64,000 nt of DNA from a virus, in the IMG/VR virus record IMGVR_UViG_3300020371_000005, positions 17,362 through 81,361 of that record. The stretch is one strand, 5' to 3'. A program made the translations under genes and the position numbers. Of this stretch, positions 1 to 64,000 are shown piece by piece. The notes under the pieces are model-generated. The model was not told where the DNA came from and did not search any database. It saw only the letters and a program-made list of their open reading frames with translations. Numbering within the stretch: position 1 is the stretch's first letter; the number at the start of each line of letters is the position of its first letter.

Positions 1-1
1 C

Positions 2-190
2 GCAGCTAAGGACTACAAGAAGGCAGAACTTGTTGAATTCTATGAGTCTATGAACTCTAAGCAGTTCCAAGACGTTCAGAAGTTCTTCGAGACTATGCCC
101 AAGTTGAGTCACCAGATTGAACTATTCAATCCTAAGACTGAGGTTACCAGCACTATTACTCTTGAAGGTCTAGCGGCTTTTTTCGCGTAG
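2..190 (+). CDS. 26: gp26-like baseplate/tail assembly protein, C-terminal part (5' end outside window)
   Basis: The reading frame is open from the first bases and ends at TAG 188-190, giving the last 62 residues. The pattern FFETMPKLSHQIELFNPKT followed by LEGLAAFF resembles the T4 gp26-type base plate family seen in T4-like phages. In T4, gp26 helps assemble the central baseplate hub. The gene lies directly upstream of two tape-measure-like genes, the position held in many tailed phages by the tail assembly chaperone. Its last sense codons TTT TTC form a slippery heptamer T-TTT-TTC (178-184), so part of the ribosomes may shift into the -1 frame (next entry). Family call from motif and synteny; moderate confidence because only a fragment is visible. 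Confidence 0.6.
   Translation, partial: AAKDYKKAELVEFYESMNSKQFQDVQKFFETMPKLSHQIELFNPKTEVTSTITLEGLAAFFA
178..184 (+). promoter_or_regulatory. candidate -1 programmed ribosomal frameshift site TTTTTTC
   Basis: The sequence is in the required phase X-XXY-YYZ relative to the gp26-like frame (codons TTT 179-181 and TTC 182-184). Zero-frame termination follows two codons later. The upstream AAGG and the short partially self-complementary stretch after the slip (around 185-198) could stimulate shifting. Confidence 0.6.
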
Positions 191-384
191 CCCTAGCGCA
201 CGACTCTCTGTTGAACTTGTATGAGACGAATTTCGCTCTTATGCAACACCACAAGTACAGTCTGACTGAACTTGAAAATATGATGCCCTGGGAGAGGGAT
301 GTGTATGTGAACCTTCTGCTTAGATACCTTCGAGAGGAGGAAGCTAGACAGAGGCAAGCAAACGGACAACATCAATCACTTTAA
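184..384 (+). CDS. -1 frameshift extension of the gp26-like gene (gp51/GT-like domain)
   Basis: After the slippery heptamer at 178-184 the -1 frame stays open for 66 codons to TAA 382-384 and reads RVALAHDSLLNLYETNFALM, then SLTELENMMPWERDVYVNLL and an acidic-basic helix. There is no good start codon near its 5' end: the first in-frame ATG is at about 241 without a clear ribosome site, whereas the frame joins gp26 exactly at the slip site. A Shine-Dalgarno-like AAGG at 165-168 lies about nine bases before the heptamer, as in known bacterial -1 frameshift signals. The MPWERDVYV motif resembles the extension domains of tail assembly chaperones (lambda gpGT type). In cyanophage annotations a separate gp51-like protein may be drawn here. 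The TAA overlaps the ATG of the next gene. Confidence 0.6.
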   Translation, partial: RVALAHDSLLNLYETNFALMQHHKYSLTELENMMPWERDVYVNLLLRYLREEEARQRQANGQHQSL

Positions 385-2759
385 TGGCAGCACTAAAAGT
401 AAGATCATTTTTACCAACTACGGTACAGGGTAGTCCACGTGTGGACCCTATCGCAGGTCTTACTACGTCTGTTAATCGCCTGGGGACTGTTGTAGAAGAT
501 CTAGGAAAAATCCTGACTGGAATGCATCAGGATAAGATGGATCTCCTCAACCAACAGCAGAGAACTGCGAACTTTGGGCGAGATAGATCGAGAGAAAACA
601 GACTTGAACAGGATGTAGAAAAGGGTGTAAAAAAAGATAAGTCATTACAGAAAACATCAAAGAAGAGTAAAGGGTGGTTGGATGCGTTTTTAGAACCATT
701 CATTTGGATTGCAGAGAAGGCAATCACATTCTTTATGTTGGATTGGTTAGCTGATCCAAAGAATGAACAATTTCTTAGGACGACTCTACCTATTATTGGT
801 GGGTGGTTAAAAACTGCCTGGGATATTGGTACAGCGTCAGTCAATATGATTATGGAGGCATTCTCAGAAGATAGTCTTCTGATGGGTGCTTTGAAACTGG
901 TGGGTGGCATCGGTGGACTTTGGTTGGTGGGACGCATCTTGCGTCCGTGGAAGATTGCGAGTGATATTGGCAAGTTGATGAGACTTGTCAGTGGTAATAG
1001 GAAAAATACTGCTCCAAAACCACAGTCGCCACAGCAGATAAGAGCAGCAACAGCAGCGCAGCGTAATCGTAATGCTAGTATTGCTGCGAAGGAGAGATTT
1101 AGAAAGAGATATGGTGATGCTGCATACAATAGAAGGTTTGGTCCCAGTAAACTACAGAGAGTTAAACAAGGTTTAGGAAGTAATATTAGGAAAGGTCTGA
1201 CAAATTCTAAGGTGATGGCTGGCGGTGCTGGTCTCATTTCCTTTGGAACTAGACTGGCACAGGGAGACAGCGTTCAGAAGGCAGCAGGTGGTGGTATTGG
1301 TGCAACCATCGGTTCGATGGCACTTACAGCACTGATTACACCTATCCTGGGTCCATTTGCACCACTGGTTGGTAGTGTTCTTGGTGGATTCCTTGGTGAT
1401 AAAGTTGGTGCGTTTATTGGTGAAGCAATCACACCAATTCTCAAACCAATGAAGACGCTGTTTATGGAGGTTCTACTTCCAATAATCACGTCATACTTTG
1501 AACCTCTTCTCCCACCTGTTCAGGAGTTGTTCAACGAACTTGGTCCTATTCTGCAGATGATTGCAGACTTCTGTAAACCTCTGATTGATGGTGCAGTTCA
1601 AGAGATTGCAAAGTTCTTAGGTGGAAATATTGCTAAGGCAGTCAACGGATTGATGTGGTTGATCAAGTTTGGTGCCAATGCTGTCTCTGGAATTGTTGAA
1701 GGTACTGGTAGAGTCCTGAGGAAAATAGACTTTATGGGTCTATTCAAAGATGATGTAGTAAAAGCGGAAGAGAAACTGCGAGGTGCAGTAAATGACGTAG
1801 AGAGTGCCAAAGCACTGATTGCAAAACGGGAAGCTATTGTTAAAGAAAAAGGTCCTAACCATAAGGACTGGTTTGATAATACAACCGCCGCTCAAGATGT
1901 TCAAGATGCTAGAAAACAATATGAGGCTGCCGTTGCTCTTGTTGAGGTAAGAAAAAAAGAACTAGCAAAAGCAAAGTCTGAGCAAGAAGCGAAAGCTACT
2001 CAGGCAATGGCGGAGGAGCAGGCAAGAATAGATGCTCAGTCTAAAGATGATTCTGGTGGCGGTGATGGTAGAATACCTATCAGTGCTTCTGGTGTCACTG
2101 CTGCTGCGAAGAAAGTCATTGGTAAGTACCAAGGCGTCAGCAATATGTGCGCGATGTCTGTTCGTGCATACTTGAAGGCAGCAGGTCATCCAAAGTGGGA
2201 TACGATTGCTACCAAGACAGGTAACCTTGATCCTGACGGTACACAGTTCATTGGACCAACATTTGCAGCATCATTTGCTGGTACTGACCTCGGTCAGCAT
2301 ATTATGGACAAGTCCAAACTGAAACCTGGAGACATTCTTCTCTATAGAGATACCATAACTGGTTTCACTCCTGGTGCCGTCACACACGTCGGTGTGATGG
2401 GAGAGAATGGTATGCAGTATGACCACAACTCAAGAAATGGTTTCCACGCCCGATCCCTTTCAAGTGTGTTGACCTGGGCTAAGTGGGGTGGTGGTATCAG
2501 ACTGAAGGGTATGCCATCACAGGATTCTCCTGCAGATATGGTAGCTACCAAGGTAGATCCTAGTAGTGATCTAAATAATAGGAAGACCGAATTGATTAGT
2601 AGATCCGAATCGGAATCCACTACACAACTACAAAATGAAAGTGGCGCAGATCCTAAAGTGATCTTGCAACCGATAATCAAACCCGCAGTTGTCACCGCTT
2701 CTAGCGGAGGCGGAGGAGCAACTCTTGTTCCTGGGTCAGTCTCTACCTCAGTTAGCTAA
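384..2759 (+). CDS. tape-measure-like tail protein with C-terminal NlpC/P60- or CHAP-like cysteine peptidase domain
   Basis: This 791-residue protein has a basic, helical N-terminus, a segment ending in FFMLDWLADPKN, a long glycine/alanine-rich hydrophobic stretch (about residues 300-350), helical repeats and an acidic-basic coiled coil (about 455-555). A C-terminal globular domain (about 575-710) carries a cysteine in NMCAMSV (C589), a GDILLY turn and a histidine in THVGVM (H668), the arrangement of NlpC/P60 or CHAP cysteine peptidases. Such domains on tape-measure proteins locally open peptidoglycan during injection. It is a paralogue of the next gene (shared R-D-R-x-R-E-x-R-L-E and LDWL-x-DP-x-N motifs). 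Its position after the gp26-like gene and before the gp27-like hub fits the T4 gp29 tape-measure slot, although direct gp29 homology is not visible. Confidence 0.6.
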   Translation: MAALKVRSFLPTTVQGSPRVDPIAGLTTSVNRLGTVVEDLGKILTGMHQDKMDLLNQQQRTANFGRDRSRENRLEQDVEKGVKKDKSLQKTSKKSKGWLDAFLEPFIWIAEKAITFFMLDWLADPKNEQFLRTTLPIIGGWLKTAWDIGTASVNMIMEAFSEDSLLMGALKLVGGIGGLWLVGRILRPWKIASDIGKLMRLVSGNRKNTAPKPQSPQQIRAATAAQRNRNASIAAKERFRKRYGDAAYNRRFGPSKLQRVKQGLGSNIRKGLTNSKVMAGGAGLISFGTRLAQGDSVQKAAGGGIGATIGSMALTALITPILGPFAPLVGSVLGGFLGDKVGAFIGEAITPILKPMKTLFMEVLLPIITSYFEPLLPPVQELFNELGPILQMIADFCKPLIDGAVQEIAKFLGGNIAKAVNGLMWLIKFGANAVSGIVEGTGRVLRKIDFMGLFKDDVVKAEEKLRGAVNDVESAKALIAKREAIVKEKGPNHKDWFDNTTAAQDVQDARKQYEAAVALVEVRKKELAKAKSEQEAKATQAMAEEQARIDAQSKDDSGGGDGRIPISASGVTAAAKKVIGKYQGVSNMCAMSVRAYLKAAGHPKWDTIATKTGNLDPDGTQFIGPTFAASFAGTDLGQHIMDKSKLKPGDILLYRDTITGFTPGAVTHVGVMGENGMQYDHNSRNGFHARSLSSVLTWAKWGGGIRLKGMPSQDSPADMVATKVDPSSDLNNRKTELISRSESESTTQLQNESGADPKVILQPIIKPAVVTASSGGGGATLVPGSVSTSVS

Positions 2760-4789
2760 TGGCAGAAGCGAAATCAAAAATTAGATTTTACAAGTATGTA
2801 ACCCCACCTAAAGATGCGGGTGCAACGATTAGCGTAGGAAATAAGACCATTGCTGGGTCAAATTTCACGGCAACTATAAATGCAGTTAATTCCCTGGGTG
2901 CAACTGTAAACAGTATTGCTGTAGCATTACAGGGTCAACGTGCAGCTCAGCAGACAGCTCAGGCACAAGCAGACAGGAGAGCACAGTTACAAAGGGATAG
3001 AAATAGAGAGGGTAGATTAGAATCTACAAAAGGCAAAGCAAAAGAAATTGTTGGTGGTGTTGTAAAGGGTGGTGCAAGTTTCCTTGAGAGTTTATTTAAG
3101 TTCCTTAAAGATTTCCTGATCTTTACAGCATTGGATTGGTTATCCGATCCAGCGAATCGAGAGAGAATACAAAAGGTAGTCGATGGAATAGGTAACTTCT
3201 TCAACTGGATGAGGGATACCTTTAATTGGGTGACGGAATGGATTAGTGAAAACTGGGAGAAAACATTTGGCGAAGACAAGACCTGGCGAGAACGATTAGA
3301 AGGTGCCAGCGGTCTATTACTTGGTGCTGGTGCAGCCTTATTGGGTCTTGCGTTCCTGAGGGATCCTATTGGGACGATTGCCAACTTCACAAAGATCATT
3401 ACCACAGTTGGTAAAGGTATTCTGAACATTGGTAAAGCACTTGGTGGGACTGCGTTAGGTCAAGTTGCTATGGGTGCTACCCAAGGATACTTTGCCTATC
3501 AGGACGTGATGGAGAACTACGATGGTCCTGAAGAGGATCGAGTAGCAGCAGCACGTGGGGCAGCTGCAGGTACTACTGTTGGTGCTGTTGGACTTGGAAT
3601 GCTTGGCAACAAGATTGCTGGTCCTCTTGGTGGTATCATTGGTAATGCTCTGGGTGGTTTCCTAGGTAAGGAGGCAGGTAAGTTCCTAGGACCAATCGTT
3701 GGTGACTTCTTCAATACATTGCAGGATGTCTTCGGGGGAATTATGAAATTCCTGGAAGAGACGTTCAAACCAGTTGGTGAAGCACTGGAACAACTGTTTG
3801 TTGAGATGGGTCCTGCTATTGATAAACTGACTCAGTTCATCAAACCACACTTACCCAAATTAAAAGAAATTGCAGAATTTATTGGTAAGATTGCATTTCA
3901 ACCACTAATTTTACTTCTGAAAGGTGTCACCAATCTATTGAAGTTGGTAAATGGTGGTAAAGCAGAAGATCCAACTAAGTCTACAGAAAGTACAGAAGAA
4001 AAATCTGCTGGTGGACTGTTTAGAATGCCACCCCTGCTGTCGAAGGGTGGATGGATCAGTGGACCACAATCTGGTTACCCAGTGTCTATGGATGGCGGTA
4101 AGTCCGTTTCCTTTATCGGTCACGGAACAGAATATGTCGCACAAAGATCCTCAGGCGGTTTCGTCATACCTTTTGATACCCCCCATACTAGAAGAGATCC
4201 TGGTCTGACGAGTCGTCGGATGGCACAGGCAAAATCGTATGGTTACAAAACACCTGAGTTTTCCATTGGTGGACAGTTTAACTATGCAAATGCATTTACA
4301 CCGACATTCAACAAAACGGTCAATATCCCATCTCCTACATATAGCAAATTGCCCCAACGTAGTATTGGTGGTTTCGTAAAAGGTATTGCATCTGCCGCTG
4401 GATCTATATTTGGTGGACCCGCAGTTGGTGCTGCAATGGGTATGCTTGGTAACGTTGCTGGAGCAGCACAGAACATCACTAAAGCAGCGATGCCTGTTAT
4501 CAGTTCTGTCATCCCTGGTGGTAATATTACTGGTAAGTTCCTGTCAGATGCTTTGGCAAAGGTTAAAACTGCTGCTGCCGAAGTTAAAGCAGGCAATATG
4601 GAAGAAGCAGTCAAAACAATCGTTGCCGAAGCGATTGTGCTGCCAACTGCTACTTCACAGACTGGTGCAGCAGGTGGAGAAGGTACACCTGTTCCTATTC
4701 CCTCGGCAGAAAACCCTGCTACAGATTTCTTGAAGAGCAGATTTGGTTCATTTGCCGAACTTGCTAACCCATTGAGTAACTTCTTCTAA
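2759..4789 (+). CDS. tape-measure-like tail protein, paralogue of the preceding gene
   Basis: This 676-residue protein overlaps the preceding stop codon by one base (TAATG). Its N-terminal half repeats the layout of the upstream protein: a polar helix with QRDRNREGRLE, a hydrophobic helix with FTALDWLSDPANR, then a glycine-rich membrane-like segment around GPLGGIIGNALGGFLG. It lacks the cysteine-peptidase domain and ends in glycine-rich hydrophobic sequence. It is probably a tail-lumen or tape-measure component acting with its paralogue; which of the two sets tail length cannot be decided here. The ATG overlap with both neighbours suggests translational coupling from the gp26-like gene through the hub gene. 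Confidence 0.55.
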   Translation: MAEAKSKIRFYKYVTPPKDAGATISVGNKTIAGSNFTATINAVNSLGATVNSIAVALQGQRAAQQTAQAQADRRAQLQRDRNREGRLESTKGKAKEIVGGVVKGGASFLESLFKFLKDFLIFTALDWLSDPANRERIQKVVDGIGNFFNWMRDTFNWVTEWISENWEKTFGEDKTWRERLEGASGLLLGAGAALLGLAFLRDPIGTIANFTKIITTVGKGILNIGKALGGTALGQVAMGATQGYFAYQDVMENYDGPEEDRVAAARGAAAGTTVGAVGLGMLGNKIAGPLGGIIGNALGGFLGKEAGKFLGPIVGDFFNTLQDVFGGIMKFLEETFKPVGEALEQLFVEMGPAIDKLTQFIKPHLPKLKEIAEFIGKIAFQPLILLLKGVTNLLKLVNGGKAEDPTKSTESTEEKSAGGLFRMPPLLSKGGWISGPQSGYPVSMDGGKSVSFIGHGTEYVAQRSSGGFVIPFDTPHTRRDPGLTSRRMAQAKSYGYKTPEFSIGGQFNYANAFTPTFNKTVNIPSPTYSKLPQRSIGGFVKGIASAAGSIFGGPAVGAAMGMLGNVAGAAQNITKAAMPVISSVIPGGNITGKFLSDALAKVKTAAAEVKAGNMEEAVKTIVAEAIVLPTATSQTGAAGGEGTPVPIPSAENPATDFLKSRFGSFAELANPLSNFF

Positions 4790-6141
4790 TGGCATCTAAT
4801 CAACCGAAAGGATATACAATCAAGGATTTTACTCTGGAGTTAGATCCTGCAACTTCCCCTGGAAAGTTTCAGGACGCAAGAAAGAGGGAAAGTGGCAATA
4901 ATGCAAATCTTGACATCCAGAGAATCTGCTCTGGTTTTAACTATATCGAAAGTATTGATGCTGCATCTGTTAGATGTGAATTTATTATCAATGACTCAAT
5001 CGACTTAATTGACTCACTCACTGGTAATGAGAAGATTACTATTGAACTTGAGACTGATTCTGCACCTGGTACAACACTAAAGATTGAGCAGCAGATCTTT
5101 AAGATTGGCAATATCATCAAACAGGAGAAATCGCAGGTTTACGTGATTTACACTGTGTCTCCTTTTATCATTGCAGGTGAGACTAAAAAAGTTTTTAAGG
5201 CATTCCAAGGTAAACCTGCCTCGGATATTGTCAAAGATATGTGTAATGATTATTTGGGTGCAAAAGGTGCTAAAATTGAGGGAACGCAAGGAAACTTCAA
5301 TTTTATTGCTCCCCACTGGCGAGCACTTGATGTTATCAACTATATAACTGACAAGTGCGTAAGTGCAGATACTAAAACATCAGGATTCCGATTCTTTGAA
5401 GATAAAGATTCTGTACGTTTTGCCACTATCGACTCATTGTGCAAAGTAGACGGAAAACCCGTGAAATACACATTTGAGCAGGCAAACGTCGGTGAATCGG
5501 ACAAGAATGCTTTTAAGATCGAAAGCGTGAAGTTCCCTGACAGGGCAAACCATCTGGAAAAGATGAGAACTGGTGCATACAGTAACACTGTTATTGGTGT
5601 CAAAGTTCCTGCTATGACAGGTGGAATGTTGCCAAGTGCAGACAAAACAACAGGGTCGATCCATAAACCAATAAATATGGGATTAACCACTGTGTTTGGT
5701 CTTGCCAAATCACGAGGTTGTATTCTTAATGATACCTTCCCTTTCCCGAAGGTGAATAAAGAATATTTCTCAGACAAAAATCCAACAAGGGTTAAGATTA
5801 GAGCACTGCCTGGAATGAAAGATTCCAAGACTATGCAAAATTCCGATGCCGCTGCGGCAAATATGGATTTTGATACAGTTCGCTCCAGTGCATATTCTTT
5901 TTCTCGTTGGCAACTCCTCAACGCGATCACCCTTGACATACAAGTGCCTGGTAATGTAAACTTAACCGTCGGTCAAGTGATTGATGTGGAAATCCCCAAA
6001 TCATCACAATCAAGTTCAAGGGCAGAGGTTGACGAAATCTACTCTGGTAACTATCTTATTAAAGGACTCAGACATAATTATGCCCCAGATGGCATTACAA
6101 CATATCTGAATCTCGCTAAAGATAGTATTGCTATGCAGTAA
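4789..6141 (+). CDS. 27: gp27-like baseplate hub protein
   Basis: This 450-residue protein follows the tape-measure-like genes with a one-base TAATG overlap. The hub-type pattern is visible: an early beta region with CEFIINDS, a phage-late-control-like segment with FKAFQGKPASDIVKDMC, and a later HWRALDVINYIT motif typical of gp27/gpD hub proteins, ending in a beta domain with GNYLIKGLRHNYAPDG. T4 gp27 (391 residues) forms the trimeric ring joining the gp5 spike to the tail tube. The gp5-like gene lies 1.5 kb downstream, separated by three accessory genes. Good confidence from pattern plus synteny. Confidence 0.7.
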   Translation: MASNQPKGYTIKDFTLELDPATSPGKFQDARKRESGNNANLDIQRICSGFNYIESIDAASVRCEFIINDSIDLIDSLTGNEKITIELETDSAPGTTLKIEQQIFKIGNIIKQEKSQVYVIYTVSPFIIAGETKKVFKAFQGKPASDIVKDMCNDYLGAKGAKIEGTQGNFNFIAPHWRALDVINYITDKCVSADTKTSGFRFFEDKDSVRFATIDSLCKVDGKPVKYTFEQANVGESDKNAFKIESVKFPDRANHLEKMRTGAYSNTVIGVKVPAMTGGMLPSADKTTGSIHKPINMGLTTVFGLAKSRGCILNDTFPFPKVNKEYFSDKNPTRVKIRALPGMKDSKTMQNSDAAAANMDFDTVRSSAYSFSRWQLLNAITLDIQVPGNVNLTVGQVIDVEIPKSSQSSSRAEVDEIYSGNYLIKGLRHNYAPDGITTYLNLAKDSIAMQ

Positions 6142-6161
6142 CACACGTACCCTGAGGTAAA

Positions 6162-6389
6162 ATGGAAAACATCGAAGCACACATCGAACAGGACAAAAAG
6201 ATCCTCGAAGATCCTACAGTTTCTCCACAAATGCGTCGTCACATTGAGGGCGAATTGCACGACTTGGAAGATTACGTGGAACACCACAAAGAAGAGATTG
6301 CAGCAGGTGACCACCACGATCCAACTGCCCTAGAACTGTACTGTGACCAAGAACCTGGTGCTCCCGAGTGTAAGGTCCACGACAACTAA
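6162..6389 (+). CDS. cp12: CP12-like Calvin-cycle inhibitor
   Basis: This 75-residue, highly acidic, His-rich protein ends with ELYCDQEPGAPECKVHDN. The C-x8-C pair (C61, C70) before a short acidic tail is the signature of the CP12 C-terminal domain, which in its oxidised form bridges GAPDH and phosphoribulokinase and shuts down carbon fixation. Cyanophages are known to carry cp12, thought to divert host NADPH from the Calvin cycle to nucleotide synthesis. The N-terminal cysteine pair of plant CP12 is absent, as in some cyanobacterial forms. A good GAGGTAA ribosome site lies just upstream of the ATG. Its location among late tail genes is unusual for a metabolic gene. Confidence 0.8.
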   Translation: MENIEAHIEQDKKILEDPTVSPQMRRHIEGELHDLEDYVEHHKEEIAAGDHHDPTALELYCDQEPGAPECKVHDN

Positions 6390-6404
6390 TTTATTTCGAT
6401 AATT

Positions 6405-6968
6405 ATGACAGCAGTACAATCGTTTATTGCTGGTGGCACAATGAAGGAAGAGGTCATCGATGGGGTGATCGACTTTTGGAATGAATGTGACTACCTAGAA
6501 AAAGTCCCTGGTGAGTATAGCGGTGGAGTTGATCCATTGATCAAAAACTCCACCGATATGGCAGTTCCTTCTTGGTTGAAAGACCCTAGAATTGTAACGT
6601 ACCTAGACGAGGTTCAAGCGTGTATTCAACTATATGTTGAACAATATCCTTGGGCTAAAATGGCAGATCTTGAGGTTATTGAACCATTCAATATCCAACA
6701 CTACGAACCAGGGCAAGCATTTTCCCAACCTCACTGTGAGAGAGTTGGTTCTAACAAGACAACATCGTTCCGTCATCTAACTTGGATGACATATTTGAAT
6801 GACGTGGAGGAAGGCGGTGAAACGCAATGGGTCCATCAGGATCTGGCAATTCAACCCAAGAAAGGTCTAACGCTGATTTGGCCAGTAGACTGGACACATC
6901 TCCACCACGGAGTACCTGCGCCTAAAGAAGAAAAACTTATTGTTACTGGATGGATTTCCTATGCGTGA
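6405..6968 (+). CDS. 2OG-Fe(II) oxygenase (prolyl-4-hydroxylase-like)
   Basis: This 187-residue protein has the double-stranded beta-helix signature: NIQHYEPGQAFSQPHCE contains the iron ligands H110 and E112 (H-x-D/E type), followed by LTWMTYLNDVEEGGET and the distal THLHHGVP (H168 most likely) with K177 placed to bind 2-oxoglutarate. This is the layout of the P4H-type 2OG-Fe(II) oxygenase superfamily found in many cyanophages. Substrate unknown; peptidyl-proline hydroxylation is only one possibility. It lies between cp12 and a secreted metalloprotease-like gene, and its stop overlaps the ATG of the next gene. Confidence 0.8.
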   Translation: MTAVQSFIAGGTMKEEVIDGVIDFWNECDYLEKVPGEYSGGVDPLIKNSTDMAVPSWLKDPRIVTYLDEVQACIQLYVEQYPWAKMADLEVIEPFNIQHYEPGQAFSQPHCERVGSNKTTSFRHLTWMTYLNDVEEGGETQWVHQDLAIQPKKGLTLIWPVDWTHLHHGVPAPKEEKLIVTGWISYA

Positions 6969-7641
6969 TGTAATGATTGCTGGTGCACTCCTGGGTGCAC
7001 TGCACGGATCGATGATGCCTGTTATGGCAGGCGAAGACAAGATTACAAAGGGTTATCACACTATGGACGCTATGGGGTGTATGTTGCTCCAAGAGTGTAC
7101 TAATGGTGTACAGCAGATCAAATCTTCAGAAGATCTCCGTAAAGCATTCCCTGATTCTGATTGGAGTCCTGTTGCTGACGAGTTCGATAAGATTATGAAA
7201 TCTTTCAGTCAGATTGGAACAAATGTCTATCTGGCAGACCCCAAATATTTTCCCCCTGGTCATCGCGGTGTTTATCATACTGTTAGTAATCATTTTTATC
7301 TCAACAAGGATCACGTCCATCGTCCACACATCCTGATGAGTGTTACTCGTCACGAAGGTTGGCACGCTGCACAAGACTGTATGGCAGGTACGATCAAAAA
7401 TAATATGATCGCTATCATTATGCCTGAAGAGTCTGTGCCTATGATCTGGCGTACTATGGCAGAACGTACCTATCCCCCACACGCTGTGCCCTGGGAAGCG
7501 GAAGCAGGTTGGGCAGGACGCACTGAGAATATGACACAGAAAGCACTCGACTCCTGTGCTCGTGGCACTATGTGGAGTGATTATGATCCAACACCTATGA
7601 CACGTGAGTGGTTAGAAGAGAACGGGTTCTTGTCTAAATAA
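6961..7641 (+). CDS. putative secreted zincin-like protein with HExxH motif
   Basis: I chose the ATG at 6961, which overlaps the preceding stop, over an upstream TTG, giving 226 residues. The N-terminus (MRDVMIAGALLGALHG then PVMAGE) looks like a signal peptide with an Ala-x-Ala-like cleavage zone. Residues 131-135 read HEGWH in the context SVTRHEGWHAAQDC, an exact HExxH zinc-metalloprotease core, with glutamates further on (AVPWEAEAGWAG) that could supply the third ligand. Four or more cysteines could form disulfides outside the cytoplasm. I do not recognise a named family. Sitting between the hub genes, it may process a virion protein or the cell surface, but that is inference. Confidence 0.55.
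   Translation: MRDVMIAGALLGALHGSMMPVMAGEDKITKGYHTMDAMGCMLLQECTNGVQQIKSSEDLRKAFPDSDWSPVADEFDKIMKSFSQIGTNVYLADPKYFPPGHRGVYHTVSNHFYLNKDHVHRPHILMSVTRHEGWHAAQDCMAGTIKNNMIAIIMPEESVPMIWRTMAERTYPPHAVPWEAEAGWAGRTENMTQKALDSCARGTMWSDYDPTPMTREWLEENGFLSK
7634..7640 (+). promoter_or_regulatory. late promoter -10 element CTAAATA
   Basis: CTAAATA matches the T4-like cyanophage late (gp55-type) promoter. It overlaps the stop codon of the upstream gene and lies 25 bases before the gp5-like start. Confidence 0.5.
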
Positions 7642-7664
7642 CTTCACGGACATAATATATTAAC

Positions 7665-10109
7665 GTGCCACAACTGAGTTCTCTTGGAAAATCTGACGTA
7701 ATGGGTCGTGACGGGTTCACCTGGTGGGTGGGCGAAGTCGAATCCATTAAAGACCCACAACTGATGGGTCGCGTCAAAGTGCGTATTGTCGGTTGGTACA
7801 CTGGTGCTGGCGAGACATCGTATCTTGATGAAGTTCCAACAGAAGCTCTTCCGTGGGCAGCAGTTATGCTCCCCACTGACCAACCTGGTATCAAGAACAC
7901 TGGTACAAAGGGTGAACTACAGGTCGGTGCGGTTGTCTTAGGTTTCTTCCTCGATGGCGAGGAAGCACAGGTTCCGATTGTTCTCGGTTCTATTCGCGGT
8001 TTTAAGAACAAGGCGAGTAGTAAAGATCCAAGCGGAGAGCCGTCTACTGATGAGGGTGCTGAGGCAACAGTCTTGGCATCTTCTGACGAAGCACTTGAGG
8101 ATCTACCCCCTCAGGCAAAGACCATCACTGGTGAGGATGCACACGGCGGTCACCCATTCAATGTTGCTGGTAGTCAGACTCCTGGTGATGAAAATGGTGG
8201 TGAAGAAAAGAGTCGTGGTATAATTTCTCAACTTGAAGAAAATACTCCTGGTCACTACGCAACTAACCCTATCAAAGTTCCCGCTGAGGCACAGGGTATT
8301 GCTGATGGTTTGAGTGGACCTAATGGTGAAGGTTTTGAGAAAGACCTCAATAGGATGTTGACCGAGTTTGGTCAACTTGGCGGATCCCTCGCCCAAGGTA
8401 AAGATGGTAACCTTGTATCTCTCATCACTGGTAAGAAGGTGAGAAACAATATCATCTCCGAGACGTTAGCAGGTATTAAGAATGCTGTTAGCGGTGCCAT
8501 TAGTGGCATTATGTCGTCGCTCAAGAGTATCCTTGCACAAGGCATTGAACAACTGCTGAATACTCTTCTCTCTGCACTGAGCAACATCATTCCACTGGGC
8601 ATTCTGAACACACTGATGCAACTCGCTGAGTTCATCTTCAGTCTGTTCTGTAATTTTGAAGCAAGTTATATCTTGGGTGCTATTAGGGGTGCACTAGGAA
8701 ATATATCAGGATTTGCCTCAGATATTGCGGGTAAGGTCGTTGACAAAGTTGTCGGCGGTCTTGCTTCTAAAGTTCAAAACACTGTGAACAAAGTGGTTGG
8801 TAATATCCAAGCACAGATGGGAAAAGTTGCAGCAATCGGTCAGAAGATTGTTCAGGCAGTTGCAGTTGCTAAGAAAGGACTGGACGCAGCAAAGAAACTT
8901 GGTGGTTCTCTTCAGTCACTTTTTAGTTTTGACTTCTCCAAGATCAACTGGTCTTCTTTGATCACAATTCTTCTCAACATCCTTAAGGCACTTTTCGGTA
9001 ATAAGGATTGCGGACGATCGTTAGCACCACCTAAACAAAAATTCTGGTTACCACTATTAGGAACATCGACGTGTACGTCAGTTCCCGAGTATCTCCAGCA
9101 GGAAATCACTATTGATAGTTCCACTGGAAATCCAAAATCCAAGGGTGACTACTTCTCTGACCTGTTTACTAACATTGACACCTACGCTACGCAGGTGACA
9201 ACGTTCTTGAATGGTGCAAAAACAATTCAGGATGCCACCCCAGGTAAAGAGAAAACTATTGTTCAACACAGTGGTGGTCAAACCACGATTGCTACGGCAA
9301 TGGGTGACCAACACACAAACATTCCTGGTAATGAAACCAAGATTATTGGTAACGATGATTGTAAGACAGTCAAAGCAAACAAAGCGATGACTATCGAAGG
9401 TGACTTCACCCTGAAGGTTATGGGTGATTTCAACCTGGAAGTTCAAGGTACCCAAAACATCAACGTCTCTCAGGGTGTTGAAACTGATGAAGGCGGTGAA
9501 CCTGCTGGTGACGCAAAGCAGAAGAAGGGTGCACAAACATTTGCATCAGACTACGACGTTATCTACGAGGGTGACTGGAAAGTACAAGCACCCAACGTCA
9601 CATTGTCTGCGCTGAACGACTTAGACCTTAACGGTTCTGCTGTTACAGTCAAGGCATCTTCCTTGATGAACTCTATCTCTGGTGAGATCATCAACGAGTG
9701 TGCTTGGAAAACTGAGTTCATCAACAACGTGCACTTCTCCCTGATCGGGATGATGAACCCAATTCCTGCTCTGACTGGTCGTCTGACACTGATCAAGGGT
9801 CCTGATATTACTATCTGTGGTACTGGTCTTGGAACTTCTCCTCTCCCTGCTGCTCATATTCGTATTACTGAGTGTGCTACCATTCCTGGTGGTATCGTTG
9901 ATATGGTTAACGGTTCTGCTGGAGGACACGTGACGATGGTGAATACCGCTGCTGGTGGTATTGGTGAATTTGTAAACGGTGGCGCAGGTGCTATCGTAAA
10001 CAACGTCACAACAGGTGTCGCTTCTTACAACGTCGGTTCTGGTATTATGACAGTCGGTTGCTTGGGTGGTCCTACCCAGGTCTATGGATTGCCACTTCTG
10101 CTGAATTGA
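7665..10109 (+). CDS. 5: gp5-like baseplate hub/central spike protein (no lysozyme domain)
   Basis: This 814-residue protein opens with an OB-fold of the gp5/VgrG type (WWVGEVESIKDPQLMGRVKV ... LPWAAVMLP ... VGAVVLGFFLDG, about residues 20-110). The middle (about 230-450) is helical and hydrophobic. From about 530 come short repeats such as GNETKIIGNDDCKTVKANKA and TIEGDFTLKVMGDFNLEVQG, the intertwined beta-helix of the membrane-piercing spike. The T4 gp5 lysozyme domain is missing, as is usual in cyanophages. The start used is GTG 7665 behind a late promoter; ATG 7701 is an alternative that would still keep the OB-fold. Acts as the cell-puncturing needle under gp27, probably capped by the PAAR-like protein encoded at 48.2 kb. 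Confidence 0.8.
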   Translation: MPQLSSLGKSDVMGRDGFTWWVGEVESIKDPQLMGRVKVRIVGWYTGAGETSYLDEVPTEALPWAAVMLPTDQPGIKNTGTKGELQVGAVVLGFFLDGEEAQVPIVLGSIRGFKNKASSKDPSGEPSTDEGAEATVLASSDEALEDLPPQAKTITGEDAHGGHPFNVAGSQTPGDENGGEEKSRGIISQLEENTPGHYATNPIKVPAEAQGIADGLSGPNGEGFEKDLNRMLTEFGQLGGSLAQGKDGNLVSLITGKKVRNNIISETLAGIKNAVSGAISGIMSSLKSILAQGIEQLLNTLLSALSNIIPLGILNTLMQLAEFIFSLFCNFEASYILGAIRGALGNISGFASDIAGKVVDKVVGGLASKVQNTVNKVVGNIQAQMGKVAAIGQKIVQAVAVAKKGLDAAKKLGGSLQSLFSFDFSKINWSSLITILLNILKALFGNKDCGRSLAPPKQKFWLPLLGTSTCTSVPEYLQQEITIDSSTGNPKSKGDYFSDLFTNIDTYATQVTTFLNGAKTIQDATPGKEKTIVQHSGGQTTIATAMGDQHTNIPGNETKIIGNDDCKTVKANKAMTIEGDFTLKVMGDFNLEVQGTQNINVSQGVETDEGGEPAGDAKQKKGAQTFASDYDVIYEGDWKVQAPNVTLSALNDLDLNGSAVTVKASSLMNSISGEIINECAWKTEFINNVHFSLIGMMNPIPALTGRLTLIKGPDITICGTGLGTSPLPAAHIRITECATIPGGIVDMVNGSAGGHVTMVNTAAGGIGEFVNGGAGAIVNNVTTGVASYNVGSGIMTVGCLGGPTQVYGLPLLLN

Positions 10110-10118
10110 TGCTATAAT
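10089..10118 (+). promoter_or_regulatory. sigma70-like promoter TTGCCA-N18-TATAAT
   Basis: A TTGCCA -35 (10089-10094, inside the end of the gp5-like gene) and an exact TATAAT -10 (10113-10118) are 18 bases apart. Transcription would begin near 10125 and cover the block of small genes to about 13.65 kb. The leader CTCAG-TTCAAC-CTGAG (10122-10137) can pair over the GAGG ribosome site of the first gene. Confidence 0.55.
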
Positions 10119-10140
10119 AATCTCAGTTCAACCTGAGGTT

Positions 10141-10293
10141 ATGCAAGGTCGGAAGTACGAGGTGCTGATGCGCCGTCCATCTGGACCACACAAACGTGTC
10201 ATCGTTGAGGATTGCTATACAATCCAAGAAGCGAGGCAACGTGCTGCATCTATGTACGGTCTTGAAGTCATTGATGCATACCCCAAATCCTGA
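10141..10293 (+). CDS. small conserved-type hypothetical protein (50 aa)
   Basis: Encodes a basic 50-residue protein starting MQGRKYEVLMRRPSGPHKRV and ending YGLEVIDAYPKS, with alternating beta strands and one helix (EARQRAASMYG). The ATG follows CCTGAGGTT, a convincing ribosome site. First gene of the small-gene block behind the TATAAT promoter. No function recognised; compact alpha/beta DNA- or RNA-binding folds have this look, but that is a guess. Confidence 0.5.
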   Translation: MQGRKYEVLMRRPSGPHKRVIVEDCYTIQEARQRAASMYGLEVIDAYPKS

Positions 10294-10300
10294 ATACATA

Positions 10301-10489
10301 ATGGAAGAAACATTTGTTGATTATGTTTGGATCGATTTTCCAAAACGCTCCCTGTCCATACAAGATAATGAGGGACGCCTTGAAAAAGTTAAGTTCGATT
10401 GGACGGAAGAAGGAGCAGAAGGATTCACCGAATTCGTAGAGGTGCTCCACCAACACACAACACCTGAGATGAGACATTATCAGTTATGA
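10301..10489 (+). CDS. small acidic hypothetical protein (62 aa)
   Basis: ATG 10301 starts eight bases after the previous stop and gives METFV-type sequence MEETFVDYVWIDFPKRS, strand-rich then helical, acidic overall. Its stop overlaps the next ATG in an ATGA junction, indicating translational coupling. A longer frame from upstream is rejected because it would run through the preceding gene. No function recognised. Confidence 0.5.
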   Translation: MEETFVDYVWIDFPKRSLSIQDNEGRLEKVKFDWTEEGAEGFTEFVEVLHQHTTPEMRHYQL

Positions 10490-10779
10490 TTAGAGTAACA
10501 GTTGAGGAAGCACAGACGAATTTTGACTTCCTTATGACATTAGTTGAGCGTGGCGAAACCATCTTGATTGAAGGCGAGAAGGGTAATGTCGTGATGGCAC
10601 CTGTTGCCCAAACAAACAACACGATCAACGATCAAATCGAAGAGGCACTCCTAGAGCGTGAGAAGCAGGCACAGTACGGTGGTCCTGCTCCTATCCCTGG
10701 AACCAATCTGCCCTCTGCCGCAGAACTTGCCTCATTCGTTGCACAAGAAACTGCCTCTGCACACAAGGATCTTAAATGA
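10486..10779 (+). CDS. Phd/YefM-like antitoxin domain protein
   Basis: This 97-residue protein begins IRVTVEEAQTNFDFLMTLVE, then RGETILIEGEKGNVVMAPV. This is the beta-alpha-alpha-beta-beta pattern of Phd/YefM antitoxins, in which V-x-EA-x-x-x-F...L...V-x-x-GE-x-x-x-I...G is the DNA-binding and dimerising part. The C-terminal half is polar and could be a toxin-binding tail (helix NDQIEEALLEREKQAQYG, then a Pro-rich stretch). No recognisable Doc or YoeB toxin gene is adjacent, so it may counter a host toxin or act as a repressor. Starts in an ATGA overlap with the previous gene and ends in another. The fold call is from pattern only. Confidence 0.55.
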   Translation: MIRVTVEEAQTNFDFLMTLVERGETILIEGEKGNVVMAPVAQTNNTINDQIEEALLEREKQAQYGGPAPIPGTNLPSAAELASFVAQETASAHKDLK

Positions 10780-11087
10780 ACAACGATCGAAACGACCTTA
10801 TTGCCGACTACTGGACAGCACCAACACCACCTGTATCACCTGCACAATGGCAATCGGTTTATGAAAAGCAAAGGCGAGATCGCCTTGGAGACATTATTGT
10901 AGATTATCTTGGCGATGAAACAGTTACACCTCGTAGAGTTTATGAAGAACTTCTGGCAGAAGTTGATTCATATCGCAAGTACCATAAAGAGGGGTTGGAT
11001 AGGGCAAACGAACTCTACGACCTCCTCCTCGGATTCAGACCAGGAGAACTTACTCCTGAAGATGTCGAAAATGGGGTTGGAGGATGA
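10776..11087 (+). CDS. hypothetical helical protein (103 aa)
   Basis: Starts MNNDRNDLIADYWTAPTPP in an ATGA overlap with the Phd-like gene. Residues 25-90 are mainly charged helix (YEKQRRDRLGDIIVDYL ... EELLAEVDSYRKYHKEG ... ANELYDLLLG). If the upstream gene is an antitoxin this would be its operon partner, but no toxin active-site pattern is visible. No family recognised. Confidence 0.5.
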   Translation: MNNDRNDLIADYWTAPTPPVSPAQWQSVYEKQRRDRLGDIIVDYLGDETVTPRRVYEELLAEVDSYRKYHKEGLDRANELYDLLLGFRPGELTPEDVENGVGG

Positions 11088-11190
11088 GTGGAACGACTAT
11101 GTTGACTGTTGCGATGCTTTAGATGTCAAACCAAACCTCCGAAGATTCATCAGATACAACGAACTCTACCCTAGAACCACCCATTCCTAA
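11062..11190 (+). CDS. small hypothetical protein (42 aa)
   Basis: Begins MSKMGLEDEWNDYVDCCDAL and overlaps the end of the preceding gene by 26 bases in another frame. It is acidic with two adjacent cysteines and ends RYNELYPRTTHS. The start could also be ATG 11071. Overlap with genes on both sides makes this uncertain, though the style matches other cyanophage mini-genes. Confidence 0.35.
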   Translation: MSKMGLEDEWNDYVDCCDALDVKPNLRRFIRYNELYPRTTHS

Positions 11191-11299
11191 TATTATTGGT
11201 CTGGGTGTTTTGTTTTTAGGTACACTTGCAACCATTGCATATGGTTATTTTCACGGCAATATGCATTTGATTACTACATTGAAAAATGCTAGAGGATGA
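11123..11299 (+). CDS. small single-pass membrane protein (58 aa)
   Basis: ATG 11123 lies inside the previous small gene, in a different frame. The product has a Ser/Thr-rich acidic N-terminus (MSNQTSEDSSDTTNSTLEPP), one transmembrane helix (NIIGLGVLFLGTLATIAYGY) and a short basic tail (LKNARG), so it should sit with its N-terminus outside or in the lumen. Its size and layout recall small photosystem subunits, but I could not match any specific one. Its stop overlaps the start of the first cpeT-like gene. Confidence 0.45.
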   Translation: MSNQTSEDSSDTTNSTLEPPIPNIIGLGVLFLGTLATIAYGYFHGNMHLITTLKNARG

Positions 11300-11726
11300 G
11301 TTTACTGAATTTTTATTAGGACACTGGGACAACGCATACCAAGCACAGTGCAATCCTTCAAACTGGGCACACATTCATTACAAATGGTACTTGGTTGGGA
11401 ATACATTGTGCTCAAAACAATGGTATGAGTGGAGTGGACAAACATACCGTGAACGATCACATAAAGTGAAAGAAGTTGACGGTAAGATTCTCCTGGAAAC
11501 TTTTCGTGATGCAAACATCAAAGAAACCGATATGTGGTTTGAAAAAACTGATAAAGGTTTCAAGGGTGGCACCATAGAAGGTGCTGTAAATCACAAAGGT
11601 GTAAAGGTATTTTCCGAAGTTGTTATCACCAAAGATAAGTTTACCACTGTAGATAAAGGTGATGATGGTGTAACCTGGGGTAACACTCCTGGACCTTTTG
11701 TCTTCAAAAGAAAATATATAGATTAG
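11286..11726 (+). CDS. cpeT: CpeT/CpcT-family phycobiliprotein lyase, copy 1
   Basis: This 146-residue protein shows the T-type lyase pattern: FLLGHWDNAYQAQCNPSNWA (usual form G-x-W-x-N-x-x-QA-x-x-x-P-x-x-x-A), HIHYKWY, KQWYE, YRERSHKV and the C-terminal GVTWGNTPGPFVFKRKY. CpeT/CpcT lyases attach a bilin to the beta subunit of phycoerythrin or phycocyanin, and cyanophage CpeT is an established auxiliary protein. Length is short of cyanobacterial CpeT (about 200), as expected for phage forms. It is the first of two tandem, divergent copies. Confidence 0.75.
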   Translation: MLEDEFTEFLLGHWDNAYQAQCNPSNWAHIHYKWYLVGNTLCSKQWYEWSGQTYRERSHKVKEVDGKILLETFRDANIKETDMWFEKTDKGFKGGTIEGAVNHKGVKVFSEVVITKDKFTTVDKGDDGVTWGNTPGPFVFKRKYID

Positions 11727-11730
11727 AATT

Positions 11731-12177
11731 ATGGAGAAGTTTCTAGACCTATTCGTTCATCATTGGCATAATCTTCGGCAAGCACAACATTCACCAGCAT
11801 CTTTTGCATACGTTCATTACGAGGTGACCTGGGATGGTGAACAACTGAAGACTAAGCAGTGGTATGATTATGAGGGTCCCGATAAACCGTATCGCGAACG
11901 ACAACATAACGTCAGTGATATGGAGGACGGTAAAGTTTTACTTGAAACTTTCAACAATTTCGTTAAACTAGCGGATACCATCTTTGTCCCAACTCCTGAA
12001 GGTTTTATCGGACAAACAGAAGATGGTTACTTCGATCCCCAAGGTAGAAGAGTTGAAACCAAAGTTACCCTCACGAATACTGAATTCGCTACTAGCGATA
12101 AAGGATGGGATAGAAATGGCAACTTACTGTGGGGCTCAGAAAAAGGACCGTTTGTGTTTAACCGATGTACAAAGTAA
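11731..12177 (+). CDS. cpeT: CpeT/CpcT-family phycobiliprotein lyase, copy 2
   Basis: This 148-residue protein starts four bases after copy 1 with MEKFLDLFVHHWHNLRQAQ, then SPASFAYVHYEV, KQWYDYEG, PYRERQHNV, LLETFNNF and the C-terminal LLWGSEKGPFVFNRC. It has the same landmarks as copy 1 in the same order but only about a third of residues look identical, so the pair is either an old duplication or two separate acquisitions. Two T-type lyases could serve two attachment sites or two bilins. Overlaps the next gene by 13 bases. Confidence 0.75.
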   Translation: MEKFLDLFVHHWHNLRQAQHSPASFAYVHYEVTWDGEQLKTKQWYDYEGPDKPYRERQHNVSDMEDGKVLLETFNNFVKLADTIFVPTPEGFIGQTEDGYFDPQGRRVETKVTLTNTEFATSDKGWDRNGNLLWGSEKGPFVFNRCTK

Positions 12178-12437
12178 CTTTCGATTATCGTCTACTAATT
12201 CAGGACACCAAGTATGCACCTATCGTGTGCAAGTTTTGGTATATTAACGGTGTTCCATACACTTTTGATGAAATCGACTTTCCAGAAATCGAACTCCTTG
12301 AGAGTTGCGAACTAATAGAACCTTGGACTATTGATGAACTATATAAGTGGAGCAGTTACCTTGTTATGGAAGAGATGCACCCTCTCCTCTTTGAGTTTGA
12401 GGATCAGATAGAATGTGAATGTGAATTGCCAAATTAG
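12165..12437 (+). CDS. hypothetical acidic protein (90 aa)
   Basis: Starts MYKVTFDYRLLIQDTKYAPI and is rich in Glu, Trp and Tyr (EPWTIDELYKWSSYLVME). Overlaps the end of cpeT copy 2. Its stop codon TAG (12435-12437) is also bases 8-10 of the downstream tRNA, a 10-base overlap. No family recognised. Confidence 0.5.
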   Translation: MYKVTFDYRLLIQDTKYAPIVCKFWYINGVPYTFDEIDFPEIELLESCELIEPWTIDELYKWSSYLVMEEMHPLLFEFEDQIECECELPN

Positions 12438-12501
12438 CTCAGCTGGATAGAGCAACGGTTTTGTAAACCGTAGGTCGTCGGTTCAAGTCCGACATTTGGC
12501 T
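12428..12501 (+). tRNA. tRNA-Thr (anticodon TGT)
   Basis: A full cloverleaf can be drawn: acceptor GCCAAAT/ATTTGGC, D-arm GCTC-AGCTGGATA-GAGC, anticodon stem ACGGT/ACCGT with loop TTTGTAA (anticodon TGT), variable AGGTC, T-arm GTCGG-TTCAAGT-CCGAC, discriminator T. Length is 74 bases. CCA is not encoded. It reads ACA/ACG threonine codons, and phage tRNAs of this kind usually supplement codons rarer in the host. Confidence 0.95.
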
Positions 12502-12516
12502 CTCTGTCATTTTATT

Positions 12517-12717
12517 ATGAACGATTCTTCTAACTATGTCTTCGGCGGATTCCCAGTGACATCTGTCAACATACTACGCCTCATCAGCGAACTGGAGGGT
12601 TCATACCAACTTACCAAGTATATGGGTTTCAAGGAGGATATGGACACTTTGGAAGAAATCAAGAAGAGATACTATAAGATGTATTTCAAACTTGCAAAAG
12701 AGGAGAAATCGTGCTAG
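12517..12717 (+). CDS. hypothetical protein (66 aa)
   Basis: ATG 12517 is 15 bases after the tRNA. Product begins MNDSSNYVFGGFPVTSVNIL and continues as a charged amphipathic helix (EDMDTLEEIKKRYYKMYF). No function recognised. Confidence 0.45.
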   Translation: MNDSSNYVFGGFPVTSVNILRLISELEGSYQLTKYMGFKEDMDTLEEIKKRYYKMYFKLAKEEKSC

Positions 12718-12742
12718 GTTATGCTTGAAAAGTTTCATCGCT

Positions 12743-12943
12743 ATGACACACTACAAACCCTATAGTCCAGAATGGCATAGGCAACGCTACCTCAAGGAAG
12801 CGTTACTAAAGTATCTTGACGATGGTGTAGACAATAATGCAATCTACACAGACATTCTGGACATCCTCCAAGAGAGATCCGAGTCAGCATATGCTGAATA
12901 TGAACGGGTCACAGAGTTGGAATCAATGCTTCAATCTAAATAG
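12743..12943 (+). CDS. hypothetical helical protein (66 aa)
   Basis: Starts MTHYKPYSPEWHRQRYLKEA, entirely helical with a conserved-looking acidic C-terminus (YAEYERVTELESMLQSK). The YSPEWHRQRYLKEAL stretch resembles small proteins I associate with T4-like cyanophages, but no function is known to me. Confidence 0.5.
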   Translation: MTHYKPYSPEWHRQRYLKEALLKYLDDGVDNNAIYTDILDILQERSESAYAEYERVTELESMLQSK

Positions 12944-12962
12944 TCCGAACGCAGTACCGTCA

Positions 12963-13274
12963 ATGCTCTCAACCGCATATCGTCTCAGATTGGAATCAAT
13001 CTGTCGTTGCATCGCTAATAATGAAGAAGTTCCCCTGGAAGATATGATCTGGGCGGAAAAACTAGCAAAAGCACATACACTCGCACGTGATTGGTTAAAC
13101 AAGGCACGTCGTCAATCCAATGGAATTGAGGAGGGTAGTATGGAGGATTTTATGAATAAGATGGGTTTAGGAGATCCCGATCCATCTAACCACAAAACAG
13201 GGTTCTCTGGTGCAGACGAAATCGTGGACTGGTTCCAACGTGACAAACCTGATGATTGGAGGCAACGTGACTGA
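12963..13274 (+). CDS. hypothetical protein (103 aa)
   Basis: Begins MLSTAYRLRLESICRCIANN, then EVPLEDMIWAEKLAKAHTLA and a polar C-terminus ending IVDWFQRDKPDDWRQRD. Helical, with two cysteines near the N-terminus. Its final codons overlap the GTG start of the next gene within the sequence GGAGGCAACGTGA. Confidence 0.5.
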   Translation: MLSTAYRLRLESICRCIANNEEVPLEDMIWAEKLAKAHTLARDWLNKARRQSNGIEEGSMEDFMNKMGLGDPDPSNHKTGFSGADEIVDWFQRDKPDDWRQRD

Positions 13275-13428
13275 TACTACTAATCTGAACATTGCCAAGA
13301 ATTTGGTTGAGAAAATCGAAGAACTCTTAGATGGTGGCAAAGCACATTATCTTGAGTGCTCTGACCGTACTACGCATCACAAAAAAATCGTAATCGAATA
13401 CGATCATTCTACTAGGGAGGCAACGTGA
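13267..13428 (+). CDS. small hypothetical protein (53 aa), GTG start
   Basis: The GTG at 13267 is preceded by a perfect GGAGG at ideal spacing and overlaps the previous stop. The product (VTDTTNLNIAKNLVEKIEEL then a short strand pair ending HSTREAT) is small and acidic. It ends in a second identical GGAGGCAACGTGA junction that starts the next gene. Function unknown. Confidence 0.5.
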   Translation: MTDTTNLNIAKNLVEKIEELLDGGKAHYLECSDRTTHHKKIVIEYDHSTREAT

Positions 13429-13655
13429 TTGAAGCAGACATCGTTTTGTATTCCGACGGCGGACAGGAGTCTGAGAGAGCGGAAGCGTTACTCAAAACAG
13501 ACGCATTGAGGTACAAAAAGTACGTTCTGGGAAAAGATTTTTCTAAGACAGAATTTGAAATGGAGTTTGGTGGCGATGCCCACTATCCTCAATTAAATGT
13601 TGGAAGTAAACACGTAGGTGGACTGAAAGAGTTTCTCCAACACCTCTATATGTGA
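13425..13655 (+). CDS. glutaredoxin-fold protein lacking the CxxC active site
   Basis: This 76-residue protein aligns with glutaredoxins: strand DIVLYSD, a helix SERAEALLKT, YPQLNVGSKHVGGLKEF giving the cis-proline and the glutathione-binding GG, and a final helix. Where glutaredoxin has C-P-Y-C this protein has Q-E-S-E, so both catalytic cysteines are missing and disulfide exchange is not expected. Cyanophages often carry normal glutaredoxins. This one may be a binding-only derivative. GTG start with AGGGAGG at good spacing. Confidence 0.6.
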   Translation: MIEADIVLYSDGGQESERAEALLKTDALRYKKYVLGKDFSKTEFEMEFGGDAHYPQLNVGSKHVGGLKEFLQHLYM

Positions 13656-13659
13656 ACAG

Positions 13660-13667
13660 TATAAATA
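13660..13667 (+). promoter_or_regulatory. late promoter TATAAATA
   Basis: Exact match to the T4 late -10 octamer, 29 bases before the GTG of the 441-residue virion protein, at the head of the fibre gene block. Confidence 0.65.
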
Positions 13668-13695
13668 GGTTTGTATAAATTAGCGCCTGAGTTAA

Positions 13696-15021
13696 GTGGG
13701 TACAAAAAGAATATCACAATTAGAGACTCTGGCAGATGCCGTCTTGACGGGAGAAGCAATTCTCCCCGTTGTTATCTCTGACCCACTGATCCCAAATAGA
13801 AAAGCGAAGATCAATCAACTTTTCAAAGGGGTTAGTGCAGGATCTCAGTCAGCACCAGGACTTTGTTTCGACCTGGACCGCGACACTGGTCTATACCAGA
13901 ACGCATACGATGAGATTGGTATGGCATTCGGTACGTCTTCAATGTACTACCGAAAGCAGAACAACGCCGATGGATCTGCTACGATTCGTATGATCGCAGG
14001 TGACACAACGTCATCTAACGTCAACATTGATATGCGTCCGCAGGGATCTGGAAGATTCCTTGTGAATGGACCTGCTGAATTCCAAGACGTGAACCTTCTG
14101 ATCGCTGACGATCAGAACCCTGACAAGAAAGCAAAATTTGAAGTTTCTGGTGTCTCAACAGGCGCGGGTATCAGAACATTTGCGCTTCCTAGCACGGGTC
14201 AGTTCACATCTACAACTCTTCTTGGTAATGATACAGCGCAGACAATCAGTAACAAGACGATCATCATCAAGGATGGTGACCTGAGAATTACTGGTTCTTC
14301 TGACACTGGTAAGATTGCACTGTTTGAAACTGATGCTTGGGAAGCACCAGGAACGCACATCTATCGTCTTCCTGACTATGGAACGACTGCTGCACAATCG
14401 ACACTGATTGATACTATTACTGAACAGAACGTCAGTAATAAGAACTTCATCAATCCGTCAATCTCAAACATTGAATCTGGTGATCCCAATGCTCCAACAC
14501 CAAAGGTTACCTTCCTTTCTGGTGATGTGACATCTGATCGTGTTGTGACTTTCCCTGACCAGTCTATGACTGTTGCAGGTACAGAGTCTTCACAAACACT
14601 GAAGAACAAAGATTACGCTGATCCTCGTTTTGCTGATGGTACAGACATCACAAAGCGTGTCCAGTTTGATCTTTCGGAAATGCCTGGCGCTACTATTAAC
14701 CGCTATTCATTCCCATATCAAAATCTGAACGTACCGATTTCGGAAAACAATGTTTTTGTTACCGAGAAGGCACGTCAGGTGTTGTCCGACAAGTCAATCG
14801 TTGGACTCAGACTGATCGATGAAACAAACGATCAAAACCAGGTGAATCTGGTACTGGACAACATTACTGGTACTAAATCTATTAGATTCCCGAATGCAGA
14901 TGCAACTCTGCTTTCAACCGAAAACGTCGGAACACTGGGTGTTAGCTTTGGTGGTCCGATTTCTGCTCCCGACCTCGGTGGTAGACTTAGACTCCAACAA
15001 CACTTTACAGCAGGATGGTAA
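13696..15021 (+). CDS. virion structural (tail fibre/baseplate-associated) protein
   Basis: This 441-residue protein starts at GTG 13696 with MGTKRISQLETLADA, a pattern often seen at the start of cyanophage fibre proteins. Beta-rich repeats follow, with phrases such as AQTISNKTIIIKDGDLRITG, QNVSNKNFINPSI, TLKNKDYADPRF and ARQVLSDKSIVGLRL: a roughly 60-residue unit with a TLTNKT-like turn repeated about five times, typical of trimeric fibre shafts. Its position after a late promoter and before other fibre genes suggests a gp9/gp10-like or long-fibre role, but no specific T4 counterpart can be assigned. Confidence 0.55.
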   Translation: MGTKRISQLETLADAVLTGEAILPVVISDPLIPNRKAKINQLFKGVSAGSQSAPGLCFDLDRDTGLYQNAYDEIGMAFGTSSMYYRKQNNADGSATIRMIAGDTTSSNVNIDMRPQGSGRFLVNGPAEFQDVNLLIADDQNPDKKAKFEVSGVSTGAGIRTFALPSTGQFTSTTLLGNDTAQTISNKTIIIKDGDLRITGSSDTGKIALFETDAWEAPGTHIYRLPDYGTTAAQSTLIDTITEQNVSNKNFINPSISNIESGDPNAPTPKVTFLSGDVTSDRVVTFPDQSMTVAGTESSQTLKNKDYADPRFADGTDITKRVQFDLSEMPGATINRYSFPYQNLNVPISENNVFVTEKARQVLSDKSIVGLRLIDETNDQNQVNLVLDNITGTKSIRFPNADATLLSTENVGTLGVSFGGPISAPDLGGRLRLQQHFTAGW

Positions 15022-15028
15022 TTAACAA

Positions 15029-16930
15029 ATGACAGCAGGAAGACTCGCTGCTGCCGCACCAGCAGCAACTACTAATACAGTTTTATACTCGACAGACTCG
15101 TTGAACACAGCGTCAACAGTTCTTCAAGTTGCAGAAAGGGGTGGATCCGCTGCAACTTATCGCGTTGGGCATAAGAACTACACACAAGAACTTACACTGG
15201 ATGCAAACACCTATAAGTTTGCACCGAGAAACGTAGTTTCAAACTATAAGATTGAGATCCTCCCAGGTATCTCTAGAACTGATGCAACTCCTGGTTTGGC
15301 AATTAACTCTGCCGACCTTGCTAAGTCTGCATTTCTCGCTGACGTGTTTGTGGATACATCCATTATCACTAACTACGTCAAAGTGATGAAGACAACATCG
15401 TTTGGTATTGATACCAACGCTGTTGTTGGTACTTTCCAAGGCGGTGAGACTATCACAGGTGGCACATCTGGTTTCACTGCAACTGCACGTGGAGTTGGTA
15501 CTCAGTTCAATGCAGAGGTTGCAGACATTACCTCTGGCGCTACATCTATCAACATCAGCGACGGTACTCTTGCTGCTGCTAATGCTTACTTCGTACTGAG
15601 CGATGGTGTTACAGGTTACACCGCTGAGATCGTTCAGATTTCTAGTGCTGCTTTCTACACTGGAGCAACTGGTGGTGCTGATATGACTGTGGTCCGTGCA
15701 CAACTCGGCACCACTGCTGCTGCACACCAGTCTGGTCAAGTTGTTACCATCTATCAGGCAGCAGCAGGAACCACCACTATCAACGAGGGTGCAACCTTTG
15801 CTGCTGGTGATACCACACTGACTGTGACTGACGGTACGACTGGTATTACTGGTCAATATGTTCAAGTTGGCAACGAGGTGATGCTGATCACCGCTGCTGC
15901 TGGTAACGATTGGACAGTGACTCGTGGACAGTTTGGCACAACCGATGCAGCACACGCTGACGGTGCTACTGTCACCCCTTGGACTGCTGGTGCACAGGCT
16001 CAGGTCAACTGGTTTGATGGTGCTGAAACCGTCACTGGTGGCACATCCAACGCAACTGCAACAACTCAGTTCACTCCTACTTCATCCGCTTCCTACACAA
16101 CTGGTTTCGTTTGGGGTACAACTGCTGGACAGGAAGTTGTTCCTGGTGCGTTCACGATGGACGTTGATCGTACTTATCGCTTTGATCAGTCCGATTCTTC
16201 TAACACTGGACTTCCACTGAGATTCTCTGACACTCAGGATGGCACAGGTGCACAACCTACCCCTGGTACAGAATTTACCACTGGTGTTACTAAGACTGGT
16301 ACTGCTGGTACAGATGGTATTATTGACATCATTCCTGATGCTCAAACACCAGACCCAATTTTCTATTATGCAGAAGGTACTACTGGATATTCTGCATCTA
16401 TCGATATTGTTCCCGATCCTGTCTTCACTGAGGTCTTCCTCTATGATGTTGAAGGAACTTGGGTGCAAGGTGACACCTTCACGATTGGTACTGCAACTCT
16501 GACAGTTGGTACTGTGACTGGTGGTAAGTATGGTTATGTTTCTGAGTGGGATACTGCAAATAGCAAACTGTATGTGACACTTGGTATTAACTCCGCTGCT
16601 TTTGCTGGAACTGATACTTTCGTTGACACTCCTCCTGAAACAGGTGCCGATAGAACGACTGCTACTGTTAGTAGCGCGGGTGCTGCAACAGATCTCCTCG
16701 ATAGAGATTACATCTACTACGATTATGCGATTGCTGCTAATGCAACCAATAAGCATAGTGGTATTGTTGTTGGACCAAACTCTCACATCATTGTATATGC
16801 GTCTACCGCAGATCTCACATTCCAAGTAAATGGATTTGAGAATGCTGCAACTGACTTCTTGCCTCAACAGTACAACCAGACTACTGGTACTGCTGGTGGT
16901 GGTGCAGGTGGTGGACAACCTACCCCCTGA
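15029..16930 (+). CDS. virion structural protein with internal repeats
   Basis: This 633-residue, Gly/Thr/Ala-rich beta protein starts seven bases after the previous gene. Two repeat units are evident: MTVVRAQLGTTAAAHQSGQV and WTVTRGQFGTTDAAHADGAT, each followed by a TTTINEGATF or TLTVTDGTTG strand set. The end is a Gly/Pro tail (GGGAGGGQPTP). Strong codon regularity and the location between late promoters indicate an abundant virion protein. The fold and exact role are not recognised. Confidence 0.55.
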   Translation: MTAGRLAAAAPAATTNTVLYSTDSLNTASTVLQVAERGGSAATYRVGHKNYTQELTLDANTYKFAPRNVVSNYKIEILPGISRTDATPGLAINSADLAKSAFLADVFVDTSIITNYVKVMKTTSFGIDTNAVVGTFQGGETITGGTSGFTATARGVGTQFNAEVADITSGATSINISDGTLAAANAYFVLSDGVTGYTAEIVQISSAAFYTGATGGADMTVVRAQLGTTAAAHQSGQVVTIYQAAAGTTTINEGATFAAGDTTLTVTDGTTGITGQYVQVGNEVMLITAAAGNDWTVTRGQFGTTDAAHADGATVTPWTAGAQAQVNWFDGAETVTGGTSNATATTQFTPTSSASYTTGFVWGTTAGQEVVPGAFTMDVDRTYRFDQSDSSNTGLPLRFSDTQDGTGAQPTPGTEFTTGVTKTGTAGTDGIIDIIPDAQTPDPIFYYAEGTTGYSASIDIVPDPVFTEVFLYDVEGTWVQGDTFTIGTATLTVGTVTGGKYGYVSEWDTANSKLYVTLGINSAAFAGTDTFVDTPPETGADRTTATVSSAGAATDLLDRDYIYYDYAIAANATNKHSGIVVGPNSHIIVYASTADLTFQVNGFENAATDFLPQQYNQTTGTAGGGAGGGQPTP

Positions 16931-16942
16931 TCTAGGTGACAA

Positions 16943-16949
16943 CTAAATA
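16943..16949 (+). promoter_or_regulatory. late promoter CTAAATA
   Basis: CTAAATA 25 bases before the start of the 1191-residue fibre protein; same form and spacing as at other structural genes here. Confidence 0.55.
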
Positions 16950-16973
16950 CTCATATAACAGGATTCCAAGTAA

Positions 16974-19900
16974 ATGGCACTAACTCGTCTTAAGAATATT
17001 ATCACGTCTAGGACGGGACGTATTATCTACGTCAACCCTGACGACTTCGATGCATCGGACGCATACGACAATAGAGGTAACTCGGCACTGCGTCCGTTCA
17101 AGACGTTGCAACGTGCCTTCCTTGAAGTGGCAAGGTTCTCCTATCGAGTTGGTCTGAGTAATGACGAATTCGATGCATTCTCCATTTACTTGTATCCTTC
17201 TGAGTATGTTCTAGATAATCGCCCTGGTACTTCTAACTTTAACGAGATTACTCCGTTTGACGAGAATACCAACTTTGATTTAACATCACCCAACAACATC
17301 TTATATAAGTTCAACTCTGTAAACGGTGGTATCATCTGCCCTAGAGGTGTTTCTGTTGTTGGTTCTGACCTTCGTCGTACGAAGATCATTCCTAAGTATG
17401 TGCCATATCCAACGATCAATGCATCGCTTGGTATCACATCTGCTAACGAACCTGGAACTTCTGCAATCTTCAGACTGACTGGTGGTTGTTATTTCTGGCA
17501 GATGTCATTCTTTGATGGTGACAACAATGGTGTTTACTATCGTCCTGACGTAACAGAGACGATTGCACCTAACTTCTCTCACCATAAGATCACTTGTTTC
17601 GAGTACGCTAACACAACTGATCTGGATCTTTATTACCAGAAGATCTCGAAAGCATACGCTACAATTCCTGATACCTCTGGTACGATTGCACAAGACCAGT
17701 TGCAAGCAAGGGTCGAAGAAAACAGAATCGTTGGTCCGATTTCCGACGAATTCCGTGTTTCTCAGATCATTAGAAACGGTCAAACTGCAACAGCATTTAC
17801 TGTTGATATTCAGGACAACCCAGTTAACCACGGTTTCTCTGTGGGTGTTGCTGTTAATATTTCTGGTGTTACTGGACCAACAGAAACCGACTCGAACCTG
17901 TATAATGGTTCTTTCCTTGTTACATCTGCACAGGGTAACCAGTTTACCTATCAGATGTCAGCAGAACCATCAGGTAACGCAATCGGTTCCAACGTTCTTG
18001 TGAAGGTTGAGATTGATACGGTTGACTCTGCATCACCTTATGTGTTTAACTGTTCATTGAGATCTGTTTGGGGTATCAATGGAATGCACGCCGATGGTGC
18101 TGAAGCAACTGGTTTCAAATCGATGGTTGTGGCACAGTTCACGGGTATCTCTCTCCAAAAAGATGACCGTGCTTTCGTGCTATATAACCCGTCAACAGGT
18201 AACTATGAAGCACAAGCGGCGGGATCTGGCGCACACATTAACGGTCTATGCAAATACCGTAAAGGATGGCGTCACGTTCATATCAAAGCATCCAACGACG
18301 CATTCATTCAGGTTGTGTCTGTGTTTGCTGTGGGATTTGGTGACCATTTCTTCAGTGATAGCGGTGGCGACCTTTCTATTACTAACAGTAACTCAAACTT
18401 CGGAAACACCTCCCTGCGATCCAAAGGATTTAAGTCAGCAGCGTTTACAAAGGATAAAGCAGGTCAGATAACACATATTATTCCACCTAAAGGAATCTCT
18501 GATGTTGCTGAGGTTTCTATTAACTGGGTGACATTTGATATTAACAAGATCCGTGCAGCAGCAGATCCTACAAAACTGTATCTGTACGGTTATACAAACG
18601 AGAACGCAAAACCCCCTAGTAAGATTCAGGGTTATACAATCGGTGCACGTAGAGATTCACCTACACTGCCTGATAAGATTAACGTTCTCTTGGTTGCATC
18701 TGGTGCAAACGCACCTACAACTCACACTGCAAAGATCGATCCCTCTGGTCCTACAGTGACGGGTACATCTCCTGGAGATGATGAATCCCCGATCAAGTAT
18801 GATCCTAACCAGTCTAACTGGTACTTGCAGGTTGACTCTGCAAACAATGACATTTATACTACTCTGATTGCGAACTCGCAGTATCAGAACCTGGGCTTTA
18901 CACCGACATCCTTCATCCGTCGTGTGCCTGATGCTCGTGACCTGAAGGACAGAATTTACCGTTTCCGCTACGTTCTTGACAAAGACGCATTCCCAATCCC
19001 CCGTGAACCCATTACTGGTTTCGTGGTGGAACCTAGATCTTCGGAGACGAACTCTCCTGCATATGATAAGACATACTACATCTACGAAGTAGAAACTTAT
19101 CAAGAGTTTGAGCGTGGTGTTGCTGATGGTATCTACTATCTGACATTCCTGAACGCATCGGTTTCTCCTGCAACGTCTAACTTCGACGACTTTGCATTCT
19201 CACAACAGACTGTTGACTTGTATCCTGCATTCGACAGAGACAACCCTGTTGCTGACCCTGGTCCTGCTATCTCTGTTGCAGATAATGATGTTCTGGGTCT
19301 GGTTAGAACAACTGATGGTGCAACTCCTACTCCTAATGAAGACACTAAACTGTCTATTACTAAGGAAACATCACAGTTCTTCCTGCTTGAGCAAGAGAAC
19401 AACCTTGGTTACAATACCACATCCAACACACTGAATAGTATTGTTGTTACTGCACGTTTGGGTGATGAGGAAGAAAGAAAGATTCCTTTGAAACTGAATG
19501 CAGACAACTCTGTTGCACCTATCCTCTGTGAATTGAGAAGATACTCGATTCTTAGAGCATCTGGTCACACGTTTGAGTATCTTGGTTTCGGTCCTGGTAA
19601 CTATTCAACTGCATTCCCATCTACTCAGGTGGAAGTGTTGTCACCAGCACAGGTTAGACTGTCACAGTCACTAAAAGAAGCAGCAGGTGTTGCATACTAC
19701 TCTGGTGTGAACTCTGATGGTGAACTGTTCGTTGGTAACCAGGTGATTAACCCTGTTACGGGTCAGATCACAAACGAAGATATTGCACAGTTGAATGTCT
19801 TGGGTGAAGAAGGTACAACTATTGAGACCTTCTCTGAGATCGTTCTTACCGACAAACTGACTGTTATCGGTGGTGCATCTAACCAGTTGGAATCTGTCTT

Positions 19901-20549
19901 CTCAGGTCCTGTTACTTTCCAGAAGCGTATTACTGCTCAGGAAAATATTCAGACTCTGAAACTTACTTACAGTAACGATGATGGTACTGTACTAAAGCAG
20001 ACGTTCCTAGCAGAAGATGATGGATCAGGTCAACCAGATATTGATTCGTCACTTGCATTTAATGATGGCGATATTATCTATAATATTGATTGGCAAGCAG
20101 GTGATTCACTTGGTTGGATCTATGAAACAGGAACTTGGTATCAGTTTGGTCTGACTGATACTGGTCCGATCACTTCACGTCGTTTCAGTGGTGTTACCAA
20201 CTATGGTATCGGTATGGCACCCGATGCTAACAACAGACTGAAAGTTAGTGGCAACACAATGTTCGATGGTAACATTGATGTGACTGGCACATATGGTGCC
20301 GCTGATAAATATAGACTGGCAACTGGTATTGCAAATGGCAATAACGGTGTCACTTACAATGGCAACGGATCTACATCGTCCTTTGCTATCTCCTCTGGAC
20401 ACACCTCCTACTCTGTGTTGGTGTTCCTTAATGGTGTTGCACAGATCCCTGGTGTTGATTATCAGGTTTCTGGTAACGCAGTTGACTTTAGTATTAGCAC
20501 TCCCCCTGCAACTGGTGACGTGATTCAGATCAGAGAACTCGTTATCTAA
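16974..20549 (+). CDS. large virion protein, probable tail fibre or baseplate fibre connector
   Basis: This 1191-residue protein starts MALTRLKNIITSRTGRIIYV. Residues 30-160 show RPFKTLQRAFLEVARFSY and GGIICPRGVSVVGSDLRRTK, the layout of pectate-lyase-like right-handed beta helices in phage fibres. The middle is strand-rich, and the C-terminus contains FDGNIDVTGTYGAADKYRLA and a final beta domain (VLVFLNGVAQIPGVDYQVSG), a common fibre end motif. It is syntenic with the large gp10-like/fibre proteins of cyanophages, but I cannot assign a T4 number. Late promoters lie both before it and across its stop codon. Confidence 0.6.
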   Translation: MALTRLKNIITSRTGRIIYVNPDDFDASDAYDNRGNSALRPFKTLQRAFLEVARFSYRVGLSNDEFDAFSIYLYPSEYVLDNRPGTSNFNEITPFDENTNFDLTSPNNILYKFNSVNGGIICPRGVSVVGSDLRRTKIIPKYVPYPTINASLGITSANEPGTSAIFRLTGGCYFWQMSFFDGDNNGVYYRPDVTETIAPNFSHHKITCFEYANTTDLDLYYQKISKAYATIPDTSGTIAQDQLQARVEENRIVGPISDEFRVSQIIRNGQTATAFTVDIQDNPVNHGFSVGVAVNISGVTGPTETDSNLYNGSFLVTSAQGNQFTYQMSAEPSGNAIGSNVLVKVEIDTVDSASPYVFNCSLRSVWGINGMHADGAEATGFKSMVVAQFTGISLQKDDRAFVLYNPSTGNYEAQAAGSGAHINGLCKYRKGWRHVHIKASNDAFIQVVSVFAVGFGDHFFSDSGGDLSITNSNSNFGNTSLRSKGFKSAAFTKDKAGQITHIIPPKGISDVAEVSINWVTFDINKIRAAADPTKLYLYGYTNENAKPPSKIQGYTIGARRDSPTLPDKINVLLVASGANAPTTHTAKIDPSGPTVTGTSPGDDESPIKYDPNQSNWYLQVDSANNDIYTTLIANSQYQNLGFTPTSFIRRVPDARDLKDRIYRFRYVLDKDAFPIPREPITGFVVEPRSSETNSPAYDKTYYIYEVETYQEFERGVADGIYYLTFLNASVSPATSNFDDFAFSQQTVDLYPAFDRDNPVADPGPAISVADNDVLGLVRTTDGATPTPNEDTKLSITKETSQFFLLEQENNLGYNTTSNTLNSIVVTARLGDEEERKIPLKLNADNSVAPILCELRRYSILRASGHTFEYLGFGPGNYSTAFPSTQVEVLSPAQVRLSQSLKEAAGVAYYSGVNSDGELFVGNQVINPVTGQITNEDIAQLNVLGEEGTTIETFSEIVLTDKLTVIGGASNQLESVFSGPVTFQKRITAQENIQTLKLTYSNDDGTVLKQTFLAEDDGSGQPDIDSSLAFNDGDIIYNIDWQAGDSLGWIYETGTWYQFGLTDTGPITSRRFSGVTNYGIGMAPDANNRLKVSGNTMFDGNIDVTGTYGAADKYRLATGIANGNNGVTYNGNGSTSSFAISSGHTSYSVLVFLNGVAQIPGVDYQVSGNAVDFSISTPPATGDVIQIRELVI

Positions 20550-20552
20550 ATA
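20546..20552 (+). promoter_or_regulatory. late promoter CTAAATA overlapping a stop codon
   Basis: The TAA stop of the upstream fibre gene (20547-20549) lies inside CTAAATA; the next start is 23 bases on. Confidence 0.55.
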
Positions 20553-20574
20553 CTATTGTAGAGACTAGGTTCCT

Positions 20575-21429
20575 ATGGCAACCAAGATTAACGGTAATCA
20601 GATACAAGCGACCACCAGAGGTTTGGTGGAAGCGTGGCAGATTACTGAACAACTTAACCTTCCTTCGCTAAACCAATCACAGGTCAATGCTCTTGGCACT
20701 CCTGCGTTTGGTACGGTTGTGTATAACTCAACCGAGGATATGGCGCAGATCTATAAACAGGATGCCAACCAAGGTAACCCTGGATGGAGTGACGTTGGTG
20801 GAGGTGGTCCTGCGATTGGTGATAAGTCAATCATCAGAACGAACGGTACAACTATTGCCGAAAACCTGACGATTGGTGCTACATTCAACGGTGGTGTTGA
20901 ATTTACTAACGGTTTCTCCGCTGGTCCGATTGAGATTGCGTCTGGATATACACTCACCATTGAGAATGGTGCATCCTGGATGATTATGGGTGACGACGAT
21001 CTGTCGTTCGCTGAGTTTGTTGATATTGAATCACAGCACGCTACGTTTACTGGAACTCTACACTTCAGTGAAACGAAAGAGAGCATTTATTATTATATGA
21101 CGAGTGGGTCAGTTACCCACGATTTTAATAACGGTAACACGATCTGGATTAACAAAACTGGTGGTGGTAACTTCACACTTACCCTAAACAATGTGCCTAC
21201 TGATGGTGCACACGGTTATGGTATCACTGTGGTTATGAAGAGTGAAGGTGGTAGTGGTATTCCTACTGGACTTACTATTAACGGACAATCCACAAGTATT
21301 TTCTGGTCTGGTGGTAACGTTCCTGGTATGGATGGTACATATTGTATCATCTCTTTTGCTATGGTTTATATCTCTAACCCCAACCAGCAAGCATTCTCTG
21401 TCTTCGGTTCCGCTGTTAATTATTCCTGA
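20575..21429 (+). CDS. tail fibre-type virion protein (284 aa)
   Basis: Begins MATKINGNQIQATTRGLVEA, a fibre-type N-terminus, then a short helix and a beta-structured shaft with GFSAGPIEIASGYTLTIENG (the G-x-x-I-x-x-G-x-T-x-x-I-x-x-G pattern of fibre shafts). The C-terminal half is a compact beta domain with NGNTIWINKTGGGNFTLTLN. Its place directly before the glycine-rich gp38-like protein fits a fibre whose tip is capped by that adhesin. Confidence 0.55.
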   Translation: MATKINGNQIQATTRGLVEAWQITEQLNLPSLNQSQVNALGTPAFGTVVYNSTEDMAQIYKQDANQGNPGWSDVGGGGPAIGDKSIIRTNGTTIAENLTIGATFNGGVEFTNGFSAGPIEIASGYTLTIENGASWMIMGDDDLSFAEFVDIESQHATFTGTLHFSETKESIYYYMTSGSVTHDFNNGNTIWINKTGGGNFTLTLNNVPTDGAHGYGITVVMKSEGGSGIPTGLTINGQSTSIFWSGGNVPGMDGTYCIISFAMVYISNPNQQAFSVFGSAVNYS

Positions 21430-21431
21430 TT

Positions 21432-22421
21432 ATGTCCACTCAAATCGGTTTTTCTGGAAACTTCAATCCTCTATCATCTTCAATGTGTTCCCGTGGTGGT
21501 GGAGCAGGTGGTGGCGGTGGTGTTCCTAAAATTACAGCAGATAATAACGGTACAGTTTTTAATACACAACACCCTAGTAACGGTAAACAACTGAAGTGCC
21601 ATAGATTTACTGGTACTGGTGATAATAGTTTGTACATCCGTGATGGTGCTGGTGGTAGCATTTACGTTTGGATGTGGGGTGCTGCTGGTGGTAGAGGTGG
21701 TCAGGGTGGTAACTCTGGCGGTTCTGGTGGTATGTCATATTCTGAGATTGAAGTACAAGAATCCTGGATCAATGCTGGCGGTAGAATGAGAATCTACGTC
21801 GGTGGTGGCGGTGGTGGAGGAAATGGTTGCTACGGTTGCTGGGGCGGCGGTGGTAATGGTACCAATGGATCTGGATATGGTTCTGGTGGTCGTGGAACTC
21901 ACGCTTCTTGCAGAGGTTGCTCAGCAGGTGGTGGTGGAGGTGGAGCAGCAACGATGCTGTTCTCCCCTATGGGTGTCAATATGAATCAAGGCAACATTCT
22001 CCAAGTCGCTGGAGGCGGCGGAGGAGGTGGAGGTCGCGAAGGTTGTGGTGGTGCTGGTAGAGGCGGTGCAGGCGGTCAACGTGGTGAGAATGGACAGTGC
22101 GGATCCCAAGGTGGTGGCGCTGGACAGAATGGTGATACCAATGGTGATGAGTGCGGAAGACCTGGTAACGACGCTTCAGGCGGCGGTGGAGGCGGTGGAG
22201 GTTACAATGCAGGAAACTGTGGTGGTAACCCTGGTTGCGATTGTAATGGTGCTGCTGGAGGTGGTGGAGGTAACAGTTGGGCATCAAGTCCATACACCAT
22301 AGATAGTTCTATATCTAATGGTAACTACACAACACCTGGAGACTCAGCAAATAGTTTCCGTAATGGCGCTGCTCAAAATGATGGTGGCAGTGGCATTTGT
22401 ACCATATGCTATGAAGAGTAA
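21432..22421 (+). CDS. glycine-rich putative receptor-binding adhesin (gp38-like)
   Basis: This 329-residue protein has a beta-rich N-terminus and, from about residue 75, a very glycine-rich region with runs such as RIYVGGGGGGGNG, SAGGGGGGAATMLFSP and VAGGGGGGGGREG separated by short variable segments. This is the layout of the distal adhesin gp38 of T2/S16-type phages, in which polyglycine-II helices form a sandwich displaying variable loops. Unusually it contains about fourteen cysteines (CYGCW, CRGC, GCDCNG, CTICYEE), far more than the phage average. It probably decides host range. It starts directly after the previous fibre gene and overlaps the next start. Confidence 0.65.
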   Translation: MSTQIGFSGNFNPLSSSMCSRGGGAGGGGGVPKITADNNGTVFNTQHPSNGKQLKCHRFTGTGDNSLYIRDGAGGSIYVWMWGAAGGRGGQGGNSGGSGGMSYSEIEVQESWINAGGRMRIYVGGGGGGGNGCYGCWGGGGNGTNGSGYGSGGRGTHASCRGCSAGGGGGGAATMLFSPMGVNMNQGNILQVAGGGGGGGGREGCGGAGRGGAGGQRGENGQCGSQGGGAGQNGDTNGDECGRPGNDASGGGGGGGGYNAGNCGGNPGCDCNGAAGGGGGNSWASSPYTIDSSISNGNYTTPGDSANSFRNGAAQNDGGSGICTICYEE

Positions 22422-22954
22422 TGCCTACTAAAAGTATCTACGCACCCAAAACAGAAGATAATGACTATGAGCAGTTGAACACTGCTTCAGTCCTTATTGA
22501 CTTTGACAGAGATATTATTGAGGTTGGATCTCTTCAAACCTTGAAAGCAAACTCTGTTATGGTTAGAGTTAGCATCCGTAAGGATAATAAATATGAATGC
22601 ACGTTTGATAAACTGCAAGTTGGTGTCCTCATCACAAAGGGTGCTGAAGTCATTCTTGAGGATAAACTCGAAGGAGTTATCTGCACAGATCAACGTTATA
22701 TTATGATGTGCAATGTTCCTCCCTTGGTAAAGGGTCAGGAATATACATTACAAGTCTGGTGTCACGAAGGTGATTCTAAGTTGACATTCAGAGAAAATTT
22801 TACAGTTCCTGATTACGAAGATCAGACAACTGAAATGGAAAATCCAGTTGGTACAGTTGTGTATCACGATGGATATTACCCTGATGATGAACAATGGGAG
22901 AGAGATCAACCATACCTTCCAGAAGGATATGTTAGACCTGTCCCGCCTACATAA
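22421..22954 (+). CDS. hypothetical virion-associated protein (177 aa)
   Basis: Starts MPTKSIYAPKTEDNDYEQLN in a TAATG overlap with the gp38-like gene. Residues 20-135 form an Ig-like beta sandwich pattern (VEVGSL, VMVRVSIRK, EYTLQVWCHEGDSKLTFREN), followed by an acidic Tyr/Pro-rich tail (YYPDDEQWERDQPYLPEGYV). Located between two glycine-rich adhesins, it may be a fibre component or adhesin chaperone. Not recognised. Confidence 0.45.
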   Translation: MPTKSIYAPKTEDNDYEQLNTASVLIDFDRDIIEVGSLQTLKANSVMVRVSIRKDNKYECTFDKLQVGVLITKGAEVILEDKLEGVICTDQRYIMMCNVPPLVKGQEYTLQVWCHEGDSKLTFRENFTVPDYEDQTTEMENPVGTVVYHDGYYPDDEQWERDQPYLPEGYVRPVPPT

Positions 22955-22957
22955 TTG

Positions 22958-22965
22958 TATAAATA
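22958..22965 (+). promoter_or_regulatory. late promoter TATAAATA
   Basis: Exact TATAAATA 26 bases before the second glycine-rich adhesin gene; an AGGAGAA ribosome-site-like stretch follows. Confidence 0.65.
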
Positions 22966-22990
22966 ACACTAGGAGAATTCTTAAGGTCAA

Positions 22991-23791
22991 ATGAGTACAC
23001 TCAAAGTTGCATCTATTAGAGACCTGTCTGGTATTGGTGGTTTTACCCTTGCATCGGGTAACATTACTGCGAACGGTACGCTCACCGTTAGTAATTTAAC
23101 GGTCAACGGCACAATGTCTGGTTCCTCTGGTCAGATTGTACCGAGTGTCTCAGGACAGGCAGGCAAATTCCTCACAACTGATGGTTCCAATATGTCTTGG
23201 ACATCTGTGAGTTCAGAGAACATCAGTTCTATGCAAGTCTGGACAGGTAATGGTACCTGGAACAGACCATCTGGTGTTAAGTATATCCACGTTCGCCTAA
23301 ATGGTGGCGGAGGCGGTGGTGCTGGTCACGGCGAATCTGGCGGTGCTGGTGGTTACGCTGAGCGCGTTATGTCTGTTGCTAACATCTCGTCGGTGGGTAT
23401 TTCCATCGGTGGTGGTGGCGGTGGAACCTGGTATTTCAACCGAGGTGGTGATGGTGGATCCACATCCTTCGGTCCTTATATGTCTGCGGGTGGTGGTCAC
23501 GGTGCTGCTCGTAACAACTCTCACTCTGGTGGTCTCGGCAGACAGGGTTCTGGCGGTGACCTGAACATCTGGGGTGGTGGCGGTCAGTCTCACGCTGCTC
23601 ACGGCGGTGGAACTGGTGGTCCTTCTCACTTCGGTGGATCTGTGGCAGCAGGTTGGCCCAATGGTGGCAACTTCTCCCACAATCACCAAGACCACGCTGC
23701 ATTTGGTGCAGGCGGTTCTGGTGGTCACTTCTCTTCTTTCCGTGGATCTAACGGCAAGTATGGTGTCGTTACTGTCATCAACTACAAGTAA
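22991..23791 (+). CDS. second glycine-rich adhesin-like fibre tip protein
   Basis: This 266-residue protein starts MSTLKVASIRDLSGIGGFTL, a fibre-attachment N-terminus, then a short shaft (ANGTLTVSNLTVNGTMSG) and a tip with W-x-x-NGTWNRPSGVKYIHVRL. The last 160 residues are Gly/His/Ser-rich (NGGGGGGAGHGESGGAGGYA, GGGGQSHAAHGGGTGG). The TWNRPSGV...V-x-x-x-GGGGGG pattern is widespread in phage fibre ends. It is poor in cysteine but rich in histidine, unlike the first adhesin. Own late promoter. Confidence 0.6.
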   Translation: MSTLKVASIRDLSGIGGFTLASGNITANGTLTVSNLTVNGTMSGSSGQIVPSVSGQAGKFLTTDGSNMSWTSVSSENISSMQVWTGNGTWNRPSGVKYIHVRLNGGGGGGAGHGESGGAGGYAERVMSVANISSVGISIGGGGGGTWYFNRGGDGGSTSFGPYMSAGGGHGAARNNSHSGGLGRQGSGGDLNIWGGGGQSHAAHGGGTGGPSHFGGSVAAGWPNGGNFSHNHQDHAAFGAGGSGGHFSSFRGSNGKYGVVTVINYK

Positions 23792-23804
23792 TTAAGGGGA
23801 AGCA

Positions 23805-24329
23805 ATGAAGAAAGCACTTATGGATTTTACAGGCGGTGTCGCTGACATCGTTGAACCTGGCGAAGAGTATCCTCTGTTCTTGGGACGTGGATGTGCTCAG
23901 ATGTGGGTGAATGCACCCGACAACATCACTAAAGTTTGGACTCTTGAATGGTCACCTTCTGCTGAAGATATGATCTGGGTTGAGCGTACTGAAACTTACG
24001 CTGATCCTGCTACCACTCGTAGAGTTGCATATGGTGAAGTTGGTCAGCAACTGGATCTTCTCTATAAAGATCTTGCTGCTGGTAGAGACCTTGCAGGTGC
24101 TGATGCACTGTGGTTTAATCACATTAAGACAGTCAAAGAAAATACAGTTCGCCCTTCTGACGTTGAGGAACCAATGGATCCTACAATGACTGAGGAAGAG
24201 GTTGCTGAATTTATGTCTGATGCTGTTGAACCAAGCACAGATCGTCCTATGAAGATCTCCACTCCTGAGAATCCTTGCTGGGAAAGATACAGCAACTGGG
24301 GACGTACTTACGAGGAACTTCCTGAGTGA
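23805..24329 (+). CDS. fibre-associated/hypothetical protein (174 aa)
   Basis: Starts MKKALMDFTGGVADIVEPGE after AAGGGGAAG. Contains TRRVAYGEVGQQLDLLYKDL and LWFNHIKTVKENTVRPS, a Y-G-x-x-x-x-QLD-x-x-YKD...W-x-x-HI-x-x-VK pattern I know from small tail-fibre-linked proteins of many phages. The rest is acidic and polar. Likely fibre assembly or a fibre-associated subunit; not certain. Confidence 0.5.
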   Translation: MKKALMDFTGGVADIVEPGEEYPLFLGRGCAQMWVNAPDNITKVWTLEWSPSAEDMIWVERTETYADPATTRRVAYGEVGQQLDLLYKDLAAGRDLAGADALWFNHIKTVKENTVRPSDVEEPMDPTMTEEEVAEFMSDAVEPSTDRPMKISTPENPCWERYSNWGRTYEELPE

Positions 24330-24333
24330 TAAA

Positions 24334-24349
24334 ATAGCACTTGTGCTAT
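24334..24349 (+). promoter_or_regulatory. perfect inverted repeat ATAGCAC-TT-GTGCTAT before the halogenase
   Basis: Seven-base perfect arms with a two-base centre, followed by TATACTATATAAAG, lie between the fibre block and the halogenase (ATG 24375). No T-run follows, so an operator or promoter-overlapping protein site fits better than a terminator. TATACT (24347-24352) could be its -10. Confidence 0.4.
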
Positions 24350-24374
24350 ACTATATAAAGAAAGTGATTAAGTT

Positions 24375-26066
24375 ATGCAGGTAAACAATGTAGTTATTGT
24401 TGGCGGCGGGTCGTCTGGATGGATGACCGCCGCTGCTTTGTTGAAATTATGCCCTTGGATCAACGTTGTATTGGTTGAGAGTGCCAAACATCCAACTGTG
24501 GGTGTTGGTGAATCTACTCTTGGTCACTTCAATAAGTATTTGAAAGCACTGGGTCTTCGTGACGAAGATTGGATGGCAGCGTGTAATGCCACCTATAAGA
24601 ATAGTATCCAGTTCACTAATTTTAGAGATAATAACGATTCTGTCTTCCAGTATCCTTTTGGTGTCTATGATTATCATCTAGACACAATGGAAGTCGGAAT
24701 TGGTGGTGGAAATATAGAAGATTTCTTTGACATTCAAGCAAGTATTGGTGCAGGAGAAGATTTGTATGAGTCTCCTGATGGATTTGCAACGTACTACAAT
24801 GCAGAGAATACTCTCCTAGCAACGCATAATAAACAGACAGACAATAAGGATGGTAAGTTCCGTAACTTTGATCCTGCTGTTGATGTAGCATATCATCTGG
24901 ATGCTGAAAAGTTTGGACAGTGGTTGAGAGTAAATGTCTGCGAACCTTGGAAGCAAGTTGATCGCTTCACTCACATTATTGGTGATGTGCGTGGTATGGT
25001 GAAAGATGTGACTGCTGGTGGTTCACCTGCTCAGTCTAATCGTATTATCAAACAACTTGCAGTTAGACTAGACGAATCTAAGAAGACTATTGGTGTGGTT
25101 GGTGATCTGTTCATTGACTGTACTGGTTTCAAGGGTGCATTGATCGAAGGATTGATGAATGTTCGCCATATTAGTTTCGAGAAAGTTCTTCCTAACAACA
25201 AAGCATATTTTGCACGGATTCCCTATGAGGATCAGAAGTTCCGTGAGATTGCAATGCACAACACAACTGATTGTGAGGGTGCAGAGAATGGTTGGATGTG
25301 GACTATTCCACTGTGGGATCGTATTGGTGTAGGATATTGTTGGTCAGATAGATTTGCTATGCCCAGTGAGGCAAAGCAAGAGTTTGAGATGTGGATTGAA
25401 CGTAAATTCAACATCGAACCAGATGCATATGAGATCAAGGAAGTTGACATCAAGCACGGTTATCGTGAGAAGGCGTGGGAACTGAACTGTCTTGCAATCG
25501 GTCTGTCTTATGGTTTCGTTGAACCACTGGAATCTACTGGTCTGCTGACTACACACGAGAACATTCTTCGTCTGGTTGATGTCTTGAAGCGCCGTAAAGG
25601 ATATATTACCAATTTGGAAAGATCGTGGTATAATTATCAGGCACAGCGTGAAGTGATCGGTTTCAGTAAGTTTGTGGCAATGCATTATGCACTGTCTATG
25701 CGTACTGATAACCCCTATTGGCGTCACGCCACACAACGCTGTGATTATATGGAAGAGAACTTTGATGGTAACGTCAAAGTGAATGATAACTATGAGCGTA
25801 TGGGTGACATTCTGGACAACAACTGTCCACTTGCTGCCAATATGCTTGGTATGAATTATATTGCTGCTGGTATGGGTCTGCGCCTTGGTACTAGGTTTAG
25901 TTACCACGATATGGACCTAGATACTTTGGCAATTAAGAAACAGGATAGAGAAGAGTACATTGCATATGTACACAACGAAGTTCACAAACTTCCTTCTCAT
26001 TACCAGTATCTACTTGACAACATTTATGGAGGAGTTGATGAAATTCGGGATTCCCTGGAAGCGTAA
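24375..26066 (+). CDS. FAD-dependent tryptophan halogenase family protein
   Basis: This 563-residue protein has every landmark of flavin-dependent tryptophan halogenases (PrnA/RebH family): the FAD-binding VVIVGGGSSGWMTAAAL (residues 6-22), GVGES (43-47), the catalytic lysine in NATYKNSIQF (K75), the halogenase-specific W-x-W-x-I-P as GWMWTIPLWDR (W307, W309), and FVEPLESTG with E386 at the substrate site. Length matches the family. It would use FADH2, chloride or bromide and O2 to halogenate tryptophan, a peptide residue or another indole. No flavin reductase is visible nearby, so the host would supply FADH2. It overlaps the next gene by 29 bases and heads the oxidative cassette. Confidence 0.9.
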   Translation: MQVNNVVIVGGGSSGWMTAAALLKLCPWINVVLVESAKHPTVGVGESTLGHFNKYLKALGLRDEDWMAACNATYKNSIQFTNFRDNNDSVFQYPFGVYDYHLDTMEVGIGGGNIEDFFDIQASIGAGEDLYESPDGFATYYNAENTLLATHNKQTDNKDGKFRNFDPAVDVAYHLDAEKFGQWLRVNVCEPWKQVDRFTHIIGDVRGMVKDVTAGGSPAQSNRIIKQLAVRLDESKKTIGVVGDLFIDCTGFKGALIEGLMNVRHISFEKVLPNNKAYFARIPYEDQKFREIAMHNTTDCEGAENGWMWTIPLWDRIGVGYCWSDRFAMPSEAKQEFEMWIERKFNIEPDAYEIKEVDIKHGYREKAWELNCLAIGLSYGFVEPLESTGLLTTHENILRLVDVLKRRKGYITNLERSWYNYQAQREVIGFSKFVAMHYALSMRTDNPYWRHATQRCDYMEENFDGNVKVNDNYERMGDILDNNCPLAANMLGMNYIAAGMGLRLGTRFSYHDMDLDTLAIKKQDREEYIAYVHNEVHKLPSHYQYLLDNIYGGVDEIRDSLEA

Positions 26067-26823
26067 GAAACCGTGGTTGCGGTTCTTCTCACTCGAACCA
26101 GGACTTGCTGAGAATTATCCACTAATACCCACATCATCTATTAAGAGGACGTGGCAGGATAAGGAGCACAAAGAATCACGATGCCCATTTATGGGCACAC
26201 AGAATGTTGCTAACTGTCCTGGTTTGAAACAAATCACTAGGATGGGTTATGTTGTTACTGCTCCTATGGACTTTACTATCATCACTAATGGTGATGGAGT
26301 ATCTTACGAGTGGGAAACACCAGCAACATTCGCAAGGCATAGTAACTACATCGGGGATCACTCTCCTGATCAGGTTGTACCACTGGTTGATAATCCTCGG
26401 GATTGTTTGGCACATATTATCAAACTAGAGACACCTTGGCGTGTTCGTGCTAGTGATGATCTTGTGTTTATGCAACTTCCTGTTTATTGGAATAATGAGT
26501 CAAGATTTGAAGCAGTTGCTGGGATCTATGATCCTAGATTTGCAATGCAGGTGAATGTGCAACTGCTATGGTATGTTATGGATGGTCATACGTTGGTCAA
26601 GGCAGGTACACCCCTAGCACAGTTTGTACCTGTTCCAAGATCATCTATCGAGAAAACTTGGTACGATATGACTATAGATAATGCAACCCAAGAAGATTGG
26701 GATCTTGAAGCAGCGTTCAACTATAGTCTCAGAGCAGAATACTCGACAGAAGACACAGTTAATGCTAAGATCAAGCGTGCTATGCGTGCTATTAACTATC
26801 ACAGCAATGGAAAAACCCGATGA
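26038..26823 (+). CDS. DUF6065-like protein, copy 1
   Basis: ATG 26038 with GGAGGAG at 26029-26035 is preferred over an upstream start, giving 261 residues. It begins MKFGIPWKRKKPWLRFFSLE, then RTWQDKEHKESRCPF, a middle with VTAPMDFTIITNG, and ends in VQLLWYVMDGHTLVKAGTPL followed by AQFVPVPRSSIE. This beta-rich pattern with a late G-x-P-x-x-x-F-x-P-x-P resembles the uncharacterised DUF6065 family, which occurs near oxygenases in bacteria and phages. Its paralogue lies at 28239-28928. Overlaps the halogenase end. The family assignment is from memory of the pattern. Confidence 0.5.
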   Translation: MKFGIPWKRKKPWLRFFSLEPGLAENYPLIPTSSIKRTWQDKEHKESRCPFMGTQNVANCPGLKQITRMGYVVTAPMDFTIITNGDGVSYEWETPATFARHSNYIGDHSPDQVVPLVDNPRDCLAHIIKLETPWRVRASDDLVFMQLPVYWNNESRFEAVAGIYDPRFAMQVNVQLLWYVMDGHTLVKAGTPLAQFVPVPRSSIEKTWYDMTIDNATQEDWDLEAAFNYSLRAEYSTEDTVNAKIKRAMRAINYHSNGKTR

Positions 26824-27167
26824 CTATTGACGAACTGATTCAGAACTTTCACCTCCAGAAGGAGGCAGTGCAAGAACTTATCAAGAAATATGATAAGGAC
26901 TTCTCTAACAAGAAACTTAATCCATATGGTGTGACAACTATTGAGTTCCAACAACGTAGTGATGCGTTTGCTCAACAGTCTCGCCTTGAAGGTGCTATTG
27001 ATGCACTGTATATTGTGAAACGTGATATTATGGGTGAGGAAGGTGATGTTCCTATTCCTAGCGCAGCACTAGATATTGCTGAGCAGGATATGGAAATGGA
27101 AATTGTTGGTCAGACCAGCAACGCCGAAACACTTGATGATGACATCCCAGGTGACCCAAGTTACTAA
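26820..27167 (+). CDS. hypothetical helical protein (115 aa)
   Basis: Starts MTIDELIQNFHLQKEAVQEL in an ATGA overlap. Two long helices (to about residue 70) are followed by an acidic disordered tail (DIAEQDMEMEIVG, DDDIPGDPSY). No enzyme motif seen. Its place inside the cassette may indicate a scaffold or carrier role, but that is inference. Confidence 0.45.
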   Translation: MTIDELIQNFHLQKEAVQELIKKYDKDFSNKKLNPYGVTTIEFQQRSDAFAQQSRLEGAIDALYIVKRDIMGEEGDVPIPSAALDIAEQDMEMEIVGQTSNAETLDDDIPGDPSY

Positions 27168-27741
27168 ACCACATCAGTTTCATCCAAACTATCTTTGGAA
27201 GACACAGTATGATTTTAACTATGAAGGTAGTCCCCTTCAGACACATTGTGGTCAACTGTTAGATCATACTGGTAGGTCCTCAGTATTAGAAACTGGCAAC
27301 GCATTTTCAACAGCAGGTAATCTTCAGCAGTCTCCACATCATTGGGAGATACTTGAAGATTTTCTTGTCTGGATGCAAGCACAGATTATTCCTATCTGGG
27401 ATCACTGGAATTATTTCCCGTGTATGCCTCAACCATTTAATTCGTGGGTGAATCTACACAAGAGAGGAGGAGAAACACTAGAGCACTATCACTCACCCTG
27501 TCCACTTGTGGTGTCGTGCTATTTGAAGTGTCCTCCTAATTCTGGTAACTTTCTTGTCAGAGATCCGTTTGAGTATCATCTCTTCGGTACACCATCTGAA
27601 CCACAAGAAAAACTATGGACAGAAATACCAGTACAAACAAACGACATCCTAATCTTCCCTGGTTGGTTGAAACATAAGACACAACCAAATGAGACTGACG
27701 AAGACCGAATTGTTCTCACTCTAAATTATGAAGGTAATTAA
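27139..27741 (+). CDS. 2OG-Fe(II) oxygenase superfamily protein (TIGR02466/PF13759-like)
   Basis: This 200-residue protein (ATG at 27136 or 27139) contains FNSWVNLHKRGGETLEHYHS with H116-Y-H118 in the place of the usual H-x-H/D, SCYLKCPPNSGNFLVRDP, and a distal ILIFPGWLKHKTQPN (H179), followed by RIVLTLNYE with the 2OG-binding arginine. This matches the putative 2OG-Fe(II) oxygenase family common in marine phages. The substrate is unknown. It begins the run of adjacent oxygenase genes. Confidence 0.75.
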   Translation: MTSQVTQVTKPHQFHPNYLWKTQYDFNYEGSPLQTHCGQLLDHTGRSSVLETGNAFSTAGNLQQSPHHWEILEDFLVWMQAQIIPIWDHWNYFPCMPQPFNSWVNLHKRGGETLEHYHSPCPLVVSCYLKCPPNSGNFLVRDPFEYHLFGTPSEPQEKLWTEIPVQTNDILIFPGWLKHKTQPNETDEDRIVLTLNYEGN

Positions 27742-28249
27742 AAATGTTATCTCTCCGCTGTATGCGGACAAGATTGAAGAACTGATGAGTGATGTACAAT
27801 TTCAGTGGGGATTTCTGAAAGATGTAACTTACGTCGATCAGGCAGCATTTGGTGCTAATCGTGGAACCCCAGGATTTGCACATTTATTCTTCGACGCACA
27901 AAATGGTCATCAGTCTGACCATTGTAATTTTATCCTCCCTCTGTTCTATACACTCTGTGGTGATGGATTCCACGAGTTAATAAGGATTAAGGGAGGATTG
28001 CTTTTACCAACGCAAGAAGGATATAATAATAAACACGTGGATTTTGACTTTCCACACACGACAGCATTGTATTATGTTAATGATTCAGACGGCGACACGC
28101 TCTTCTTCAATGACAATTTGGAGATTGTTGATCGAGTTAAACCAGAGAAAGGAAAACTAATTATTTTTGATGGTTCTATTTTACACGCATCGTCCTGTCC
28201 TACCTCCCACACAAATAGAATTGTGATAAATTTCAATTATGTCAAGTAA
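27728..28249 (+). CDS. 2OG-Fe(II) oxygenase
   Basis: This 173-residue protein starts MKVIKNVISPLYADKIEEL. Iron ligands are H103 and D105 in NNKHVDFDFPHTTALYYVND and H153 in FDGSILHASSCP. The arginine of TNRIVINFNY binds 2-oxoglutarate. Short P4H-like fold, compact for the family. Overlaps both neighbours. Confidence 0.8.
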   Translation: MKVIKNVISPLYADKIEELMSDVQFQWGFLKDVTYVDQAAFGANRGTPGFAHLFFDAQNGHQSDHCNFILPLFYTLCGDGFHELIRIKGGLLLPTQEGYNNKHVDFDFPHTTALYYVNDSDGDTLFFNDNLEIVDRVKPEKGKLIIFDGSILHASSCPTSHTNRIVINFNYVK

Positions 28250-28928
28250 GATTTTCTACTACCAATATGAAGGTGCTCGTGATCCAATCACGATGCTAGA
28301 TTCTCCTCTTGATATAGAAGGAGTGGGTCTTGAACCAAGAAAAGAGATCGACAATCACTCTCCAAAGGATACACCGTTCTACGATTGTCCTGCGTGGAGT
28401 CATCGTGCTAAGCGAGAGTTTGTAGTTTATGCACCTCGTGACATCACACTGCACGTTAATAACGAAACAGGAGAACTTCACGCACCAAATATTTCACAGG
28501 AAGATTTTGAGAGATGGGTGAACGTACAAGATGCAACGTTGCCTATCACCACAATTCAGATTCCTGTCCCTATGTTTCTATTCTGGACAGAGAGTAAGAA
28601 TATTTGGATTGAACAGATTGACCATCCAAGGACAGCATCACATAATAATTTCACACTGGTGACAGGATGGTTTAATCTCTCTTCTTGGTGTCGTCCTATC
28701 TCTCTAGGTGTGCGTCTGGTTGATGACAAGAAACCCATCATAATTAAACGTGGTGATCCACTATATAAGATCAGGTTTATGAAGGAAGGGAACTTCAACA
28801 AAACTTTCGAGTTGGTGAAGTCACGACCTGAACCTGAAATTATGTTGGATGTTCACAAACGTGTCAAAGCGAAAAAGATCATTCCATATCTTTCCGACAA
28901 ACTTATCTTTGGGTGCCCATTCAAATGA
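28239..28928 (+). CDS. DUF6065-like protein, copy 2
   Basis: This 229-residue protein resembles copy 1 in order of elements: a Cys/Pro/Trp site (FYDCPAWSHRAKREFVVYAP), a beta core (ITTIQIPVPMFLFWTESKNI), GWFNLSSWCRPISLGVRL, and a late IIIKRGDPLYKIRFM corresponding to G-x-P in copy 1. No metal site is obvious. It sits between two 2OG oxygenases with overlaps on both sides, so it probably works with them. Function unknown. Confidence 0.45.
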   Translation: MSSKIFYYQYEGARDPITMLDSPLDIEGVGLEPRKEIDNHSPKDTPFYDCPAWSHRAKREFVVYAPRDITLHVNNETGELHAPNISQEDFERWVNVQDATLPITTIQIPVPMFLFWTESKNIWIEQIDHPRTASHNNFTLVTGWFNLSSWCRPISLGVRLVDDKKPIIIKRGDPLYKIRFMKEGNFNKTFELVKSRPEPEIMLDVHKRVKAKKIIPYLSDKLIFGCPFK

Positions 28929-29575
28929 ATAATTACGCTGAAGAGTTTGTTCCCACAACGGTGATCGATAATTTCTTTGAGACACCATCACTCGTGAGAG
29001 CATTTGCTCAACAACAAGAATACTTTCTCTGCACAGATCACCCTCGTGGTGGTAATTGGCCAGGGAAAAGATGTAACCTGTTAAATGAGATCGATCCAGT
29101 CTTTCACGAGATTGTGTGTAAGAAACTGGTGAGGTATCTTCCACATCATCAAGCATTTGAGATCGCAGATATGACATTTCATATGTGTGATGAACCAAAC
29201 TCTCCTGGGTGGATCCACACTGACCCACCACATTTGGGAATCGGTGCTGTTATCTATTTGAATCAAGGTATTAGACCAGGCACAGGAACTTGTCTGTATG
29301 ATGTACCGCCTGGGTTCAATGGTCAGGGATATGAAGAAGAGTTCCAACAACAACTTGCTCTTCAGGGTACACCTGAGGCAGCAAAGTTCGAGAAGTATAA
29401 AGAAGATTGTAATGGTGTATTTCGACCGTCAGTGACTGTTGAGGCACGCTATAATCGTTGTATACTATTTGATGGACGTAAATACCACGGAGGTATGAAC
29501 TTCTTTGGTAATGACGTTTCTGATGCTAGACTAACACTTGTATTCTTTGGGAGGGGTATTTTAATTGGACCTTGA
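28925..29575 (+). CDS. DUF6445-type 2OG-Fe(II) oxygenase-like protein
   Basis: ATG 28925 overlaps the previous stop (AAATGA); 216 residues. GWIHTDPPHLGIGAVIYLN supplies H98 and D100, a GTGTCLYDV turn follows, and ILFDGRKYHGGMNFFG gives the distal H188 before RLTLVFFG with the arginine. The W-x-H-x-D...A-x-x-YLN...GTG-x-x-x-Y pattern is that of the DUF6445 branch of the superfamily. All iron ligands are present, so it is likely active. Confidence 0.7.
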   Translation: MNNYAEEFVPTTVIDNFFETPSLVRAFAQQQEYFLCTDHPRGGNWPGKRCNLLNEIDPVFHEIVCKKLVRYLPHHQAFEIADMTFHMCDEPNSPGWIHTDPPHLGIGAVIYLNQGIRPGTGTCLYDVPPGFNGQGYEEEFQQQLALQGTPEAAKFEKYKEDCNGVFRPSVTVEARYNRCILFDGRKYHGGMNFFGNDVSDARLTLVFFGRGILIGP

Positions 29576-30200
29576 AACACTTGCTGATAATAAACTGTAC
29601 CTGATTAAAGGTGCACTCAGTACAGATCTCTGTGAGTATCTGAAGACTGAGTTTATGATGATTAAGGACATCATTGAGGCAAACCCGATGGGTCCAACCA
29701 GTGATCCTATTATGCCTGGGGCATTTGCAATGTATTCACCTATTTGTTTTGAAGCGATGGGTGATAAGATCAAACCACAGATTGAGGAAGTGCTCGATGC
29801 AGAACTATGGCAAACCTTTTCCTACGCGAGGGTGTACGTTAAGGGTACCAATCTTGTACGACATCGTGATAGAACCTCAGGAGAATGGGTCGGTAATGTT
29901 TGCATCACTCGTGATGATACCGATTGGCCCTTCTATATTGAGATCGATGGAAAGTCGCATCAAATTGTCCTCAATCAAGGCGATTTATTGATATTCAGGG
30001 GACACAAAGATTTCCACTGGAGACCAAAATATCAGGGAGATCTTCAAATCCAAGCATTTGTCTCTTATGTTGACAAAAATGGCAAATATAGTAAGAATAA
30101 GTGGGATGGTCGCCCTGGTCTTGCTTATCCTTGGGAAACTGCATCCGAAGAGATACAGTATGAACAGTCGATGATTAACTCTTCACCTTATTACACCTGA
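29565..30200 (+). CDS. 2OG-Fe(II) oxygenase-like protein, TTG start
   Basis: TTG 29565 follows GGGAGGGG at good spacing, so a non-ATG start is accepted (211 residues). YARVYVKGTNLVRHRDRTSG gives H100 and D102, IVLNQGDLLIFRGHKDFHWR gives the distal H151, and the fold ends LQIQAFVSYVD. A C-terminal tail (SKNKWDGRPGLAYPW) extends past the usual fold. Similar to oxygenases annotated widely in cyanophages. Substrate unknown. Confidence 0.7.
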   Translation: MDLETLADNKLYLIKGALSTDLCEYLKTEFMMIKDIIEANPMGPTSDPIMPGAFAMYSPICFEAMGDKIKPQIEEVLDAELWQTFSYARVYVKGTNLVRHRDRTSGEWVGNVCITRDDTDWPFYIEIDGKSHQIVLNQGDLLIFRGHKDFHWRPKYQGDLQIQAFVSYVDKNGKYSKNKWDGRPGLAYPWETASEEIQYEQSMINSSPYYT

Positions 30201-30358
30201 TGAATTTTGACTCTGAAGAACTGAAGTATCTGCTCACAGTATTGGGCAGAACATCATCTTTCACCCGTGCTAGAGGTGAACAAATCGATCACCCAACAAT
30301 TAAACATCAACTCATTGAACGTAAAGTTCAAGATCAACTGAGACGTTTGCATCAATGA
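30200..30358 (+). CDS. small hypothetical protein (52 aa)
   Basis: Starts MNFDSEELKYLLTVLGRTSS immediately at the previous stop (TGATG) and ends in an ATGA overlap with the next oxygenase gene. Helical and basic at the C-terminus (IERKVQDQLRRLHQ). Tight coupling on both sides supports a real gene. No function recognised. Confidence 0.55.
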   Translation: MNFDSEELKYLLTVLGRTSSFTRARGEQIDHPTIKHQLIERKVQDQLRRLHQ

Positions 30359-30978
30359 AACTAACAATCGAAAATCCATTCGATACATTCTATAAGAAGG
30401 CAAAAGATGTCATCGTGTTTGATGATATTATTCCTGAGGTATACCAAAATTGGTTGATAGATTGTATCAAGAATGAAGACCTGATGTGGCACCGTAAGGA
30501 TGCTGCAATCAGTGATATGTTTGAGGATGATCCTCGCAATGGATTCTGCAACTTTCACTATCTCTTTGATAAGGATGAGGGTGGAGAGTTGAGTCCATTG
30601 TGTAATGCGTTTATGCCACTGGCATTACAGTTTAGAGAGAAACTTCAGGCAGAATGTTTGTTTCGTATGCGTGTGAATTGTGTGCCTGCTTGGCACTCTA
30701 ATCAAGTACAACTTCCACACGTTGATTCGTATCATTTTGAAGCGTGGAATGTTATCTACTACATTGATGACAGTAATGGTGATACGATCATCTATGATGA
30801 ACGTACGAGAGATCATCAAGAATACTTGAAGATTGCAACGAGAGATATGTACACAGTTAAGACAGCAGTATCACCCAAGAAAGGACGTGCTGTTGCTATT
30901 AAAGGTGATCTCTTTCACGCTTCTACATTGCCAATGGGAACTTGGAGACCAGTGTTAAATATGGTAGTACATTCTTGA
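30355..30978 (+). CDS. 2OG-Fe(II) oxygenase
   Basis: This 207-residue protein carries VQLPHVDSYHFEAWNVIYYI (H122, D124), DDSNGDTIIYDE, and AVAIKGDLFHAST (H188) with RPVLNMVVH supplying the 2OG arginine. Closest in layout to the gene at 27728, suggesting paralogy within the cassette. ATGA-coupled to the preceding small gene. Confidence 0.8.
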   Translation: MKLTIENPFDTFYKKAKDVIVFDDIIPEVYQNWLIDCIKNEDLMWHRKDAAISDMFEDDPRNGFCNFHYLFDKDEGGELSPLCNAFMPLALQFREKLQAECLFRMRVNCVPAWHSNQVQLPHVDSYHFEAWNVIYYIDDSNGDTIIYDERTRDHQEYLKIATRDMYTVKTAVSPKKGRAVAIKGDLFHASTLPMGTWRPVLNMVVHS

Positions 30979-30980
30979 TT

Positions 30981-31655
30981 ATGGATAAAGTCTATAAGGT
31001 ATATGATGGTGACGCTCACTGTTTGTGGAGGTCACCTGTTGTTGTAAATGAACAAGATGAGATGATTGCACAACTTGGTCGTGCACATCGTCATTTCAAG
31101 AATACTTTCACTGGGTTCGATTCTTCTCTCACTGGTAATGAATTGACTCTTGGTGCTCTACCTAACTTGTTCTCTCAACAGGAACAACGAGAGGATGACA
31201 AAGTATTTCTAGATGGTGAGAAGGATTTCAGTGGTTATAGGTTCTATAATATATTTGCACTGACAGCACCATCACCACTATTTTGGCAACTATATCGTGA
31301 CATTCAGACTGTGGTTCGCACAACACTTGCACACGATGAACCACTGTATATGCAATGTTGGATGAATTATCATACTCCTGACAAGGTATTGAAGTGGCAC
31401 GATCATAAGTTTCCATACCACGGTTATGTGAGTATTGATCCCAAGAATACCACCACTAAGTTTAGAAACGGTGAGGATCCTGTCCTCTATGAGATCAATA
31501 ACGAAGTGGGAAACATATATTTTGGTGCTGCCCCAGGCAGGTATCACAAAGTATTCGTAAACGATGACTTCGGGGGTAGACGAATTACCCTTGGATTTGA
31601 TATAGTAGAGACGCCTGATCTTCCTGACGATCAGTTCTCACTAATCCCTATCTAA
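30981..31655 (+). CDS. 2OG-Fe(II) oxygenase-like protein
   Basis: ATG 30981, two bases after the upstream stop; 224 residues. The core reads KWHDHKFPYHGYVSIDP with H140-D141-H142 at the iron site (spacing allows H-x-H rather than H-x-D), NEVGNIYFGAAPGRYHKVFV with the distal H189, and GRRITLGFD with the arginine. More divergent than its neighbours but the double-stranded beta-helix order is intact. Last gene of the cassette; a late promoter overlaps its stop codon. Confidence 0.6.
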   Translation: MDKVYKVYDGDAHCLWRSPVVVNEQDEMIAQLGRAHRHFKNTFTGFDSSLTGNELTLGALPNLFSQQEQREDDKVFLDGEKDFSGYRFYNIFALTAPSPLFWQLYRDIQTVVRTTLAHDEPLYMQCWMNYHTPDKVLKWHDHKFPYHGYVSIDPKNTTTKFRNGEDPVLYEINNEVGNIYFGAAPGRYHKVFVNDDFGGRRITLGFDIVETPDLPDDQFSLIPI

Positions 31656-31658
31656 ATA
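31652..31658 (+). promoter_or_regulatory. late promoter CTAAATA overlapping a stop codon
   Basis: CTAAATA contains the TAA stop (31653-31655) of the last oxygenase gene and precedes the CpeS-like gene by 24 bases. Confidence 0.5.
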
Positions 31659-31681
31659 CTGTTAAGCAACTTCGACAACTT

Positions 31682-32191
31682 ATGGACACACGAGTAACTA
31701 ACTGGATGGATCGTTCTTGTGGTAGATGGACCTCATATCGTAGGTATATCTACACTAAGTTCAACAAACAAATTAAGTATGAAACAACATTGATTTGTGA
31801 CAAGAGATCTGACAACAGTTGGGGTAGTCAATGGTGTTCAAAAGATGAGGAAGGCAACTACTTCAGTGAAGGAGATATGGAACTATTCATCACTCCTGAC
31901 AATAAGTGTGAGCGTTCCAGAGGTTATATGTCAGAAGAACCAGACACAAGTGACATCTCAGTGATCGATGATGATTGCCTTGTCTGGGAAACTTCGTATA
32001 ATGGTATGACATTCCGCGAGGAGATTCGTCTCTGCGAGAATGACACCGTTAGGTTGAGACAAACCTACGGCAAGAAATTGTCCGATGGGACAGTTTTTCT
32101 TGTTGGACAGTATTACGAAAAACGTTCTGGGGGGAACGAAAATGTACCTGAAGTCACAGATTCTGTCAGAGAATCAGAAGTGCATACTTAG
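31682..32191 (+). CDS. cpeS: CpeS/CpcS-family phycobiliprotein lyase
   Basis: This 169-residue protein begins with the S-type lyase signature NWMDRSCGRWTSYRRYIY (F/W-x-x-S-x-G-x-W-x-S-x-R-x-x-Y), followed by ten-stranded-barrel-like sequence with LICDKRSDNSWGSQWC and MTFREEIRLCENDTVRLRQT. CpeS/CpcS lyases attach bilins to phycobiliproteins and occur in some cyanophages. Together with the two CpeT copies 20 kb upstream, the phage appears to encode at least three bilin lyases. No bilin reductase (pebS/pcyX) is visible in this window. Confidence 0.7.
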   Translation: MDTRVTNWMDRSCGRWTSYRRYIYTKFNKQIKYETTLICDKRSDNSWGSQWCSKDEEGNYFSEGDMELFITPDNKCERSRGYMSEEPDTSDISVIDDDCLVWETSYNGMTFREEIRLCENDTVRLRQTYGKKLSDGTVFLVGQYYEKRSGGNENVPEVTDSVRESEVHT

Positions 32192-32330
32192 AAAAGCACT
32201 TATGTTATATCTGGCAAATACTCACCGCAAGCATCACAATAAGCAGATCAGTGACACTCAATTAACTGTCACAGAGTGCAACCTCGATGAGATTGCAGAT
32301 CTGCTACACTTAAGGCACGTCCTTAAATGA
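32142..32330 (+). CDS. small hypothetical protein (62 aa)
   Basis: ATG 32142 follows GGGGGGAACGAAA within the end of the cpeS-like gene. Starts MYLKSQILSENQKCILRKAL; helical, ending LDEIADLLHLRHVLK, with an AAATGA overlap to the next gene. Confidence 0.45.
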   Translation: MYLKSQILSENQKCILRKALMLYLANTHRKHHNKQISDTQLTVTECNLDEIADLLHLRHVLK

Positions 32331-32659
32331 CGACGCCTCTTTTTCTATCGGAGTCCTTACCTTTGGAATTAAGAAATGTTCTCAAAGCATTAGAAGTGGG
32401 TATGCCTGCTAAATGGGGAACCATTGAGGGGGAGATTGAGTACATTGGGGACGAATATCTCACCATTTGTGTTGCTACCAAGGAGCAATGTGATGAGCAT
32501 TGTTTCAGGAAAGAAACCAAATGTTGTGTGATAGTATATCAACAAGACTGGGATGATCTTGAGATTGACCCTGCTGTCTTTCAATATAAGAAAGCATACA
32601 GGGGCAAGACCAACGATCACCCAGGAAACGAAATGCTTCCACCTATTGAACAACGATGA
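32327..32659 (+). CDS. hypothetical protein (110 aa)
   Basis: Starts MTTPLFLSESLPLELRNVLK. A beta-barrel-like middle (MPAKWGTIEGEIEYIGDEYL) is followed by a cluster of four cysteines (EQCDEHCFRKETKCCVIVY), suggestive of a metal site. Overlaps its neighbours by a few bases. Not recognised. Confidence 0.5.
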   Translation: MTTPLFLSESLPLELRNVLKALEVGMPAKWGTIEGEIEYIGDEYLTICVATKEQCDEHCFRKETKCCVIVYQQDWDDLEIDPAVFQYKKAYRGKTNDHPGNEMLPPIEQR

Positions 32660-32829
32660 GAAACTACGCAACTGAAATGTACACATACAACGACAAGTTG
32701 TATAAACAGATCTGTCTTTATTATGAACAAATTCAACGTGACGTGGAAGAAGCAAAAGAAACGAGGAAGTTTCTCAACTCAGCAAGTTACGTTCCTAAAT
32801 CTGTCGGACGCGGTATGGTACAGCACTGA
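32656..32829 (+). CDS. small hypothetical protein (57 aa)
   Basis: Starts MRNYATEMYTYNDKLYKQIC in an ATGA overlap with the previous gene; helical and basic. It overlaps the next gene by 107 bases in another frame. Confidence 0.4.
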   Translation: MRNYATEMYTYNDKLYKQICLYYEQIQRDVEEAKETRKFLNSASYVPKSVGRGMVQH

Positions 32830-32890
32830 GTTGCAATTAGATCCCAAATGTACTAAGATTGAAGTAATTCCGATCTTTCACGATGACTGA
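32723..32890 (+). CDS. small hypothetical protein (55 aa)
   Basis: Starts MNKFNVTWKKQKKRGSFSTQ and continues FLNLSDAVWYSTEL ending TKIEVIPIFHDD, a strand-helix-strand layout that looks like a real folded domain and resembles small proteins I associate with other T4-like cyanophages. It shares 107 bases with the preceding gene in a different frame. Confidence 0.45.
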   Translation: MNKFNVTWKKQKKRGSFSTQQVTFLNLSDAVWYSTELQLDPKCTKIEVIPIFHDD

Positions 32891-33050
32891 CGCCGAATCT
32901 GCTAAGATGTGGGAGAACCGTTATTGGTCTCTCCGTCGCTGGATTGAAAAACAACGTTTGGACATTGATTCAATGTCTGATGATGATGCTACAGTTGACC
33001 TATTCTGGGAAACACTCGTAATTGACAATCAAAATGATCGGAAACCTTGA
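32883..33050 (+). CDS. small hypothetical protein (55 aa)
   Basis: Starts MTDAESAKMWENRYWSLRRW; helical, acidic C-terminus (SMSDDDATVDLFWETLVID). Overlaps the previous stop. No function recognised. Confidence 0.45.
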   Translation: MTDAESAKMWENRYWSLRRWIEKQRLDIDSMSDDDATVDLFWETLVIDNQNDRKP

Positions 33051-33378
33051 ACCTGAAGAACACGTTATGAGCGACAAATGTTTCACTCAAGAGGATCTAT
33101 GGCAGTTAATGCAAACTCTCGGATGGGATGTTCGCAATGATAACATTGCCCTAGAAGTTGGCGGAACCTCAGTCTATATGATTGATGGCGATGGAACTAA
33201 ATGGGCACCAGTGAAAGGAACGAGAAAGTATAATAAAGATGCTTTCATCGTTATCAAGAACAGGAGTCGTGATCCTGTTGTACCATCAATGCCTATTCCT
33301 ACTCAACAAGATGAACAAACTGAACAAAAGGGAGACGATCGCGCTACAGACAGCAATGCAACTGATGTCAAAGCGTGA
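33034..33378 (+). CDS. hypothetical protein (114 aa)
   Basis: ATG 33034 is preferred to a TTG 12 bases upstream. Starts MIGNLEPEEHVMSDKCFTQE. A compact alpha/beta part (DLWQLMQTLGWDVRNDNIAL, then GTSVYMIDGDGTKWAPVKG) is followed by a polar disordered tail. Not recognised. Confidence 0.45.
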   Translation: MIGNLEPEEHVMSDKCFTQEDLWQLMQTLGWDVRNDNIALEVGGTSVYMIDGDGTKWAPVKGTRKYNKDAFIVIKNRSRDPVVPSMPIPTQQDEQTEQKGDDRATDSNATDVKA

Positions 33379-33490
33379 CCAACAACTGCAAGAGAATCTT
33401 CTAAATATCTCCTACAGTAACCTGTTCGATAAACTAGAAGATTATGTCAATGCCATTGAGGAAACTGGCGAAACTCACGCCAGTGTCTGA
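33311..33490 (+). CDS. small helical hypothetical protein (59 aa)
   Basis: Starts MNKLNKRETIALQTAMQLMS and is predicted as one long coiled-coil-like helix pair. It overlaps the tail of the previous gene by 68 bases in another frame. Confidence 0.4.
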   Translation: MNKLNKRETIALQTAMQLMSKRDQQLQENLLNISYSNLFDKLEDYVNAIEETGETHASV

Positions 33491-33659
33491 TCGTGCTAAA
33501 CTACAGTTTGCACAAATAATGAACAACAATCCGATGTGTACTATTGAAGAACGTAGATCTGACGGTCGTACGTTCTTCTCTAGTCATCAAAATCCAGAGT
33601 TCTGGATGTGGTCGGATGGAAGAGATGATCCGCATTGGACTTATGAACAACTTGCCTGA
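33483..33659 (+). CDS. small hypothetical protein (58 aa, GTG start, or 46 aa from ATG 33519)
   Basis: GTG 33483 overlaps the previous stop and gives a protein beginning VSDRAKLQFAQIM; ATG 33519 is the alternative. The conserved-looking part is RTFFSSHQNPEFWMWSDGRD followed by PHWTYEQLA, aromatic-rich. Start uncertain; function unknown. Confidence 0.4.
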   Translation: MSDRAKLQFAQIMNNNPMCTIEERRSDGRTFFSSHQNPEFWMWSDGRDDPHWTYEQLA

Positions 33660-33852
33660 GTTTTTCAAACAAACATCAGATGCACCTTATGATCGCCACT
33701 GGTATAAGATCTGGTGCACTGATAATAGTGTTAAGATCGTAGAATCTTACGAGGAAGTTCAAACCGCTTGGTGGAACTTCAAACATTTTATTTCACATAT
33801 TGAGGTGATTGATGCCAAACGAAACGCAGGGTCAGGCAGGGGATTCGCTTAA
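33643..33852 (+). CDS. small hypothetical protein (69 aa)
   Basis: Starts MNNLPEFFKQTSDAPYDRHW, rich in Trp/Tyr (YKIWCTDNSVKIVESYEEVQ), a short alpha/beta layout. Overlaps both neighbours. Confidence 0.4.
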   Translation: MNNLPEFFKQTSDAPYDRHWYKIWCTDNSVKIVESYEEVQTAWWNFKHFISHIEVIDAKRNAGSGRGFA

Positions 33853-34027
33853 GATCGATGTAACTGACGAGGGTCAAGTTACTATTGACTGGGATCCAAA
33901 CGATCCACAATGGGGATGGTTGTCTGCACTAAATGATGAACAATTACAAGAATTTGTAAACAATGCCTTATCACAACTTATCGAATCCGACAGTGAAGAT
34001 GAACGAGATGGAGCAGATGATCTATGA
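33812..34027 (+). CDS. small acidic hypothetical protein (71 aa)
   Basis: ATG 33812 follows GAGGTGATT. Starts MPNETQGQAGDSLKIDVTDE, then QVTIDWDPNDPQWGWL and an acidic helix ending SEDERDGADDL. The D-W-D-P-x-D-P-x-W-x-W segment is distinctive. Function unknown. Confidence 0.45.
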   Translation: MPNETQGQAGDSLKIDVTDEGQVTIDWDPNDPQWGWLSALNDEQLQEFVNNALSQLIESDSEDERDGADDL

Positions 34028-34259
34028 GGTAGAATCACTGCGAGTCAGAGTATCTGGATCCACTGAATTCACCAAGTCACAGATCAATAGAATGAATGAT
34101 CTGCTTGCTATTGTACACCGAGACCTTATTCGTTGGAATAATGTGCAACAATCCACAGACGTGTCCAGCGTGGATACAATCGAATCTGGAGATACTGTCG
34201 AAGGTGAAGATACCTTGCGACACTCCGATGCATATTATGATTACTTCAGAAACCGATAA
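33999..34259 (+). CDS. hypothetical protein (86 aa)
   Basis: ATG 33999 lies in the end of the previous gene. Starts MNEMEQMIYEVESLRVRVSG; coiled-coil-like to about residue 45, then an acidic Ser/Thr-rich tail ending DAYYDYFRNR. Function unknown. Confidence 0.4.
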   Translation: MNEMEQMIYEVESLRVRVSGSTEFTKSQINRMNDLLAIVHRDLIRWNNVQQSTDVSSVDTIESGDTVEGEDTLRHSDAYYDYFRNR

Positions 34260-34280
34260 GAAAGTACACCAAAGCAACAA

Positions 34281-34345
34281 ATAGTAGTTAAGTTTGGTAT
34301 TGTACTATACATAATAGTAGAGTTTAGCGAGGTGAGAAAATGTCC
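34281..34345 (+). promoter_or_regulatory. intergenic region with possible sigma70-type promoter
   Basis: About 128 bases separate the genes here (34260-34387). TTAAGT and CATAAT are spaced 16 bases apart near 34289-34316, an acceptable but weak promoter. A strong GAGGTGAG at about 34330 precedes a nine-codon reading frame (34340-34369). Confidence 0.3.
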
Positions 34346-34369
34346 CCTAAGTTTAACTTTGTTATGTAA
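34340..34369 (+). CDS. possible nine-codon leader ORF
   Basis: ATG 34340 has the strongest ribosome site in the area (GAGGTGAG) yet encodes only MSPKFNFVM before TAA. It could be a leader peptide whose translation affects the next gene, or a decayed gene start. Confidence 0.25.
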   Translation: MSPKFNFVM

Positions 34370-34387
34370 TTGTTCTTTATGGAGTTT

Positions 34388-34567
34388 ATGATGCACAACA
34401 TCATTTCCAAAGATCAAATGGCAGAATGGAGACACTTTGAACACACTGTTGATACTTGTACTGAAGAACTTGACAATGTGAACGACTACTTCGATTGCCT
34501 AATTGATTGTTCGATTGAAACTAAATCGCACGGAGAATGCAGGAGGATATGTAGAGAAATGCTATGA
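34388..34567 (+). CDS. small hypothetical protein (59 aa)
   Basis: Start ATG 34388 (or 34379/34391). Begins MMHNIISKDQMAEWRHFEHT; helical with four cysteines (TCTEEL, FDCLIDC, GECRRIC) that could bind metal or form disulfides. Followed by a strong terminator. Confidence 0.45.
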   Translation: MMHNIISKDQMAEWRHFEHTVDTCTEELDNVNDYFDCLIDCSIETKSHGECRRICREML

Positions 34568-34584
34568 CACTCACGGTACTGTCC

Positions 34585-34613
34585 ACCGCCCTTGCCCCAG
34601 GGCGGTTTTTTTT
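34585..34613 (+). terminator. strong Rho-independent terminator
   Basis: Perfect eight-base stem ACCGCCCT/AGGGCGGT, six-base loop TGCCCC, then a run of eight T. It ends the small-gene block and overlaps the promoter of the helicase gene: TTGCCC in the loop and TATAAT at 34615-34620 are 17 bases apart. Confidence 0.9.
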
Positions 34614-34620
34614 GTATAAT
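34592..34620 (+). promoter_or_regulatory. promoter TTGCCC-N17-TATAAT nested in the terminator (element E1)
   Basis: The -35 hexamer is in the loop of the terminator and the spacer runs through the 3' arm and T-run. A box CTGTCCACC (34580-34588) lies 34 bases before the -10, matching the spacing in four related elements downstream. Confidence 0.5.
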
Positions 34621-34643
34621 TATGGGACAGACGACAAACAGAC

Positions 34644-35885
34644 TTGACAATCACCCTCCGACCTCACCAGCAACGCGCTCTCGATGCAATGAGCAATGCC
34701 GATAAAGGTCAGATCATTGTGCCTACTGGTGGCGGCAAAACATTCATTATGATTCAGGATTGCCTGCGTCAACTTAACAACGGTCCTAAGACTATTGTTG
34801 TTGTTGCTCCTCGCATTCTTCTTGCTAATCAACTCTGTGATGAGTTTATGCAGCAAGTTTCTAACACTTGGACACACGTTGCACACTGCCACAGTGGTGA
34901 AACTCACTACTTCAGCAGCACCAAGTCTCAAAAGATTGCTCTCTTCGCTAACACTGCAAGAGCAGCAGGTGAGTCTGTAATTATCTTCACAACCTATCAT
35001 TCTCTTGCTCGTGTTGTTGATTCTGGCATTGATATTGATTGTGCTTATTTCGACGAAGCACATAACAGTGTTAAGAGGTCTTTCTTTGTTCCTACTGTCG
35101 CTGTTAGTGATCTCGCTAAGCGTACCTATTTCTTTACTGCTACTCCTCGCATTGCTCGTCATCATCGCGGGATGAACAATGTGGACGTTTATGGTCCTAT
35201 CATCGAGAATGTTCCTGCTCCTGAGTTGTTGAACAACGGCAGCATCATTGCTCCCACGATTGTACCTTTTGAGGTTGATCTTAATCGTGACAAGAAAACA
35301 GCACATCACGCTGATGCTACCACTGTGCAGGATGTGATTGACCAACTGGATGATAATCACGCCGCTAAGGTGCTTGTAGCGGTCCCCAGCAGTCGTGTTC
35401 TCGGTAATATTATTGCCAAGACAGATTTGCTGTTTCAACTCAAGCAGCGCGGTTACAACGTGCTTCACGTTACATCTAAGTTCGGTGCATATGTCAACGA
35501 TAAGAAGGTAAACCGTGAGCAATTCTTCGACACGTTGACTGCTTGGGGCAAGGATAAGGAGAAGAAGTTTGTTATCTTCCACTACAGTATTCTGTCTGAA
35601 GGTATCAACGTGCCTGGTCTTACCCACACAATTCTTCTTCGTAACCTGCAAATCGTTGAGATGGCACAAACAATCGGTCGTGTGATTCGTCTCGATCGTG
35701 ATGATGCTGCTGACATCGCTGCTGGTAACATCGTTGCAGGTAAATTCTCTCTCTATCGTAAACCCACGGGTTATGTTTCTGTCCCCGTGTACAAGAACTA
35801 TGGCAAGCGTACGATTCAGCGTCTCCAAAATGTGTGTGATGCTATCTTCGTCAAGGGTGTTCCCCCTGAGTCGTTTGTTGCATAA
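34644..35885 (+). CDS. superfamily 2 DNA helicase
   Basis: TTG 34644 gives MTITLRPHQQRALDAMSNAD (Q-motif-like RPHQ), Walker A PTGGGKT (residues 27-33), motif Ia VVVAPRILLANQ, motif II CAYFDEAHN (D137), motif III FTATPRIARH, and C-terminal RecA motifs FHYSILSEGINVPGLTH and ETIGRVIRLDR-like AQTIGRVIRLDR. At 413 residues it is a minimal two-RecA SF2 enzyme similar in kind to T4 UvsW but shorter, so I do not call it uvsW. It likely acts in recombination or replication restart. A long reading frame on the opposite strand is a shadow. Confidence 0.8.
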   Translation: MTITLRPHQQRALDAMSNADKGQIIVPTGGGKTFIMIQDCLRQLNNGPKTIVVVAPRILLANQLCDEFMQQVSNTWTHVAHCHSGETHYFSSTKSQKIALFANTARAAGESVIIFTTYHSLARVVDSGIDIDCAYFDEAHNSVKRSFFVPTVAVSDLAKRTYFFTATPRIARHHRGMNNVDVYGPIIENVPAPELLNNGSIIAPTIVPFEVDLNRDKKTAHHADATTVQDVIDQLDDNHAAKVLVAVPSSRVLGNIIAKTDLLFQLKQRGYNVLHVTSKFGAYVNDKKVNREQFFDTLTAWGKDKEKKFVIFHYSILSEGINVPGLTHTILLRNLQIVEMAQTIGRVIRLDRDDAADIAAGNIVAGKFSLYRKPTGYVSVPVYKNYGKRTIQRLQNVCDAIFVKGVPPESFVA

Positions 35886-35888
35886 ATA
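35881..35888 (+). promoter_or_regulatory. late promoter CATAAATA
   Basis: CATAAATA overlaps the helicase stop codon and is 29 bases before the next ATG. Confidence 0.5.
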
Positions 35889-35917
35889 AAACAGGACACT
35901 AACACTGAGAAAAGTAA

Positions 35918-36346
35918 ATGGCATCCGAAACTGTTAATGGGCAGGCAGATCTCCTGCTTGCAAAGTTAGGTGAGAAGGCAAAAGCATACCGTCTCGCTAA
36001 CATCAACAAGAGACTGACTGAGAGTTCTGTTGGTGTTGGATCCGCAGGATTAGGCGCTGGAGGTAGTGCTGACCGCATCCAACAAAAGAAAGACAAAGTA
36101 GAAGCAAATCACGCCTCTGTTACTTGGCAATTCACCAAGGAAGATGGGCAAAACGGTGATCTTATCATCAAAGCGATTGCACCCGCTGATAGAGGTGGAT
36201 ACACTAAAGTTTGGGGATACGTTGATGGTGAGACTGGTAAAGTTCGCCCTGATTTGAATGCAGCATATGTGGATGCTAACAGCATTAGTGACACATATAG
36301 AGCAGCATTCTTTGATAAAATTACACATTTAGGCACACACTGGTAA
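35918..36346 (+). CDS. hypothetical protein under late promoter (142 aa)
   Basis: Starts MASETVNGQADLLLAKLGEK, with a basic helix, a Gly-rich linker (SVGVGSAGLGAGGSADR), and a beta domain (SVTWQFTKEDGQNGDLIIKA). Its late promoter and size suggest a minor virion protein. Function unknown. Followed by a terminator. Confidence 0.5.
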   Translation: MASETVNGQADLLLAKLGEKAKAYRLANINKRLTESSVGVGSAGLGAGGSADRIQQKKDKVEANHASVTWQFTKEDGQNGDLIIKAIAPADRGGYTKVWGYVDGETGKVRPDLNAAYVDANSISDTYRAAFFDKITHLGTHW

Positions 36347-36368
36347 ATCCCTTGTGCCAATTAGATAA

Positions 36369-36425
36369 AGTGTCCACTGAACCACCCCACGGGGTGGTTT
36401 TCGTGTATTCTATGAGAGTCAAAGG
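36369..36425 (+). promoter_or_regulatory. promoter-like element E2 with terminator
   Basis: Contains the perfect inverted box AGTGTCCACT (36369-36378), a hairpin, then TGTATTCTAT (candidate -10 TATTCT at 36406-36411) and the leader AGAGTCAAAGG. The GTCCAC-to--10 distance is 34 bases. Confidence 0.5.
36380..36402 (+). terminator. Rho-independent terminator within element E2
   Basis: ACCACCC/GGGTGGT stem (with flanking C/G able to extend it), tight loop, then TTTTC. It ends the late gene upstream and is directly followed by the next promoter-like sequence. Confidence 0.7.
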
Positions 36426-36434
36426 AACAGCACT

Positions 36435-36716
36435 ATGGAACTCGATCACATCTGTCTCTACTTCGGCAAGGACTCTGATGGTAAAGAATGGTGCATCAAT
36501 GCTCGTGGATTCTCTACACCACGACAGGCAGAAAAGCACGGTCTGTTTATGATGCCAGTGCCTGGGTGTTTCGGATTTGCCGTTATCACTCAAGGAGAGA
36601 ACTTTTGGCAAGTTCGTGAAGATCTGAGCATCCTCCCTGATGACCGTTCGATTACAATGGGAGACTACAATAATTTCAAGATCACCACTCTCGTCGGTAA
36701 ACTTCAGTACGTTTGA
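36435..36716 (+). CDS. hypothetical protein (93 aa)
   Basis: Starts MELDHICLYFGKDSDGKEWC after AAAGGAACAG. Alternating strands and an aromatic, Cys/Met-rich core (HGLFMMPVPGCFGFAVITQG). Introduced by element E2, so probably early or middle expressed. Not recognised. Confidence 0.5.
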   Translation: MELDHICLYFGKDSDGKEWCINARGFSTPRQAEKHGLFMMPVPGCFGFAVITQGENFWQVREDLSILPDDRSITMGDYNNFKITTLVGKLQYV

Positions 36717-36721
36717 CAACA

Positions 36722-36922
36722 ATGACCACTGCAACTTTCCCCATCCTGAGTAAAATGATCCACTCCAAAAAAATGATCCTCGACGTGATCGCAGAAAACC
36801 CACAAACTCACACATTGGACCGTACTCAAAAGTTTATGGTCTTCTGCAACGTTTGTGATAATTTGTTGGACGAAGGTAGGATAACAAAAGCAAACCACAA
36901 GCGGTGGACCGAGATCGTGTGA
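36722..36922 (+). CDS. small hypothetical protein (66 aa)
   Basis: Starts MTTATFPILSKMIHSKKMIL (ATG 36722 preferred to TTG 36713). Ends VCDNLLDEGRITKANHKRWT plus EIV. The layout D-x-I-x-E-x-P...R-x-QKF...L-x-x-G-x-I...H-x-RW-x-x-I suggests a folded helical domain. Function unknown. Confidence 0.5.
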   Translation: MTTATFPILSKMIHSKKMILDVIAENPQTHTLDRTQKFMVFCNVCDNLLDEGRITKANHKRWTEIV

Positions 36923-36932
36923 CAATCGGCAA

Positions 36933-36990
36933 GGTGCACACTATTGCCCCACAGCACCCCAAAATCGTGTATTGTATAAGAGTCAAAGGG
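36933..36990 (+). promoter_or_regulatory. promoter-like element E3
   Basis: Box GGTGCACACT (36933-36942), candidate -10 TATTGT (36970-36975, 34 bases after the aligned box position) and the leader AGAGTCAAAGGG before ATG 36998. The TGTATTGTATAAGAGTCAAAG stretch is almost identical to that in E2. Confidence 0.5.
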
Positions 36991-36997
36991 ATTTCAA

Positions 36998-37249
36998 ATG
37001 CAACTCACTTCAAAAGACGGCAATATGGTTGTTGACTTCTACTCCCTGAAGTTTGCTGATGGGACTGAGCACAACCGTCTTGCTCTCAAAGTTGTTACTT
37101 TCTGCGGTGCAACTCAATCCAAACGTTACATCAACATCAAAGATGTGAAGCGTGAGGTTGAATCTCGCATTGAGGGTTATGGTTACAAACAGACCCGAAT
37201 CAACACCGAAGCGCAGTTGTTCAATTCCGCTCTTGCCTGTGCCTGCTAA
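36998..37249 (+). CDS. hypothetical protein (83 aa)
   Basis: Starts MQLTSKDGNMVVDFYSLKFA, strand-rich then helical (NIKDVKREVESRIEGYGYKQ), ending in a small hydrophobic Cys pair (ALACAC). Introduced by element E3. Confidence 0.5.
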   Translation: MQLTSKDGNMVVDFYSLKFADGTEHNRLALKVVTFCGATQSKRYINIKDVKREVESRIEGYGYKQTRINTEAQLFNSALACAC

Positions 37250-37291
37250 TGTCAATTCTCTATTATTCTGTCCTCTACATTATTACTCACC

Positions 37292-37489
37292 GTGACTTCT
37301 AAATTCTACACAAAAGCGCAAGTTCTTCAACAATTCCGCTACAACTGGAAAGTTGCTTGTATGTCATCACCACGTCTGCGCGGAGATAACATTGCAAAGC
37401 GCGAATCGTGGTCTAATTTTACTGATATGCTCTGCAAATGCAATGAAATTAGTATGAATCAATACGAAAGTTGGACCAACCCGTTTTAA
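37292..37489 (+). CDS. small hypothetical protein (65 aa), GTG start
   Basis: GTG 37292 gives MTSKFYTKAQVLQQFRYNWK, helical, ending NEISMNQYESWTNPF. The aromatic W-x-NPF end looks conserved-type. Function unknown. Confidence 0.45.
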   Translation: MTSKFYTKAQVLQQFRYNWKVACMSSPRLRGDNIAKRESWSNFTDMLCKCNEISMNQYESWTNPF

Positions 37490-37504
37490 TATGACAATCG
37501 CAGA

Positions 37505-37547
37505 GGTGTCCACTATCTTCACACAGGGCACCAATCTGCGTTAATAT
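37505..37547 (+). promoter_or_regulatory. promoter-like element E4
   Basis: Box GGTGTCCACT (37505-37514) with candidate -10 TAATAT (37542-37547) at the same 34-base offset as in E1-E3. Confidence 0.45.
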
Positions 37548-37568
37548 ACATACATCGACAAAAGACCA

Positions 37569-38072
37569 ATGACTGTGACTCTCACTCCCGAACAACGTTA
37601 TCAACAACTGTTCGAGCAGATGTATGAACTCTGCGACCAACAATCTTGGGGAGATCCTTTCTCTTACGCTCGTTCTCGTGAGATTCACTTAGCAGGCGTC
37701 TTGGGTCACACTATCGCAGACGATTATAGTGGTGCTGATGCATACGATGAGGATGGTCCTTGTGAGTATAAATCAACAATCGGCAAAAATCTTACCGCTA
37801 CATATAACGGTATCTCCGTTCAACCAACTTGGAAAGATCAAGTCAATTATCTTATCAATGACAAGATCGGTAAGTATAAGAACCACTATTTCGCACGTTA
37901 TCACCTTGGCAAGATCGTTGAGGTTTACAAACTTTCTGCCGATGATGTGCTTGCTATTCTTATACCTAACCTCAAGCGTCAGTACGAGAATCCCAGCAAC
38001 CGCAAAGATCCTCGTCTCGGATATACTATCTCCAACAGGTATATCAAAGCAAATGGAACACGAATCGTCTGA
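37569..38072 (+). CDS. putative PD-(D/E)xK nuclease-fold protein
   Basis: This 167-residue protein reads REIHLAGVLGHTIADDYSGA, then DAYDEDGPCEYKSTIGKNL with acidic residues (D57 or D60) followed by E66-Y-K68, the D...E-x-K site of restriction-endonuclease-like folds, then TYNGISVQPTWKDQVNYLI and RYHLGKIVEVYKL. The short basic C-terminus could bind DNA. Similar small proteins seem common in T4-like cyanophages. A role in host DNA degradation is plausible but inferred. Introduced by element E4. Confidence 0.55.
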   Translation: MTVTLTPEQRYQQLFEQMYELCDQQSWGDPFSYARSREIHLAGVLGHTIADDYSGADAYDEDGPCEYKSTIGKNLTATYNGISVQPTWKDQVNYLINDKIGKYKNHYFARYHLGKIVEVYKLSADDVLAILIPNLKRQYENPSNRKDPRLGYTISNRYIKANGTRIV

Positions 38073-38298
38073 AGATTTCACTATCTCTTCAATCACTGAA
38101 ACCAACGATTACACTGAAACAATGCAACAATCCATTGATCTCCTCGGTGAACATTATATGGATCAGATCACACGCCACGTTGAGAACAACGACCGCGACA
38201 GTGCTGATGCCATCTTCAAAGAATTTGTTGTTGATGGTGTAGATCCAGAGGATGGATCTTACGAGTGGTTGTTTCTTGATGAAATCACAGTCTCCTGA
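38053..38298 (+). CDS. small acidic hypothetical protein (81 aa)
   Basis: Starts MEHESSEDFTISSITETNDY inside the end of the preceding gene. Strongly acidic, helical (IDLLGEHYMDQITRHVENND). Acidity next to a nuclease-like gene could suggest an inhibitor or DNA mimic, but there is no direct support. Confidence 0.45.
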   Translation: MEHESSEDFTISSITETNDYTETMQQSIDLLGEHYMDQITRHVENNDRDSADAIFKEFVVDGVDPEDGSYEWLFLDEITVS

Positions 38299-38321
38299 GC
38301 AAACTTTCATTATTCTGACCA

Positions 38322-38660
38322 ATGAACACCCAACTGAGACTAATGAACATCCAACTGACTAACATCCAACGCGACGAGTTGATTGTCAACGCGGTTGACC
38401 AAATTGTGGAGGATATGGATATTGACGCTCTTCAACAGTTTGTGAAAGAAACTCTCGCGGAGGGTTATAGTCAATGTGGTGATCTTGAGTTGCTTGATAC
38501 TGTGCTCCTAAATGTGTGTCACGACAATGTAGACGAGTTTGAAGAATTTGCTGAGGATGTACTCACTGAGGATCAACTCAATGTTTACATCGACGACAAC
38601 AATCAAGGCGTCTGGATTGACACTAAAGAAGAACCAAACGAGGCAACGGGATGGCAGTGA
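38322..38660 (+). CDS. acidic hypothetical protein (112 aa; start 38322 or 38343)
   Basis: The first 21 bases are nearly duplicated (ATGAACA-C/T-CCAACTGA twice), so translation could start at ATG 38322 or ATG 38343. The product is acidic and helical (VDQIVEDMDIDALQQFVKET ... DEFEEFAEDVLTEDQLNVYI). Function unknown. Confidence 0.45.
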   Translation: MNTQLRLMNIQLTNIQRDELIVNAVDQIVEDMDIDALQQFVKETLAEGYSQCGDLELLDTVLLNVCHDNVDEFEEFAEDVLTEDQLNVYIDDNNQGVWIDTKEEPNEATGWQ

Positions 38661-38710
38661 CACTTTGAGAATTGGTTTTCCCGTTTTGTATCACCACGAA
38701 CTACCGCGCC
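38656..38710 (+). promoter_or_regulatory. promoter-like element E5 / intergenic repeat copy A
   Basis: Contains AGTGACACT (38656-38664) and, from 38674, a 22-base segment identical to one at 39690, starting GGTTTTCCCGTTTTGTATC. A related GAACTACC and CCCC follow in both copies. TATCAC at 38689-38694 is at the -10 position of the other elements. Confidence 0.5.
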
Positions 38711-38735
38711 CCAGGATCTGTGCAATCATACTGGT

Positions 38736-38924
38736 ATGAACAAAACAAACAACGTGACTCTCTTCTCTGACTCCAACCTGACTGAACTTCAGGATTTTAT
38801 GTTTGACACGATGCTCCCTGCTGATGATTGTGTCGATTGGTTCTGCGATCGTTTCGATGTTAATGCAACTGACGAAGTGATCGATTTCGTTGTTGATGCT
38901 CACTTTGCTTTCCACGGAGAATAA
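38736..38924 (+). CDS. small acidic hypothetical protein (62 aa)
   Basis: Starts MNKTNNVTLFSDSNLTELQD; acidic and helical with VDWFCDRFDVNATDEVIDFV. Function unknown. Preceded by element E5. Confidence 0.45.
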   Translation: MNKTNNVTLFSDSNLTELQDFMFDTMLPADDCVDWFCDRFDVNATDEVIDFVVDAHFAFHGE

Positions 38925-38926
38925 TT

Positions 38927-39079
38927 ATGAACGACATTTTTTCTGACATTCAAGATCAACTAAATTCACTCTCAATCTACAAACGTCCTAATAATGTTCT
39001 TTCAACAACCCAACGGAAAACTGAACTACTTCCCCGACCAACTTACCCCGTCCGAAGCAACAAAACGGATGCAACGTGA
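38927..39079 (+). CDS. possible small protein (50 aa)
   Basis: Starts MNDIFSDIQDQLNSLSIYKR, two bases after the previous stop. The C-terminal half overlaps the next gene and looks less structured (PTYPVRSNKTDAT). Either real or the remnant of a frame-shifted start of the next gene. Confidence 0.35.
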   Translation: MNDIFSDIQDQLNSLSIYKRPNNVLSTTQRKTELLPRPTYPVRSNKTDAT

Positions 39080-39158
39080 GGAGCGTTGGTGTCAAGAACA
39101 CCGCGACGAATTAGAGCGTGATTCTCAAGAACTTTTCGACCAAATGTTTGGAGGTTGA
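38994..39158 (+). CDS. small hypothetical protein (54 aa)
   Basis: Starts MFFQQPNGKLNYFPDQLTPS, then a charged helix (KRMQREERWCQEHRDELERD). Overlaps the previous frame by 86 bases and the next start by one base. Confidence 0.45.
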   Translation: MFFQQPNGKLNYFPDQLTPSEATKRMQREERWCQEHRDELERDSQELFDQMFGG

Positions 39159-39376
39159 TGACAATGAGCGACAACATCAAAGACGTAACAAATTCACCTA
39201 AAGACTGGGAGGATTTTTGGCATTCACCTGAAAAATATGGGTCTTGGGATTACCTAGACTCAGAATCTGAGGGTCTCGATGTGCCTAACCCTCACAACAT
39301 TGATTCTGCTTATGTGCAAGACATTATTGCAGGTAAGGAAGTTTTTCGACGCAAACAATCGCCCCTCAATGATTGA
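39158..39376 (+). CDS. small hypothetical protein (72 aa)
   Basis: Starts MTMSDNIKDVTNSPKDWEDF, acidic and aromatic (WHSPEKYGSWDYLDSESEG), ending VFRRKQSPLND. TGATG coupling on both sides. Confidence 0.45.
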   Translation: MTMSDNIKDVTNSPKDWEDFWHSPEKYGSWDYLDSESEGLDVPNPHNIDSAYVQDIIAGKEVFRRKQSPLND

Positions 39377-39666
39377 TGTTTTATTGCACCGCATTTGGTA
39401 ATGTTCCCGAAGCAAAGTACCCAGCAACTGTATGGAATCACCGCAGCGAACATAACACCAAAGACGAGGCAATTCGCTCAGGTAACTTATCAATGGTTGA
39501 ACCAACAACGATCGGATATGTTATCACTGAGGTCGATGATGTGCGTGGAGTTTGGATCATTGTAGATGAGAAAAATGCAGGAGGGATGCAATACCAATGG
39601 ATTGAAGATGGCAAGATTCAGATCACTAAATCTGAAGCATATCCTCTGCATTACTATCAAGAATAA
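39376..39666 (+). CDS. hypothetical protein (96 aa)
   Basis: Starts MFYCTAFGNVPEAKYPATVW. Alpha/beta pattern with NHRSEHNTKDEAIRSGNLS and IGYVITEVDDVRGVWIIVDE. ATG 39376 overlaps the previous stop. Function unknown. Confidence 0.45.
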   Translation: MFYCTAFGNVPEAKYPATVWNHRSEHNTKDEAIRSGNLSMVEPTTIGYVITEVDDVRGVWIIVDEKNAGGMQYQWIEDGKIQITKSEAYPLHYYQE

Positions 39667-39670
39667 ACCT

Positions 39671-39760
39671 AGTGGACGGTTTCCCAAGTGGTTTTCCCGT
39701 TTTGTATCACCGTGAACTACCTGACCCCTTGGGAACCTGTATATTAAAAGAGTCAAAGAA
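39671..39760 (+). promoter_or_regulatory. promoter-like element E6 / intergenic repeat copy B
   Basis: Contains AGTGGAC (39671-39677), the 22-base repeat shared with 38674 (here from 39690), then a second promoter-like stretch TGTATATTAAAAGAGTCAAAG (39738-39758) that shares the AGAGTCAAAG leader of E2 and E3. It precedes ATG 39771. Confidence 0.5.
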
Positions 39761-39770
39761 ATCACACCAA

Positions 39771-40094
39771 ATGCGTAAGATCGAAACCCAAATGAATGCC
39801 GCTCTCGCTAACAGCAAGAACTGGCAATCTGGCAACACTTCTGTTCACTACAACGAAGAAAACAACACCTCTGTTGTTCGTCTTCACGGTAACAAAATTG
39901 CCGTCTTGGGTGATGACTACCTTGAGATCTTTGATGGCGGTTGGCAAACAACTACCACCAAATCTCGTCTCAATGCTATCATCAACTGCTTCTGCAATGG
40001 CGTCACTGATGGTGTCTTTCAGAAGAATTATGAGTGGTTCGTTCGTGACAACAATGTCGTGAAAGAATTCACCAACGGTTACATCTTTGCCTGA
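39771..40094 (+). CDS. hypothetical protein (107 aa)
   Basis: Starts MRKIETQMNAALANSKNWQS, then a beta sheet (TSVVRLHGNKIAVLGDDYLE) and helix-strand end (RLNAIINCFCNGVTDGVFQK, YEWFVRDNNVVKEFTNGYIF). The layout suggests a single small globular domain, of a kind seen in both cyanobacteria and their phages. Function unknown. Confidence 0.5.
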   Translation: MRKIETQMNAALANSKNWQSGNTSVHYNEENNTSVVRLHGNKIAVLGDDYLEIFDGGWQTTTTKSRLNAIINCFCNGVTDGVFQKNYEWFVRDNNVVKEFTNGYIFA

Positions 40095-40174
40095 TTTCTT
40101 CAGAGGGTCTATGTAATTGTATCTCCACCCGCGAGATCTCCCCTCTCTCTTTTTTCCTCATCTCACTATCACAA

Positions 40175-40306
40175 ATGCGCCTCGCACTTACTGCCATTGT
40201 TGTTCTCCTCGGTGCTAATCTTGTTGTCGATTTACTTGACAGCAATCTGTCTGACGTTATCAACAATCGCCGTGAAACTATTGAGCGCCAGATCAATCAA
40301 TTATGA
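40175..40306 (+). CDS. small membrane or secreted protein (43 aa)
   Basis: Starts MRLALTAIVVLLGANLVVDL, a single hydrophobic helix, then LLDSNLSDVINNRRETIERQ. Could be a membrane anchor or uncleaved signal. The upstream 80 bases are pyrimidine-rich with no clear promoter. Confidence 0.4.
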   Translation: MRLALTAIVVLLGANLVVDLLDSNLSDVINNRRETIERQINQL

Positions 40307-40319
40307 TTGACAATTAACT

Positions 40320-40326
40320 CTAAATA
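40320..40326 (+). promoter_or_regulatory. late promoter CTAAATA
   Basis: CTAAATA after the preceding stop and 57 bases before the next ATG. A terminator hairpin lies just downstream, within the first bases of the expected transcript. Confidence 0.4.
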
Positions 40327-40337
40327 AGTTACACTTA

Positions 40338-40362
40338 GGGGATCAAATTGATCTCCTTTTTT
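40338..40362 (+). terminator. Rho-independent terminator
   Basis: GGGGATC/GATCTCC stem (one G-T pair), AAATT loop, then TTTTTT. Separates the small-gene block from the next oxygenase gene. Confidence 0.75.
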
Positions 40363-40382
40363 ATTGTCGTTATTGCTCCATT

Positions 40383-41027
40383 ATGCCTAACTTATCGGAC
40401 AATTTTGAGTCGATTGCAACAACTAACGTCTACGGCGTGTTTCTAACACCTATTGGCGTATATCGTAATCCAGACCATAAAGAACATAAACAAATAATTC
40501 TTGACTATATTCGGTCAATGAATCCCGAAGATGTGAACGTCTCGCCCCGTTCAGATATTAACACTGGTATCAAGCAATTAGGCGGGATGAATATACTAAT
40601 GACCCCAGAGTTAGCACCAATCAGAGAGACCATCTCTAAGGCGATTCTAGAGGTCAATGACGGAGGATTAGCATACGATATGAAACAACCAGTCCTCACA
40701 GATTCTGTTCTTGAGTTAGCAGATAAGGGATCATTCTACGCGCCCCACGAATACTCCAACACCGTCTATAGTGGCGTCTATTATGTTAATTTTGACCACG
40801 ATCAACATAGTCAACTAAAGTGGAAAAGATGCATCGGTTCGCCTTTCTATCCGATCGTACAAATGCCACAAACTAAGATCACTCCTTTCAATCAGTTAGA
40901 TACACAAATTCCCACAGAAGAGGGAGACATTGTTATCTTCCCCTCTAATCTTTCCCACGGGTATGAATCAAACACTCACGGGAATAGAATTACTTTGTCC
41001 TTTAATGTTGCCCCTTGGTCAGAATGA
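40383..41027 (+). CDS. 2OG-Fe(II) oxygenase (TIGR02466/PF13759-like)
   Basis: This 214-residue protein starts MPNLSDNFESIATTNVYGVF, the usual opening of this family (LFPTPI-like GVFLTPIGVYR). Metal ligands are H122 in YAPHEYSNTVYSGVYYV (H-E-Y replaces the usual H-x-H) and H192 in IVIFPSNLSHGYESN, with GNRITLSFNVAPW carrying the 2OG arginine. Stands apart from the main cassette, next to an HNH endonuclease whose start overlaps its stop. Confidence 0.75.
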   Translation: MPNLSDNFESIATTNVYGVFLTPIGVYRNPDHKEHKQIILDYIRSMNPEDVNVSPRSDINTGIKQLGGMNILMTPELAPIRETISKAILEVNDGGLAYDMKQPVLTDSVLELADKGSFYAPHEYSNTVYSGVYYVNFDHDQHSQLKWKRCIGSPFYPIVQMPQTKITPFNQLDTQIPTEEGDIVIFPSNLSHGYESNTHGNRITLSFNVAPWSE

Positions 41028-41359
41028 ATCCATTTACTAAAATCAACGAAAATACCTACCAAGATATGGCAGGAGTGTTATACAAACCTATCCCACAATA
41101 CGAAGATTATTTTGTATCAAGTGATGGAGAGATCTATTCAACTAAGTGGGGTAAATGGAAACGCCTTAAAGTTCATCTAAATGAAAACGGTTATAGAAGA
41201 GTAACCCTCAGACAAGAGGGGCGGACAGTAGTAAGAAGATGCGCTAGATTGACCGCTCTTGCTTTTCATCCTGCGGAGTCTAATCATACCAACGTTTTTC
41301 ACATCGACGGAGACAAAGTGAACGACCATTATACTAACTTAAGATGGGGAACAGAGTGA
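41024..41359 (+). CDS. NUMOD4/HNH-type homing endonuclease
   Basis: This 111-residue protein shows the NUMOD4 module YKPIPQYEDYFVSSDGEIYS, then GYRRVTLRQEGRTVVRRCAR, and an HNH-like core VFHIDGDKVNDHYTNLRWGT in the pattern V-x-HIDG-x-K-x-N-x-x-x-NL-x-W-x-T. It is a free-standing phage homing endonuclease. Its ATG overlaps the stop of the oxygenase gene. One asparagine of the usual HNH core is replaced, so activity is not assured. Confidence 0.75.
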   Translation: MNPFTKINENTYQDMAGVLYKPIPQYEDYFVSSDGEIYSTKWGKWKRLKVHLNENGYRRVTLRQEGRTVVRRCARLTALAFHPAESNHTNVFHIDGDKVNDHYTNLRWGTE

Positions 41360-41362
41360 TAG

Positions 41363-41407
41363 TTTTCCACAATGTTTTCCACAAAAGGTATCAATCTCTG
41401 TGGAAAA
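41363..41407 (+). promoter_or_regulatory. cluster of three cyanobacterial-type DnaA boxes
   Basis: TTTTCCACA occurs exactly at 41363-41371 and 41375-41383 and as its complement TGTGGAAAA at 41399-41407. TTTTCCACA is the reported DnaA-box consensus of Synechococcus-type origins. The second and third copies also form a nine-base hairpin. AT-rich DNA follows (41408-41453). No T-run, so not a terminator. Confidence 0.45.
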
Positions 41408-41414
41408 TAAATGG

Positions 41415-41421
41415 TTAAATA
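41415..41421 (+). promoter_or_regulatory. possible late promoter TTAAATA
   Basis: TTAAATAAATATA lies in the AT-rich stretch after the DnaA-like boxes, 33 bases before the next small ORF. Weaker match than CTAAATA. Confidence 0.3.
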
Positions 41422-41453
41422 AATATACTCTCGAATTTTATCTTTCGCCTTAA

Positions 41454-41576
41454 ATGTACGGAACTGATGTGACCTTAGACTCTACTCTATCGCGAGACAG
41501 TTGTCAACACTTAGAGGACGAAGAGAAATTCACACAAACTATTGACATTTTCGGAGGTTTTCCTTATAGTTCCTAA
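41454..41576 (+). CDS. possible small protein (40 aa)
   Basis: Starts MYGTDVTLDSTLSRDSCQHL and ends FGGFPYSS. Its 3' part coincides with a sigma70-type promoter. No ribosome site seen, so low confidence. Confidence 0.25.
   Translation: MYGTDVTLDSTLSRDSCQHLEDEEKFTQTIDIFGGFPYSS
41542..41570 (+). promoter_or_regulatory. consensus sigma70 promoter TTGACA-N17-TATAGT
   Basis: TTGACA at 41542-41547 and TATAGT at 41565-41570 with the ideal 17-base spacer; the best host-type promoter in the window. Transcription would start near 41577, ahead of the 64-residue basic protein. Likely an early promoter. Confidence 0.7.
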
Positions 41577-41611
41577 GTAGTCCAGTTCTGCACATTATTG
41601 CCGACAATCTG

Positions 41612-41806
41612 ATGGGTCGCACTTACAAACGCAACGACACGTATAGGTCAAATAGACCGAAATCTTTGAGGGAAAAACGATCAACAAGAACCCGCACTAA
41701 GTATGATCAATTCAATGACACATACAAGGGTGAACAACACAATCGAACAAACAGTAAGCAACAACTAGACAACAATGATTTCGACGGAGATGTATTCAAT
41801 GGTTGA
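41612..41806 (+). CDS. small basic hypothetical protein (64 aa)
   Basis: Starts MGRTYKRNDTYRSNRPKSLR, very rich in Arg/Lys/Asn, with an acidic end (NDFDGDVFNG). Charge suggests nucleic-acid binding. First gene behind the consensus promoter. Function unknown. Confidence 0.45.
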   Translation: MGRTYKRNDTYRSNRPKSLREKRSTRTRTKYDQFNDTYKGEQHNRTNSKQQLDNNDFDGDVFNG

Positions 41807-41945
41807 CCCTAATGAGTATCAACAACTAGACAACGATTGGATAGATGAATTCCTCGAAGATGATTCGGATGATGTCTTTGAAGATCTCGAATTTGATGAT
41901 CAATCAGGGGGAGATATTGACATCGATTACACTACACAAGAATGA
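41799..41945 (+). CDS. small acidic hypothetical protein (48 aa)
   Basis: Starts MVDPNEYQQLDNDWIDEFLE and is about 40 percent Asp/Glu. It overlaps both neighbours (8 and 4 bases). It follows a very basic protein, and the pair might form a complex; this is a guess. Confidence 0.4.
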   Translation: MVDPNEYQQLDNDWIDEFLEDDSDDVFEDLEFDDQSGGDIDIDYTTQE

Positions 41946-42130
41946 AACGATTTGAGTTCTTATGTGAACTAATGGAGGCACAATCTCTGCCTCCTTCGGA
42001 GTTAGTGGAATGGGCACAATTTGTGCTTGACACTGAAATCGAACCGTGGTACACTAAGTATCATAAACTATTGAATTATTGCGTCTCGGAGGGTATGTGC
42101 TACCACGTGCAATCCTCCGAGGGTTATTGA
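41942..42130 (+). CDS. small hypothetical protein (62 aa)
   Basis: Starts MKRFEFLCELMEAQSLPPSE in an ATGA overlap; helical, with WAQFVLDTEIEPWYTKYHKL. Function unknown. Confidence 0.45.
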   Translation: MKRFEFLCELMEAQSLPPSELVEWAQFVLDTEIEPWYTKYHKLLNYCVSEGMCYHVQSSEGY

Positions 42131-42248
42131 CATTTTTCGCATATTAAAAAGGGACCCGCTCTGCAACCTACAACAGTATAGGGTCGCATATATTATCGAA
42201 AACGCATTTATGGGTCCCCCCATATACAAAATTTTTTTCTGGTAAAAA
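42131..42248 (+). other. intergenic region with long-range inverted repeat
   Basis: GGGACCC (42151-42157) and its complement GGGTCCC (42212-42218) enclose 54 bases and could fold the leader of the NlpC/P60 gene; a third partial copy GGGTCGC is at 42181. No clear promoter hexamers, though TTGACA occurs at about 42127. Confidence 0.3.
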
Positions 42249-42674
42249 ATGACCAAAAGAGTCCGTCTAGCATTTGAGGAAGAGTATTCTGAGTTCCTCG
42301 GAAGGGAGTGGGGAGGACAACGAGGAGGTGGGTGTTTCCGCCTGCTGTATGACGTTGGAATCGCTCTGGGCATCCACGAGTGTAAGGAAGACTATTCATT
42401 CAACCACCGAGCGTTCCTGAGGGACCTCTGGGAGGACGAAGGATGGGAGGTGTTCAGGGAATCAGAGATGGGTGAGCAGTTCGACCTCGGAGATTTGAAA
42501 AAATATGATGTGTTGCTGATGAACCTCGGCAGCAATCGGTTGAATCACGGGGCACTGTACCTAGGAGATGGTTACATCTTACATCACAAAGCATTTGATA
42601 TTAGTCGCGTGGAAAAAGTTCAAACATACATAGCTTCAACAATGTATGTTATTAGGAAACGGGATGTCTCGTAG
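42249..42674 (+). CDS. NlpC/P60-family cysteine hydrolase
   Basis: This 141-residue protein has the papain-like order of NlpC/P60 enzymes: FLGREWGGQRGGGCFRLLYD with the nucleophile C29, KYDVLLMNLGSNRLNHGALY with H100, and YLGDGYILHHKAFDISR. Such phage proteins cleave peptidoglycan stem peptides, either in the tail tip (lambda gpK type) or as endolysins. No signal peptide or binding domain. Either a tail or a lysis role is possible. Preceded by a T-rich ribosome-poor leader, so translation may be controlled by structure. Confidence 0.7.
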   Translation: MTKRVRLAFEEEYSEFLGREWGGQRGGGCFRLLYDVGIALGIHECKEDYSFNHRAFLRDLWEDEGWEVFRESEMGEQFDLGDLKKYDVLLMNLGSNRLNHGALYLGDGYILHHKAFDISRVEKVQTYIASTMYVIRKRDVS

Positions 42675-42825
42675 ATTTATTCTTACGATTGACGAAGATG
42701 ACCACGGCGATCTCTTTGTCACACTACCCGATGAGTTAACAGAAGAACTTGGATGGCTCATTGGGGATACACTACAATACCAAGTCGATGATGAAACCCT
42801 TGTTGTGACTAAACTGGATGAATAA
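42664..42825 (+). CDS. SpoVT/AbrB-like small protein (53 aa)
   Basis: Starts MSRRFILTIDEDDHGDLFVT, then LPDELTEELGWLIGDTLQYQ and TLVVTKLDE. The order strand, LP-x-E-L-x-x-x-LG-x-x-x-GD-x-x-x-x, strand is that of the AbrB/MazE swapped-hairpin fold. Acidic rather than basic, so it may bind protein or RNA polymerase rather than DNA. Overlaps the NlpC/P60 gene by 11 bases. Confidence 0.5.
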   Translation: MSRRFILTIDEDDHGDLFVTLPDELTEELGWLIGDTLQYQVDDETLVVTKLDE

Positions 42826-42988
42826 ACTGACATTAGACCAGAAGAAACTGATCTTTGATGCTGTTCGTTACTATCAGATGAATGCGATTGGACCTTTTAA
42901 GGAAAGACGCTATAATGAATGCGACAAGATTCTACAGCAACTTGAATCCTCCAGGAACTTTTATGAAAAAGGCGAGTGCGACATCTAA
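42818..42988 (+). CDS. small hypothetical protein (56 aa)
   Basis: Starts MNKLTLDQKKLIFDAVRYYQ; helical with NECDKILQQLESSRNFYEKG at the end. Overlaps both neighbours. Function unknown. Confidence 0.45.
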   Translation: MNKLTLDQKKLIFDAVRYYQMNAIGPFKERRYNECDKILQQLESSRNFYEKGECDI

Positions 42989-43169
42989 GTGGGAGATCTC
43001 TCTCACTGATGAGGAGCGTAAACTTATCTGCAACTCAGGTAAGTGGGCTCTTATCTACAAGGCAGATGTTTGTGGTGGCAAGGAGTTAGAGAAAGTACAA
43101 GCATTATGGCGTTCTATTCGTGAAAAACTAGGAGAGTATGATGACAGTCCCTTCGTTGGAGGTAATTGA
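42963..43169 (+). CDS. small hypothetical protein (68 aa)
   Basis: ATG 42963 preferred (upstream in-frame ATG 42915 would overlap the previous gene more). Starts MKKASATSKWEISLTDEERK; helical with REKLGEYDDSPFVGG at the end. Overlaps the next oxygenase start by 32 bases. Confidence 0.45.
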   Translation: MKKASATSKWEISLTDEERKLICNSGKWALIYKADVCGGKELEKVQALWRSIREKLGEYDDSPFVGGN

Positions 43170-43689
43170 CAATTTCTTGCCTGAAGATTTGTTCTACAAG
43201 ATGCAAGAACAGATCTGTGGAGATCAATGTTTTCCTTGGTATCTGAATCACGCGAAGGTGATGCACGTTGCTCGTGCATTTGATCCAGAACTACAAGCGA
43301 AGGAATTATACAACTGGCAAATGGTGCATAAGTTCTATGAGTTAGGTAGACCACAATCCCAGGAGTGGGAATACATCTTACCTCTCATTAACTACTTGCG
43401 ACCTCGTGCCTTAATACGGATCAAAGCAAATTTGAACCATCACACAGATAGTATGATAGAGTATGACTATCACACAGACTGTGGAGAGTATGGTATGAAC
43501 GACTTTGAGGGGGCAACCACTGCGGTGTTCTATCTGAATACCTGCGATGGTTATACCTTCTTCAAGGACGGTACGAAGGTGAACTCGGTAGAGAACCGAC
43601 TTGTTCGTTTCCCTGTTGATACACCACACGCTGGCACATCTACAACTGACCAGAAGTTTCGTTTTGTCCTAAATTTGAATTATTTCTGA
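43138..43689 (+). CDS. 2OG-Fe(II) oxygenase
   Basis: This 183-residue protein follows GGAGAG and starts MMTVPSLEVIDNFLPEDLFY. Ligands H112 and D114 in IEYDYHTDCGEYG, H164 in FPVDTPHAGTST, and the arginine of KFRFVLNLNYF are all present. The TAVFYLNTCDGYTFFKDG strand pair matches the oxygenases at 27728 and 30355, suggesting a common ancestor. Substrate unknown. Confidence 0.8.
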   Translation: MMTVPSLEVIDNFLPEDLFYKMQEQICGDQCFPWYLNHAKVMHVARAFDPELQAKELYNWQMVHKFYELGRPQSQEWEYILPLINYLRPRALIRIKANLNHHTDSMIEYDYHTDCGEYGMNDFEGATTAVFYLNTCDGYTFFKDGTKVNSVENRLVRFPVDTPHAGTSTTDQKFRFVLNLNYF

Positions 43690-43765
43690 TATATAAGGGG
43701 AAGTAAAACGGTTCTAGGGGCACCCCCCGCGAGCGTTTTCCCTATACTAATACATTAAACATACT

Positions 43766-44578
43766 ATGACATTTGGCACAAACTTCGATCCAGACTACGA
43801 TTACAATCCAAACTTCATACAACCAAAAGGCACTAGACAAAACACTGAACTAAAAGATATACTCGATATAGCATATACAGTACCAGGAGAGCTAGTTACG
43901 TCCCTACCTGGGGAGAAGTGGAAACTAGCGCGTGTAGTAGAATACGGTAAGGAGATTATCCTACCGTGGTATCACGTCAGTAACTTAGGGCGTGTGATTA
44001 GTCATATCCGCCATAACCGTACGCCATTGTATCGTTCGGGTAATCGGTGGGGTTATGACGAGAACCGTGTCTGTAACGGTAAGATGAAGAAGTTCGGTTC
44101 ACCTAATAAAGGGAAGAACGCAGCAGTTGAAGACTATCACTGGAAACTCTTCCTGAAGGTAGTGCACTGGGGTTTACTGGAACCAATCTGGTTGGATGAG
44201 GCAAAGACTAAACAGTCTCCTTCATCTGAAAGACAAGAGAAGGACCTACCTATCCATAGACTTGTCATTGACACCTGGGCACCCATCTATGAGGTGGATC
44301 CTGATGTTCCTGCAGAGATGCTAGAAGCAATGAGATGGCACTCTATGCCTAAGGAAGGCAAACTGTGGATGAACCCTATGTTTGAAGTCGATCATAGTGG
44401 TGAAGAACAGAACTCACTTGACAATAGAGTATTCAAACTTCGTCGCACTACTGGGGGCGATAACAACCGTGCGGCATTGATTGCACGTGGAGGTAGTCAC
44501 GGTAATCCTATTCAGGCACGTGTCACGACTTCAAAACCCAAAGAAACCCCAACCCTCGAAACCTTTTTTGTAAAATGA
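43766..44578 (+). CDS. HNH-type homing endonuclease-like protein (270 aa)
   Basis: The N-terminal half has a NUMOD4-like module ILPWYHVSNLGRVISHIRHN. Later come DLPIHRLVIDTWAPI (the HRLV-x-x-x-F site of HNH homing enzymes) and a C-terminal EVDHSGEEQNSLDNRVFKLR with DH, N and N-R at HNH-like spacing. It is larger than usual and may have extra DNA-binding sequence. The 76 bases upstream hold TATACTAA (about 43744) as a possible -10. Confidence 0.6.
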   Translation: MTFGTNFDPDYDYNPNFIQPKGTRQNTELKDILDIAYTVPGELVTSLPGEKWKLARVVEYGKEIILPWYHVSNLGRVISHIRHNRTPLYRSGNRWGYDENRVCNGKMKKFGSPNKGKNAAVEDYHWKLFLKVVHWGLLEPIWLDEAKTKQSPSSERQEKDLPIHRLVIDTWAPIYEVDPDVPAEMLEAMRWHSMPKEGKLWMNPMFEVDHSGEEQNSLDNRVFKLRRTTGGDNNRAALIARGGSHGNPIQARVTTSKPKETPTLETFFVK

Positions 44579-44829
44579 CCCAAACACCACCTGCTGTTCC
44601 AGAGTTTGAATCCTATGAGGAGGAGATTGAATGGAGATTTGGCAAGATCGCTGAGAGCATCAAGACTCTCGCGGAACGTAGTCAATCGACAGAAGCGTTC
44701 CTCCAGAGGGGTGCTGATATGATTCAGTACAAGATCCCAGGTCACACTGAGTATTCAAACCTACGTCAGATCTTTGACGATCTCTATTCCAGAATAAATA
44801 CACTGGAAGAGAAACTTAACAGTGACTAA
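44575..44829 (+). CDS. coiled-coil hypothetical protein (84 aa)
   Basis: Starts MTQTPPAVPEFESYEEEIEW in an ATGA overlap. Two amphipathic helices (FGKIAESIKTLAERSQSTEA and LRQIFDDLYSRINTLEEKLN). Probably a structural helper of the large protein that follows, with which it overlaps by one base. Confidence 0.5.
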   Translation: MTQTPPAVPEFESYEEEIEWRFGKIAESIKTLAERSQSTEAFLQRGADMIQYKIPGHTEYSNLRQIFDDLYSRINTLEEKLNSD

Positions 44830-47800
44830 TGCCAGCCTACATTATTGAAACTGGTCGTAGTTATCCGAATCCTGTAGATTCTGAAGACTATGATAGAACC
44901 TATACATCTGATGAACACCCCTCCTTTGGAAGTGGTTATCAGATTGAGATTGAGGGCTCTGGACCAGGTTCATATGCATTTGGCAGGGATGAAGTCTTCT
45001 ATATTGGTGATCCTACCGAGACTTGTGTAGAGTTTTGCGATGCAGACCGTAGAGCGGTCTATCGTTTCTACAGTGGTCGTTGGGAGGATCATTTTTATTA
45101 TCATAAGGAAAAGATTCCTAAAGACATTCCTCAAGAAAGAAAGAGATATAATATTGAACCTCGTAGTGGACAAGACTATTTTCAACTCAACAAGAGCAAC
45201 GTATCTGGTTCTATTCCTGTGTATGTTGCTTGGAATGGTGGCGACAAAAATAGTTATCTCTCTACTTCTGGTGGACAGAAGTTGCTTGGATACGGGTTCC
45301 CAAGTGTTGCTGCAGCGACCAGTGCGGGAGTAAGTTTCGTAAATGAGATGCCAACGGCACTCTATCACTATAGAAAGAATGCAGATGGTGATGTTGATGA
45401 CTTTTACACCATCAATCCTGCTGTTGAAGTCAATTTATCTGGTGGACCTATCCCTCCAAGGGAGGTAAGGCAGGGTGAGTACGTCTATCAAGGCATTTTC
45501 TGCTATGTTTGGACTGGTGGAGCGCCTAGAAACCGTAAAAGAGTCGAAACATCGGGTAAAGCGTACAATACTGGCGAAGTTGACCGCAATGGGTGGTATC
45601 AATACAACCAAACTTGGTCAAAAGCACGTTATCACGACGAACCAGAGGCAACTCCTGCTCAAGAAGGGTGGGGTGATCCAAATAATGCGGAACTAATCAG
45701 TACAAATGCCAACTTTGAGTGGTTTTACGGCAAAAATGGTGCTGTCAAAGCGGCAATGCCAAGATTTCTTGGTTTTCACGACTGTTTTGAGGGTCAATTT
45801 GTCTATTATCTGTATGATACGTCATTTCCGTTCAATGGACCCATCTATGGTATCAACTTTACTACTACAGATGCTCCGTGTTGCCCTCAAAGAAGTCAAA
45901 CAGAGTGTGTACCTAATGTTAGGTACCACTCCTTGTACTATGAGATGCGTCAAGACGCTTGGGTAACCAAGAGAACCTCAATGACAGTGGATAGCACTGA
46001 ACACGGTAGTCAAGGAGACTCATTCTGGACTGTTGGTACAGATGAAGAGATGATCTTCTTCCGTTATACGTCTGCTACTGGTGCTTTCCGTGTTGGGGAG
46101 TCTCTCAACAACTGGACAATTATGAAAGTACGATACTTCGGTGATGAATTGAAGTGTGGTTATATGAAGTTGTTCAAAGAGGGTAAAGCAAAGGGCAATG
46201 AATTCACTTATCTGCAGAATATCACATCAGATGATGGTGCAACTGCTTCTGTTTTGGCAGGATATGGCATCAAAGACAAGGTTGCGTTCTTTGGTGTGTA
46301 TGAATTTCCCAAAAAACTGTCATATTACCGTGTAGAGATCGATAATAAGGCACTGATTCCAAAAAGAACGCTGGATGTGGCAGTTCTGAAGGCAATTATC
46401 AATAACAAAGGACAGATTGGGCGCATTGAAATCATAAATGCGGGCAAAGATTATGTAAATCCGTCACTGATTATTGGTATTCCCGATATTGTGCGCGAAG
46501 AAGGGTTCTCAGATACGGCAAAAAACGTTCCAGAAGCGTTTGAAGACGACTTTGAGGTTGATTATGCGATCAATCTTGAGTCATCAGACGAATTTGACTC
46601 CACAGAGCGTGCAGCACAAGAGGTTGCACGCAACATTCAGACACAACAATACATTACTGAAGACAATTTTACGGGTAACTTCCGCCAAGCGAAGGGTACA
46701 GTTACTGTAAATGAAGAGGGTTGCGTCAAATCTGTCACAATTACCGACAAAGGCGCGGGGTATCAACCTGGTGAAGAGGTGTATGTGCAGGTTGTTGAGC
46801 GTGAAACCGAGACTAGAGAGGACATTGTTGTTGGTGAGAGCGCAAATATTACTGATGATGAGGTTCAAAGATCCATTAAATCGGGTGGAATTCCTGATCC
46901 AGATGTAAGAGCTGGTTTTGATGAGATGTATAAGAGTGCTGGACAAGCACTTGGCACACTAAAAAACCCAATTCAGACATCTTATGTGACTGGATACATC
47001 AAAAGCACGGATATTGACATCAAAGAGAAGACAAAATTCTGCGAAAATGTCATTCCTAAGATCTGTATTAACCCAAATATCGGTGAAAACTGGCACGACA
47101 TCAACACTTTTACCGATTTGGAGTCACTTTGGGGTAATGTCTCACAGCAAGACCCAAATTGGAACCAAAATAATGCGTTTCTTGCTAGTGCAAAGCAGAA
47201 TTCTACGAAGAATACGGGTCAAATCAACGCTAAAATGACTCAAGGTCTCCGTGGAATCTTCGGAGGAGACTGTATTGAGATGGATCAAGCGAATCTTTAT
47301 ATGGTAAAACGCTTTTTTGATGTTCCTTGCCCATATACAGCGTTCGATACTGACGGAAAAGAGAGAACTTATGGATGGATGCCATTCAAGTATTGCGGTA
47401 GTAAGAAGGAAGAGGCAACTATTCGTGTGACAATGACTATTGAAGGTGATGTCACTGGTGTTAGTGAAGCAGTAAACCAGAGATTCTTGGCTTGGTTGAA
47501 GTGGTTGCCTAAACCCACATTGACCGCTGGACGCCCCGTGACGGGCGGTTACAAGACACACGCCTGTACTAGAGGGTCAAACGTAAAAGGACGCTGCTAC
47601 AGCACAGGAAACGGGCAGTATGAGTTCGTACCGACCTCTGGTGATGAGAATACCTTCGACTTTAATGGTCCTGGTGCTACTCTATCAACATCAAACGTGG
47701 AGTTGGGACAACTTAGCACTTGGATTGGAGATAATATTAACGTTTACACAGGTTTATTCTTCAACCAAATCCTCGTTGATGCAAATGATGTAGAAATTGG

Positions 47801-48194
47801 TCAAAATAATGTCCCATATACTCAACTAACACTCGCTAATTGCAGTGGTGGTAAGTTTCCTAATGACAACTGGCACAACTTTGTTGCAGATGGTGTGCTG
47901 AATGTTTATGGAGGATACGATTCTAATGGAAATGGCATCAGCGCATCCGATCCTTGTAACAATAATGACTTTTTTGGAAGTTGTGGATTCGGAAACTGGG
48001 CACTGAGAAACGTTATTCACTCAACAATCGCGTTTGACTCAGGCAAATTGTCAGAGGATGGTCCCTATATAGAACTAGGACCCGTAAATGGAACAATGCA
48101 TTGGAAGAACTGGGCAACTGGTTCTACGCGACTTTTGTCAACGACATTGGACAATTATGGAAATCCATACTTTGATGAGTGTGATTTGACCTAA
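44829..48194 (+). CDS. large virion structural protein (1121 aa)
   Basis: Starts MPAYIIETGRSYPNPVDSED in a TAATG overlap. The N-terminal 350 residues are aromatic-rich with repeated YVYQGIFCYVW-like and YYHKEKIPKD-like strands. The middle carries G-x-x-Y beta repeats (IEIINAGKDYVNPSLIIGIP, VTITDKGAGYQPGEEVYVQV) like those in the giant protein downstream. The C-terminus has many Cys/Gly/Asn-rich strands. It sits at the head of the second baseplate module next to the PAAR-like tip, so a baseplate-attached fibre or tail-tip protein is likely. Not assignable to a T4 gene. Confidence 0.55.
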   Translation: MPAYIIETGRSYPNPVDSEDYDRTYTSDEHPSFGSGYQIEIEGSGPGSYAFGRDEVFYIGDPTETCVEFCDADRRAVYRFYSGRWEDHFYYHKEKIPKDIPQERKRYNIEPRSGQDYFQLNKSNVSGSIPVYVAWNGGDKNSYLSTSGGQKLLGYGFPSVAAATSAGVSFVNEMPTALYHYRKNADGDVDDFYTINPAVEVNLSGGPIPPREVRQGEYVYQGIFCYVWTGGAPRNRKRVETSGKAYNTGEVDRNGWYQYNQTWSKARYHDEPEATPAQEGWGDPNNAELISTNANFEWFYGKNGAVKAAMPRFLGFHDCFEGQFVYYLYDTSFPFNGPIYGINFTTTDAPCCPQRSQTECVPNVRYHSLYYEMRQDAWVTKRTSMTVDSTEHGSQGDSFWTVGTDEEMIFFRYTSATGAFRVGESLNNWTIMKVRYFGDELKCGYMKLFKEGKAKGNEFTYLQNITSDDGATASVLAGYGIKDKVAFFGVYEFPKKLSYYRVEIDNKALIPKRTLDVAVLKAIINNKGQIGRIEIINAGKDYVNPSLIIGIPDIVREEGFSDTAKNVPEAFEDDFEVDYAINLESSDEFDSTERAAQEVARNIQTQQYITEDNFTGNFRQAKGTVTVNEEGCVKSVTITDKGAGYQPGEEVYVQVVERETETREDIVVGESANITDDEVQRSIKSGGIPDPDVRAGFDEMYKSAGQALGTLKNPIQTSYVTGYIKSTDIDIKEKTKFCENVIPKICINPNIGENWHDINTFTDLESLWGNVSQQDPNWNQNNAFLASAKQNSTKNTGQINAKMTQGLRGIFGGDCIEMDQANLYMVKRFFDVPCPYTAFDTDGKERTYGWMPFKYCGSKKEEATIRVTMTIEGDVTGVSEAVNQRFLAWLKWLPKPTLTAGRPVTGGYKTHACTRGSNVKGRCYSTGNGQYEFVPTSGDENTFDFNGPGATLSTSNVELGQLSTWIGDNINVYTGLFFNQILVDANDVEIGQNNVPYTQLTLANCSGGKFPNDNWHNFVADGVLNVYGGYDSNGNGISASDPCNNNDFFGSCGFGNWALRNVIHSTIAFDSGKLSEDGPYIELGPVNGTMHWKNWATGSTRLLSTTLDNYGNPYFDECDLT

Positions 48195-48727
48195 TGGCAT
48201 TAGGAATTAACAAACCAGTAGCCTCAATCAATGGATTGCCTTGCTCTGGACACGGTATTCCGATTCCTGCGACTATTCATATGTGGCAGTCTTGTGGTAC
48301 ACCACCTATCCCTCTCAGTATTATTGTGAAGGATAAGACTTGTATGTGGCCACCAATGCCACTGATCCCATTGACTGCAATCAACCCATTGAGAGCGACA
48401 GTTCTTGTGAACTTCCTCCCGATTATGATTTTCGGTGATATGTTTACACCACATACATCGTTTGGTACCAATATTATTAACTACTCTTGCCCTTGTGGTA
48501 AGGCAATGTGTATCATTCCCACTCCTACGACTTGTAGTATGCTCTCTGTGGAGGATATGGGAGGTGTCGGACACGCTAGACTTGCGGAAGCAACAACAAT
48601 GAGTGTGTATGCATTCAAAGTTCCCATTGCACGAATGCTTGATCCGCTTGGAATCGGAGCACCTGGCGCAAGTTACCCTTGTTCAAGTGTTATTGCATAC
48701 GGATCTCCTAATGTGCTTTCCTGCTAA
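48194..48727 (+). CDS. PAAR-like spike-tip protein (gp5.4-like)
   Basis: This 177-residue protein starts MALGINKPVASINGLPCSGH. It is made of short hydrophobic strands with Pro/Gly turns and repeated Cys/His (CSGHGIPIPATIHMW, CPCGKAMCIIPTPTTC), with a RATVLVNFLPIMIFGD segment typical of PAAR and PAAR-like proteins. In T4, gp5.4 caps the gp5 needle with a metal-bound PAAR tip. Longer than gp5.4 (97 residues). Its partner, the gp5-like spike, is encoded 40 kb upstream. Confidence 0.65.
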   Translation: MALGINKPVASINGLPCSGHGIPIPATIHMWQSCGTPPIPLSIIVKDKTCMWPPMPLIPLTAINPLRATVLVNFLPIMIFGDMFTPHTSFGTNIINYSCPCGKAMCIIPTPTTCSMLSVEDMGGVGHARLAEATTMSVYAFKVPIARMLDPLGIGAPGASYPCSSVIAYGSPNVLSC

Positions 48728-48731
48728 TTCG

Positions 48732-48740
48732 TGATATAAT
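48732..48740 (+). promoter_or_regulatory. extended -10 promoter TGATATAAT
   Basis: TG-N-TATAAT extended -10 (48732-48740) without a clear -35, 24 bases before the next ATG. Could be an early promoter for the small basic gene. Confidence 0.45.
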
Positions 48741-48763
48741 TACTGAGTACCACACCAATCACT

Positions 48764-48910
48764 ATGGCACGAGCAAAAGTAGGTCTCTCTGGACAGAAAC
48801 TCATTGAGACAAAACCCAAAAAGACGCGGCAGGGATCAGGACAGCACACCAAGTACGCTGCATCTAGTGGCAATAAGGCGAAGAAACGCTACAGGGGGCA
48901 AGGTAAATAG
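48764..48910 (+). CDS. small very basic protein (48 aa)
   Basis: Starts MARAKVGLSGQKLIETKPKK and ends SSGNKAKKRYRGQGK, about one third Lys/Arg. Intrinsically disordered and likely nucleic-acid binding. Similar small basic proteins precede gp25 in other cyanophages as far as I recall. Its own extended -10 promoter suggests early expression. Confidence 0.5.
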   Translation: MARAKVGLSGQKLIETKPKKTRQGSGQHTKYAASSGNKAKKRYRGQGK

Positions 48911-49074
48911 TGCGTCCAGAGACACGTAAAGCAATGGAGATGCTGTGGTCTGCAAAGTGGAACCTTCCTAAAGCTGCAGACCATTGCGGTCTCACAAACA
49001 AAGAGATGAAAATCACCTTCAACGAGTATTGTGCTTTTCACCCACCCACATACGTTCTAAATAACAATGGCTAA
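48910..49074 (+). CDS. small helix-turn-helix-like protein (54 aa), GTG start
   Basis: GTG 48910 overlaps the previous TAG by one base. Product starts VRPETRKAMEMLWSAKWNLP followed by KAADHCGLTNKEMKITFNEY, which has the spacing of a helix-turn-helix (KAADHCGLTNKEMK). Possible transcription regulator of the baseplate genes; inference only. Confidence 0.5.
   Translation: MRPETRKAMEMLWSAKWNLPKAADHCGLTNKEMKITFNEYCAFHPPTYVLNNNG
49057..49063 (+). promoter_or_regulatory. late promoter CTAAATA
   Basis: CTAAATA ends four bases before ATG 49067, so it would give a near-leaderless transcript of that gene or serve gp25. A second weaker GATAAATA is at 49145-49152. Confidence 0.35.
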
Positions 49075-49261
49075 CTCACCAATTCCAGACCAGGGACAAG
49101 AGTTCATTAAGAGCGGGATGGTTTTAATAACCGACCCCCGCTCTGATAAATACCTAAACAGATCAAAAAAGAAACCCAACGATCCCCCTGCGGATCGTTT
49201 ATCTAAACAATGTGGCGGTGAAGGAGGTTTCGATGATTACGTCGAACAACTTGACACTTAA
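49067..49261 (+). CDS. small hypothetical protein (64 aa)
   Basis: Starts MANSPIPDQGQEFIKSGMVL, polar, ending GGFDDYVEQLDT; Pro/Lys-rich middle (NRSKKKPNDPPADR). Overlaps the gp25 start by one base, so probably co-translated with it. Confidence 0.45.
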   Translation: MANSPIPDQGQEFIKSGMVLITDPRSDKYLNRSKKKPNDPPADRLSKQCGGEGGFDDYVEQLDT

Positions 49262-49668
49262 TGGCATACCGTTTTAAGGCAGAACGAAATTTATCTCGCG
49301 AATTTAGAGACCTCGGTATTGGGATGTTGGCAAACCCTAATACCGAGGATTTTGCTGTGGTTAAAAATGAGAATGCTATCAAGCAATCGATTAAGAATCT
49401 AATCTTAACTGGTTATGGTGAAAGACCCTTTCAACCAAACATAGGGTCAAGACTTCGTGAAATGCTTTTTGAGAACTTTGATGTCTTTATGATCGAAGAG
49501 CTCAAAGAAGAAATCATCAATACTATTATCAGACTTGAACCTAGAGTGACAGTCAATGAAGTTCGTATGACCTATGAAGGTGCAAACGAACTGCAAGTTG
49601 AAATTGATTACACAATTATTGGTGAAACCCTTGTACAAACCGTAGACTTCCTGCTGGAGCCCACCTAA
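49261..49668 (+). CDS. 25: gp25 baseplate wedge protein
   Basis: This 135-residue protein matches gp25 (T4: 132 residues), the sheath-initiator and wedge subunit with lysozyme-like sheath-polymerisation role: NAIKQSIKNLILTGYGERPF and QPNIGSRLREMLFENFD contain the family's N-x-x-LL-x-T-x-G-ERP-x-x-P-x-x-G-x-x-L-x-x-x-L/M-F core. The ATG overlaps the upstream stop. gp6 follows two bases later, as expected for the wedge operon. Confidence 0.9.
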   Translation: MAYRFKAERNLSREFRDLGIGMLANPNTEDFAVVKNENAIKQSIKNLILTGYGERPFQPNIGSRLREMLFENFDVFMIEELKEEIINTIIRLEPRVTVNEVRMTYEGANELQVEIDYTIIGETLVQTVDFLLEPT

Positions 49669-49670
49669 AA

Positions 49671-51752
49671 ATGGCAGCAATACCATCTAATCTTACATCT
49701 CTAGATTTTACAGAGATTCGTGAATCAATCAGATCCTATCTGAGAACTCGTACTGAGTTCACTGATTACGACTTTGAAGGTTCCGCTGCGTCTTATTTGC
49801 TGGACGTTCTATCATATAACACATACTACGCTGCGTTCAATGCCAATATGGCGATGAACGAGGCATTTTTGGAATCGGCAACTATTAGAGACAATGTTGT
49901 CAAGATTGCAAAGCAACTGAATTATACACCAAAATCCATAAAAGCGCCAAAAGCGTGTGTCAGATTTGCTGTACAGACACAAGTTATTGGTTCTAGCACC
50001 GCATATCCCCAGTCTGTGGAACTCCAGAAGGGCGATGTGTTCGTTTCTAGTACATCTGGTGCAAGTTTCACCTTTACGCTGCCACAGGCGCTCTCAGTGA
50101 CCGTAAATCAAGCTGATGGTGTTGCTACCTTCGAGAAAGTGGTGATTTATCAGGGCAATAGTCTTGATTATGAGTACACAGTTACTGATGTTAAGCAGAG
50201 ATCATATCCTATCCCCTCTGATCAGGTCGATACAGACCTTCTGCGTGTTTCTATCTCTCCTAATGCAACATCTGAAGAGATTGACACCTATAACCTTGTT
50301 CAAAACATCGTTGATGTGGATGGAACCACTCGTGGTTACTTCCTAGAAGAGGCAGATGACCAAAGATACAACGTTGTGTTTGGCGATGGTGTCATTTGTC
50401 GTGAACTGATTGCTGGTGAGGTGATCAGAATGTCCTATGTCCGTACGGAAGGACCTGCTGGTAATGGTTGTAAGAGATTTAACTTTGTTGGACGAGTCAT
50501 TGACTCTGAAGGACGCCTAGTTCCTGCTGCCAACCTCTCTATGGCGACCGTAGACGGCGCACAAGATGGTGCAGACGTAGAATCTACCCTGAGCATCAAA
50601 TTCAACGCTCCTAGAGCGTTTAACAGTCAGAACAGAGCGGTTACAGAGTCTGATTATGAGTTCATCACTAAAAAAGTGTATTCTCAGGCAAGATCTGTTA
50701 CTGCATACGGTGGAGAACGTCTAAATCCGCCAATTTACGGAAAAGTGTATATCGCTATCCGTACAAAGTCTGGTGCATCGTTGAATAGTAGCACTAAGAA
50801 GAGAATTAAGACTGATTTGTTGAAATATTCGATTGCATCGATCGAACCAGTGATTATTGACCCAACTTCACTGTACATTCGTCCCAAAACTTGGGCATTC
50901 TTCGATGGCAACAAGACAAATCTGTCAAACAATGAAATTGCTACCAAAATTCTTGCTGCAATCGATCAATACAACAGTCAGGCGGAAGCAACACGTTTTA
51001 ATGGACGTGTGGACATCTCCGCTTATCAATCAATGATTGATGATTCCGATCCTTCTATTAGCGGCAACGTTACCCATATGACTTTGGGTATGAACGTGGA
51101 AGGATTTGATTTTGGACAAACTTTCACACAATGTCTCGACTTTGGTAATGAAATTGCAAATCCAAACGATTTGTCTGGTGGAGACAAGGGTGATGGATCT
51201 GGAGATGGAAGTTGTATTCCCAAATACTCGACTGTCAAGAGTGGAACGTTCTATTCCACGGGATATACGGAAAATCTCCTGAATCTTCAGACAACTCTCA
51301 CTGCTGGTCAAATTTCTTCCGCAGTTCTGCTTGAAAATGATACATCTGCTCTGCTTCCTGTGAATCTTCGTGATGATGGGTACGGAAATCTGATTATGGT
51401 GACAAAACTCGATGAAAAAGAAGTCATCTTGAAGCGCAACGTTGGCACAGTCGATTACAAGAACGGTATCGTCTGCGTTGGTCCTATTAACGTTGCAAAT
51501 ACACCTGATGGTACAAATCGCATCCCAGTGACGGTTCTTCCCGCTTCTTCCAACATCAATGTTGGCACAGGTGTTGATCCTGCGATCTTCAACCCGACCG
51601 TTCAAACTATTGACTATACCATTGACGGAACTAACGTTCCTACCTTCGATCCGTTCGACTTCACTCCAATTAACTTCGACGGAACCCCACTAAATATCAT
51701 TGATTATCCGACAGTAGTGTTTGAACTCCCCGAGTTCGAGTCCTGCTTCTAA
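49671..51752 (+). CDS. 6: gp6 baseplate wedge protein (gpJ-like)
   Basis: This 693-residue protein starts MAAIPSNLTSLDFTEIRESI. LSYNTYYAAFNANMAMNEAF and RDNVVKIAKQLNYTPKS are the characteristic gp6/gpJ N-terminal motifs, followed by the FVSSTSGASF and VFGDGVICRE beta domain, and ESDYEFITKKVYSQARSVTA typical of baseplate J-like proteins. T4 gp6 (660 residues) forms the inner ring of the baseplate wedge. Directly after gp25, as in all T4-like phages. Confidence 0.9.
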   Translation: MAAIPSNLTSLDFTEIRESIRSYLRTRTEFTDYDFEGSAASYLLDVLSYNTYYAAFNANMAMNEAFLESATIRDNVVKIAKQLNYTPKSIKAPKACVRFAVQTQVIGSSTAYPQSVELQKGDVFVSSTSGASFTFTLPQALSVTVNQADGVATFEKVVIYQGNSLDYEYTVTDVKQRSYPIPSDQVDTDLLRVSISPNATSEEIDTYNLVQNIVDVDGTTRGYFLEEADDQRYNVVFGDGVICRELIAGEVIRMSYVRTEGPAGNGCKRFNFVGRVIDSEGRLVPAANLSMATVDGAQDGADVESTLSIKFNAPRAFNSQNRAVTESDYEFITKKVYSQARSVTAYGGERLNPPIYGKVYIAIRTKSGASLNSSTKKRIKTDLLKYSIASIEPVIIDPTSLYIRPKTWAFFDGNKTNLSNNEIATKILAAIDQYNSQAEATRFNGRVDISAYQSMIDDSDPSISGNVTHMTLGMNVEGFDFGQTFTQCLDFGNEIANPNDLSGGDKGDGSGDGSCIPKYSTVKSGTFYSTGYTENLLNLQTTLTAGQISSAVLLENDTSALLPVNLRDDGYGNLIMVTKLDEKEVILKRNVGTVDYKNGIVCVGPINVANTPDGTNRIPVTVLPASSNINVGTGVDPAIFNPTVQTIDYTIDGTNVPTFDPFDFTPINFDGTPLNIIDYPTVVFELPEFESCF

Positions 51753-51781
51753 TAAACCCATAAGATAGCCTATACCAGCAG

Positions 51782-54700
51782 ATGAAGGCAGTAACCGTAT
51801 CTCAGAGAGTACAGGATCAAATTCCTGCATTCATTAAGGAAGACAACGAACAGTTTGTCAATCTTCTTGCCGAATATTACCGTTCGCAAGAGAAACCTGG
51901 TCGTCCGTACGATATTCTCAACAATATCTTGAGATATACGGACATCGGTTCTGGTGAGTTTGATCCTAACTTCCTGTCTTCGGAATCTGCTGTTCTGAGC
52001 GCGGTTGACCCATATCAAAATACTATTGTTGCCGAAAACGTAAACTACTTCCTTGAGAAGGACGGCACACTCAAGATCGACGATGAGATCATATATTACG
52101 AGTCGATCACACATTCGCCAGACGTTGTTTTCACTCCTGGTGTTAATAAAGAAGAATTTGATCGTAAGATTCAAGAATTTGAACCGATTTCATCTCAGTT
52201 CGACGGTTCTACCACAGAATTTAATCTGAAACTGTTGGGTGACCCAGTTTCGCCACAATCTGCTGATCACCTGCTGGTTATCGTCAATAATGAATTTCAG
52301 TTCCCAAATAGGGACTATTTTGTTGAGGGTGATCGTATTCGCTTTGTAAACCCTCCTGTAGCGCCTACAGGTGCTCTTACTGGTGCTCTTAATACTATCA
52401 GGTACCTGATTGGTTATACAAGCGTTCCTGTCCGTTCTCTGGACCCTATTTCTGTTGCTGCTGATTCTAATCAGTTCCATCTTACAAGAAATACTCAACC
52501 TTATCAACCACTGTCAACGATTGCTTCGATTGTTGTCGTTAATAGAGTTGAGAAGAGACCCTTTGAAGAATTCACGATCTTTGAAGACAAGATCATTTTC
52601 AAAGAAACTCTTGGTGCAGGATCGACAGTTGATGTTAGATCTGTCGAACTGATCGCTCCCGAATTCGGTGCTGATGCCGAAGCAGTCGTCAAAGTTCAAA
52701 ATGGTGAAGTAGAAGACATCATCGTTAAGGATGGTGGTTCTGGATACAGAATGAGTTTCTCTCCCAAGGTTACTATTGCATCAAACCTTGGTACTGGTAG
52801 CGATGCTACTGCAGAGGCACTTGTCAATGGTATCAAGAATGTTAGTCTTCTGTTTTCTGGTCAAGGTTATAGCGCAAACAACCCACCATTGGTTGAAGTC
52901 GATGCTCCTGCAGATCCCGAAGGTAAAACTGCTAGAATCACTGCAACTGTTAGTGATGACATTGAAGGTGTCGTTCAGCTGAATGTTCTGTCTTCTGGTT
53001 CTGGATATGACAGAATTCCTTCTATTAAGTTCACGAATCCTGGTGGTGCAATCATCAGTGGTCCCACTTTGACAGATGGAAGAATCGATGCAGATTCTTT
53101 CACTGTTGTTGATCGTGGTGGTGGATATACTACTGCTCCTCTCGTATACATCGATCCTCCAACGGGTTCAAATGCAATCGTTGCATCCGTTATGGCACAC
53201 CTCGATGCTGACGGTAGACTCGACAGAATTGAAGTTCTCAGTGGTGGTCAAGGATACGAAACTGTTCCTAGAGCAAAAATCATTGATCCTGTTGGCGCAC
53301 AGATTCTCGATGTGAATGTTACTGGTGGCAGAGTCACCAACATCGAACTGTTGACTGGTGGTAAAGGTTATACCGATGCACCTTCTGTGTATATCGTCGA
53401 TAACCGCAAAGACGTTGCTAATAATCCTATTGGTGGTACTGGTGCAACAGCAGTTGCTACCATCTTTAACGGTGAAATCACCGACATCAACATTACCAGT
53501 TTCGGTGAGGGTTACTCCGATACTGAACCTCCAAAGGTTTTCATCGCTGCACCTCCTGCACCTGAGGCATCTTGTGATGTTGGTTTTGGTGAAATTACTG
53601 GTTTCACTATTCATAACGCTGGATCTGGTTATCAACCCTCTGCTTTTGTAAATTGTAAGCGTGGTGTTTCCGCTGTTTCAGCGTATTCTCAGAAAGGAAA
53701 CCAAATTTACAGCAAAGAGTCCGACACAATTCAGTCTTCTCACGCTGTTGGTTCGACTATTCACAACCTTGACAACCTGTTTGCCAAGGAACTTTATCGT
53801 AGATATATCAATCAGTATCTGCCAAATGCAGAAATTGACTATAATAAAGTAAATGCTCCGCAGATCATTAAGACGATCAGCGACTTCTACTCTTCAAAAG
53901 GTACGAAAATCTCCACACAGTATCTGTTCAAGATGCTGTTCTCGGAGAATGTTGATGTTTCATACCCGAAAGATGAGGTTATCAAACCATCTGCCGCAAC
54001 TTGGAACGTCGATACCGTCCTTCGTGCGGAACTTTTGAGTGGTGATCCGCGTGATTTGCTGGATTCACAGTTGTTCCAATACCGAGATGCGGTTGATACG
54101 ACTGTTGGCGCGGCATCTGCACTGATTGAAAACGTGATTGCGATCAATACTGGTGTAGGCACCGTGTATGAACTCGCAATTTCTGAAGAAACTCTGCAAG
54201 GTCAGTTCTCTATTCCGTATAAGACGACTCTGGTTGAGGCACTTGACACTACAGAAAGTATTATTACGGTTGACTCTACGATTGGTTGGCCAGAAAGAAA
54301 CGGAACAATCCGTATCAATGATGAAGAAGTTGTTCAATATAAGGAAAAAACACTCAACCAGTTCATTGAATGTACTCGTTCTAAGAACGGTGTTGTAGAA
54401 GATTGGGATGCTGGCACGCAAATTTACTCCGATGTCTTTGTTTATGTCAATCGGGGTGCGACAAATGAACTGAAACTGCGCGTTCTGGGTATTGCAGACG
54501 CTAAGTCTACGGTTCTTTCCGACACAGGTTCTTACTATCTGCCTGGTGACAAACTGAATGTTGCGTCTCTTGGTTCTACAAGTGACGATCAAAGAATCAC
54601 ATCTTGGTTGTACAACGTTAAGAAACTGATTCAGGTTACTGGTATTGTCCCTGGTGGTCTCAATAACCAAACTGCAACTGTTACTTGCTCCAATAACCAC

Positions 54701-57700
54701 GGTTTGTTGGTTGGTGACTCTGTTACCATCTATGGTGCAAACCCAACAGTGTTCAACGGCACATTCCTGGTGACATCTCGTTTGAGCAATACTGTATTTG
54801 AATACAATATTCCACAACCAGCACCTAATGCTCCCCAAGGTAATATCCTTCTTTCAGTTGATCTGAACAAAGGTAAGTCCTCAGAAAGCGGTATCAACAT
54901 CGCTATTAAGGACTTTACCACTAACGTCCAGAACACTTTCTTCAATGAGCAGTATTCATATATTGCTTCATCTGGTATTCCCAACTATGAGGTTGGTCCT
55001 TTCCTTGGATCTGCACTGCTTCCTGGTAACCAGCGCAAACTGATTCGTATTCCTCGCGTCATTAACACAGTTTCTAAGCGTGAAGATGTCAAGTTTGGTC
55101 CTGTTGGTGCTTGGGTTAACGGCGTTTCCGCTTGGTCCTATAAATCCAATAGCAAGATTAAGTTCGGTGGTGTGACGAGTATCACCATCGATAATCCTGG
55201 TAAGGGTTATGACGCAGCATCTCCACCAGTCATTGAAGTCAATGGTGGCGGTGGATCTGGTGGTGCAGCAACTGTTGTCGTCAATGGATCTCTTTATGAA
55301 ATCGAAGTTACTTCTGGCGGTACTGGTTACACTAGCAGCCCTCTTGTTTCTATCGTGGGTGGTGGTGGATTCGGCGCTACTGCTACCGCTGTTATTACCA
55401 ATGGTGTAGTTAGTAGAATTCTGGTCGAATCGCCAGGTCAAGGATATACATCACAACCCACCGTTTCTGTTTCTGGTGGGGGTGGAACAGGTTGTACTGC
55501 AACAGCATCAGTTCGTGGTCCGATTCAATCCGTATCTGTTACCAACTCTGGTAGCTCGTACACACTATCTCCTGAAATTAAACTGAATTCGGGTGAAGGT
55601 GCTGTTGCACAACCAATTATTATCAATGGTCGTATCGTTTCTATCGCTATCATTGCTGCTGGTAGAGGATATACCACTGCACCTGAAGTTGTTATCAATG
55701 GTGATGGTTATGGTGCTGTTGCTAGAGCAACTATTGGTACCATTGGTGAGGATAGAGGTAAGGTTATTGGCGTTACTGTTGTAAACAGAGGTATTGGTTA
55801 TTCCACTGGAATGACTACCATCCGCCTTGAATCTATTGGTGAGCAAGCACAATTCTCTGCAAATGTCTTTGAATGGACTCGTAACCTTCAAGATGAACTG
55901 TCTCTGAACTTTGACGCAGCGCGTGGTTACGTGTTTGCTGGATATAACACCCAATATGGCGGTGAATATGCACACGTTTCCGATCCTAAGCAACTGAGAT
56001 ACGTTCTTGGAGACAACGTGTTCAGAAATCAGTCAACTGGTCAACTCCAAGAACTGTCTACTGGTTATGTTCACTCCCCAATTCTTGGATGGGCATTTGA
56101 TGGTAACCCGATTTATGGTCCATATGGTTATATCGATGCTACCGACCAGTCTTCTGGCATTAGAAGAATCCGTTCTTCTTACAAGGTTAAGGATGCACTG
56201 GTATATGATGCTGCAACAAATCCAAACCCTGTGCGTGCAGATGGTCCACTTCTCACTGACTATCCTGCGGGTTCATTCATTGATGACTATGAGTATGTCT
56301 TCCAAGAGGGCGATCTAGACCAATATAACGGTCGTTTCTGTAAAACACCACAGTTCCCCGAGGGTGTGTATGCATACTTTGTTTCTATTGATGCATCTGA
56401 CTTCGGTAATCCAGTTTTCCCGTATGTTTGCGGTCCTCAACTGTATTCTTCTCCCGATCAGTGGAACTACTCTCAGAATGCTGTTCAGACTAATATCCCA
56501 GCAGATGTGGTTCGCTTCCGTGATCCATATGAGGATGTTGATATTGATATTGACCGTCAACCCAACCAAGACACCGATACTCTTGTTACAGAAGAAGGTC
56601 TTGATCTAATCTTTGAAATCGAAGATACTAACAGAAACGGTATCATTGATGGTGATGAATCTACCGCAACAATCAATATTGCTGAAGAACCTGTCCTGCA
56701 ACTCTTTGATTACTATCCTAGAGTTTCTACTCGTTCTGAAGTTGACATTGACATTGAAACAACTACCAAGTTTGAGGATGCTCAAGTTGACGGATTTGTT
56801 ATTGAGAACCCTGGTATCTCCTATAAAGTCAGTGACAAACTGTACTTTGATAATGAGGGCACTGAAGGTTTCGGTGCATCTGCAAAAGTTGATGCTGTTA
56901 AGGGTCTGACAATTTCTGGTTATTCCAGTTATATGTCAAATGATACTCCTTATGGACGTATCACCACTCCCGATGAGCACGAATTGCGTGTTGGCGATGA
57001 AGTTATCGTCCAAAGTACACCTATTATCGACGATACCAACAAGACCTTTAAGGTTAAGGTCATCTCTGGTGTTGAATCTGTTACTGTTACTCAAGCTGGT
57101 TCTGGTTACTCCGAAGAACTACCTCCCACATATGAGGTTATCTCTTCCACTGGTCAAGACTTTAGAATTGACATCCCAAGAACAGAAGCGGGTGCTGTTA
57201 ACACTGTTAATATTATTAACTCTGGTTCTGGATACGATAAGGACGAACCCCCTCAAATTCGTGTCTCTCACCCACAGAGATTTAAGAAAGCAACTTACTT
57301 CCTGTCCTTCTTGAAGGAAAATGCATCTACAACTACTATCACTGATGTTAAAGTTGCAGATGACAGGACAATCTATGTTTGTGGTAAAACTGTAAAGTCT
57401 GACGGTGATACCGCTGGTATCCTCGCTAAGTTCAACAGCGATGGTCGTCTTCTCTGGCAGCGTACATTGTTCCCAACTGTTCCCGCATCAGGGACCAAGA
57501 GTTTGGAATGGAAAGCACTGTATGTTGAAAACAGCAATCCCCACAACATCTATGTTGTTGGTGAGACTGTCCCCAACAGTGTTAACCTTACACACAATCC
57601 TGACGTTGTTGTTGCTAAGTATAGATCTGGTTTCGATAATGCTAACAACCCTGATGGTATTATCCAGTGGCAACGTGATATTGCTGGTATCTCTGGTAGC

Positions 57701-60700
57701 ACCAGACGTGACTATGCATCATCTATTGCCCTAGATCAAGATGGTAGGGTGATGATTGGTGGTTATACCGATGCAAACTCCCTTGCTCCCGACGATATGT
57801 GGGTAGCACTGCTGGATATTGACGGCACCATTATGGAGAAGCGTAAGATTGCTTCTGAAAGTGGTAGTGAGCATCTGGTGGATCTCCAATGGAAATCCAA
57901 TGACACCTTTATGTTCATCGGTATTTCTGATCCTGCTGGTGCAAGTGATATTATTCTTGGTGAAACTTACTACGATACTGCAACTGTTGAACTGCAGTGG
58001 GCAAAGAAAATTGAGAGTGGCGCATACAAGTTTATGCACCCCACCTTCACCATTGATGAATATGGTGCTGTATATGTCGCAGCAACTGCTGTGAATGCTC
58101 AGGACAAGAATTATGGTGTGTTGTACGTCAAGTTTGATAATAATGACTACACTACACCTGTTGAGCACAAGATTTATGTTCCTACTGGAACCTATGATGG
58201 ATGCCACAATGCTGGTATTAAGTTCGACGTGTTTGGTAACATTGACCTTGGAGTCTCTGTCACTAAGGCATTTAATGATGTTCAGTCCACAACTCTGAAG
58301 ATTTCTTGGAATAGTGGCAACATTATCAGTGCTTCCTCTGCAAGTGAGAGTAGTGGTATTGGTTATCACGCTGTTGACTTGTCAAGTGATAACTCTGGCG
58401 ACACAGTTGTTATCGGTAATAAGGTTGAAGCAGATCAACTTGCAATCTTCAACTGGAACACTGCCGATAATCTGCTTGATGAAACTTACAATGACACTCT
58501 GAAAACTGGTACGAACAAGGCTTGGTATGATCCTGCCTTTGCAACTATCGATACTTCTAAAAAGCAAGATGGTGCATCTTCTGTTCAGATCACAGACTTC
58601 AACTCACTTGTTCTTCAATATGGTTCTGATGTAGCAACTGAGTGGGCATCTGAAGCTTATTTCGCAATGCCTGCAGCTACCTACACTGCAAATAACACTG
58701 AACCTGAGTTCTTCTCTGTTTCTGATGCTCTGAGCAACACTGTTAAGTGTGGTCTTATTGCTGATCAATCAGATGCCAATAATGGTAAGGTGTTTATTGA
58801 TATTGGAGGATCCACAACATATTCTGCTGCAGCAACTTATCGTGCAGCGTTCAATGGTGAAAGCTTCGTTCACGTTGCATTCACTAAGGAGCGTCCTGGT
58901 GTTGGTAACTATCGTTATCGTGTTTTCATTAACGGTACACTTGCTCTCGAAACTTTGAGCACAACTGTTGATGTCAATCTTAAGGATGCAACCCTTGGAC
59001 CTGTATCCACACCGAATTCCACCAATACCTGGATGGGATGGGTTGATAACTTTGTTGTCACCCCAGCATTCAAATATAACGATTCATTTACCGCTGCAGT
59101 TGTTGCTGGTACAAACAGCGCAACTCAAGCATTCCTCTACAAGATTGATAAGGACAAGACGAAACTTGGCACCTTTAACCTTGATGATGTTGAGACAGGT
59201 CACACTCTTGTAACCGCCGCTGAGAGTGGTTATACGTTTAATACCCAACCCGTTACTATCAATCCTTGGGTTATTGGTCCTGCAGGTATTCAGATTCTTG
59301 ATTATTCTGATGTAACCTCCACTCACGTTCCTGGTATCTACACATTTACAGATACTTCAGAGAAGTATAGTGAGAGAACTGCAACTATTCCTACACAGGG
59401 TGGTACGAAGCTTCTACTTTCTGCAACTGTCATTCCCAAGTTCTACTTGCGTGATGCAAAGTATAACAGTATTGACCTTGTTAAGACGCTTACATTCAAT
59501 CAACCTGCATCTTTCACTAAAGGTTCTATCCTACAGCAGTATTCTGTGATTGGTGGAAGCGATGTTGTTTCTGCATATGGAACAATCGTTGAAGCTGGAA
59601 CAAACTATGCAAAGATCGGTAAGATTATTGGTAACTTTGACACCACAAAACTCCTGAAGTCAACGGCAGGTGACATCAATACTCTTGATCGTAACTTCAC
59701 TGTTGAAACTACAACACCTCAATGGGTTGAGAACTTCTCATATACTGTTGGTGATGTTGTTTACAATGCTGGTAAGGTTTACACTGCAACTTCTACAGGC
59801 GTTTCTGGTCCTTTGGAACCAGAGCACACCACTGGTATTGTGACCGATGGTAATGTCAACTGGTCTTTCACCAGTGTTTCTGGCAGTTTCGACGTTGATC
59901 TGGCAAATACTGCTTACAATGGCAGCACTCTGGGAGCGTTTACTTCGTGGAGAGCATTTGCTGCAGAAGATTATACTATTAAGATTGAAGAAATCTATGG
60001 TGATTCCACCTTTATTAAGGGCGACACCATTGACGCAGATGCAGTCAACCTGCAATTTACTGTTGATGCAACTGGCAAGATTGCTACATTTGCTGGATTG
60101 ATCGGTGTCAAGAAGTTCTCTTTGATTGCTACACTTGACAAAGACGTTATTCCTGCTTCTGCTCTTGCAAATACGGACCTTGTATACTGCTCTGCTAACA
60201 GCAGACACAACTTTGAGGCAAATGAAATCATCTTTACAGAGAGATTTGCCACTAATGACTACAACGGATCCTTCTTTGTTGAAGAAGTCTTTAGTTCTAG
60301 AGAGTTTACATTCCGTTTGAGAGCAACTGCTGTTCAGGATCCCACATTCTCAGGCACAGGTTCTTCTGTTTCCAACGTCAATATCTACGCCAAGCACCCC
60401 AAACTGCTGTTTGTTCGCTATCACCAGTACATTTTTGACCTGGATGATCCATCAAACCTCGGTTATTATCTGTCTTTCTCTAAGGATAATCAGTACAAAC
60501 TGGAATATCCGTTTATTAACATCATTAGAGAGGGTACACCTGGTCTAACTGACGATGATTCGCCTACTCCGTTGGTTAAATTCATCGTTACAGACTCTGT
60601 TACCAACATTTCATACTATTTTGATCCATCTAGAACTGGAGCAGACTCTCCTGTTGGTGAAGGATCCTTTATTGACGTTATCCAGAGTCCTTATTCTGGT

Positions 60701-63700
60701 AGATTTAGAGTTTCTGCAACTGGAACTCAAGGAACTACCTTCGATTTCCCACTTCTCGTTGAACCTGAGAAGACTATCGCTCCCGTTGGTAATAATGAGT
60801 TTGGAAACCCACGTTCCCTCTATTCTACAACCTCTCCAAAAGCGATTGGACCTATTGCAAGCATCAAGCTTGTCAACCCAGGTGGTTTCTACCAGAAACT
60901 TCCCATCGTTACAGACATCGCATCGAACAGAGAGATCGAAAAAGTTCGTATTCTCAACGGTGGTACTGAATATGTGAACGGTATTTATTACAACGTACCT
61001 ATTACTGGTGATGGTGAAGGTGCAAGTTGTAACATTACAGTTCAGGATGATGGAGATTTCACTGGTGTTATCACCGATGTCACTCTCACGTCTGCTGGTA
61101 AAGGATATAAAACTGCATCTATCGACGTTGATGCTATTCCTGGCATCCTTGGACCCCTGCTTGCAGGTTCTGGTGCACAACTTGAAGTTGTGATTCCTGA
61201 TGAAGGTTCGGGTGCATCGGTGTTCCTGCAAGGTAAGAGCATCGGTAAGATTAAGAAGCTGAAGAACAACGAATTTGGTTTCGGTTATTCTCACGACTAT
61301 ACTCTGAGACCCGAAATTACTTTCCCTGTCAACCTTCAACTGTTTAATACCGCTATTCTGTCAGAGATCAAGATCACCGATCCTGGTTCTGGTTACACCT
61401 CCGTTCCTGCTGTGGTTATCAGTGGTGGCGGTGGATCTGGTGCAGAAGCAGAAGCAATCGTCAAGAACAACAGACTTTCTGAAGTTATCATCAAAAACCC
61501 TGGTTCTGGTTATTCTTCCGAACCGACTGTTACCCTGAAGTCTGAATTTAACTACGTTGTCAACGTTGACTTGGGTTATTTGCAGTTCAACTTCCCGCAC
61601 GGCATCACAACTGGTGCAGAAGTGCAGTTGAGAGCAGAAGATCTTGGTTCTACGGTTGGTATTTTGCCGAAACCGAGTTCTGCAGGTTTGGTTAGCTTGA
61701 ACCCTAATCAGACTTACTATGCAATCGCTGGTGAGCAAAACTCTTTGGAATCCGACCAACTTCGTATTGCACTGACCAAACTTGATGCAGAATCTGGTTC
61801 TTTCATCACATTCTTGACTCAAGGTGAAGGTCGTCAGGTTCTGTTGACCGAAGTGTTCGGTGGTCAAGCGACTGCAATCGTTGAAACCTCCAGATTCCTT
61901 GAAGGTGAACTTGTTTATCAGGGTTCTTCGCTGGAACTTGCATCTGCAACTGGTTATGTTTCTACTAACGAAGGTTGGCAGATCGGTCCTCGTATCCTGA
62001 AACTTGAAAACTATGATGGTATCTGGAAAGAAGGTGAGCGTGTAACTGGTCAGGTGTCTCGTGCATCTGGTTTGGTTGATAACCTGTCTATTGCTCGCGG
62101 TACTCTGAACATTGCATCTCTGACTAATACACCTGGTCAGTTTATCGATGACGTGGGTAAACCCTCCGAAATCGTTCAGAAGATCCAAGATTCTTATTTC
62201 TATCAGAACTTCTCTTACGTTATTAAGTCTCAGACACCTATTAACGACTGGAGAAAGTCTGTTCTGGAAACAAATCACCCTGTTGGTTTCAACCTCTTCG
62301 GTGAACTAGCAATCACGGGTGGTAAGGATATTTCGGGTCGTAAAGTTATTTCCGACTTGATCAAGGAAGTTAATATCAACTCCTTCACTAATATCAATGA
62401 AATTACATCATTTGCTAACGCACAACCGATCTATACCCAGTTCAATAACACTGAGGTACTTTTCAGACAGAAGAGACTTACTAACTCTGAGGAAATTCTA
62501 ACCTCTATCGTTAAGAAGATCGATGATGTTTCTGGTGACTTCAATGGTATTAAAACTCAGTTCCCGCTGAATGTTGAGGGTGAATCTATCACAGCAACTG
62601 AAACTCAGATGTTTGTGTTGATTAACGGTGTTGCACAGGCACCTCAAGAATCATTCTCTACTGCTGGTCCTTCTATTGTGTTCTCTGAACCTCCAAAGGC
62701 ACCTTCTAGAATTAAATTCCGTGAACTTACATATTCTCAAATTTCTCTGACCCGTTTAACGTTCAGCAATATTGGTGGTATCTTCCCGCTGACTGGTAAT
62801 ACTGTTAGAGGTATTGTTTCTGAGGCAACCGCAACTGTTATTGATTCTGGTGTTGACTACATCGATGTTTTTGATATTGAAGGTACATTCCAAACCAACG
62901 AACAAATTCTGAGTAGTGCAACTGGATTCAACTCCACTCTTGCAACTGTAAACCCCGTTACTTCTAAGACGATCTTTGAACAAGGTGAGAGAATCACCAA
63001 CCTCAAGGGCGACTTTGCAATTATTGAAGAAAATAACTTGTCTGGTGGTGTTATTGGTACTGATTTGGTCGTTTCTCGTACTTCTGGTACTGATAAGTTT
63101 GAGACTGGTGAATTTAACATCAAGTTCAACGATGTTATCTACTCTTCCAGATCTAAAATTGCCGCAACTGTTACTGTCATCGCTCCATATACCGATGATA
63201 CTAGCAATCAGGTTATTGACCAGGTTGATTTGTCTCCTGCATCTTCGTTCTTTGCTCTTGTCTTCCAGAGAGTTCCCTCAACAACATTCCCGAACGTCAT
63301 TCTTGACGACATTGGTGAAACTGTTATTAACCCAACAGAACTCAATGATCTTGAGACTCCTAATAACCAAGATTTCCTTGACTTTGAGTCTGTTCGCAAC
63401 CAAGAAATTCGTTACGATCAGCTGACTGGTACCGATTTTGCACCTGGAACCAATATCAGATTGAAGAAGATTTACTTCGGCAACTCTTCTCTCAAGCAAG
63501 TTACTGATACTCGTGCTAAGAACGCATCTGACGCATTGGTGAAGAATGCACGCTTCATTGCTGAAGAAGCCGTGGGTGATATGTTGAATTTCTACCCCTC
63601 CTTTAGTATCAATAGTGTTGGTGGTAATCAGGATTGTATGGATGACATCGTTGATGTTATCAACGCAGCTGCTTGGCAACTTGAGTTTGATGGCAACTCT

Positions 63701-64000
63701 GAGATCTGGGATATTGCTAACACATATGTCCAGAACCAGGCAATCTACCATCTTGACGGTGCAGTTCCTCAAACCATCTATGCAATGAACGCAGCAAGAG
63801 ATCTTGCTCTGAAGTGCATCAGAATGGAGAATATTGATACTGAGTATACAAATCTGACTCAGTGGAAGGATCTGACTCTAACTCCTGAATATGAAGTTGT
63901 TAGCAACAGTCACGCTGACGCTCGTACACTGATCCTTGCTAACAAGTGGTATATCGCACACGAATCACTGCACTACGCTAAGGTGCAGAATCCATCTCTG
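51782..64000 (+). CDS. giant baseplate/virion protein with YHYH, beta-propeller and LamG-like domains (gp7 position, 3' end outside window)
   Basis: ATG 51782, 29 bases after gp6, opens a frame of at least 4073 codons with no stop. The N-terminus (MKAVTVSQRVQDQIPAFIKE, VNLLAEYYRSQEKPG) and ISDFYSSKGTKISTQYLFKM (about residue 700) are typical of the protein following gp6 in cyanophages, where T4 has gp7. About twenty G-x-G-Y repeats (GSGY, GQGY, GKGY...) each head a short beta unit. Around residues 1420-1450 is a YHYH-like GWAFDGNPIYGPYGYID. A propeller-like region (about 1860-2210, FNSDGRLLWQRTLF, DQDGRVMIGGY) and a LamG-like fold (about 2320-2430, ERPGVGNYRYRVFINGTLAL) follow. The function is likely host-surface contact at the baseplate rim. 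Confidence 0.7.
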   Translation, partial: MKAVTVSQRVQDQIPAFIKEDNEQFVNLLAEYYRSQEKPGRPYDILNNILRYTDIGSGEFDPNFLSSESAVLSAVDPYQNTIVAENVNYFLEKDGTLKIDDEIIYYESITHSPDVVFTPGVNKEEFDRKIQEFEPISSQFDGSTTEFNLKLLGDPVSPQSADHLLVIVNNEFQFPNRDYFVEGDRIRFVNPPVAPTGALTGALNTIRYLIGYTSVPVRSLDPISVAADSNQFHLTRNTQPYQPLSTIASIVVVNRVEKRPFEEFTIFEDKIIFKETLGAGSTVDVRSVELIAPEFGADAEAVVKVQNGEVEDIIVKDGGSGYRMSFSPKVTIASNLGTGSDATAEALVNGIKNVSLLFSGQGYSANNPPLVEVDAPADPEGKTARITATVSDDIEGVVQLNVLSSGSGYDRIPSIKFTNPGGAIISGPTLTDGRIDADSFTVVDRGGGYTTAPLVYIDPPTGSNAIVASVMAHLDADGRLDRIEVLSGGQGYETVPRAKIIDPVGAQILDVNVTGGRVTNIELLTGGKGYTDAPSVYIVDNRKDVANNPIGGTGATAVATIFNGEITDINITSFGEGYSDTEPPKVFIAAPPAPEASCDVGFGEITGFTIHNAGSGYQPSAFVNCKRGVSAVSAYSQKGNQIYSKESDTIQSSHAVGSTIHNLDNLFAKELYRRYINQYLPNAEIDYNKVNAPQIIKTISDFYSSKGTKISTQYLFKMLFSENVDVSYPKDEVIKPSAATWNVDTVLRAELLSGDPRDLLDSQLFQYRDAVDTTVGAASALIENVIAINTGVGTVYELAISEETLQGQFSIPYKTTLVEALDTTESIITVDSTIGWPERNGTIRINDEEVVQYKEKTLNQFIECTRSKNGVVEDWDAGTQIYSDVFVYVNRGATNELKLRVLGIADAKSTVLSDTGSYYLPGDKLNVASLGSTSDDQRITSWLYNVKKLIQVTGIVPGGLNNQTATVTCSNNHGLLVGDSVTIYGANPTVFNGTFLVTSRLSNTVFEYNIPQPAPNAPQGNILLSVDLNKGKSSESGINIAIKDFTTNVQNTFFNEQYSYIASSGIPNYEVGPFLGSALLPGNQRKLIRIPRVINTVSKREDVKFGPVGAWVNGVSAWSYKSNSKIKFGGVTSITIDNPGKGYDAASPPVIEVNGGGGSGGAATVVVNGSLYEIEVTSGGTGYTSSPLVSIVGGGGFGATATAVITNGVVSRILVESPGQGYTSQPTVSVSGGGGTGCTATASVRGPIQSVSVTNSGSSYTLSPEIKLNSGEGAVAQPIIINGRIVSIAIIAAGRGYTTAPEVVINGDGYGAVARATIGTIGEDRGKVIGVTVVNRGIGYSTGMTTIRLESIGEQAQFSANVFEWTRNLQDELSLNFDAARGYVFAGYNTQYGGEYAHVSDPKQLRYVLGDNVFRNQSTGQLQELSTGYVHSPILGWAFDGNPIYGPYGYIDATDQSSGIRRIRSSYKVKDALVYDAATNPNPVRADGPLLTDYPAGSFIDDYEYVFQEGDLDQYNGRFCKTPQFPEGVYAYFVSIDASDFGNPVFPYVCGPQLYSSPDQWNYSQNAVQTNIPADVVRFRDPYEDVDIDIDRQPNQDTDTLVTEEGLDLIFEIEDTNRNGIIDGDESTATINIAEEPVLQLFDYYPRVSTRSEVDIDIETTTKFEDAQVDGFVIENPGISYKVSDKLYFDNEGTEGFGASAKVDAVKGLTISGYSSYMSNDTPYGRITTPDEHELRVGDEVIVQSTPIIDDTNKTFKVKVISGVESVTVTQAGSGYSEELPPTYEVISSTGQDFRIDIPRTEAGAVNTVNIINSGSGYDKDEPPQIRVSHPQRFKKATYFLSFLKENASTTTITDVKVADDRTIYVCGKTVKSDGDTAGILAKFNSDGRLLWQRTLFPTVPASGTKSLEWKALYVENSNPHNIYVVGETVPNSVNLTHNPDVVVAKYRSGFDNANNPDGIIQWQRDIAGISGSTRRDYASSIALDQDGRVMIGGYTDANSLAPDDMWVALLDIDGTIMEKRKIASESGSEHLVDLQWKSNDTFMFIGISDPAGASDIILGETYYDTATVELQWAKKIESGAYKFMHPTFTIDEYGAVYVAATAVNAQDKNYGVLYVKFDNNDYTTPVEHKIYVPTGTYDGCHNAGIKFDVFGNIDLGVSVTKAFNDVQSTTLKISWNSGNIISASSASESSGIGYHAVDLSSDNSGDTVVIGNKVEADQLAIFNWNTADNLLDETYNDTLKTGTNKAWYDPAFATIDTSKKQDGASSVQITDFNSLVLQYGSDVATEWASEAYFAMPAATYTANNTEPEFFSVSDALSNTVKCGLIADQSDANNGKVFIDIGGSTTYSAAATYRAAFNGESFVHVAFTKERPGVGNYRYRVFINGTLALETLSTTVDVNLKDATLGPVSTPNSTNTWMGWVDNFVVTPAFKYNDSFTAAVVAGTNSATQAFLYKIDKDKTKLGTFNLDDVETGHTLVTAAESGYTFNTQPVTINPWVIGPAGIQILDYSDVTSTHVPGIYTFTDTSEKYSERTATIPTQGGTKLLLSATVIPKFYLRDAKYNSIDLVKTLTFNQPASFTKGSILQQYSVIGGSDVVSAYGTIVEAGTNYAKIGKIIGNFDTTKLLKSTAGDINTLDRNFTVETTTPQWVENFSYTVGDVVYNAGKVYTATSTGVSGPLEPEHTTGIVTDGNVNWSFTSVSGSFDVDLANTAYNGSTLGAFTSWRAFAAEDYTIKIEEIYGDSTFIKGDTIDADAVNLQFTVDATGKIATFAGLIGVKKFSLIATLDKDVIPASALANTDLVYCSANSRHNFEANEIIFTERFATNDYNGSFFVEEVFSSREFTFRLRATAVQDPTFSGTGSSVSNVNIYAKHPKLLFVRYHQYIFDLDDPSNLGYYLSFSKDNQYKLEYPFINIIREGTPGLTDDDSPTPLVKFIVTDSVTNISYYFDPSRTGADSPVGEGSFIDVIQSPYSGRFRVSATGTQGTTFDFPLLVEPEKTIAPVGNNEFGNPRSLYSTTSPKAIGPIASIKLVNPGGFYQKLPIVTDIASNREIEKVRILNGGTEYVNGIYYNVPITGDGEGASCNITVQDDGDFTGVITDVTLTSAGKGYKTASIDVDAIPGILGPLLAGSGAQLEVVIPDEGSGASVFLQGKSIGKIKKLKNNEFGFGYSHDYTLRPEITFPVNLQLFNTAILSEIKITDPGSGYTSVPAVVISGGGGSGAEAEAIVKNNRLSEVIIKNPGSGYSSEPTVTLKSEFNYVVNVDLGYLQFNFPHGITTGAEVQLRAEDLGSTVGILPKPSSAGLVSLNPNQTYYAIAGEQNSLESDQLRIALTKLDAESGSFITFLTQGEGRQVLLTEVFGGQATAIVETSRFLEGELVYQGSSLELASATGYVSTNEGWQIGPRILKLENYDGIWKEGERVTGQVSRASGLVDNLSIARGTLNIASLTNTPGQFIDDVGKPSEIVQKIQDSYFYQNFSYVIKSQTPINDWRKSVLETNHPVGFNLFGELAITGGKDISGRKVISDLIKEVNINSFTNINEITSFANAQPIYTQFNNTEVLFRQKRLTNSEEILTSIVKKIDDVSGDFNGIKTQFPLNVEGESITATETQMFVLINGVAQAPQESFSTAGPSIVFSEPPKAPSRIKFRELTYSQISLTRLTFSNIGGIFPLTGNTVRGIVSEATATVIDSGVDYIDVFDIEGTFQTNEQILSSATGFNSTLATVNPVTSKTIFEQGERITNLKGDFAIIEENNLSGGVIGTDLVVSRTSGTDKFETGEFNIKFNDVIYSSRSKIAATVTVIAPYTDDTSNQVIDQVDLSPASSFFALVFQRVPSTTFPNVILDDIGETVINPTELNDLETPNNQDFLDFESVRNQEIRYDQLTGTDFAPGTNIRLKKIYFGNSSLKQVTDTRAKNASDALVKNARFIAEEAVGDMLNFYPSFSINSVGGNQDCMDDIVDVINAAAWQLEFDGNSEIWDIANTYVQNQAIYHLDGAVPQTIYAMNAARDLALKCIRMENIDTEYTNLTQWKDLTLTPEYEVVSNSHADARTLILANKWYIAHESLHYAKVQNPSL

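Follow-up and report, generated by a model that had tools for sequence, protein, structure and literature searches.

A conserved T run and a predicted −1 frameshift yielding short and long tail assembly chaperones in T4-like phages

We suggest that a single gene in this marine phage gives rise to a short and a long tail assembly chaperone (TAC) by −1 ribosomal frameshifting, in the manner of phage lambda, and we put the probability of this reading at about 0.95. The window analysed is a stretch of 64,000 nucleotides (positions 17,362 to 81,361) of the 81,361-base virus record IMGVR_UViG_3300020371_000005, and the piece of the record that precedes it supplied the 5′ part of the gene. All features described here lie on the plus strand. 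The 3′ part of the gp26-like gene, whose product we assign as the short chaperone (TAC-N, with a role like that of lambda gpG), occupies positions 1–190 and its reading frame ends GCG GCT TTT TTC GCG TAG (173–190). This contains the putative slippery heptamer T_TTT_TTC (178–184), and the TAG that ends the short form (188–190) is the second codon past it. The −1 frame opens at 166, after a TGA at 163–165, and supplies an extension at 184–384 (66 residues, RVALAHDSLL...GQHQSL, then TAA), predicted to be the C-terminal domain of the long form. The first-pass annotation had singled out this junction, and its statements about the sequence proved exact on re-reading: the heptamer is phased for a −1 slip, AAGG is present at 165–168, nine bases 5′ of the heptamer, the −1 frame runs up to the ATG of the next large open reading frame (the TAA at 382–384 overlaps the ATG at 384–386 by one base, an A), and that frame has no usable start at its 5′ end, the first candidates being TTG 211 and ATG 241, both without a Shine–Dalgarno sequence. 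The interval it gave was 150–384; the whole gene encodes 234 amino acids and starts 515 bases 5′ of the window (G000:C1:16847). The long form is predicted to yield the junction peptides LAAFFR and FFRVALAHDSLL....

The T run is conserved to a degree that excludes a chance origin. Eighty homologues of the −1 extension were gathered from viral contigs with the heptamer left out of the search, and to these were added the named phages P-SSM2, syn9, S-WAM1, S-H34, ACG-2014c, Mosig, phiN3, D490 and Desulfovibrio phage 7757 as well as distant contigs, KVP40 among them. The resulting 105 homologous loci (77 of them non-redundant at <90% identity) range from cyanophages to phages of Pelagibacter, Vibrio (KVP40), Sinorhizobium and Desulfovibrio. 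TTTTTT is found in the same phase in every one of them (105/105 and 77/77). The seventh base of the heptamer is C in 56, T in 15 and A in 6 of the non-redundant loci, and all three allow re-pairing. The 0-frame stop is the second codon past the heptamer in 62 of the 77 and is never more than 24 nt away. When the 77 genes were placed on a tree, neither the wobble position preceding the first Phe codon nor the third base of that codon changed at all; third bases in 222 other columns show a mean of 27.7 changes on the same tree, with a minimum of 6. As a control, a Phe-Phe pair in the same gene, 30-odd codons upstream, is written T_TTT_TTY in 2 of 61 sequences. TTTTTTC is rarer in the window than expected (8 occurrences against 16.25). 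A comparison of the junction across other cyanophages, which the first-pass annotation had proposed, thus finds the heptamer and the −1 frame conserved and the start codon not.

The −1 frame bears the marks of a translated sequence from the slip onwards. Over the first 18 codons pN/pS is 0.19 in the −1 frame compared with 1.19 and 1.82 in the other two frames; purifying selection in the −1 frame starts at the first codon past the slip. This bears directly on the alternative in which the −1 open reading frame stands as an independent short gene, gp51, that starts at, for example, ATG 241 or TTG 211 and is perhaps translationally coupled to the gp26 stop. Databases do annotate gp51 in this way, with various starts, and an ATG, GTG or TTG lies within the first 19 codons in 63 of the 77 loci. 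However, these codons are conserved neither in place nor in kind, 14 of the 77 loci have none before codon 20, and a start behind a four-base Shine–Dalgarno core occurs at only 2; in the Desulfovibrio phage, ATG, GTG and TTG are all absent from the whole −1 reading frame. The strongly constrained residues 1–18 lie ahead of the candidate starts, and a separate gene would leave the invariant T run unexplained. At 7 of the 77 loci, moreover, the −1 frame is interrupted by a stop 6 nt ahead of the extension's first codon, which leaves the T run as the only point of entry. We consider a separate gene quite improbable. The annotated start of gp51 varies between public records, some of which omit it, as is expected if the −1 frame has no start of its own; in S-WAM1 and ACG-2014c, the extension is unannotated (L092:2129-2320 and L094:2007-2185).

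Two other explanations of the frame change were considered. A homopolymer run in all loci is what slippage by RNA polymerase, giving a mixed mRNA population, would call for. Transcriptional slippage usually needs a run of about nine, though, and here the run is just six Ts in 62 of the 77 loci (where the seventh base is C or A), while the X_XXY_YYZ phase and the Shine–Dalgarno-like element nine bases upstream fit slippage by the ribosome; we regard polymerase slippage as highly improbable. The last reading is that the gene is broken or that the sequence contains an error of sequencing or assembly, homopolymers being a frequent source of artefactual frame breaks. Its probability is negligible, and it is refuted by conservation: 105 independently assembled loci show the same arrangement, as do finished isolates such as P-SSM2, KVP40, syn9 and phiN3.

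Candidate stimulators lie on both sides of the heptamer. Upstream, the Shine–Dalgarno-like GAAGG at 164–168 is a proposed stimulator of the −1 frameshift. Among the relatives, pairing with the anti-Shine–Dalgarno sequence has its minimum in 9-mers starting 15–16 bases before the heptamer (mean −6.0 kcal/mol) against a background from −90 to +60 of −0.1 kcal/mol (sd 1.5). Glutamate codons at the element are GAG:GAA 34:16 compared with 555:1248 elsewhere in the gene (Fisher p 1.1e-7), and the element is therefore not merely a by-product of the protein sequence. Downstream, RNA folds of 40–50 nt beat their shuffled counterparts only in the stretch that immediately follows the heptamer, where mean z is about −1.3 at +12 (about −0.2 at control positions), and in some clades, a long hairpin begins soon past the heptamer. 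A single universal hairpin was considered and rejected: a 20-pair hairpin folds completely in only 3 of the 77 loci, with near-complete folding in a few relatives, and downstream structure thus looks clade-specific. In the window, the 40–50 nt directly past the heptamer show no unusual fold (z +0.6 and +1.1). A stem-loop is predicted at 217–246, within the −1 coding region (40-nt fold of −11.9 kcal/mol, z −4.8); it starts 32 nt past the heptamer, where the usual spacing is 5–9 nt, and is a possible, if distant, stimulator. The conservation of the T run, the frame-specific selection, the Shine–Dalgarno-like element and the downstream folding make −1 frameshifting at this site very likely, as far as can be judged from sequence.

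The first-pass annotation had also read the gene as a tail chaperone, a view that gains support from profile matches, gene order and a predicted fold resembling solved TACs. The gp26-like protein matches PF12322 (T4_baseplate) over residues 9–234 with E 2.6e-68 (230 bits against a cut-off of 24.5), and with the fusion as query phrog_150 is matched at E 2e-88. The −1 extension matches phrog_634 (E 3.7e-28) and in relatives carries the label 'gp51 baseplate hub assembly catalyst'. The greater part of both T4 gp26 and T4 gp51 matches PF12322 (E 8.8e-64 and 3.9e-52), and gp51, unlike gp26, carries the phrog_634 part (E 1.2e-23); T4 gp26 and gp51 are therefore the short and long forms, encoded by two genes. 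Profile alignment of the window family with the gp51 family gives a probability of 98.3 (E 1.3e-14). AF2 models of the gp26-like protein and of gp51 (pLDDT 88.9 and 89.4) have the same order of elements, with three extra C-terminal helices in gp51 where the −1 extension lies.

A search by sequence for solved structures found none. When the gp26 model was compared with 997 solved chains, the top match was the HK97 TAC 2ob9 (Z 7.3, 82 residues, 4.2 Å) and the second YqbN 3klu (Z 6.9, 83 residues, 3.9 Å), which we take to be a chaperone of the same kind from a Bacillus prophage-like element; the next chain scored 4.6. These matches span residues 1–85 only, and both have Z under 8, where chance arrangements are still common. 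Foldseek gave an E of 0.68, with no match to the gp26 model at E ≤ 0.001. No TAC was among the PDB matches listed for a T4-like gp51 model, where such a match is still possible. Taken alone, the fold match of the model to TACs is moderate evidence, with both best hits falling within the predicted class.

The gene order runs tail tube, chaperone and a large tape-measure-like reading frame. The tail tube gene lies directly upstream (phrog_45, E 7.1e-39; PF23849, 2.6e-9). The 791-amino-acid reading frame at 384–2759 is in the right position for the tape measure that the first-pass annotation had placed there; its identity is suggested by that position and by weak profile matches (to phrog_790, E 3.7e-19, and to further long proteins of phages), and it has no Pfam match. 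A peptidase-like stretch (CAMSVRAYLK...HVGVMGENG), likewise without a Pfam match, is seen in it. The following reading frame matches phrog_167 (E 3.4e-6). The N-terminal parts of the two consecutive frames, 384–2759 and 2759–4789 (791 and 676 amino acids), match the same PHROGs (790, 1200, 12696 and 17778), as if a tape-measure-like module might have been duplicated.

We propose that most ribosomes would end at the TAG at 188–190 and release the short form of 234 amino acids, the counterpart of lambda gpG. A minority would be slowed by the upstream GAAGG, with downstream RNA structure adding to the delay in many relatives, and would slip one base back on U_UUU_UUC by tandem re-pairing of tRNA-Phe. 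These ribosomes would continue in the −1 frame for a further 66 residues (LAAFF-RVALAHD...), giving the long form, the counterpart of gpGT. On the lambda model, the short form may coat the tape measure protein; the helical extension, for its part, may tie the complex of short form and tape measure to the tail tube subunit or the hub. We infer the slip and its efficiency, as well as these binding partners; the conservation and frame-specific selection are observed, as are the order of the genes and the likeness of fold.

In lambda G/GT, likewise, −1 slippage close to the 3′ end of a single gene gives a short and a long chaperone; the tail tube gene lies upstream and a large reading frame (tape-measure-like here) downstream. 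The lambda heptamer is GGGAAAG rather than T_TTT_TTC, and no sequence relation between lambda G/GT and the window gene was found; the link to HK97-type chaperones is by the N-terminal fold only. In Escherichia coli dnaX, a Shine–Dalgarno-like element lies about 10 nt before a tandem-slip heptamer, with structure downstream. The window site likewise pairs such an element with a tandem-slip heptamer; the dnaX site is A_AAA_AAG, and its frameshift product is truncated rather than extended. In Pakpunavirus/Vandenendeviridae (phage Adele), a poly-T site (GTTTTT), an open −1 frame and a long form before the tape measure are described (PMC12846349); this is another phage family, whose site and protein differ from those of the window. 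T4 resembles the window family in PF12322 membership, in the C-terminal extension of gp51 and in the fold with its C-terminal helices, but encodes the two forms in separate, divergent genes, whereas the window phage uses one gene with a frameshift and so falls in the recoded branch of PF12322. Natural long fusions as single reading frames are found in T4 gp51, 44RR gp51 and phiKT1024. The two-gene arrangement is seen in T4, 44RR, phiKT1024 and the contigs L110–L118, and is divergent in T4 and 44RR; in Vibrio phage phiKT1024 (L088:1811-3153) and the related contig L110, the genes for the two forms lie in tandem on the same strand, and this constitutes a third arrangement. In one T4-like contig (L119:2501-3246), gp51 is matched over 247 residues, but the reading frame is broken at 2860.

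A 2016 review describes the G-T frameshift as conserved in long-tailed phages, T4 excepted (PMC5009743). T4 gp26 and gp51 have been listed as hub assembly chaperones, gp51 being essential and of unknown function (PMC3004832). Vladimirov, Gautam and Davidson 2022 identified chaperones of T4-like phages, as cited in PMC10885494 and PMC12846349; some T4-like phages have, in place of the frameshift, a short gene together with a longer fusion (PMC10885494), and poly-T slip sites in T4-like chaperone genes are credited to the 2022 work by PMC12846349. The PRFect text does not mention cyanophages, nor the GeneTack paper Synechococcus. The first-pass annotation was right that the locus would unify tail assembly in T4 and lambda, but the idea is not new, having been largely anticipated by Vladimirov et al. 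2022, to judge from the results that these two papers report. The basic idea is thus already published, and the window locus is an unusually well-conserved case of it, to which we add the depth of conservation, the stimulators, the fold match and a corrected annotation of 'gp51'.

Sullivan et al. 2010 noted that gp51 of cyanophages and of a marine vibriophage is without the first ~200 residues, the cyanophage protein being only about 20% of the length of T4 gp51 (PMC3037559). The hundreds of 'gp51' genes listed for cyanophages very probably do not exist as genes and instead encode the C-terminal portion of a frameshift product, which explains this short length. In the arrangement described here, relatives of T4 show standard recoding, and T4 makes the same two products from two paralogues; these phages offer a simple system in which to study the exchange of recoding for gene duplication. 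It is possible, although we hold this at somewhat less than even odds, that one frameshift gene, with a Shine–Dalgarno-like element, an invariant U6 and a clade-specific hairpin, is common to T4-like phages from the sea, from soil and from anaerobes, and that T4 (divergent genes) and phiKT1024 (tandem genes) later and separately replaced recoding by gene duplication, a direction of change that we infer. If this is true, both the direction of change between recoding and duplication and the number of switches between them would be new.

Follow-up and report, generated by a model that had tools for sequence, protein, structure and literature searches.

The closest solved relative of the halogenase described here is VirX1 of cyanophage Syn10 (PDB 6QGM), which the literature found has treated as an isolated biocatalyst. 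Antibiotic protection, DNA repair and 2-oxoglutarate (2OG) signalling have been suggested in the literature as roles of cyanophage halogenases and 2OG oxygenases (PMC2984593, PMC3037559, PMC9964418). A phage halogenase accompanied by 2OG and cupin-like enzymes is found in a different cluster of the jumbo cyanophages S-SSM6a and S-SSM7, for which secondary-metabolite production was predicted (PMC7824862). In the marine bacterial locus Shewanella L292, genes for a TonB receptor, a halogenase, SapC, a Cupin_8/JmjC protein, a second halogenase and a DUF6445 protein lie together. Further, RiPP tailoring clusters with peptide halogenases are known, and the collagen/prolyl hydroxylases of giant viruses are virus-encoded 2OG enzymes that act on viral structural proteins; we know of no halogenase and no adhesin-linked cassette associated with the latter.

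The window analyzed here is a stretch of 64,000 nucleotides, a portion of an IMG/VR virus record of 81,361 bases (IMGVR_UViG_3300020371_000005), in which baseplate, hub and tail-fibre genes point to the T4-like cyanophages of the S-SZBM1/P-RSM6/S-WAM1/P-TIM40 group. Ten genes on one strand fill positions 24375-31655 (Table 1), encoding one VirX1-type flavin halogenase (HAL), two dUTPase-fold proteins (U1 and U2), six 2OG-oxygenase-like proteins (OX1 to OX6) and one small protein (SM). Most adjoining genes overlap by 4-32 nt; the exceptions are OX4 and OX5, which are separated by 154 nt (30201-30354), and OX6, whose probable start lies 2 nt behind OX5. The tight run resembling an oxidative tailoring cluster, which a first-pass annotation had described at this position, was thus confirmed. 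The conserved unit extends 5′ beyond the ten genes to F5 and F0, a continuation that had gone unnoticed in that annotation, where the 115-residue SM had also been left uncounted.

Table 1. Features of the cassette and of the adjoining tail-tip genes (positions in the window).
Feature	Position	Strand	Description
F0	22991..23791	+	Glycine-rich tail-tip adhesin, gp38-like, candidate substrate; PF21722 Gly_rich_2, phrog_863
F5	23805..24329	+	Small tail-tip-associated protein; core = phrog_1787; possible adhesin chaperone, from its position
F5 C-terminal extension	24138..24326	+	Missing in 36/38 F5 homologues without an adjacent halogenase
F5 tail motif P-C-W-E-R-Y-S-N-W	24273..24299	+	Candidate docking site or substrate; W in 84/84
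HAL	24375..26066	+	Flavin-dependent halogenase, VirX1 homologue; GGGSSGW, K75, WMWTIP (307-312) and EPLES (383-387) intact
U1	26038..26823	+	dUTPase-fold partner protein; phrog_7084; remotely DUF6065-like
SM	26820..27167	+	Small conserved 115-aa protein; K-L-N-P-Y-G-x-T motif
OX1	27136..27741	+	2OG-FeII_Oxy_5 oxygenase (PF13759); HxH...H...R conserved
OX2	27728..28249	+	2OG-FeII_Oxy_3 (PF13640), prolyl-hydroxylase-like; HxD...H...R
U2	28239..28928	+	Second dUTPase-fold protein; phrog_17480; in a minority of cassettes
OX3	28913..29575	+	DUF6445 family (PF20043); HxD...H...R
OX4	29565..30200	+	2OG-oxygenase-like; phrog_2954; HxD...H
OX5	30355..30978	+	2OG-oxygenase-like; phrog_274; HxD...H...R
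OX6	30981..31655	+	2OG-oxygenase-like; phrog_2696; HxH...H...R; probable start, open frame from 30942

HAL belongs to PF04820 (E = 6e-82) and matches VirX1 over its full length (E = 1.8e-135), with identical active-site motifs. It carries the GxGxxG flavin motif, the catalytic lysine, WxWxIP and the catalytic glutamate within EPLES that define flavin-dependent halogenases; in the alignment of homologues the flavin motif is kept, K75 is kept in 93 of 101 sequences, and WxW and EPLE in all 101. When compared by phmmer, the free-tryptophan halogenases PrnA, RebH and Thal stopped aligning at about residue 451-464 of the 563 residues of HAL, whereas VirX1 aligned up to residue 554. This is a comparison of alignment ends; the free-tryptophan type is defined by C-terminal residues that hold the amino acid part of tryptophan.

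With regard to the six oxygenase-like proteins already recognized in the first-pass annotation, OX1 (PF13759), OX2 (PF13640) and OX3 (PF20043/DUF6445) passed the Pfam cut-off. OX4, OX5 and OX6 matched PHROG families only, yet their metal-ligand pattern is conserved among homologues. Active-site alignments comprised 30-117 non-redundant homologues per family. The HxD...H...R residues were present in 99/99 members of the family of OX2 and OX5, and the HxH...H...R positions were kept in 113-116 of 117 members of the OX1 family; for OX3, the ligand positions were kept in 57-59 of 63, and for OX6, H153, H155, H202 and R214 were found in 30/30. The HxD/H...H triad and basic residue of 2OG-Fe(II) oxygenases are therefore present in OX1, OX2, OX3, OX5 and OX6; OX4 shows HxD...H in 31/31 homologues, and its basic 2OG-binding residue was not located. 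Active sites are thus preserved rather than destroyed in homologues, and such near-invariant ligands make the cassette enzymes look functional.

The first-pass annotation had further proposed two DUF6065-like proteins acting as partners of the oxygenases. No match to PF19541 (DUF6065) was detected anywhere in the record, and both U1 and U2 missed the Pfam cut-off. In pairwise profile comparisons, U1 was remotely similar to DUF6065 (P = 5e-5), unlike seven control families, and also to U2 (9e-4), while no similarity between U2 and DUF6065 was detectable (0.079); the proposed likeness was thus retained for U1 and lost for U2. As for the partnership, it is U1, and not the oxygenases, that is tightly associated with the halogenase, and U2 occurs in a minority of cassettes. 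The predicted model of U1 (pLDDT 86.6) matched dUTPases in the PDB (E = 1e-4, probability 1.0), as did the weaker model of U2 (pLDDT 72.1), with TM-scores of 0.3-0.7. Conserved columns include a G-x-x-D-P-R-Y-like stretch, and the P-R-S-G dUTPase motif was not seen when judged by eye. Since the full set of five catalytic dUTPase motifs is not evident, we infer that U1 and U2 are repurposed binding proteins. SapC was rejected as a relative of either protein, as similarity was absent, and no bacterial DUF6065 gene was found near a halogenase in 16-kb regions of five genomes.

The cassette was found together with F0 and F5 in more than 100 related viral contigs. The order F0-F5-HAL-U1-SM-oxygenases recurred in loci retrieved separately with HAL, F5 and U1, although these searches share some contigs and are not three independent samples. 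Of the viral loci retrieved with HAL (n = 77), 57 had F5 as the preceding gene and 16 had a 2OG oxygenase, mostly located between F5 and HAL; HAL was followed by U1 in 54, by another family in 11 and by the contig end in 11. When F5 was used for retrieval (n = 73), HAL was downstream directly in 69 loci and via one oxygenase in 4, and a divergent U1 query recovered loci with HAL immediately upstream in 80/80. This co-occurrence and shared order, kept in relatives and not broken up, bore out the earlier proposal of a single coupled cassette.

The arrangement is present in the named phages syn9, S-CREM1, P-TIM40, S-RIM44, Sf-FR1, Sf-FP1, S-WAM1, P-RSM6 and S-SZBM1, whose cassettes differ in oxygenase number and downstream neighbours, with U1 missing from S-WAM1, P-RSM6 and S-SZBM1. 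At the 3′ side, neck genes were found in S-RIM44, a helicase in P-TIM40 and unrelated small genes in syn9; in the last, a locus closely related to that of VirX1, the halogenase likewise lies behind F5 and ahead of U1 and 2OG oxygenases. In very large T4-like contigs, which reach 354 kb, the unit is reduced to three F0 genes, F5, an unknown gene, an oxygenase and HAL. Lytic isolates with the cassette are syn9, Syn10, S-CREM1 and S-SZBM1. Halogenases located elsewhere in S-H35, S-MbCM6, S-SSM7 and S-H38 have another context and were not counted as this cassette. Sister cassettes also carry JmjC_2/Cupin_8 proteins, a family that includes ribosomal-protein hydroxylases.

The Shewanella L292-type loci share the halogenase and DUF6445 with the cassette and the JmjC/cupin protein with its sister cassettes, and they too lie beside a surface-protein gene; none of U1, U2, SM, F5, F0, OX4 and OX6 was found in the 80 bacterial loci searched. 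A likeness to RiPP clusters lies in F5, which is small and substrate-like, carries a conserved aromatic motif in its C-terminal part and is encoded 5′ of a halogenase and oxygenases. However, the core of F5 falls into a phage family associated with tails, and the ten genes include no leader peptidase, cyclase or exporter.

The tail fibre of the window (16974-20549) is 84% identical to that of S-SZBM1, and the nearest relatives of gp5 and gp6 likewise come from the S-SZBM1/P-RSM6 phage group. For F0 (59%), HAL (45%), U1 (46%) and F5 (46-48%), by contrast, the nearest relatives are those of syn9/Syn10/S-CREM1. These differing closest relatives indicate that the block was exchanged as a unit and, with the breakpoint falling between tail fibre and F0, that F0 moved along with the enzymes.

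F0 falls into PF21722 and phrog_863, annotated as 'tail fiber assembly', and its counterparts in syn9 and Syn33 are annotated as gp38. Of 91 unique F5 linked to HAL, 90 are preceded by F0. F0 of the window type and F5 beside HAL each occurred in 20 named phage records, and the two sets agreed at the level of their counts by phage and host. Tryptophan content offered no halogenation signature in F0 (1.0% in HAL-linked F0 vs. 1.7%), and this idea was rejected.

All 87 unique F5 sequences with HAL directly downstream have a C-terminal extension of at least 26 residues containing tryptophan. Of the 38 F5 without HAL downstream, 36 end at most 8 residues past the core, and a tail tryptophan was found in one. 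The tail motif, P-[ACS]-W-x-R-Y-x-x-W, was scored in 84 sequences, including 9 added back of the 27 F5 proteins that the first core-marking pattern had missed: the first tryptophan was present in 84, P in 74, R in 70, Y in 67 and the second tryptophan in 70. In some divergent members the motif is incomplete, with the tryptophan kept. Within the clade of the window, the tail residues P, W, E, R, S, W and G do not change although their codons do, and the motif is under constraint at the amino-acid level. S-H35 and S-RIM4, with a halogenase gene or fragment elsewhere in the genome, have a short F5; the tail therefore tracks adjacency to HAL and not the mere presence of a halogenase. In the tree of F5 cores, the groups with and without HAL form the two sides of one branch (99/85), which indicates one joint origin and is weak as independent co-variation; the latter interpretation was rejected in favour of a single evolutionary event.

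F5 had no sequence match among solved chaperones in the PDB, and its position next to F0 suggests that it is probably an adhesin assembly partner or chaperone. In the cyanophage Pam3, a chaperone folds a glycine-rich, S16 gp38-like adhesin by capping its distal loops; the two form a 3:3 complex, and mature virions lack the chaperone (PMC9608196). The F0-then-F5 layout, known here from the genes, is the same as that of adhesin plus chaperone.

As these genes stay and recombine with the cassette, the tail-tip proteins F0 and/or F5 are the favoured targets. Based on sequence, we assign a probability of roughly 0.55 to the proposal that, during assembly, the cassette enzymes modify either the tail-tip adhesin of the phage itself or the tail of F5. 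The cassette would then represent the enzymatic half of a tail-tip module comprising F0 as glycine-rich adhesin and F5 as its probable assembly partner, and its enzymes would work on the F0-F5 complex at about the stage when tail fibres are assembled. HAL, with its partner U1 (and SM), would halogenate tail-tip residues, and the variable set of 2OG oxygenases would hydroxylate them. The F5 tryptophan motif might serve for docking, guiding the enzymes to the adhesin bound by F5, or might itself be the site of halogenation, and a tip modified in this way could alter adhesion to, or allow escape from, the host surface. We infer the substrate, the order of steps, the roles of F5, U1 and SM and the benefit; that the phage both halogenates and multiply hydroxylates its receptor-binding tip, with the F5 tail recruiting or receiving the modification, is a more tentative version, to which we give somewhat less than even odds. 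VirX1 has an open active site that accommodates large substrates (PMC8407142). Virion proteins detected in S-SZBM1 include the tail fibre and several of its neighbours, with F0, F5 and cassette proteins unlisted (PMC9146016, Table 1). This fits a discarded F5 and proteins acting as enzymes, and does not by itself establish F0 in virions, where it may have been missed, absent or masked by modification.

The cassette might instead serve auxiliary metabolism, with tryptophan, indole or metabolites of the host converted into a halogenated and hydroxylated small molecule that could, for instance, protect the host during infection. VirX1 substrates in vitro are small aromatics, including many heteroaromatics (PMC8407142), which counts against tail-tip modification, and antibiotic protection of the host was proposed earlier for cyanophage prnA (PMC2984593, PMC9964418). 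The predicted secondary-metabolite cluster of S-SSM6a/S-SSM7, which does lie among sugar and carbamoyltransferase genes, also speaks for this explanation; it differs from the present cassette in that it does not adjoin F0/F5 and its halogenase is divergent (27.6%). Moreover, scaffold-building, export and resistance genes are absent from the cassette, the free-tryptophan halogenases match HAL over a shorter stretch than VirX1 does, and the fixed F0-F5 linkage, the joint exchange and the F5 tail would be left without a reason, so we consider a small-molecule product unlikely. Among the four targets suggested in the first-pass annotation, virion proteins gained support in the form of the tail tip, host tryptophan or indoles stayed possible at the cost of an unexplained adhesin linkage, and nothing was found in favour of DNA bases; free tryptophan, host indoles and DNA are accordingly less supported than tail-tip proteins.

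Tail-fibre regions are often exchanged, and the linkage could be purely positional, with the enzymes hitch-hiking at a recombination hotspot and acting elsewhere, for example on host surface glycans or another virion protein. The breakpoint between tail fibre and F0 agrees with this. We nevertheless regard it as rather improbable, given that very divergent T4-like viruses, among them contigs above 300 kb, retain the F0-F5-halogenase-oxygenase grouping, and that the halogenase-linked F5 bears a constrained extra tail. It has also been proposed for cyanophage 2OG oxygenases in general that they take part in DNA repair or lower 2-oxoglutarate, and thereby affect host nitrogen regulation (PMC3037559, PMC2984593); the halogenase would then be unrelated. 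Those proposals were founded on uvsX/uvsY neighbours or general 2OG turnover and not on this locus, where tail genes and no repair genes adjoin the cassette and several distinct oxygenase families are kept in order, making such a role very improbable. A defence function was rejected, PADLOC having returned weak 2OG matches only.

Taken as a whole, tail-tip modification builds on what we consider, from sequence, a real, conserved and apparently functional cassette within a tail-tip module; a literature search of limited range found no published proposal linking it to the adhesin. The proposal would account, in a form that can be tested, for the presence of halogenases and numerous 2OG oxygenases in marine T4-like phages, a matter of speculation since 2007-2010 that the characterization of VirX1 did not settle. 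If correct, host recognition by abundant marine phages would depend on post-translational chemistry beyond the genetic code, and adhesin sequence alone would be insufficient to read host range. Phage virions would, in that case, also provide halogenated proteins as well as halogenases directed at proteins.

Many sister cassettes carry one or two extra halogenase genes directly downstream of the run, on the opposite strand and diverged from HAL, the flavin halogenase of the cassette. A shortened frame was observed in S-RIM4 (MK493321), where an open frame of 387 aa gives two separate halogenase matches with the middle missing; F5, the small protein encoded next to HAL in the window, is short in this phage. 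Among the F5 proteins without HAL, only that of L178 (ACG-2014j) bears Trp in its tail, which comprises 28 aa. No PF04820 match was detected in the L178 record, and 2OG oxygenases are found among the neighbours of its F5.

In the window, two 2OG-oxygenase genes lie outside the ten-gene run, and in some cassettes such a gene is placed 5' of copies of F0, the glycine-rich tail-tip adhesin, or between F5 and HAL (L069; L133, L135 and L136, around F5). Within the run, proteins of the 2OG type that have HxD...H ligands (OX2, OX3, OX4 and OX5) bear the PHROG labels 'DNA endonuclease V', 'minor coat protein' or 'ferrochelatase'. These labels also serve as product names in phage records, which is likely a propagated misannotation.

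Coordinates of the genes and frames considered
Feature	Location	Strand	Remarks
Extra halogenase gene	L021:19864-21417	-	equivalent position in L032, L035, L047, L077 and others
Shortened halogenase frame	S-RIM4 23698-24666		
F5 with Trp in tail	L178 6986-7294		
329-aa protein, glycine- and cysteine-rich	window 21432-22421		between tail fibre and F0; no Pfam match
F0	window 22991-23791		
OX2-OX5	window 27728-30978		
2OG-oxygenase genes outside cassette (n=2)	window 40383-41027 and 43138-43689		PF13759; PF13640-like, below cut-off
2OG oxygenase near F0 or F5	L069:5004-5567		

Finally, His/Asn/Gln/Pro-rich loops, such as F-[AS]-H-N-H-Q, are strongly conserved in F0 of the window and its HAL-linked homologues, in contrast with the hypervariable tips described for adhesins of this kind (PMC9608196).

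Follow-up and report, generated by a model that had tools for sequence, protein, structure and literature searches.

A conserved dyad at a fixed distance from the -10 hexamer upstream of small genes in T4-like cyanophages

Intergenic elements of the window

We analyzed 64,000 contiguous nucleotides (here, the window) of a T4-like marine cyanophage, taken from a virus record that is 81,361 bases long. The nearest annotated relatives of this phage are S-BM3, S-P4, Syn30, S-SM1, Syn19, and Syn9, with about 70 to 73% DNA identity. The initial annotation had proposed a family of six promoter-like intergenic elements in which a box and a -10 hexamer are separated by a fixed distance. Four of these, preceding the genes at 34644, 36435, 36998, and 37569, belong together, but the remaining two (before 38736 and 39771) are of another kind. 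All elements are on the plus strand.

In element 1, an imperfect candidate operator dyad, GACACTC-ACGG-TACTGTC (positions 34566 to 34583), lies within a match to profile R1 (34563 to 34622), which comprises 78 positions. A predicted terminator hairpin, ACCGCCCTTGCCCCAGGGCGGT followed by seven T residues (34585 to 34606; fold z = -4.4), and the -10 hexamer TATAAT (34615 to 34620) come next, upstream of the helicase gene (34644 to 35885). Element 2 (R1 match at 36352 to 36427; E = 2e-15) begins with the dyad GCCAATT-AGATA-AAGTGTC (36356 to 36374), the right half of which falls within the originally annotated box, AGTGTCCACT (36369 to 36378). It continues with a terminator-like hairpin, GAACCACCC-CACG-GGGTGGTTT (36379 to 36400; fold z = -3.2), the hexamer TATTCT (36406 to 36411), and the leader AGAGTCAAAGG (36415 to 36425), which spans the putative start-site region and the Shine-Dalgarno sequence AAAGGA ahead of the gene at 36435 to 36716. 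The same leader (36979 to 36989) follows the hexamer TATTGT (36970 to 36975) in element 3 (R1 match at 36916 to 36990; E = 2e-18), located 5' of the gene at 36998 to 37249; here, the right half of the dyad GACAATC-GGCA-AGGTGCA (36921 to 36938) is degenerate. Element 4 combines the dyad GACAATC-GCAG-AGGTGTC (37493 to 37510; box at 37505 to 37514; R1 match at 37490 to 37537) with the hexamer TAATAT (37542 to 37547) and precedes the gene at 37569 to 38072.

The sites before 38736 and 39771 had been described as close to the same spacing. No box is present there, and the two sites instead represent a second subtype, formed by two copies of a 54-nt repeat with 80% identity. Copy 1 (element 5; 38659 to 38712) has no box at the canonical spacing and lies 5' of the gene at 38736 to 38924. 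Copy 2 (element 6; 39675 to 39728) is followed by a -10 sequence, TATATT, and the leader AGAGTCAAAGA (together at 39739 to 39759) upstream of the Kyano_Gp96 gene (39771 to 40094), and the R1 match in this element is limited to the -10/leader part (39734 to 39761). A dyad-like sequence is found approximately 15 to 20 bp further upstream in this subtype, from which the canonical box is absent. The core of the subtype, TTTTCCCGTTTTGTATCAYGRYGAACTACC, also occurs in S-SM1 and in several IMG/VR contigs. In other phages, orthologues of the 39771 gene carry the canonical element, so one type of element can be replaced by the other in front of a given gene. The leader was correctly recognized as common to three elements (AGAGTCAAAGG in element 2 at 36415 and in element 3 at 36979, and AGAGTCAAAGA in element 6 at 39749); its conservation is explained by the Shine-Dalgarno sequence AAAGGA that it contains. 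The conserved leader was found in Synechococcus phages and is absent from Prochlorococcus phages.

Spacing, dyad, and spacer of the canonical element

A fixed distance of 34 bp from GTCCAC to the -10 hexamer had been claimed for four sites. It is exact at 34581 (TATAAT), 36372 (TATTCT), and 37508 (TAATAT); at the fourth site (36936, before TATTGT), the spacing is preserved, but the letters are GCACAC, with four of six matching. The pattern GTCCAC-N28-TANNNT occurs three times in the window, compared to an expectation of 0.63, and 1 of 100 shuffles reaches this number. Within the window, this count is only mildly unlikely, and no enrichment was seen for the box by itself; the case was therefore decided in other phages.

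We scanned IMG/VR for GTGTCCAC and CGTGTATNNT separated by gaps of 12 to 40 (29 spacings). Among the loci listed (94 matches in 80 loci), the gap was exactly 24, as in the window, in 78 matches, whereas every other gap had four matches at most. A second scan selected sites by the -10 and leader only (TANNNTNNNAGAGTCAAAGGA), ignoring the box. Within the 146 distinct sites recovered, GTGTCCAC was located exactly 36 bp before the hexamer in 54 and, with no more than one mismatch, at 35 to 37 bp in 67, while control offsets gave one exact box match at most. Some of the other sites had GTGGCAC or GTGTCAC at the box position. There is strong support for an upstream site that is specific to phages, conserved, and constant in its distance to the -10 hexamer before small genes of T4-like cyanophages.

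Conservation in the alignments reaches well beyond the annotated box. In the sites selected by -10 and leader, an upstream arm, GTG(A/C)CAGTT, is aligned 43 to 52 bp before the hexamer, and perfect or near-perfect palindromes occur in P-SSM2 (TGTGCCACTTTAATAACTGGCACA), P-TIM40 (GTGTGACAGTTGGATTAGTGTCACAC), and S-ShM2 (GACAGTTGGTTGAACTGTC). Because of these palindromes in Prochlorococcus phages and S-ShM2, we read the upstream arm and the box as one dyad, GMCASTT-N4/5-AASTGKC, of which GTGTCCAC is the right half-site. The inverted repeat noted earlier is not confined to the box of 10 bp. It extends over a dyad of 18 to 24 bp that starts further upstream and has the box as its right arm, and this larger dyad supersedes the reading of the 10 bp as an inverted repeat of their own. 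Counted from TG to hexamer, the distance of the right half-site to the -10 is mostly 35 when the half-site has the CCAC form and mostly 36 when it has the CACA form. Prochlorococcus phages keep this distance despite their different leader. Elements with less than 70% identity have the dyad, the -10, and the leader in common, whereas the spacer has diverged. In the tested T4-like cyanophages, the relaxed dyad had 44 forward matches versus 8 in the reversed control. If transcription starts about 12 bp downstream of the hexamer's first base, the whole dyad would be centered near -53 and not near -44, the position proposed for the box, and the analogy to a class II activator site is therefore approximate. 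The CRP-type site has the consensus TGTGA-N6-TCACA; its half-sites are similar but its spacing is different, and we rejected this candidate.

The variable positions of the two half-sites did not covary among 229 representatives (Fisher P = 0.18 and 0.60), as expected if a dimeric protein recognizes the DNA. On this absence of half-site covariation, an account of the dyad as an RNA hairpin alone was rejected, although a weaker, longest-stem arm test suggested some pairing between the dyad arms (z = 3.3), so a hairpin may contribute there.

No TTGACA-type -35 is conserved in the elements (no hexamer at 16 to 18 bp), and the region is C-rich. The spacer is GC-rich and often contains a terminator-like hairpin. 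Its arms covary beyond permutation (z = 5.3; controls, 0.9, 0.2, and -1.8), and strong spacer hairpins are followed by T runs in elements 1 and 2; both observations fit a terminator of the upstream unit. No clear hairpin was found in elements 3 and 5. Since only about one-fifth of the spacers fold clearly better than shuffles, a terminator would not be a universal part of the element.

Distribution in phages and cyanobacteria

A two-block profile search of viral loci yielded 459 sites in 170 loci. Wherever a locus had several sites (125 loci), they all lay on one strand, and an ATG open reading frame of at least 30 codons followed 422 of the 459 sites, at a median of 30 nt from the -10. The downstream genes encode many different small proteins, relatives of the window's 413-amino-acid helicase among them. 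Copies of the element were more alike within contigs than between contigs (57.3% versus 53.1%). Syn9 has eight sites (43.1 to 53.1 kb; boxes at 43129, 44790, 46306, 47220, 48574, 49094, 51016, and 53012), all within the cluster of small genes at 43 to 53.4 kb that precedes the baseplate genes and most of them in gaps just 5' of annotated genes; their scores were 14 to 60, versus shuffle maxima of 1 to 5. The element is present in both Syn9 and P-TIM40.

R1 matched all 11 T4-like cyanophage records tested, that of the window included. R1 had no match in T4 or Ma-LMM01, nor in 50 cyanobacterial genomes. The box plus -10 pattern gave 16 matches in 79 cyanobacterial genomes, far fewer than the reversed control. 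The extended dyad was found in none of 50 cyanobacterial genomes, and the relaxed dyad occurred at chance level in cyanobacterial genomes (about 30 versus 29). Given this lack of enrichment, a host regulon is unlikely, although degenerate host sites may exist.

Relation to known promoters and proposed function

In 2016, Doron et al. reportedly described, in ISME J, a novel element that controls early-gene transcription in Syn9 and P-TIM40 and is said to be abundant and conserved in T4-like cyanophages. Our module is likewise conserved across T4-like cyanophages, and it occurs in P-TIM40 and, confined to the small-gene cluster, in Syn9; it is very probably this early regulatory element. Of the suggestion of a new promoter class, the conserved phage-specific site stands, but its novelty is doubtful in view of the early-gene element reported in 2016.

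The promoters of PeSL (promoter early - stem loop) cassettes are said to be strong sigma70 types. These cassettes of T4-like phages (Arbiol 2010 and Comeau 2014, cited in PMC4503421) lie between genes, join a terminator-like stem-loop to an early promoter, and recur among small, variable genes. The cyanophage module, with its putative early promoter and its frequent terminator-like hairpin, resembles them, but it has no -35 and adds a putative palindromic operator at a fixed spacing. T4 early promoters consist of UP, -35, TGn, and -10 elements (PMC2988021). They likewise have a host-type -10 and an extra conserved upstream sequence and serve small prereplicative genes, but their -35 and UP elements are good ones, and R1 finds no counterpart in T4.

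In T4 middle promoters, the MotA box is centered at -30, 12 ± 1 bp from the -10, and is bound by a monomer (PMC2988021). The module is similar in that a phage-specific box would take the place of the -35, but the cyanophage box is one half of a dyad, and 28 bp separate its end from the -10. No conserved sequence resembling the MotA box (WWWTGCTTtA, 12 ± 1 bp from the -10) was found in the spacers of the sites selected by -10 and leader, and a MotA-like box was rejected since both sequence and spacing are wrong. Cyanophages have been reported to lack motA and/or asiA (PMC5780444), in agreement with the initial annotation. This lack and the mismatch in geometry make "early" a better label than MotA-type middle; from the original "early/middle" designation, we retain the former and drop the latter, for which spacing and position differ. 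Early timing is suggested by the gene context and by the early-gene element that Doron et al. reportedly described.

The cyanobacterial regulator NtcA is a class II activator that binds GTAN8TAC centered at -41.5 in promoters lacking a -35. The likeness to the module is a dyad upstream of a lone -10. However, the letters differ, GTA-N8-TAC being absent from the module dyad (GMCASTT-N4/5-AASTGKC), and the center of the module would lie near -53 instead of -41.5.

We propose that the module is probably a composite of terminator and early promoter, specific to phages, with an operator in place of the -35. Such an intergenic module would close one early transcription unit and open another. Its parts, in 5'-to-3' order, would be an operator dyad of 18 to 24 bp, with GTGTCCAC or a GTGKCACA box as its right half; a GC-rich spacer without a -35, often with a hairpin; a -10 at a nearly fixed distance; and, if the phage infects Synechococcus, a leader covering the start site and the Shine-Dalgarno sequence. 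The -10 would be recognized by host RNA polymerase, which would also be contacted by a dimeric protein bound to the dyad near -53 that substitutes for the missing -35. Sequence, fixed spacing, dyad, conservation, strand and gene context, and absence from hosts and from T4 are observed; promoter activity, start site, timing, activator, and terminator function are inferred. Tentatively, we suggest that this phage-only operator may be read by a phage protein, either brought in with the virion or synthesized first, which would stand in for the -35 contact of the host polymerase. As a binder, we considered phrog_385 ("transcriptional regulator"), which occurs in the same 11 phages and is absent from T4 and Ma-LMM01, but any core cyanophage gene fits this pattern, and the candidate was rejected. 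No solved relative was found for it, nor a recognizable DNA-binding motif.

Alternatively, the phage could be borrowing a host regulator that binds the dyad, as proposed for NtcA or Pho boxes in cyanophages. The first transcripts need host machinery, and host-type NtcA and Pho sites have been reported in cyanophage genomes (PMC3037559), but the box plus -10 pattern, R1, and both the extended and the relaxed dyad are not enriched in cyanobacterial genomes, and we regard a borrowed host site as rather unlikely. It is also improbable that a phage repressor binds the dyad to turn early genes off later in infection: the perfect dyads in several phages do resemble homodimer operators, but with its center near -53 the site is not within the core formed by the -35 and -10 regions, and its fixed spacing points to a contact that favors the polymerase.

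We see an equally low probability for the inverted repeats being RNA or DNA stem-loops of the PeSL type, which would act mainly as terminators and recombination joints, with the box kept by pairing instead of protein binding. The covariation of the spacer arms (z = 5.3) and, weakly, of the dyad arms (z = 3.3) speaks for stem-loops, as do the strong hairpins of elements 1 and 2, the greater likeness of copies within contigs (57.3% versus 53.1%), and the swapping of element types above orthologous genes. Yet the variable dyad positions do not covary, and the box sequence is conserved at a fixed distance to the -10, which a stem-loop would not need. In favor of chance, or of a single intergenic sequence having been duplicated recently in the window phage, elements 3/4 and 5/6 are related repeats, and the window alone gives odds of only about 1 in 100. 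This explanation is refuted by the cross-phage spacing test, with hundreds of diverged copies in other phages at the same spacing, and we give it practically no weight.

T4-like cyanophages are abundant marine viruses without the middle-promoter machinery of T4. A putative operator of fixed geometry in all tested T4-like cyanophages, and not in their hosts, makes the redirection of host RNA polymerase directly testable, since the dyad can serve as DNA bait, the spacing follows a rule, and putative promoters can be named in the model phages Syn9, P-TIM40, S-PM2, and P-SSM2. If true, the reading of the operator by a phage protein would represent a third route of takeover, besides the strong promoters and Alt of T4 and the MotA/AsiA system.

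A second promoter-region subtype and a variant leader

Two intergenic regions in the window, at 38659-38712 and 39675-39728, belong to a second, likewise conserved subtype of the putative promoter region. This subtype also occurs in the IMG/VR viral loci L003 (7383), L101 (12883), L251, and L252 and is marked by the core TTTTCCCGTTTTGTATCAYGRYGAACTACC. A dyad-like sequence lies upstream of this core, and the -10 hexamer is 15 to 20 bp more distant than in the canonical type. Several loci (L013, L014, L053, L067, and others) carry the variant leader GGAGTGGAGGGGACAGCACCCC in place of AGAGTCAAAGG; the variant comes with a longer 5' leader, ahead of genes of the Kyano_Gp96 family. At the end of the window's small-gene cluster (40337-40357), the sequence AGGGGATCAAATTGATCTCCT-TTTTTATTG resembles a terminator, with a hairpin and a run of T.

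Distribution of phrog_385 and of dyad copies

A member of phrog_385 ("transcriptional regulator") is encoded outside the window (G000:C1:9607-9831). T4 and Ma-LMM01 lack phrog_385, and its distribution matches that of the element, covering the same 11 T4-like cyanophages.

Perfect or near-perfect dyad copies were also observed in S-PM2 (118543 and 122595), P-TIM40 (2862), and P-SSM2 (132717), at positions that lie outside the early small-gene clusters.

Alternative pairing of box and spacer

Across element 4 of the window (box and spacer at 37505-37532) and the IMG/VR loci, boxes starting with GGTGTCC tended to be accompanied by GCACC in the spacer (P = 0.0007 [by Fisher's test]). Such a box may therefore pair with its spacer as an alternative to forming the dyad. 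This pairing could represent a switch or an inherited linkage.

Follow-up and report, generated by a model that had tools for sequence, protein, structure and literature searches.

In cyanobacteria the accepted DnaA box is the nine-base word TTTTCCACA (PMC4674748; PMC2275245), and domain IV of the Cyanothece DnaA protein binds paired boxes of this sequence in vitro (PMC4674748). Arrays of consensus boxes are also found outside oriC, and in Escherichia coli such an array, datA, titrates DnaA (PMC5835720). Moreover, DnaA is described as a transcription factor (PMC8203912). Among the T4-like cyanophages, Syn9 has a predicted theta origin, a single one (Weigele et al., 2007, as cited in PMC2984593, where the citing passage gives no location), and according to the same review this prediction stands for Syn9 only, the start of replication in other cyanomyoviruses being unknown (PMC2984593). 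A search of open papers found no earlier report of DnaA boxes in cyanophages; prior notice in subscription papers, which lay outside this search, is possible.

The locus described here lies in a window of 64,000 nt, the whole stretch of DNA that was analysed, which corresponds to positions 17,362 to 81,361 of the virus record IMGVR_UViG_3300020371_000005 (full record 81,361 bases). A sequence-only reading of this DNA had proposed a possible origin or DnaA decoy at 41363-41453, consisting of two direct and one inverted copy of TTTTCCACA in 45 bases, followed by AT-rich DNA and, about 135 bases past the boxes, a sigma70 promoter. All three components were recovered: the boxes by exact match, the AT-rich DNA at 41408-41443 by a duplex stability close to the lowest in the window, and the promoter as TTGACA-17-TATAGT with 11 of 12 matches. 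The reported interval covers a real feature, but the conserved part runs further, to about 41570. The complete element is intergenic, measures about 200 bp, is present once per genome and shows the order box array, AT-rich block, two more conserved blocks (CTTAG... and TTGTCAAC) and sigma70-type promoter. Its parts and neighbours in the window are as follows:

41024..41359, + strand, HNH/NUMOD4 endonuclease-like ORF, upstream neighbour outside the element
41363..41371, + strand, DnaA-type box 1, exact match to the word TTTTCCACA
41375..41383, + strand, DnaA-type box 2, exact TTTTCCACA, its start 12 bp from the start of box 1
41399..41407, - strand, DnaA-type box 3, exact TTTTCCACA, 24 bp from box 2
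41408..41443, + strand, block 2, AT-rich, consensus TAAATGnTTAAATAAACATAnTTGTGTGTTnTAT, candidate DNA-unwinding element (alignments, duplex stability)
41467..41492, + strand, block 3, conserved GTTGTTGTCTTAGAnCGTAACCTATCGA, window form GATGTGACCTTAGACTCTACTCTATC (alignments)
41500..41519, + strand, block 4, conserved GTTGTCAACAC...GGAC (alignments, profile match)
41542..41570, + strand, sigma70-type early promoter TTGACA-17-TATAGT (11 of 12 matches; conserved in relatives)
41612..41806, + strand, small ORF MGRTYKRND..., downstream neighbour, one of several unrelated downstream genes

The box array starts 3 bp past the stop of the HNH/NUMOD4 ORF, and a profile of blocks 2-4 matches the window at 41407-41519 with an E value of 2.9e-22. 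Block 2 lies at the 0.01-0.04 percentile of duplex stability in the window. The AT-rich block is among the least stable sites also in S-WAM1, S-SZBM1 and S-PM2, but shows no unusual instability in Syn19, S-SM1, S-SSM5 and S-SM2 (3-17 percentile), of which Syn19, S-SSM5 and S-SM2 come much closer to the average. The cyanophage late promoter NATAAATA was considered as the meaning of this block and rejected because the word is not conserved among the aligned named phages; in the alignments, AATAAATA is present in the window copy and absent from S-WAM1, S-SZBM1, Syn19 and others. Elsewhere in the window, a 54-bp direct repeat (38659-38712 and 39675-39728, 80% identical, 1016 bp apart, core TGGTTTTCCCGTTTTGTATCACC) was observed, the two copies of which lie near the starts of neighbouring small ORFs.

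The number of boxes must be distinguished from their arrangement. TTTTCCACA occurs three times in the whole 81,361-base record, and all three copies fall inside the 45 bp at 41363-41407. Three copies in 64 kb are an ordinary total (1.4 expected in the window; at least three in 17 of 100 shuffles), as a chance cluster in AT-rich DNA would have it. Against such an accident stands the clustering itself, since the probability that three random positions in 64 kb lie within 36 bp of each other is about 1e-6. The word is moreover conserved in clustered form. When every 9-mer was counted in 12 T4-like cyanophage genomes, with a cluster defined as at least two copies in 50 bp, TTTTCCACA ranked first of all 9-mers with clusters in 9 of the 12 genomes; the runner-up reached 6, and most clustered 9-mers were clustered in one genome each. 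Together with the enrichment at the elements described below, these values led us to reject chance, the probability of which we regard as practically negligible, and the sequence-only reading was right to place the cluster beyond it, given the clustering probability and the conservation across marine T4-like cyanophages.

In these genomes the TTTTCCACA clusters occupy a single place, with a second cluster nearby in S-ShM2 and S-SZBM1; none was found in T4, KVP40, HTVC008M, Syn5, P-SSP7, Ma-LMM01 and S-CRM01. The place of the element, in the window as well as in the box-bearing genomes examined, is between the cyanophage helicase gene and gene 25. In Syn9 it is found at about 52.6 kb (52.55-52.71 kb), in Syn19 at 50.6 kb and in S-PM2 at 19.2 kb. 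S-SZBM1, the nearest named relative in this region, has the same layout, and its element follows a homologue of the 2OG-Fe(II) oxygenase gene located before the HNH ORF of the window. Ordered blocks are visible in an alignment of 28 sequences, and the same block order is found in nine named phages, several of which have quite different neighbouring genes. At loci with the MGRTYKRND ORF, the box arrays lie about 200-270 bp upstream of the ORF start in most lineages.

Several variants of this layout were observed. An HNH/NUMOD4 ORF directly adjoins the element in one lineage. Three loci with an HNH/NUMOD4-family upstream neighbour (L162, L172 and L174) lack the boxes and keep the other blocks, as if the gene had invaded or been extended at the expense of the boxes. 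In some lineages, a second TTTTCCACA set, absent in the window, lies within or close to the beginning of the downstream gene, some 300 bp past the AT-rich block (L124:5114-5134; S-ShM2 53068-53092; L147, L136-L142, L179 and others, at about +99 to +125 of the MGRTYKRND ORF). A cluster in S-SKS1 (NC_020851, about 151.3-151.6 kb; L467) mixes TTTTCCACA with two copies of TTATCCACA, the E. coli consensus; next to it are AT-rich DNA and a tandem repeat of about four copies, with a unit of about 25 bp, and it matches the element profile only weakly.

The association of the boxes with the remaining blocks was also assessed with tools from which the boxes had been left out. The profile of blocks 2-4, trained on metagenome contigs only and with the boxes excluded, lands on the box clusters in named genomes. 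The sequence-only model R1 gave a single strong match in the window and likewise in each of 13 cyanophages (Syn1, Syn9, Syn19, S-SM1, S-SM2, S-SSM5, S-ShM2, S-WAM1, S-SZBM1, S-PM2, S-RSM4, P-RSM4 and P-SSM4), weak matches at plausible places in P-SSM2 and P-HM2, weak and seemingly spurious ones in T4, HTVC008M, S-TIM5 and P-SSP7, and no match in KVP40, Syn5, Ma-LMM01 and S-CRM01. The matches in S-SZBM1 and S-PM2 are not independent because the training set of R1 (n=22) includes S-SZBM1 and a contig identical to S-PM2. Syn1, which was outside both training and motif choice, carries, immediately next to its R1 match, three boxes at 12-bp intervals.

In a non-redundant set of elements picked by block 3-4 alone, all 27 of 27 carry an exact box and 26 carry two or more, a 142-fold enrichment over flanking DNA. 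A larger set of 80 metagenome elements, again chosen without reference to the boxes, comprises 62 with at least one box, 52 with at least two and 18 with none, and the enrichment over the flanks is 56-fold. Boxes at the elements thus occur 56 to 142 times as often as in the flanks, and not at the background frequency that the sequence-only reading had allowed for. Their distribution shows a sharp maximum no more than 50 bp from the AT-rich block and minor ones near +300 and -250. Since the element copies are orthologues, these counts show conservation and not independent origins.

The genes around the element are far less constant. By sequence, the first ORFs downstream form 26 groups and the upstream ORFs 32, numbers that include many singletons that may be false ORFs; seven of the downstream groups have at least two members. 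Because the neighbouring ORFs are distributed over so many groups, the element is not tied to one gene. This bears on transcription control, in which the array and blocks 3-4 would let host DnaA or another factor tune the early promoter. Nearly every copy has a sigma70-type promoter after the blocks, and in L157, and by eye also in L130 and L158, a box sits between the -35 and -10 hexamers, a position that would allow DnaA to block the early promoter. In the window, however, no box overlaps the promoter, such spacer boxes are limited to few relatives, and the boxes lie about 135-180 bp upstream of it in either orientation. Furthermore, the gene to be regulated changes among many unrelated families while the element stays, and S-PM2 keeps boxes and blocks without a good promoter at this place. 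Regulation of the promoter is therefore a possible explanation, though a rather unlikely one.

The geometry of the arrays is informative in another respect. Box orientation varies (+-, ++, ++-, +--, --+, --, +++, --- and others), the arrangement +- being the commonest (27 of 80 elements). In the same 80 elements, boxes of the same orientation are spaced by 12 bp (commonest) or 21-22 bp and boxes of opposite orientation by 23-24 bp (commonest) or 31 bp. To judge from these sequences, free orientation combined with quantised spacing fits cooperative binding of a protein on the helix. An alternative is that boxes 2 and 3 form an RNA or DNA hairpin, a terminator or an attenuator; the window copy can indeed fold (z -3.2), and the prevalence of +- would be in line with it. 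Yet arrays of one orientation (++, --, +++, ---), which are unable to self-pair, are common, the box words stay canonical without co-variation, no T-run follows the stem of boxes 2 and 3, and RNA structure prediction gives no pairs for blocks 2-4. The compensatory changes that the sequence-only reading had offered as an alternative are thus not seen, and with orientation varying and co-variation absent, a hairpin or terminator was rejected as very improbable. A known RNA family was likewise rejected, as the element has no Rfam match. Variable orientation, quantised spacing and changing neighbours make the element look like a protein-bound DNA site, and not like a hairpin or the operator of one gene.

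As to the protein, the origins of the hosts provide a comparison. At least two boxes (up to one mismatch) are present in the 400 bp before dnaN in 24 of 26 picocyanobacteria, a 63-fold enrichment over background. Exact TTTTCCACA is found in 11 of these 26 oriC regions, and TTTTCCCCA is the commonest single form. The phage word is hence identical to one present in host oriC, in agreement with its initial assignment as a cyanobacterial DnaA-type box. A DnaA-trio of the CTACTACTA type occurs in 14 of the 26 host oriC regions and is absent from the phage element alignments, so that the element was rejected as a copy of host oriC including the trio. In L319, L320, L322, L339 and other host loci, an CTACTACTACGG tract lies beside a DnaA box about 120-155 bp before dnaN; this tract is a likely DnaA-trio of picocyanobacterial oriC.

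The C-terminal, box-binding domain of DnaA was detected in the host WH7803 but not in any of the 14 phages tested or in the window record, and a phage-encoded DnaA domain was accordingly rejected. Since the word equals the cyanobacterial DnaA box, is enriched in host oriC and meets no phage DnaA domain, host DnaA is the likeliest binder of the array. The boxes could instead be read by a different protein with affinity for this word, encoded by the phage or by the host, and most cyanophage genes near the element lack an assigned function; the identity of the word with the cyanobacterial DnaA consensus, its enrichment in host oriC (PMC4674748) and the missing phage DnaA domain make such a protein unlikely.

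Not every core is accompanied by boxes. Five related phages, S-RSM4, P-SSM4, P-HM2, P-SSM2 and P-RSM4, keep the core without exact boxes, so that box use cannot be universal. When phages with a recognisable core were compared (S-SKS1, with no clear core match, was left out), arrays of at least two exact boxes beside the core were found in 10 of 11 phages isolated from, or named after, Synechococcus vs 0 of 4 isolated from Prochlorococcus (Fisher p 0.004, from small numbers and uncorrected for relatedness); the record of S-RSM4 names no host. TTTTCCACA also occurs in the oriC regions of low GC content (Prochlorococcus-like). That box presence tracks the isolation host is a lead only.

What is kept amid changing genes, namely one copy at a constant place with initiator boxes, an AT-rich stretch and a promoter, suggests a site needed by the whole genome, either an origin or an early initiation site. 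We consider it a serious possibility, just short of probable, that the element is a replication origin or early initiation site that recruits host DnaA. In such a scheme, host DnaA would occupy the helically phased boxes in a cooperative manner and destabilise the AT-rich block next to them. Opening of the DNA for the phage's own T4-type replisome would be aided by transcription from the sigma70 promoter, which lies about 135 bp downstream; the five phages with a core and no exact boxes would use the core in another way. DnaA as the binder, melting of the AT-rich block and a replication start at the element are the steps that we infer.

The other possibility raised at the outset was a decoy. 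In a datA-like manner, phage copies could sequester or inactivate host DnaA and thereby stop new rounds of host replication. Consensus-box arrays outside oriC do titrate DnaA in E. coli (PMC5835720), and many relatives carry extra boxes at a distance of about 300 bp on the downstream or 250 bp on the upstream side. Nevertheless, there are only 2-5 boxes at one place per genome, a decoy needs no ordered AT-rich block, blocks 3-4, promoter or fixed place, and titration would take effect only after the phage DNA has multiplied. A decoy fits less well because one site with 2-3 boxes would bind away little DnaA before the phage has reached a high copy number, and we judge it distinctly improbable; an origin fits the single copy, the fixed place and the changing neighbours better.

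Some observations count against an origin. Support from GC skew was looked for and not found: in nine genomes there is no switch at the element, and in four of them the largest change lies at about 41-45 kb, upstream of the element. Recombination-based replication of T4-like phages would blur a switch in strand composition. Among Syn19, S-SM1, S-SSM5, S-ShM2 and S-SM2, the largest skew change was in several cases near the helicase gene, 4-15 kb upstream of the element. Besides the lack of a skew switch, the missing DnaA-trio, an AT-rich block that is unexceptional in some phages and the five box-less cores speak against the origin, as does the fact that T4-like phages have DnaA-independent origins.

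A conserved element of 200 bp with host-type boxes provides a precise place and a host factor for the question of where replication starts in T4-like cyanophages. More far-reaching, and on balance doubtful, is the proposal that a lytic T4-like lineage starts replication at a host-DnaA-dependent origin, coupling T4-type replication to the host initiator and the cell cycle, with gain and loss of boxes following the host. If true, abundant ocean viruses would depend on a host initiator that T4 does not use, and the boxes may be relevant to host range and the timing of infection. As a DNA marker, the element could also help to recognise these phages.

Compared with described systems, the element resembles the dnaN-adjacent cyanobacterial oriC (Cyanothece 51142, Synechococcus elongatus, picocyanobacteria) in its intergenic TTTTCCACA array and AT-rich DNA. 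Unlike host oriC, it has neither an adjoining dnaN or dnaA gene nor the CTACTACTA DnaA-trio, its boxes are mostly more tightly spaced (12-31 bp vs roughly 10-130 bp), and it possesses two extra conserved blocks and an early promoter that were unseen in the host origins inspected. With T4 oriF (ori-uvsY) it shares the T4-type phage background, a promoter, intergenic DNA and the vicinity of gene 25, which oriF adjoins and which the cyanophage element precedes by 1.5-8 kb. However, oriF, an origin of the type in which the transcript of a promoter primes synthesis by an R-loop, works with the uvsY transcript and lacks a cluster of DnaA boxes. The gene orders are not homologous either, as the helicase next to the cyanophage element is not UvsW; tblastn shows it to be a different helicase (T4-like GC 36), and a positional counterpart of T4 oriF was therefore rejected. 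Cyanophage uvsY and uvsW are located elsewhere, mostly at 80-125 kb (tblastn).

Like datA of E. coli, the element is a cluster of consensus DnaA boxes outside oriC; it differs in having fewer boxes, no known IHF site, fixed blocks and an adjoining promoter. P1 oriR and pSC101 have host DnaA boxes beside AT-rich DNA, as does the cyanophage element, and in addition iterons and a Rep protein of their own; here no iterons or Rep gene were seen, and the phages are lytic and T4-like. The theta origin predicted for Syn9, as far as the citing review describes it, belongs to the same phage group and would be the same thing as the element if its location agrees.
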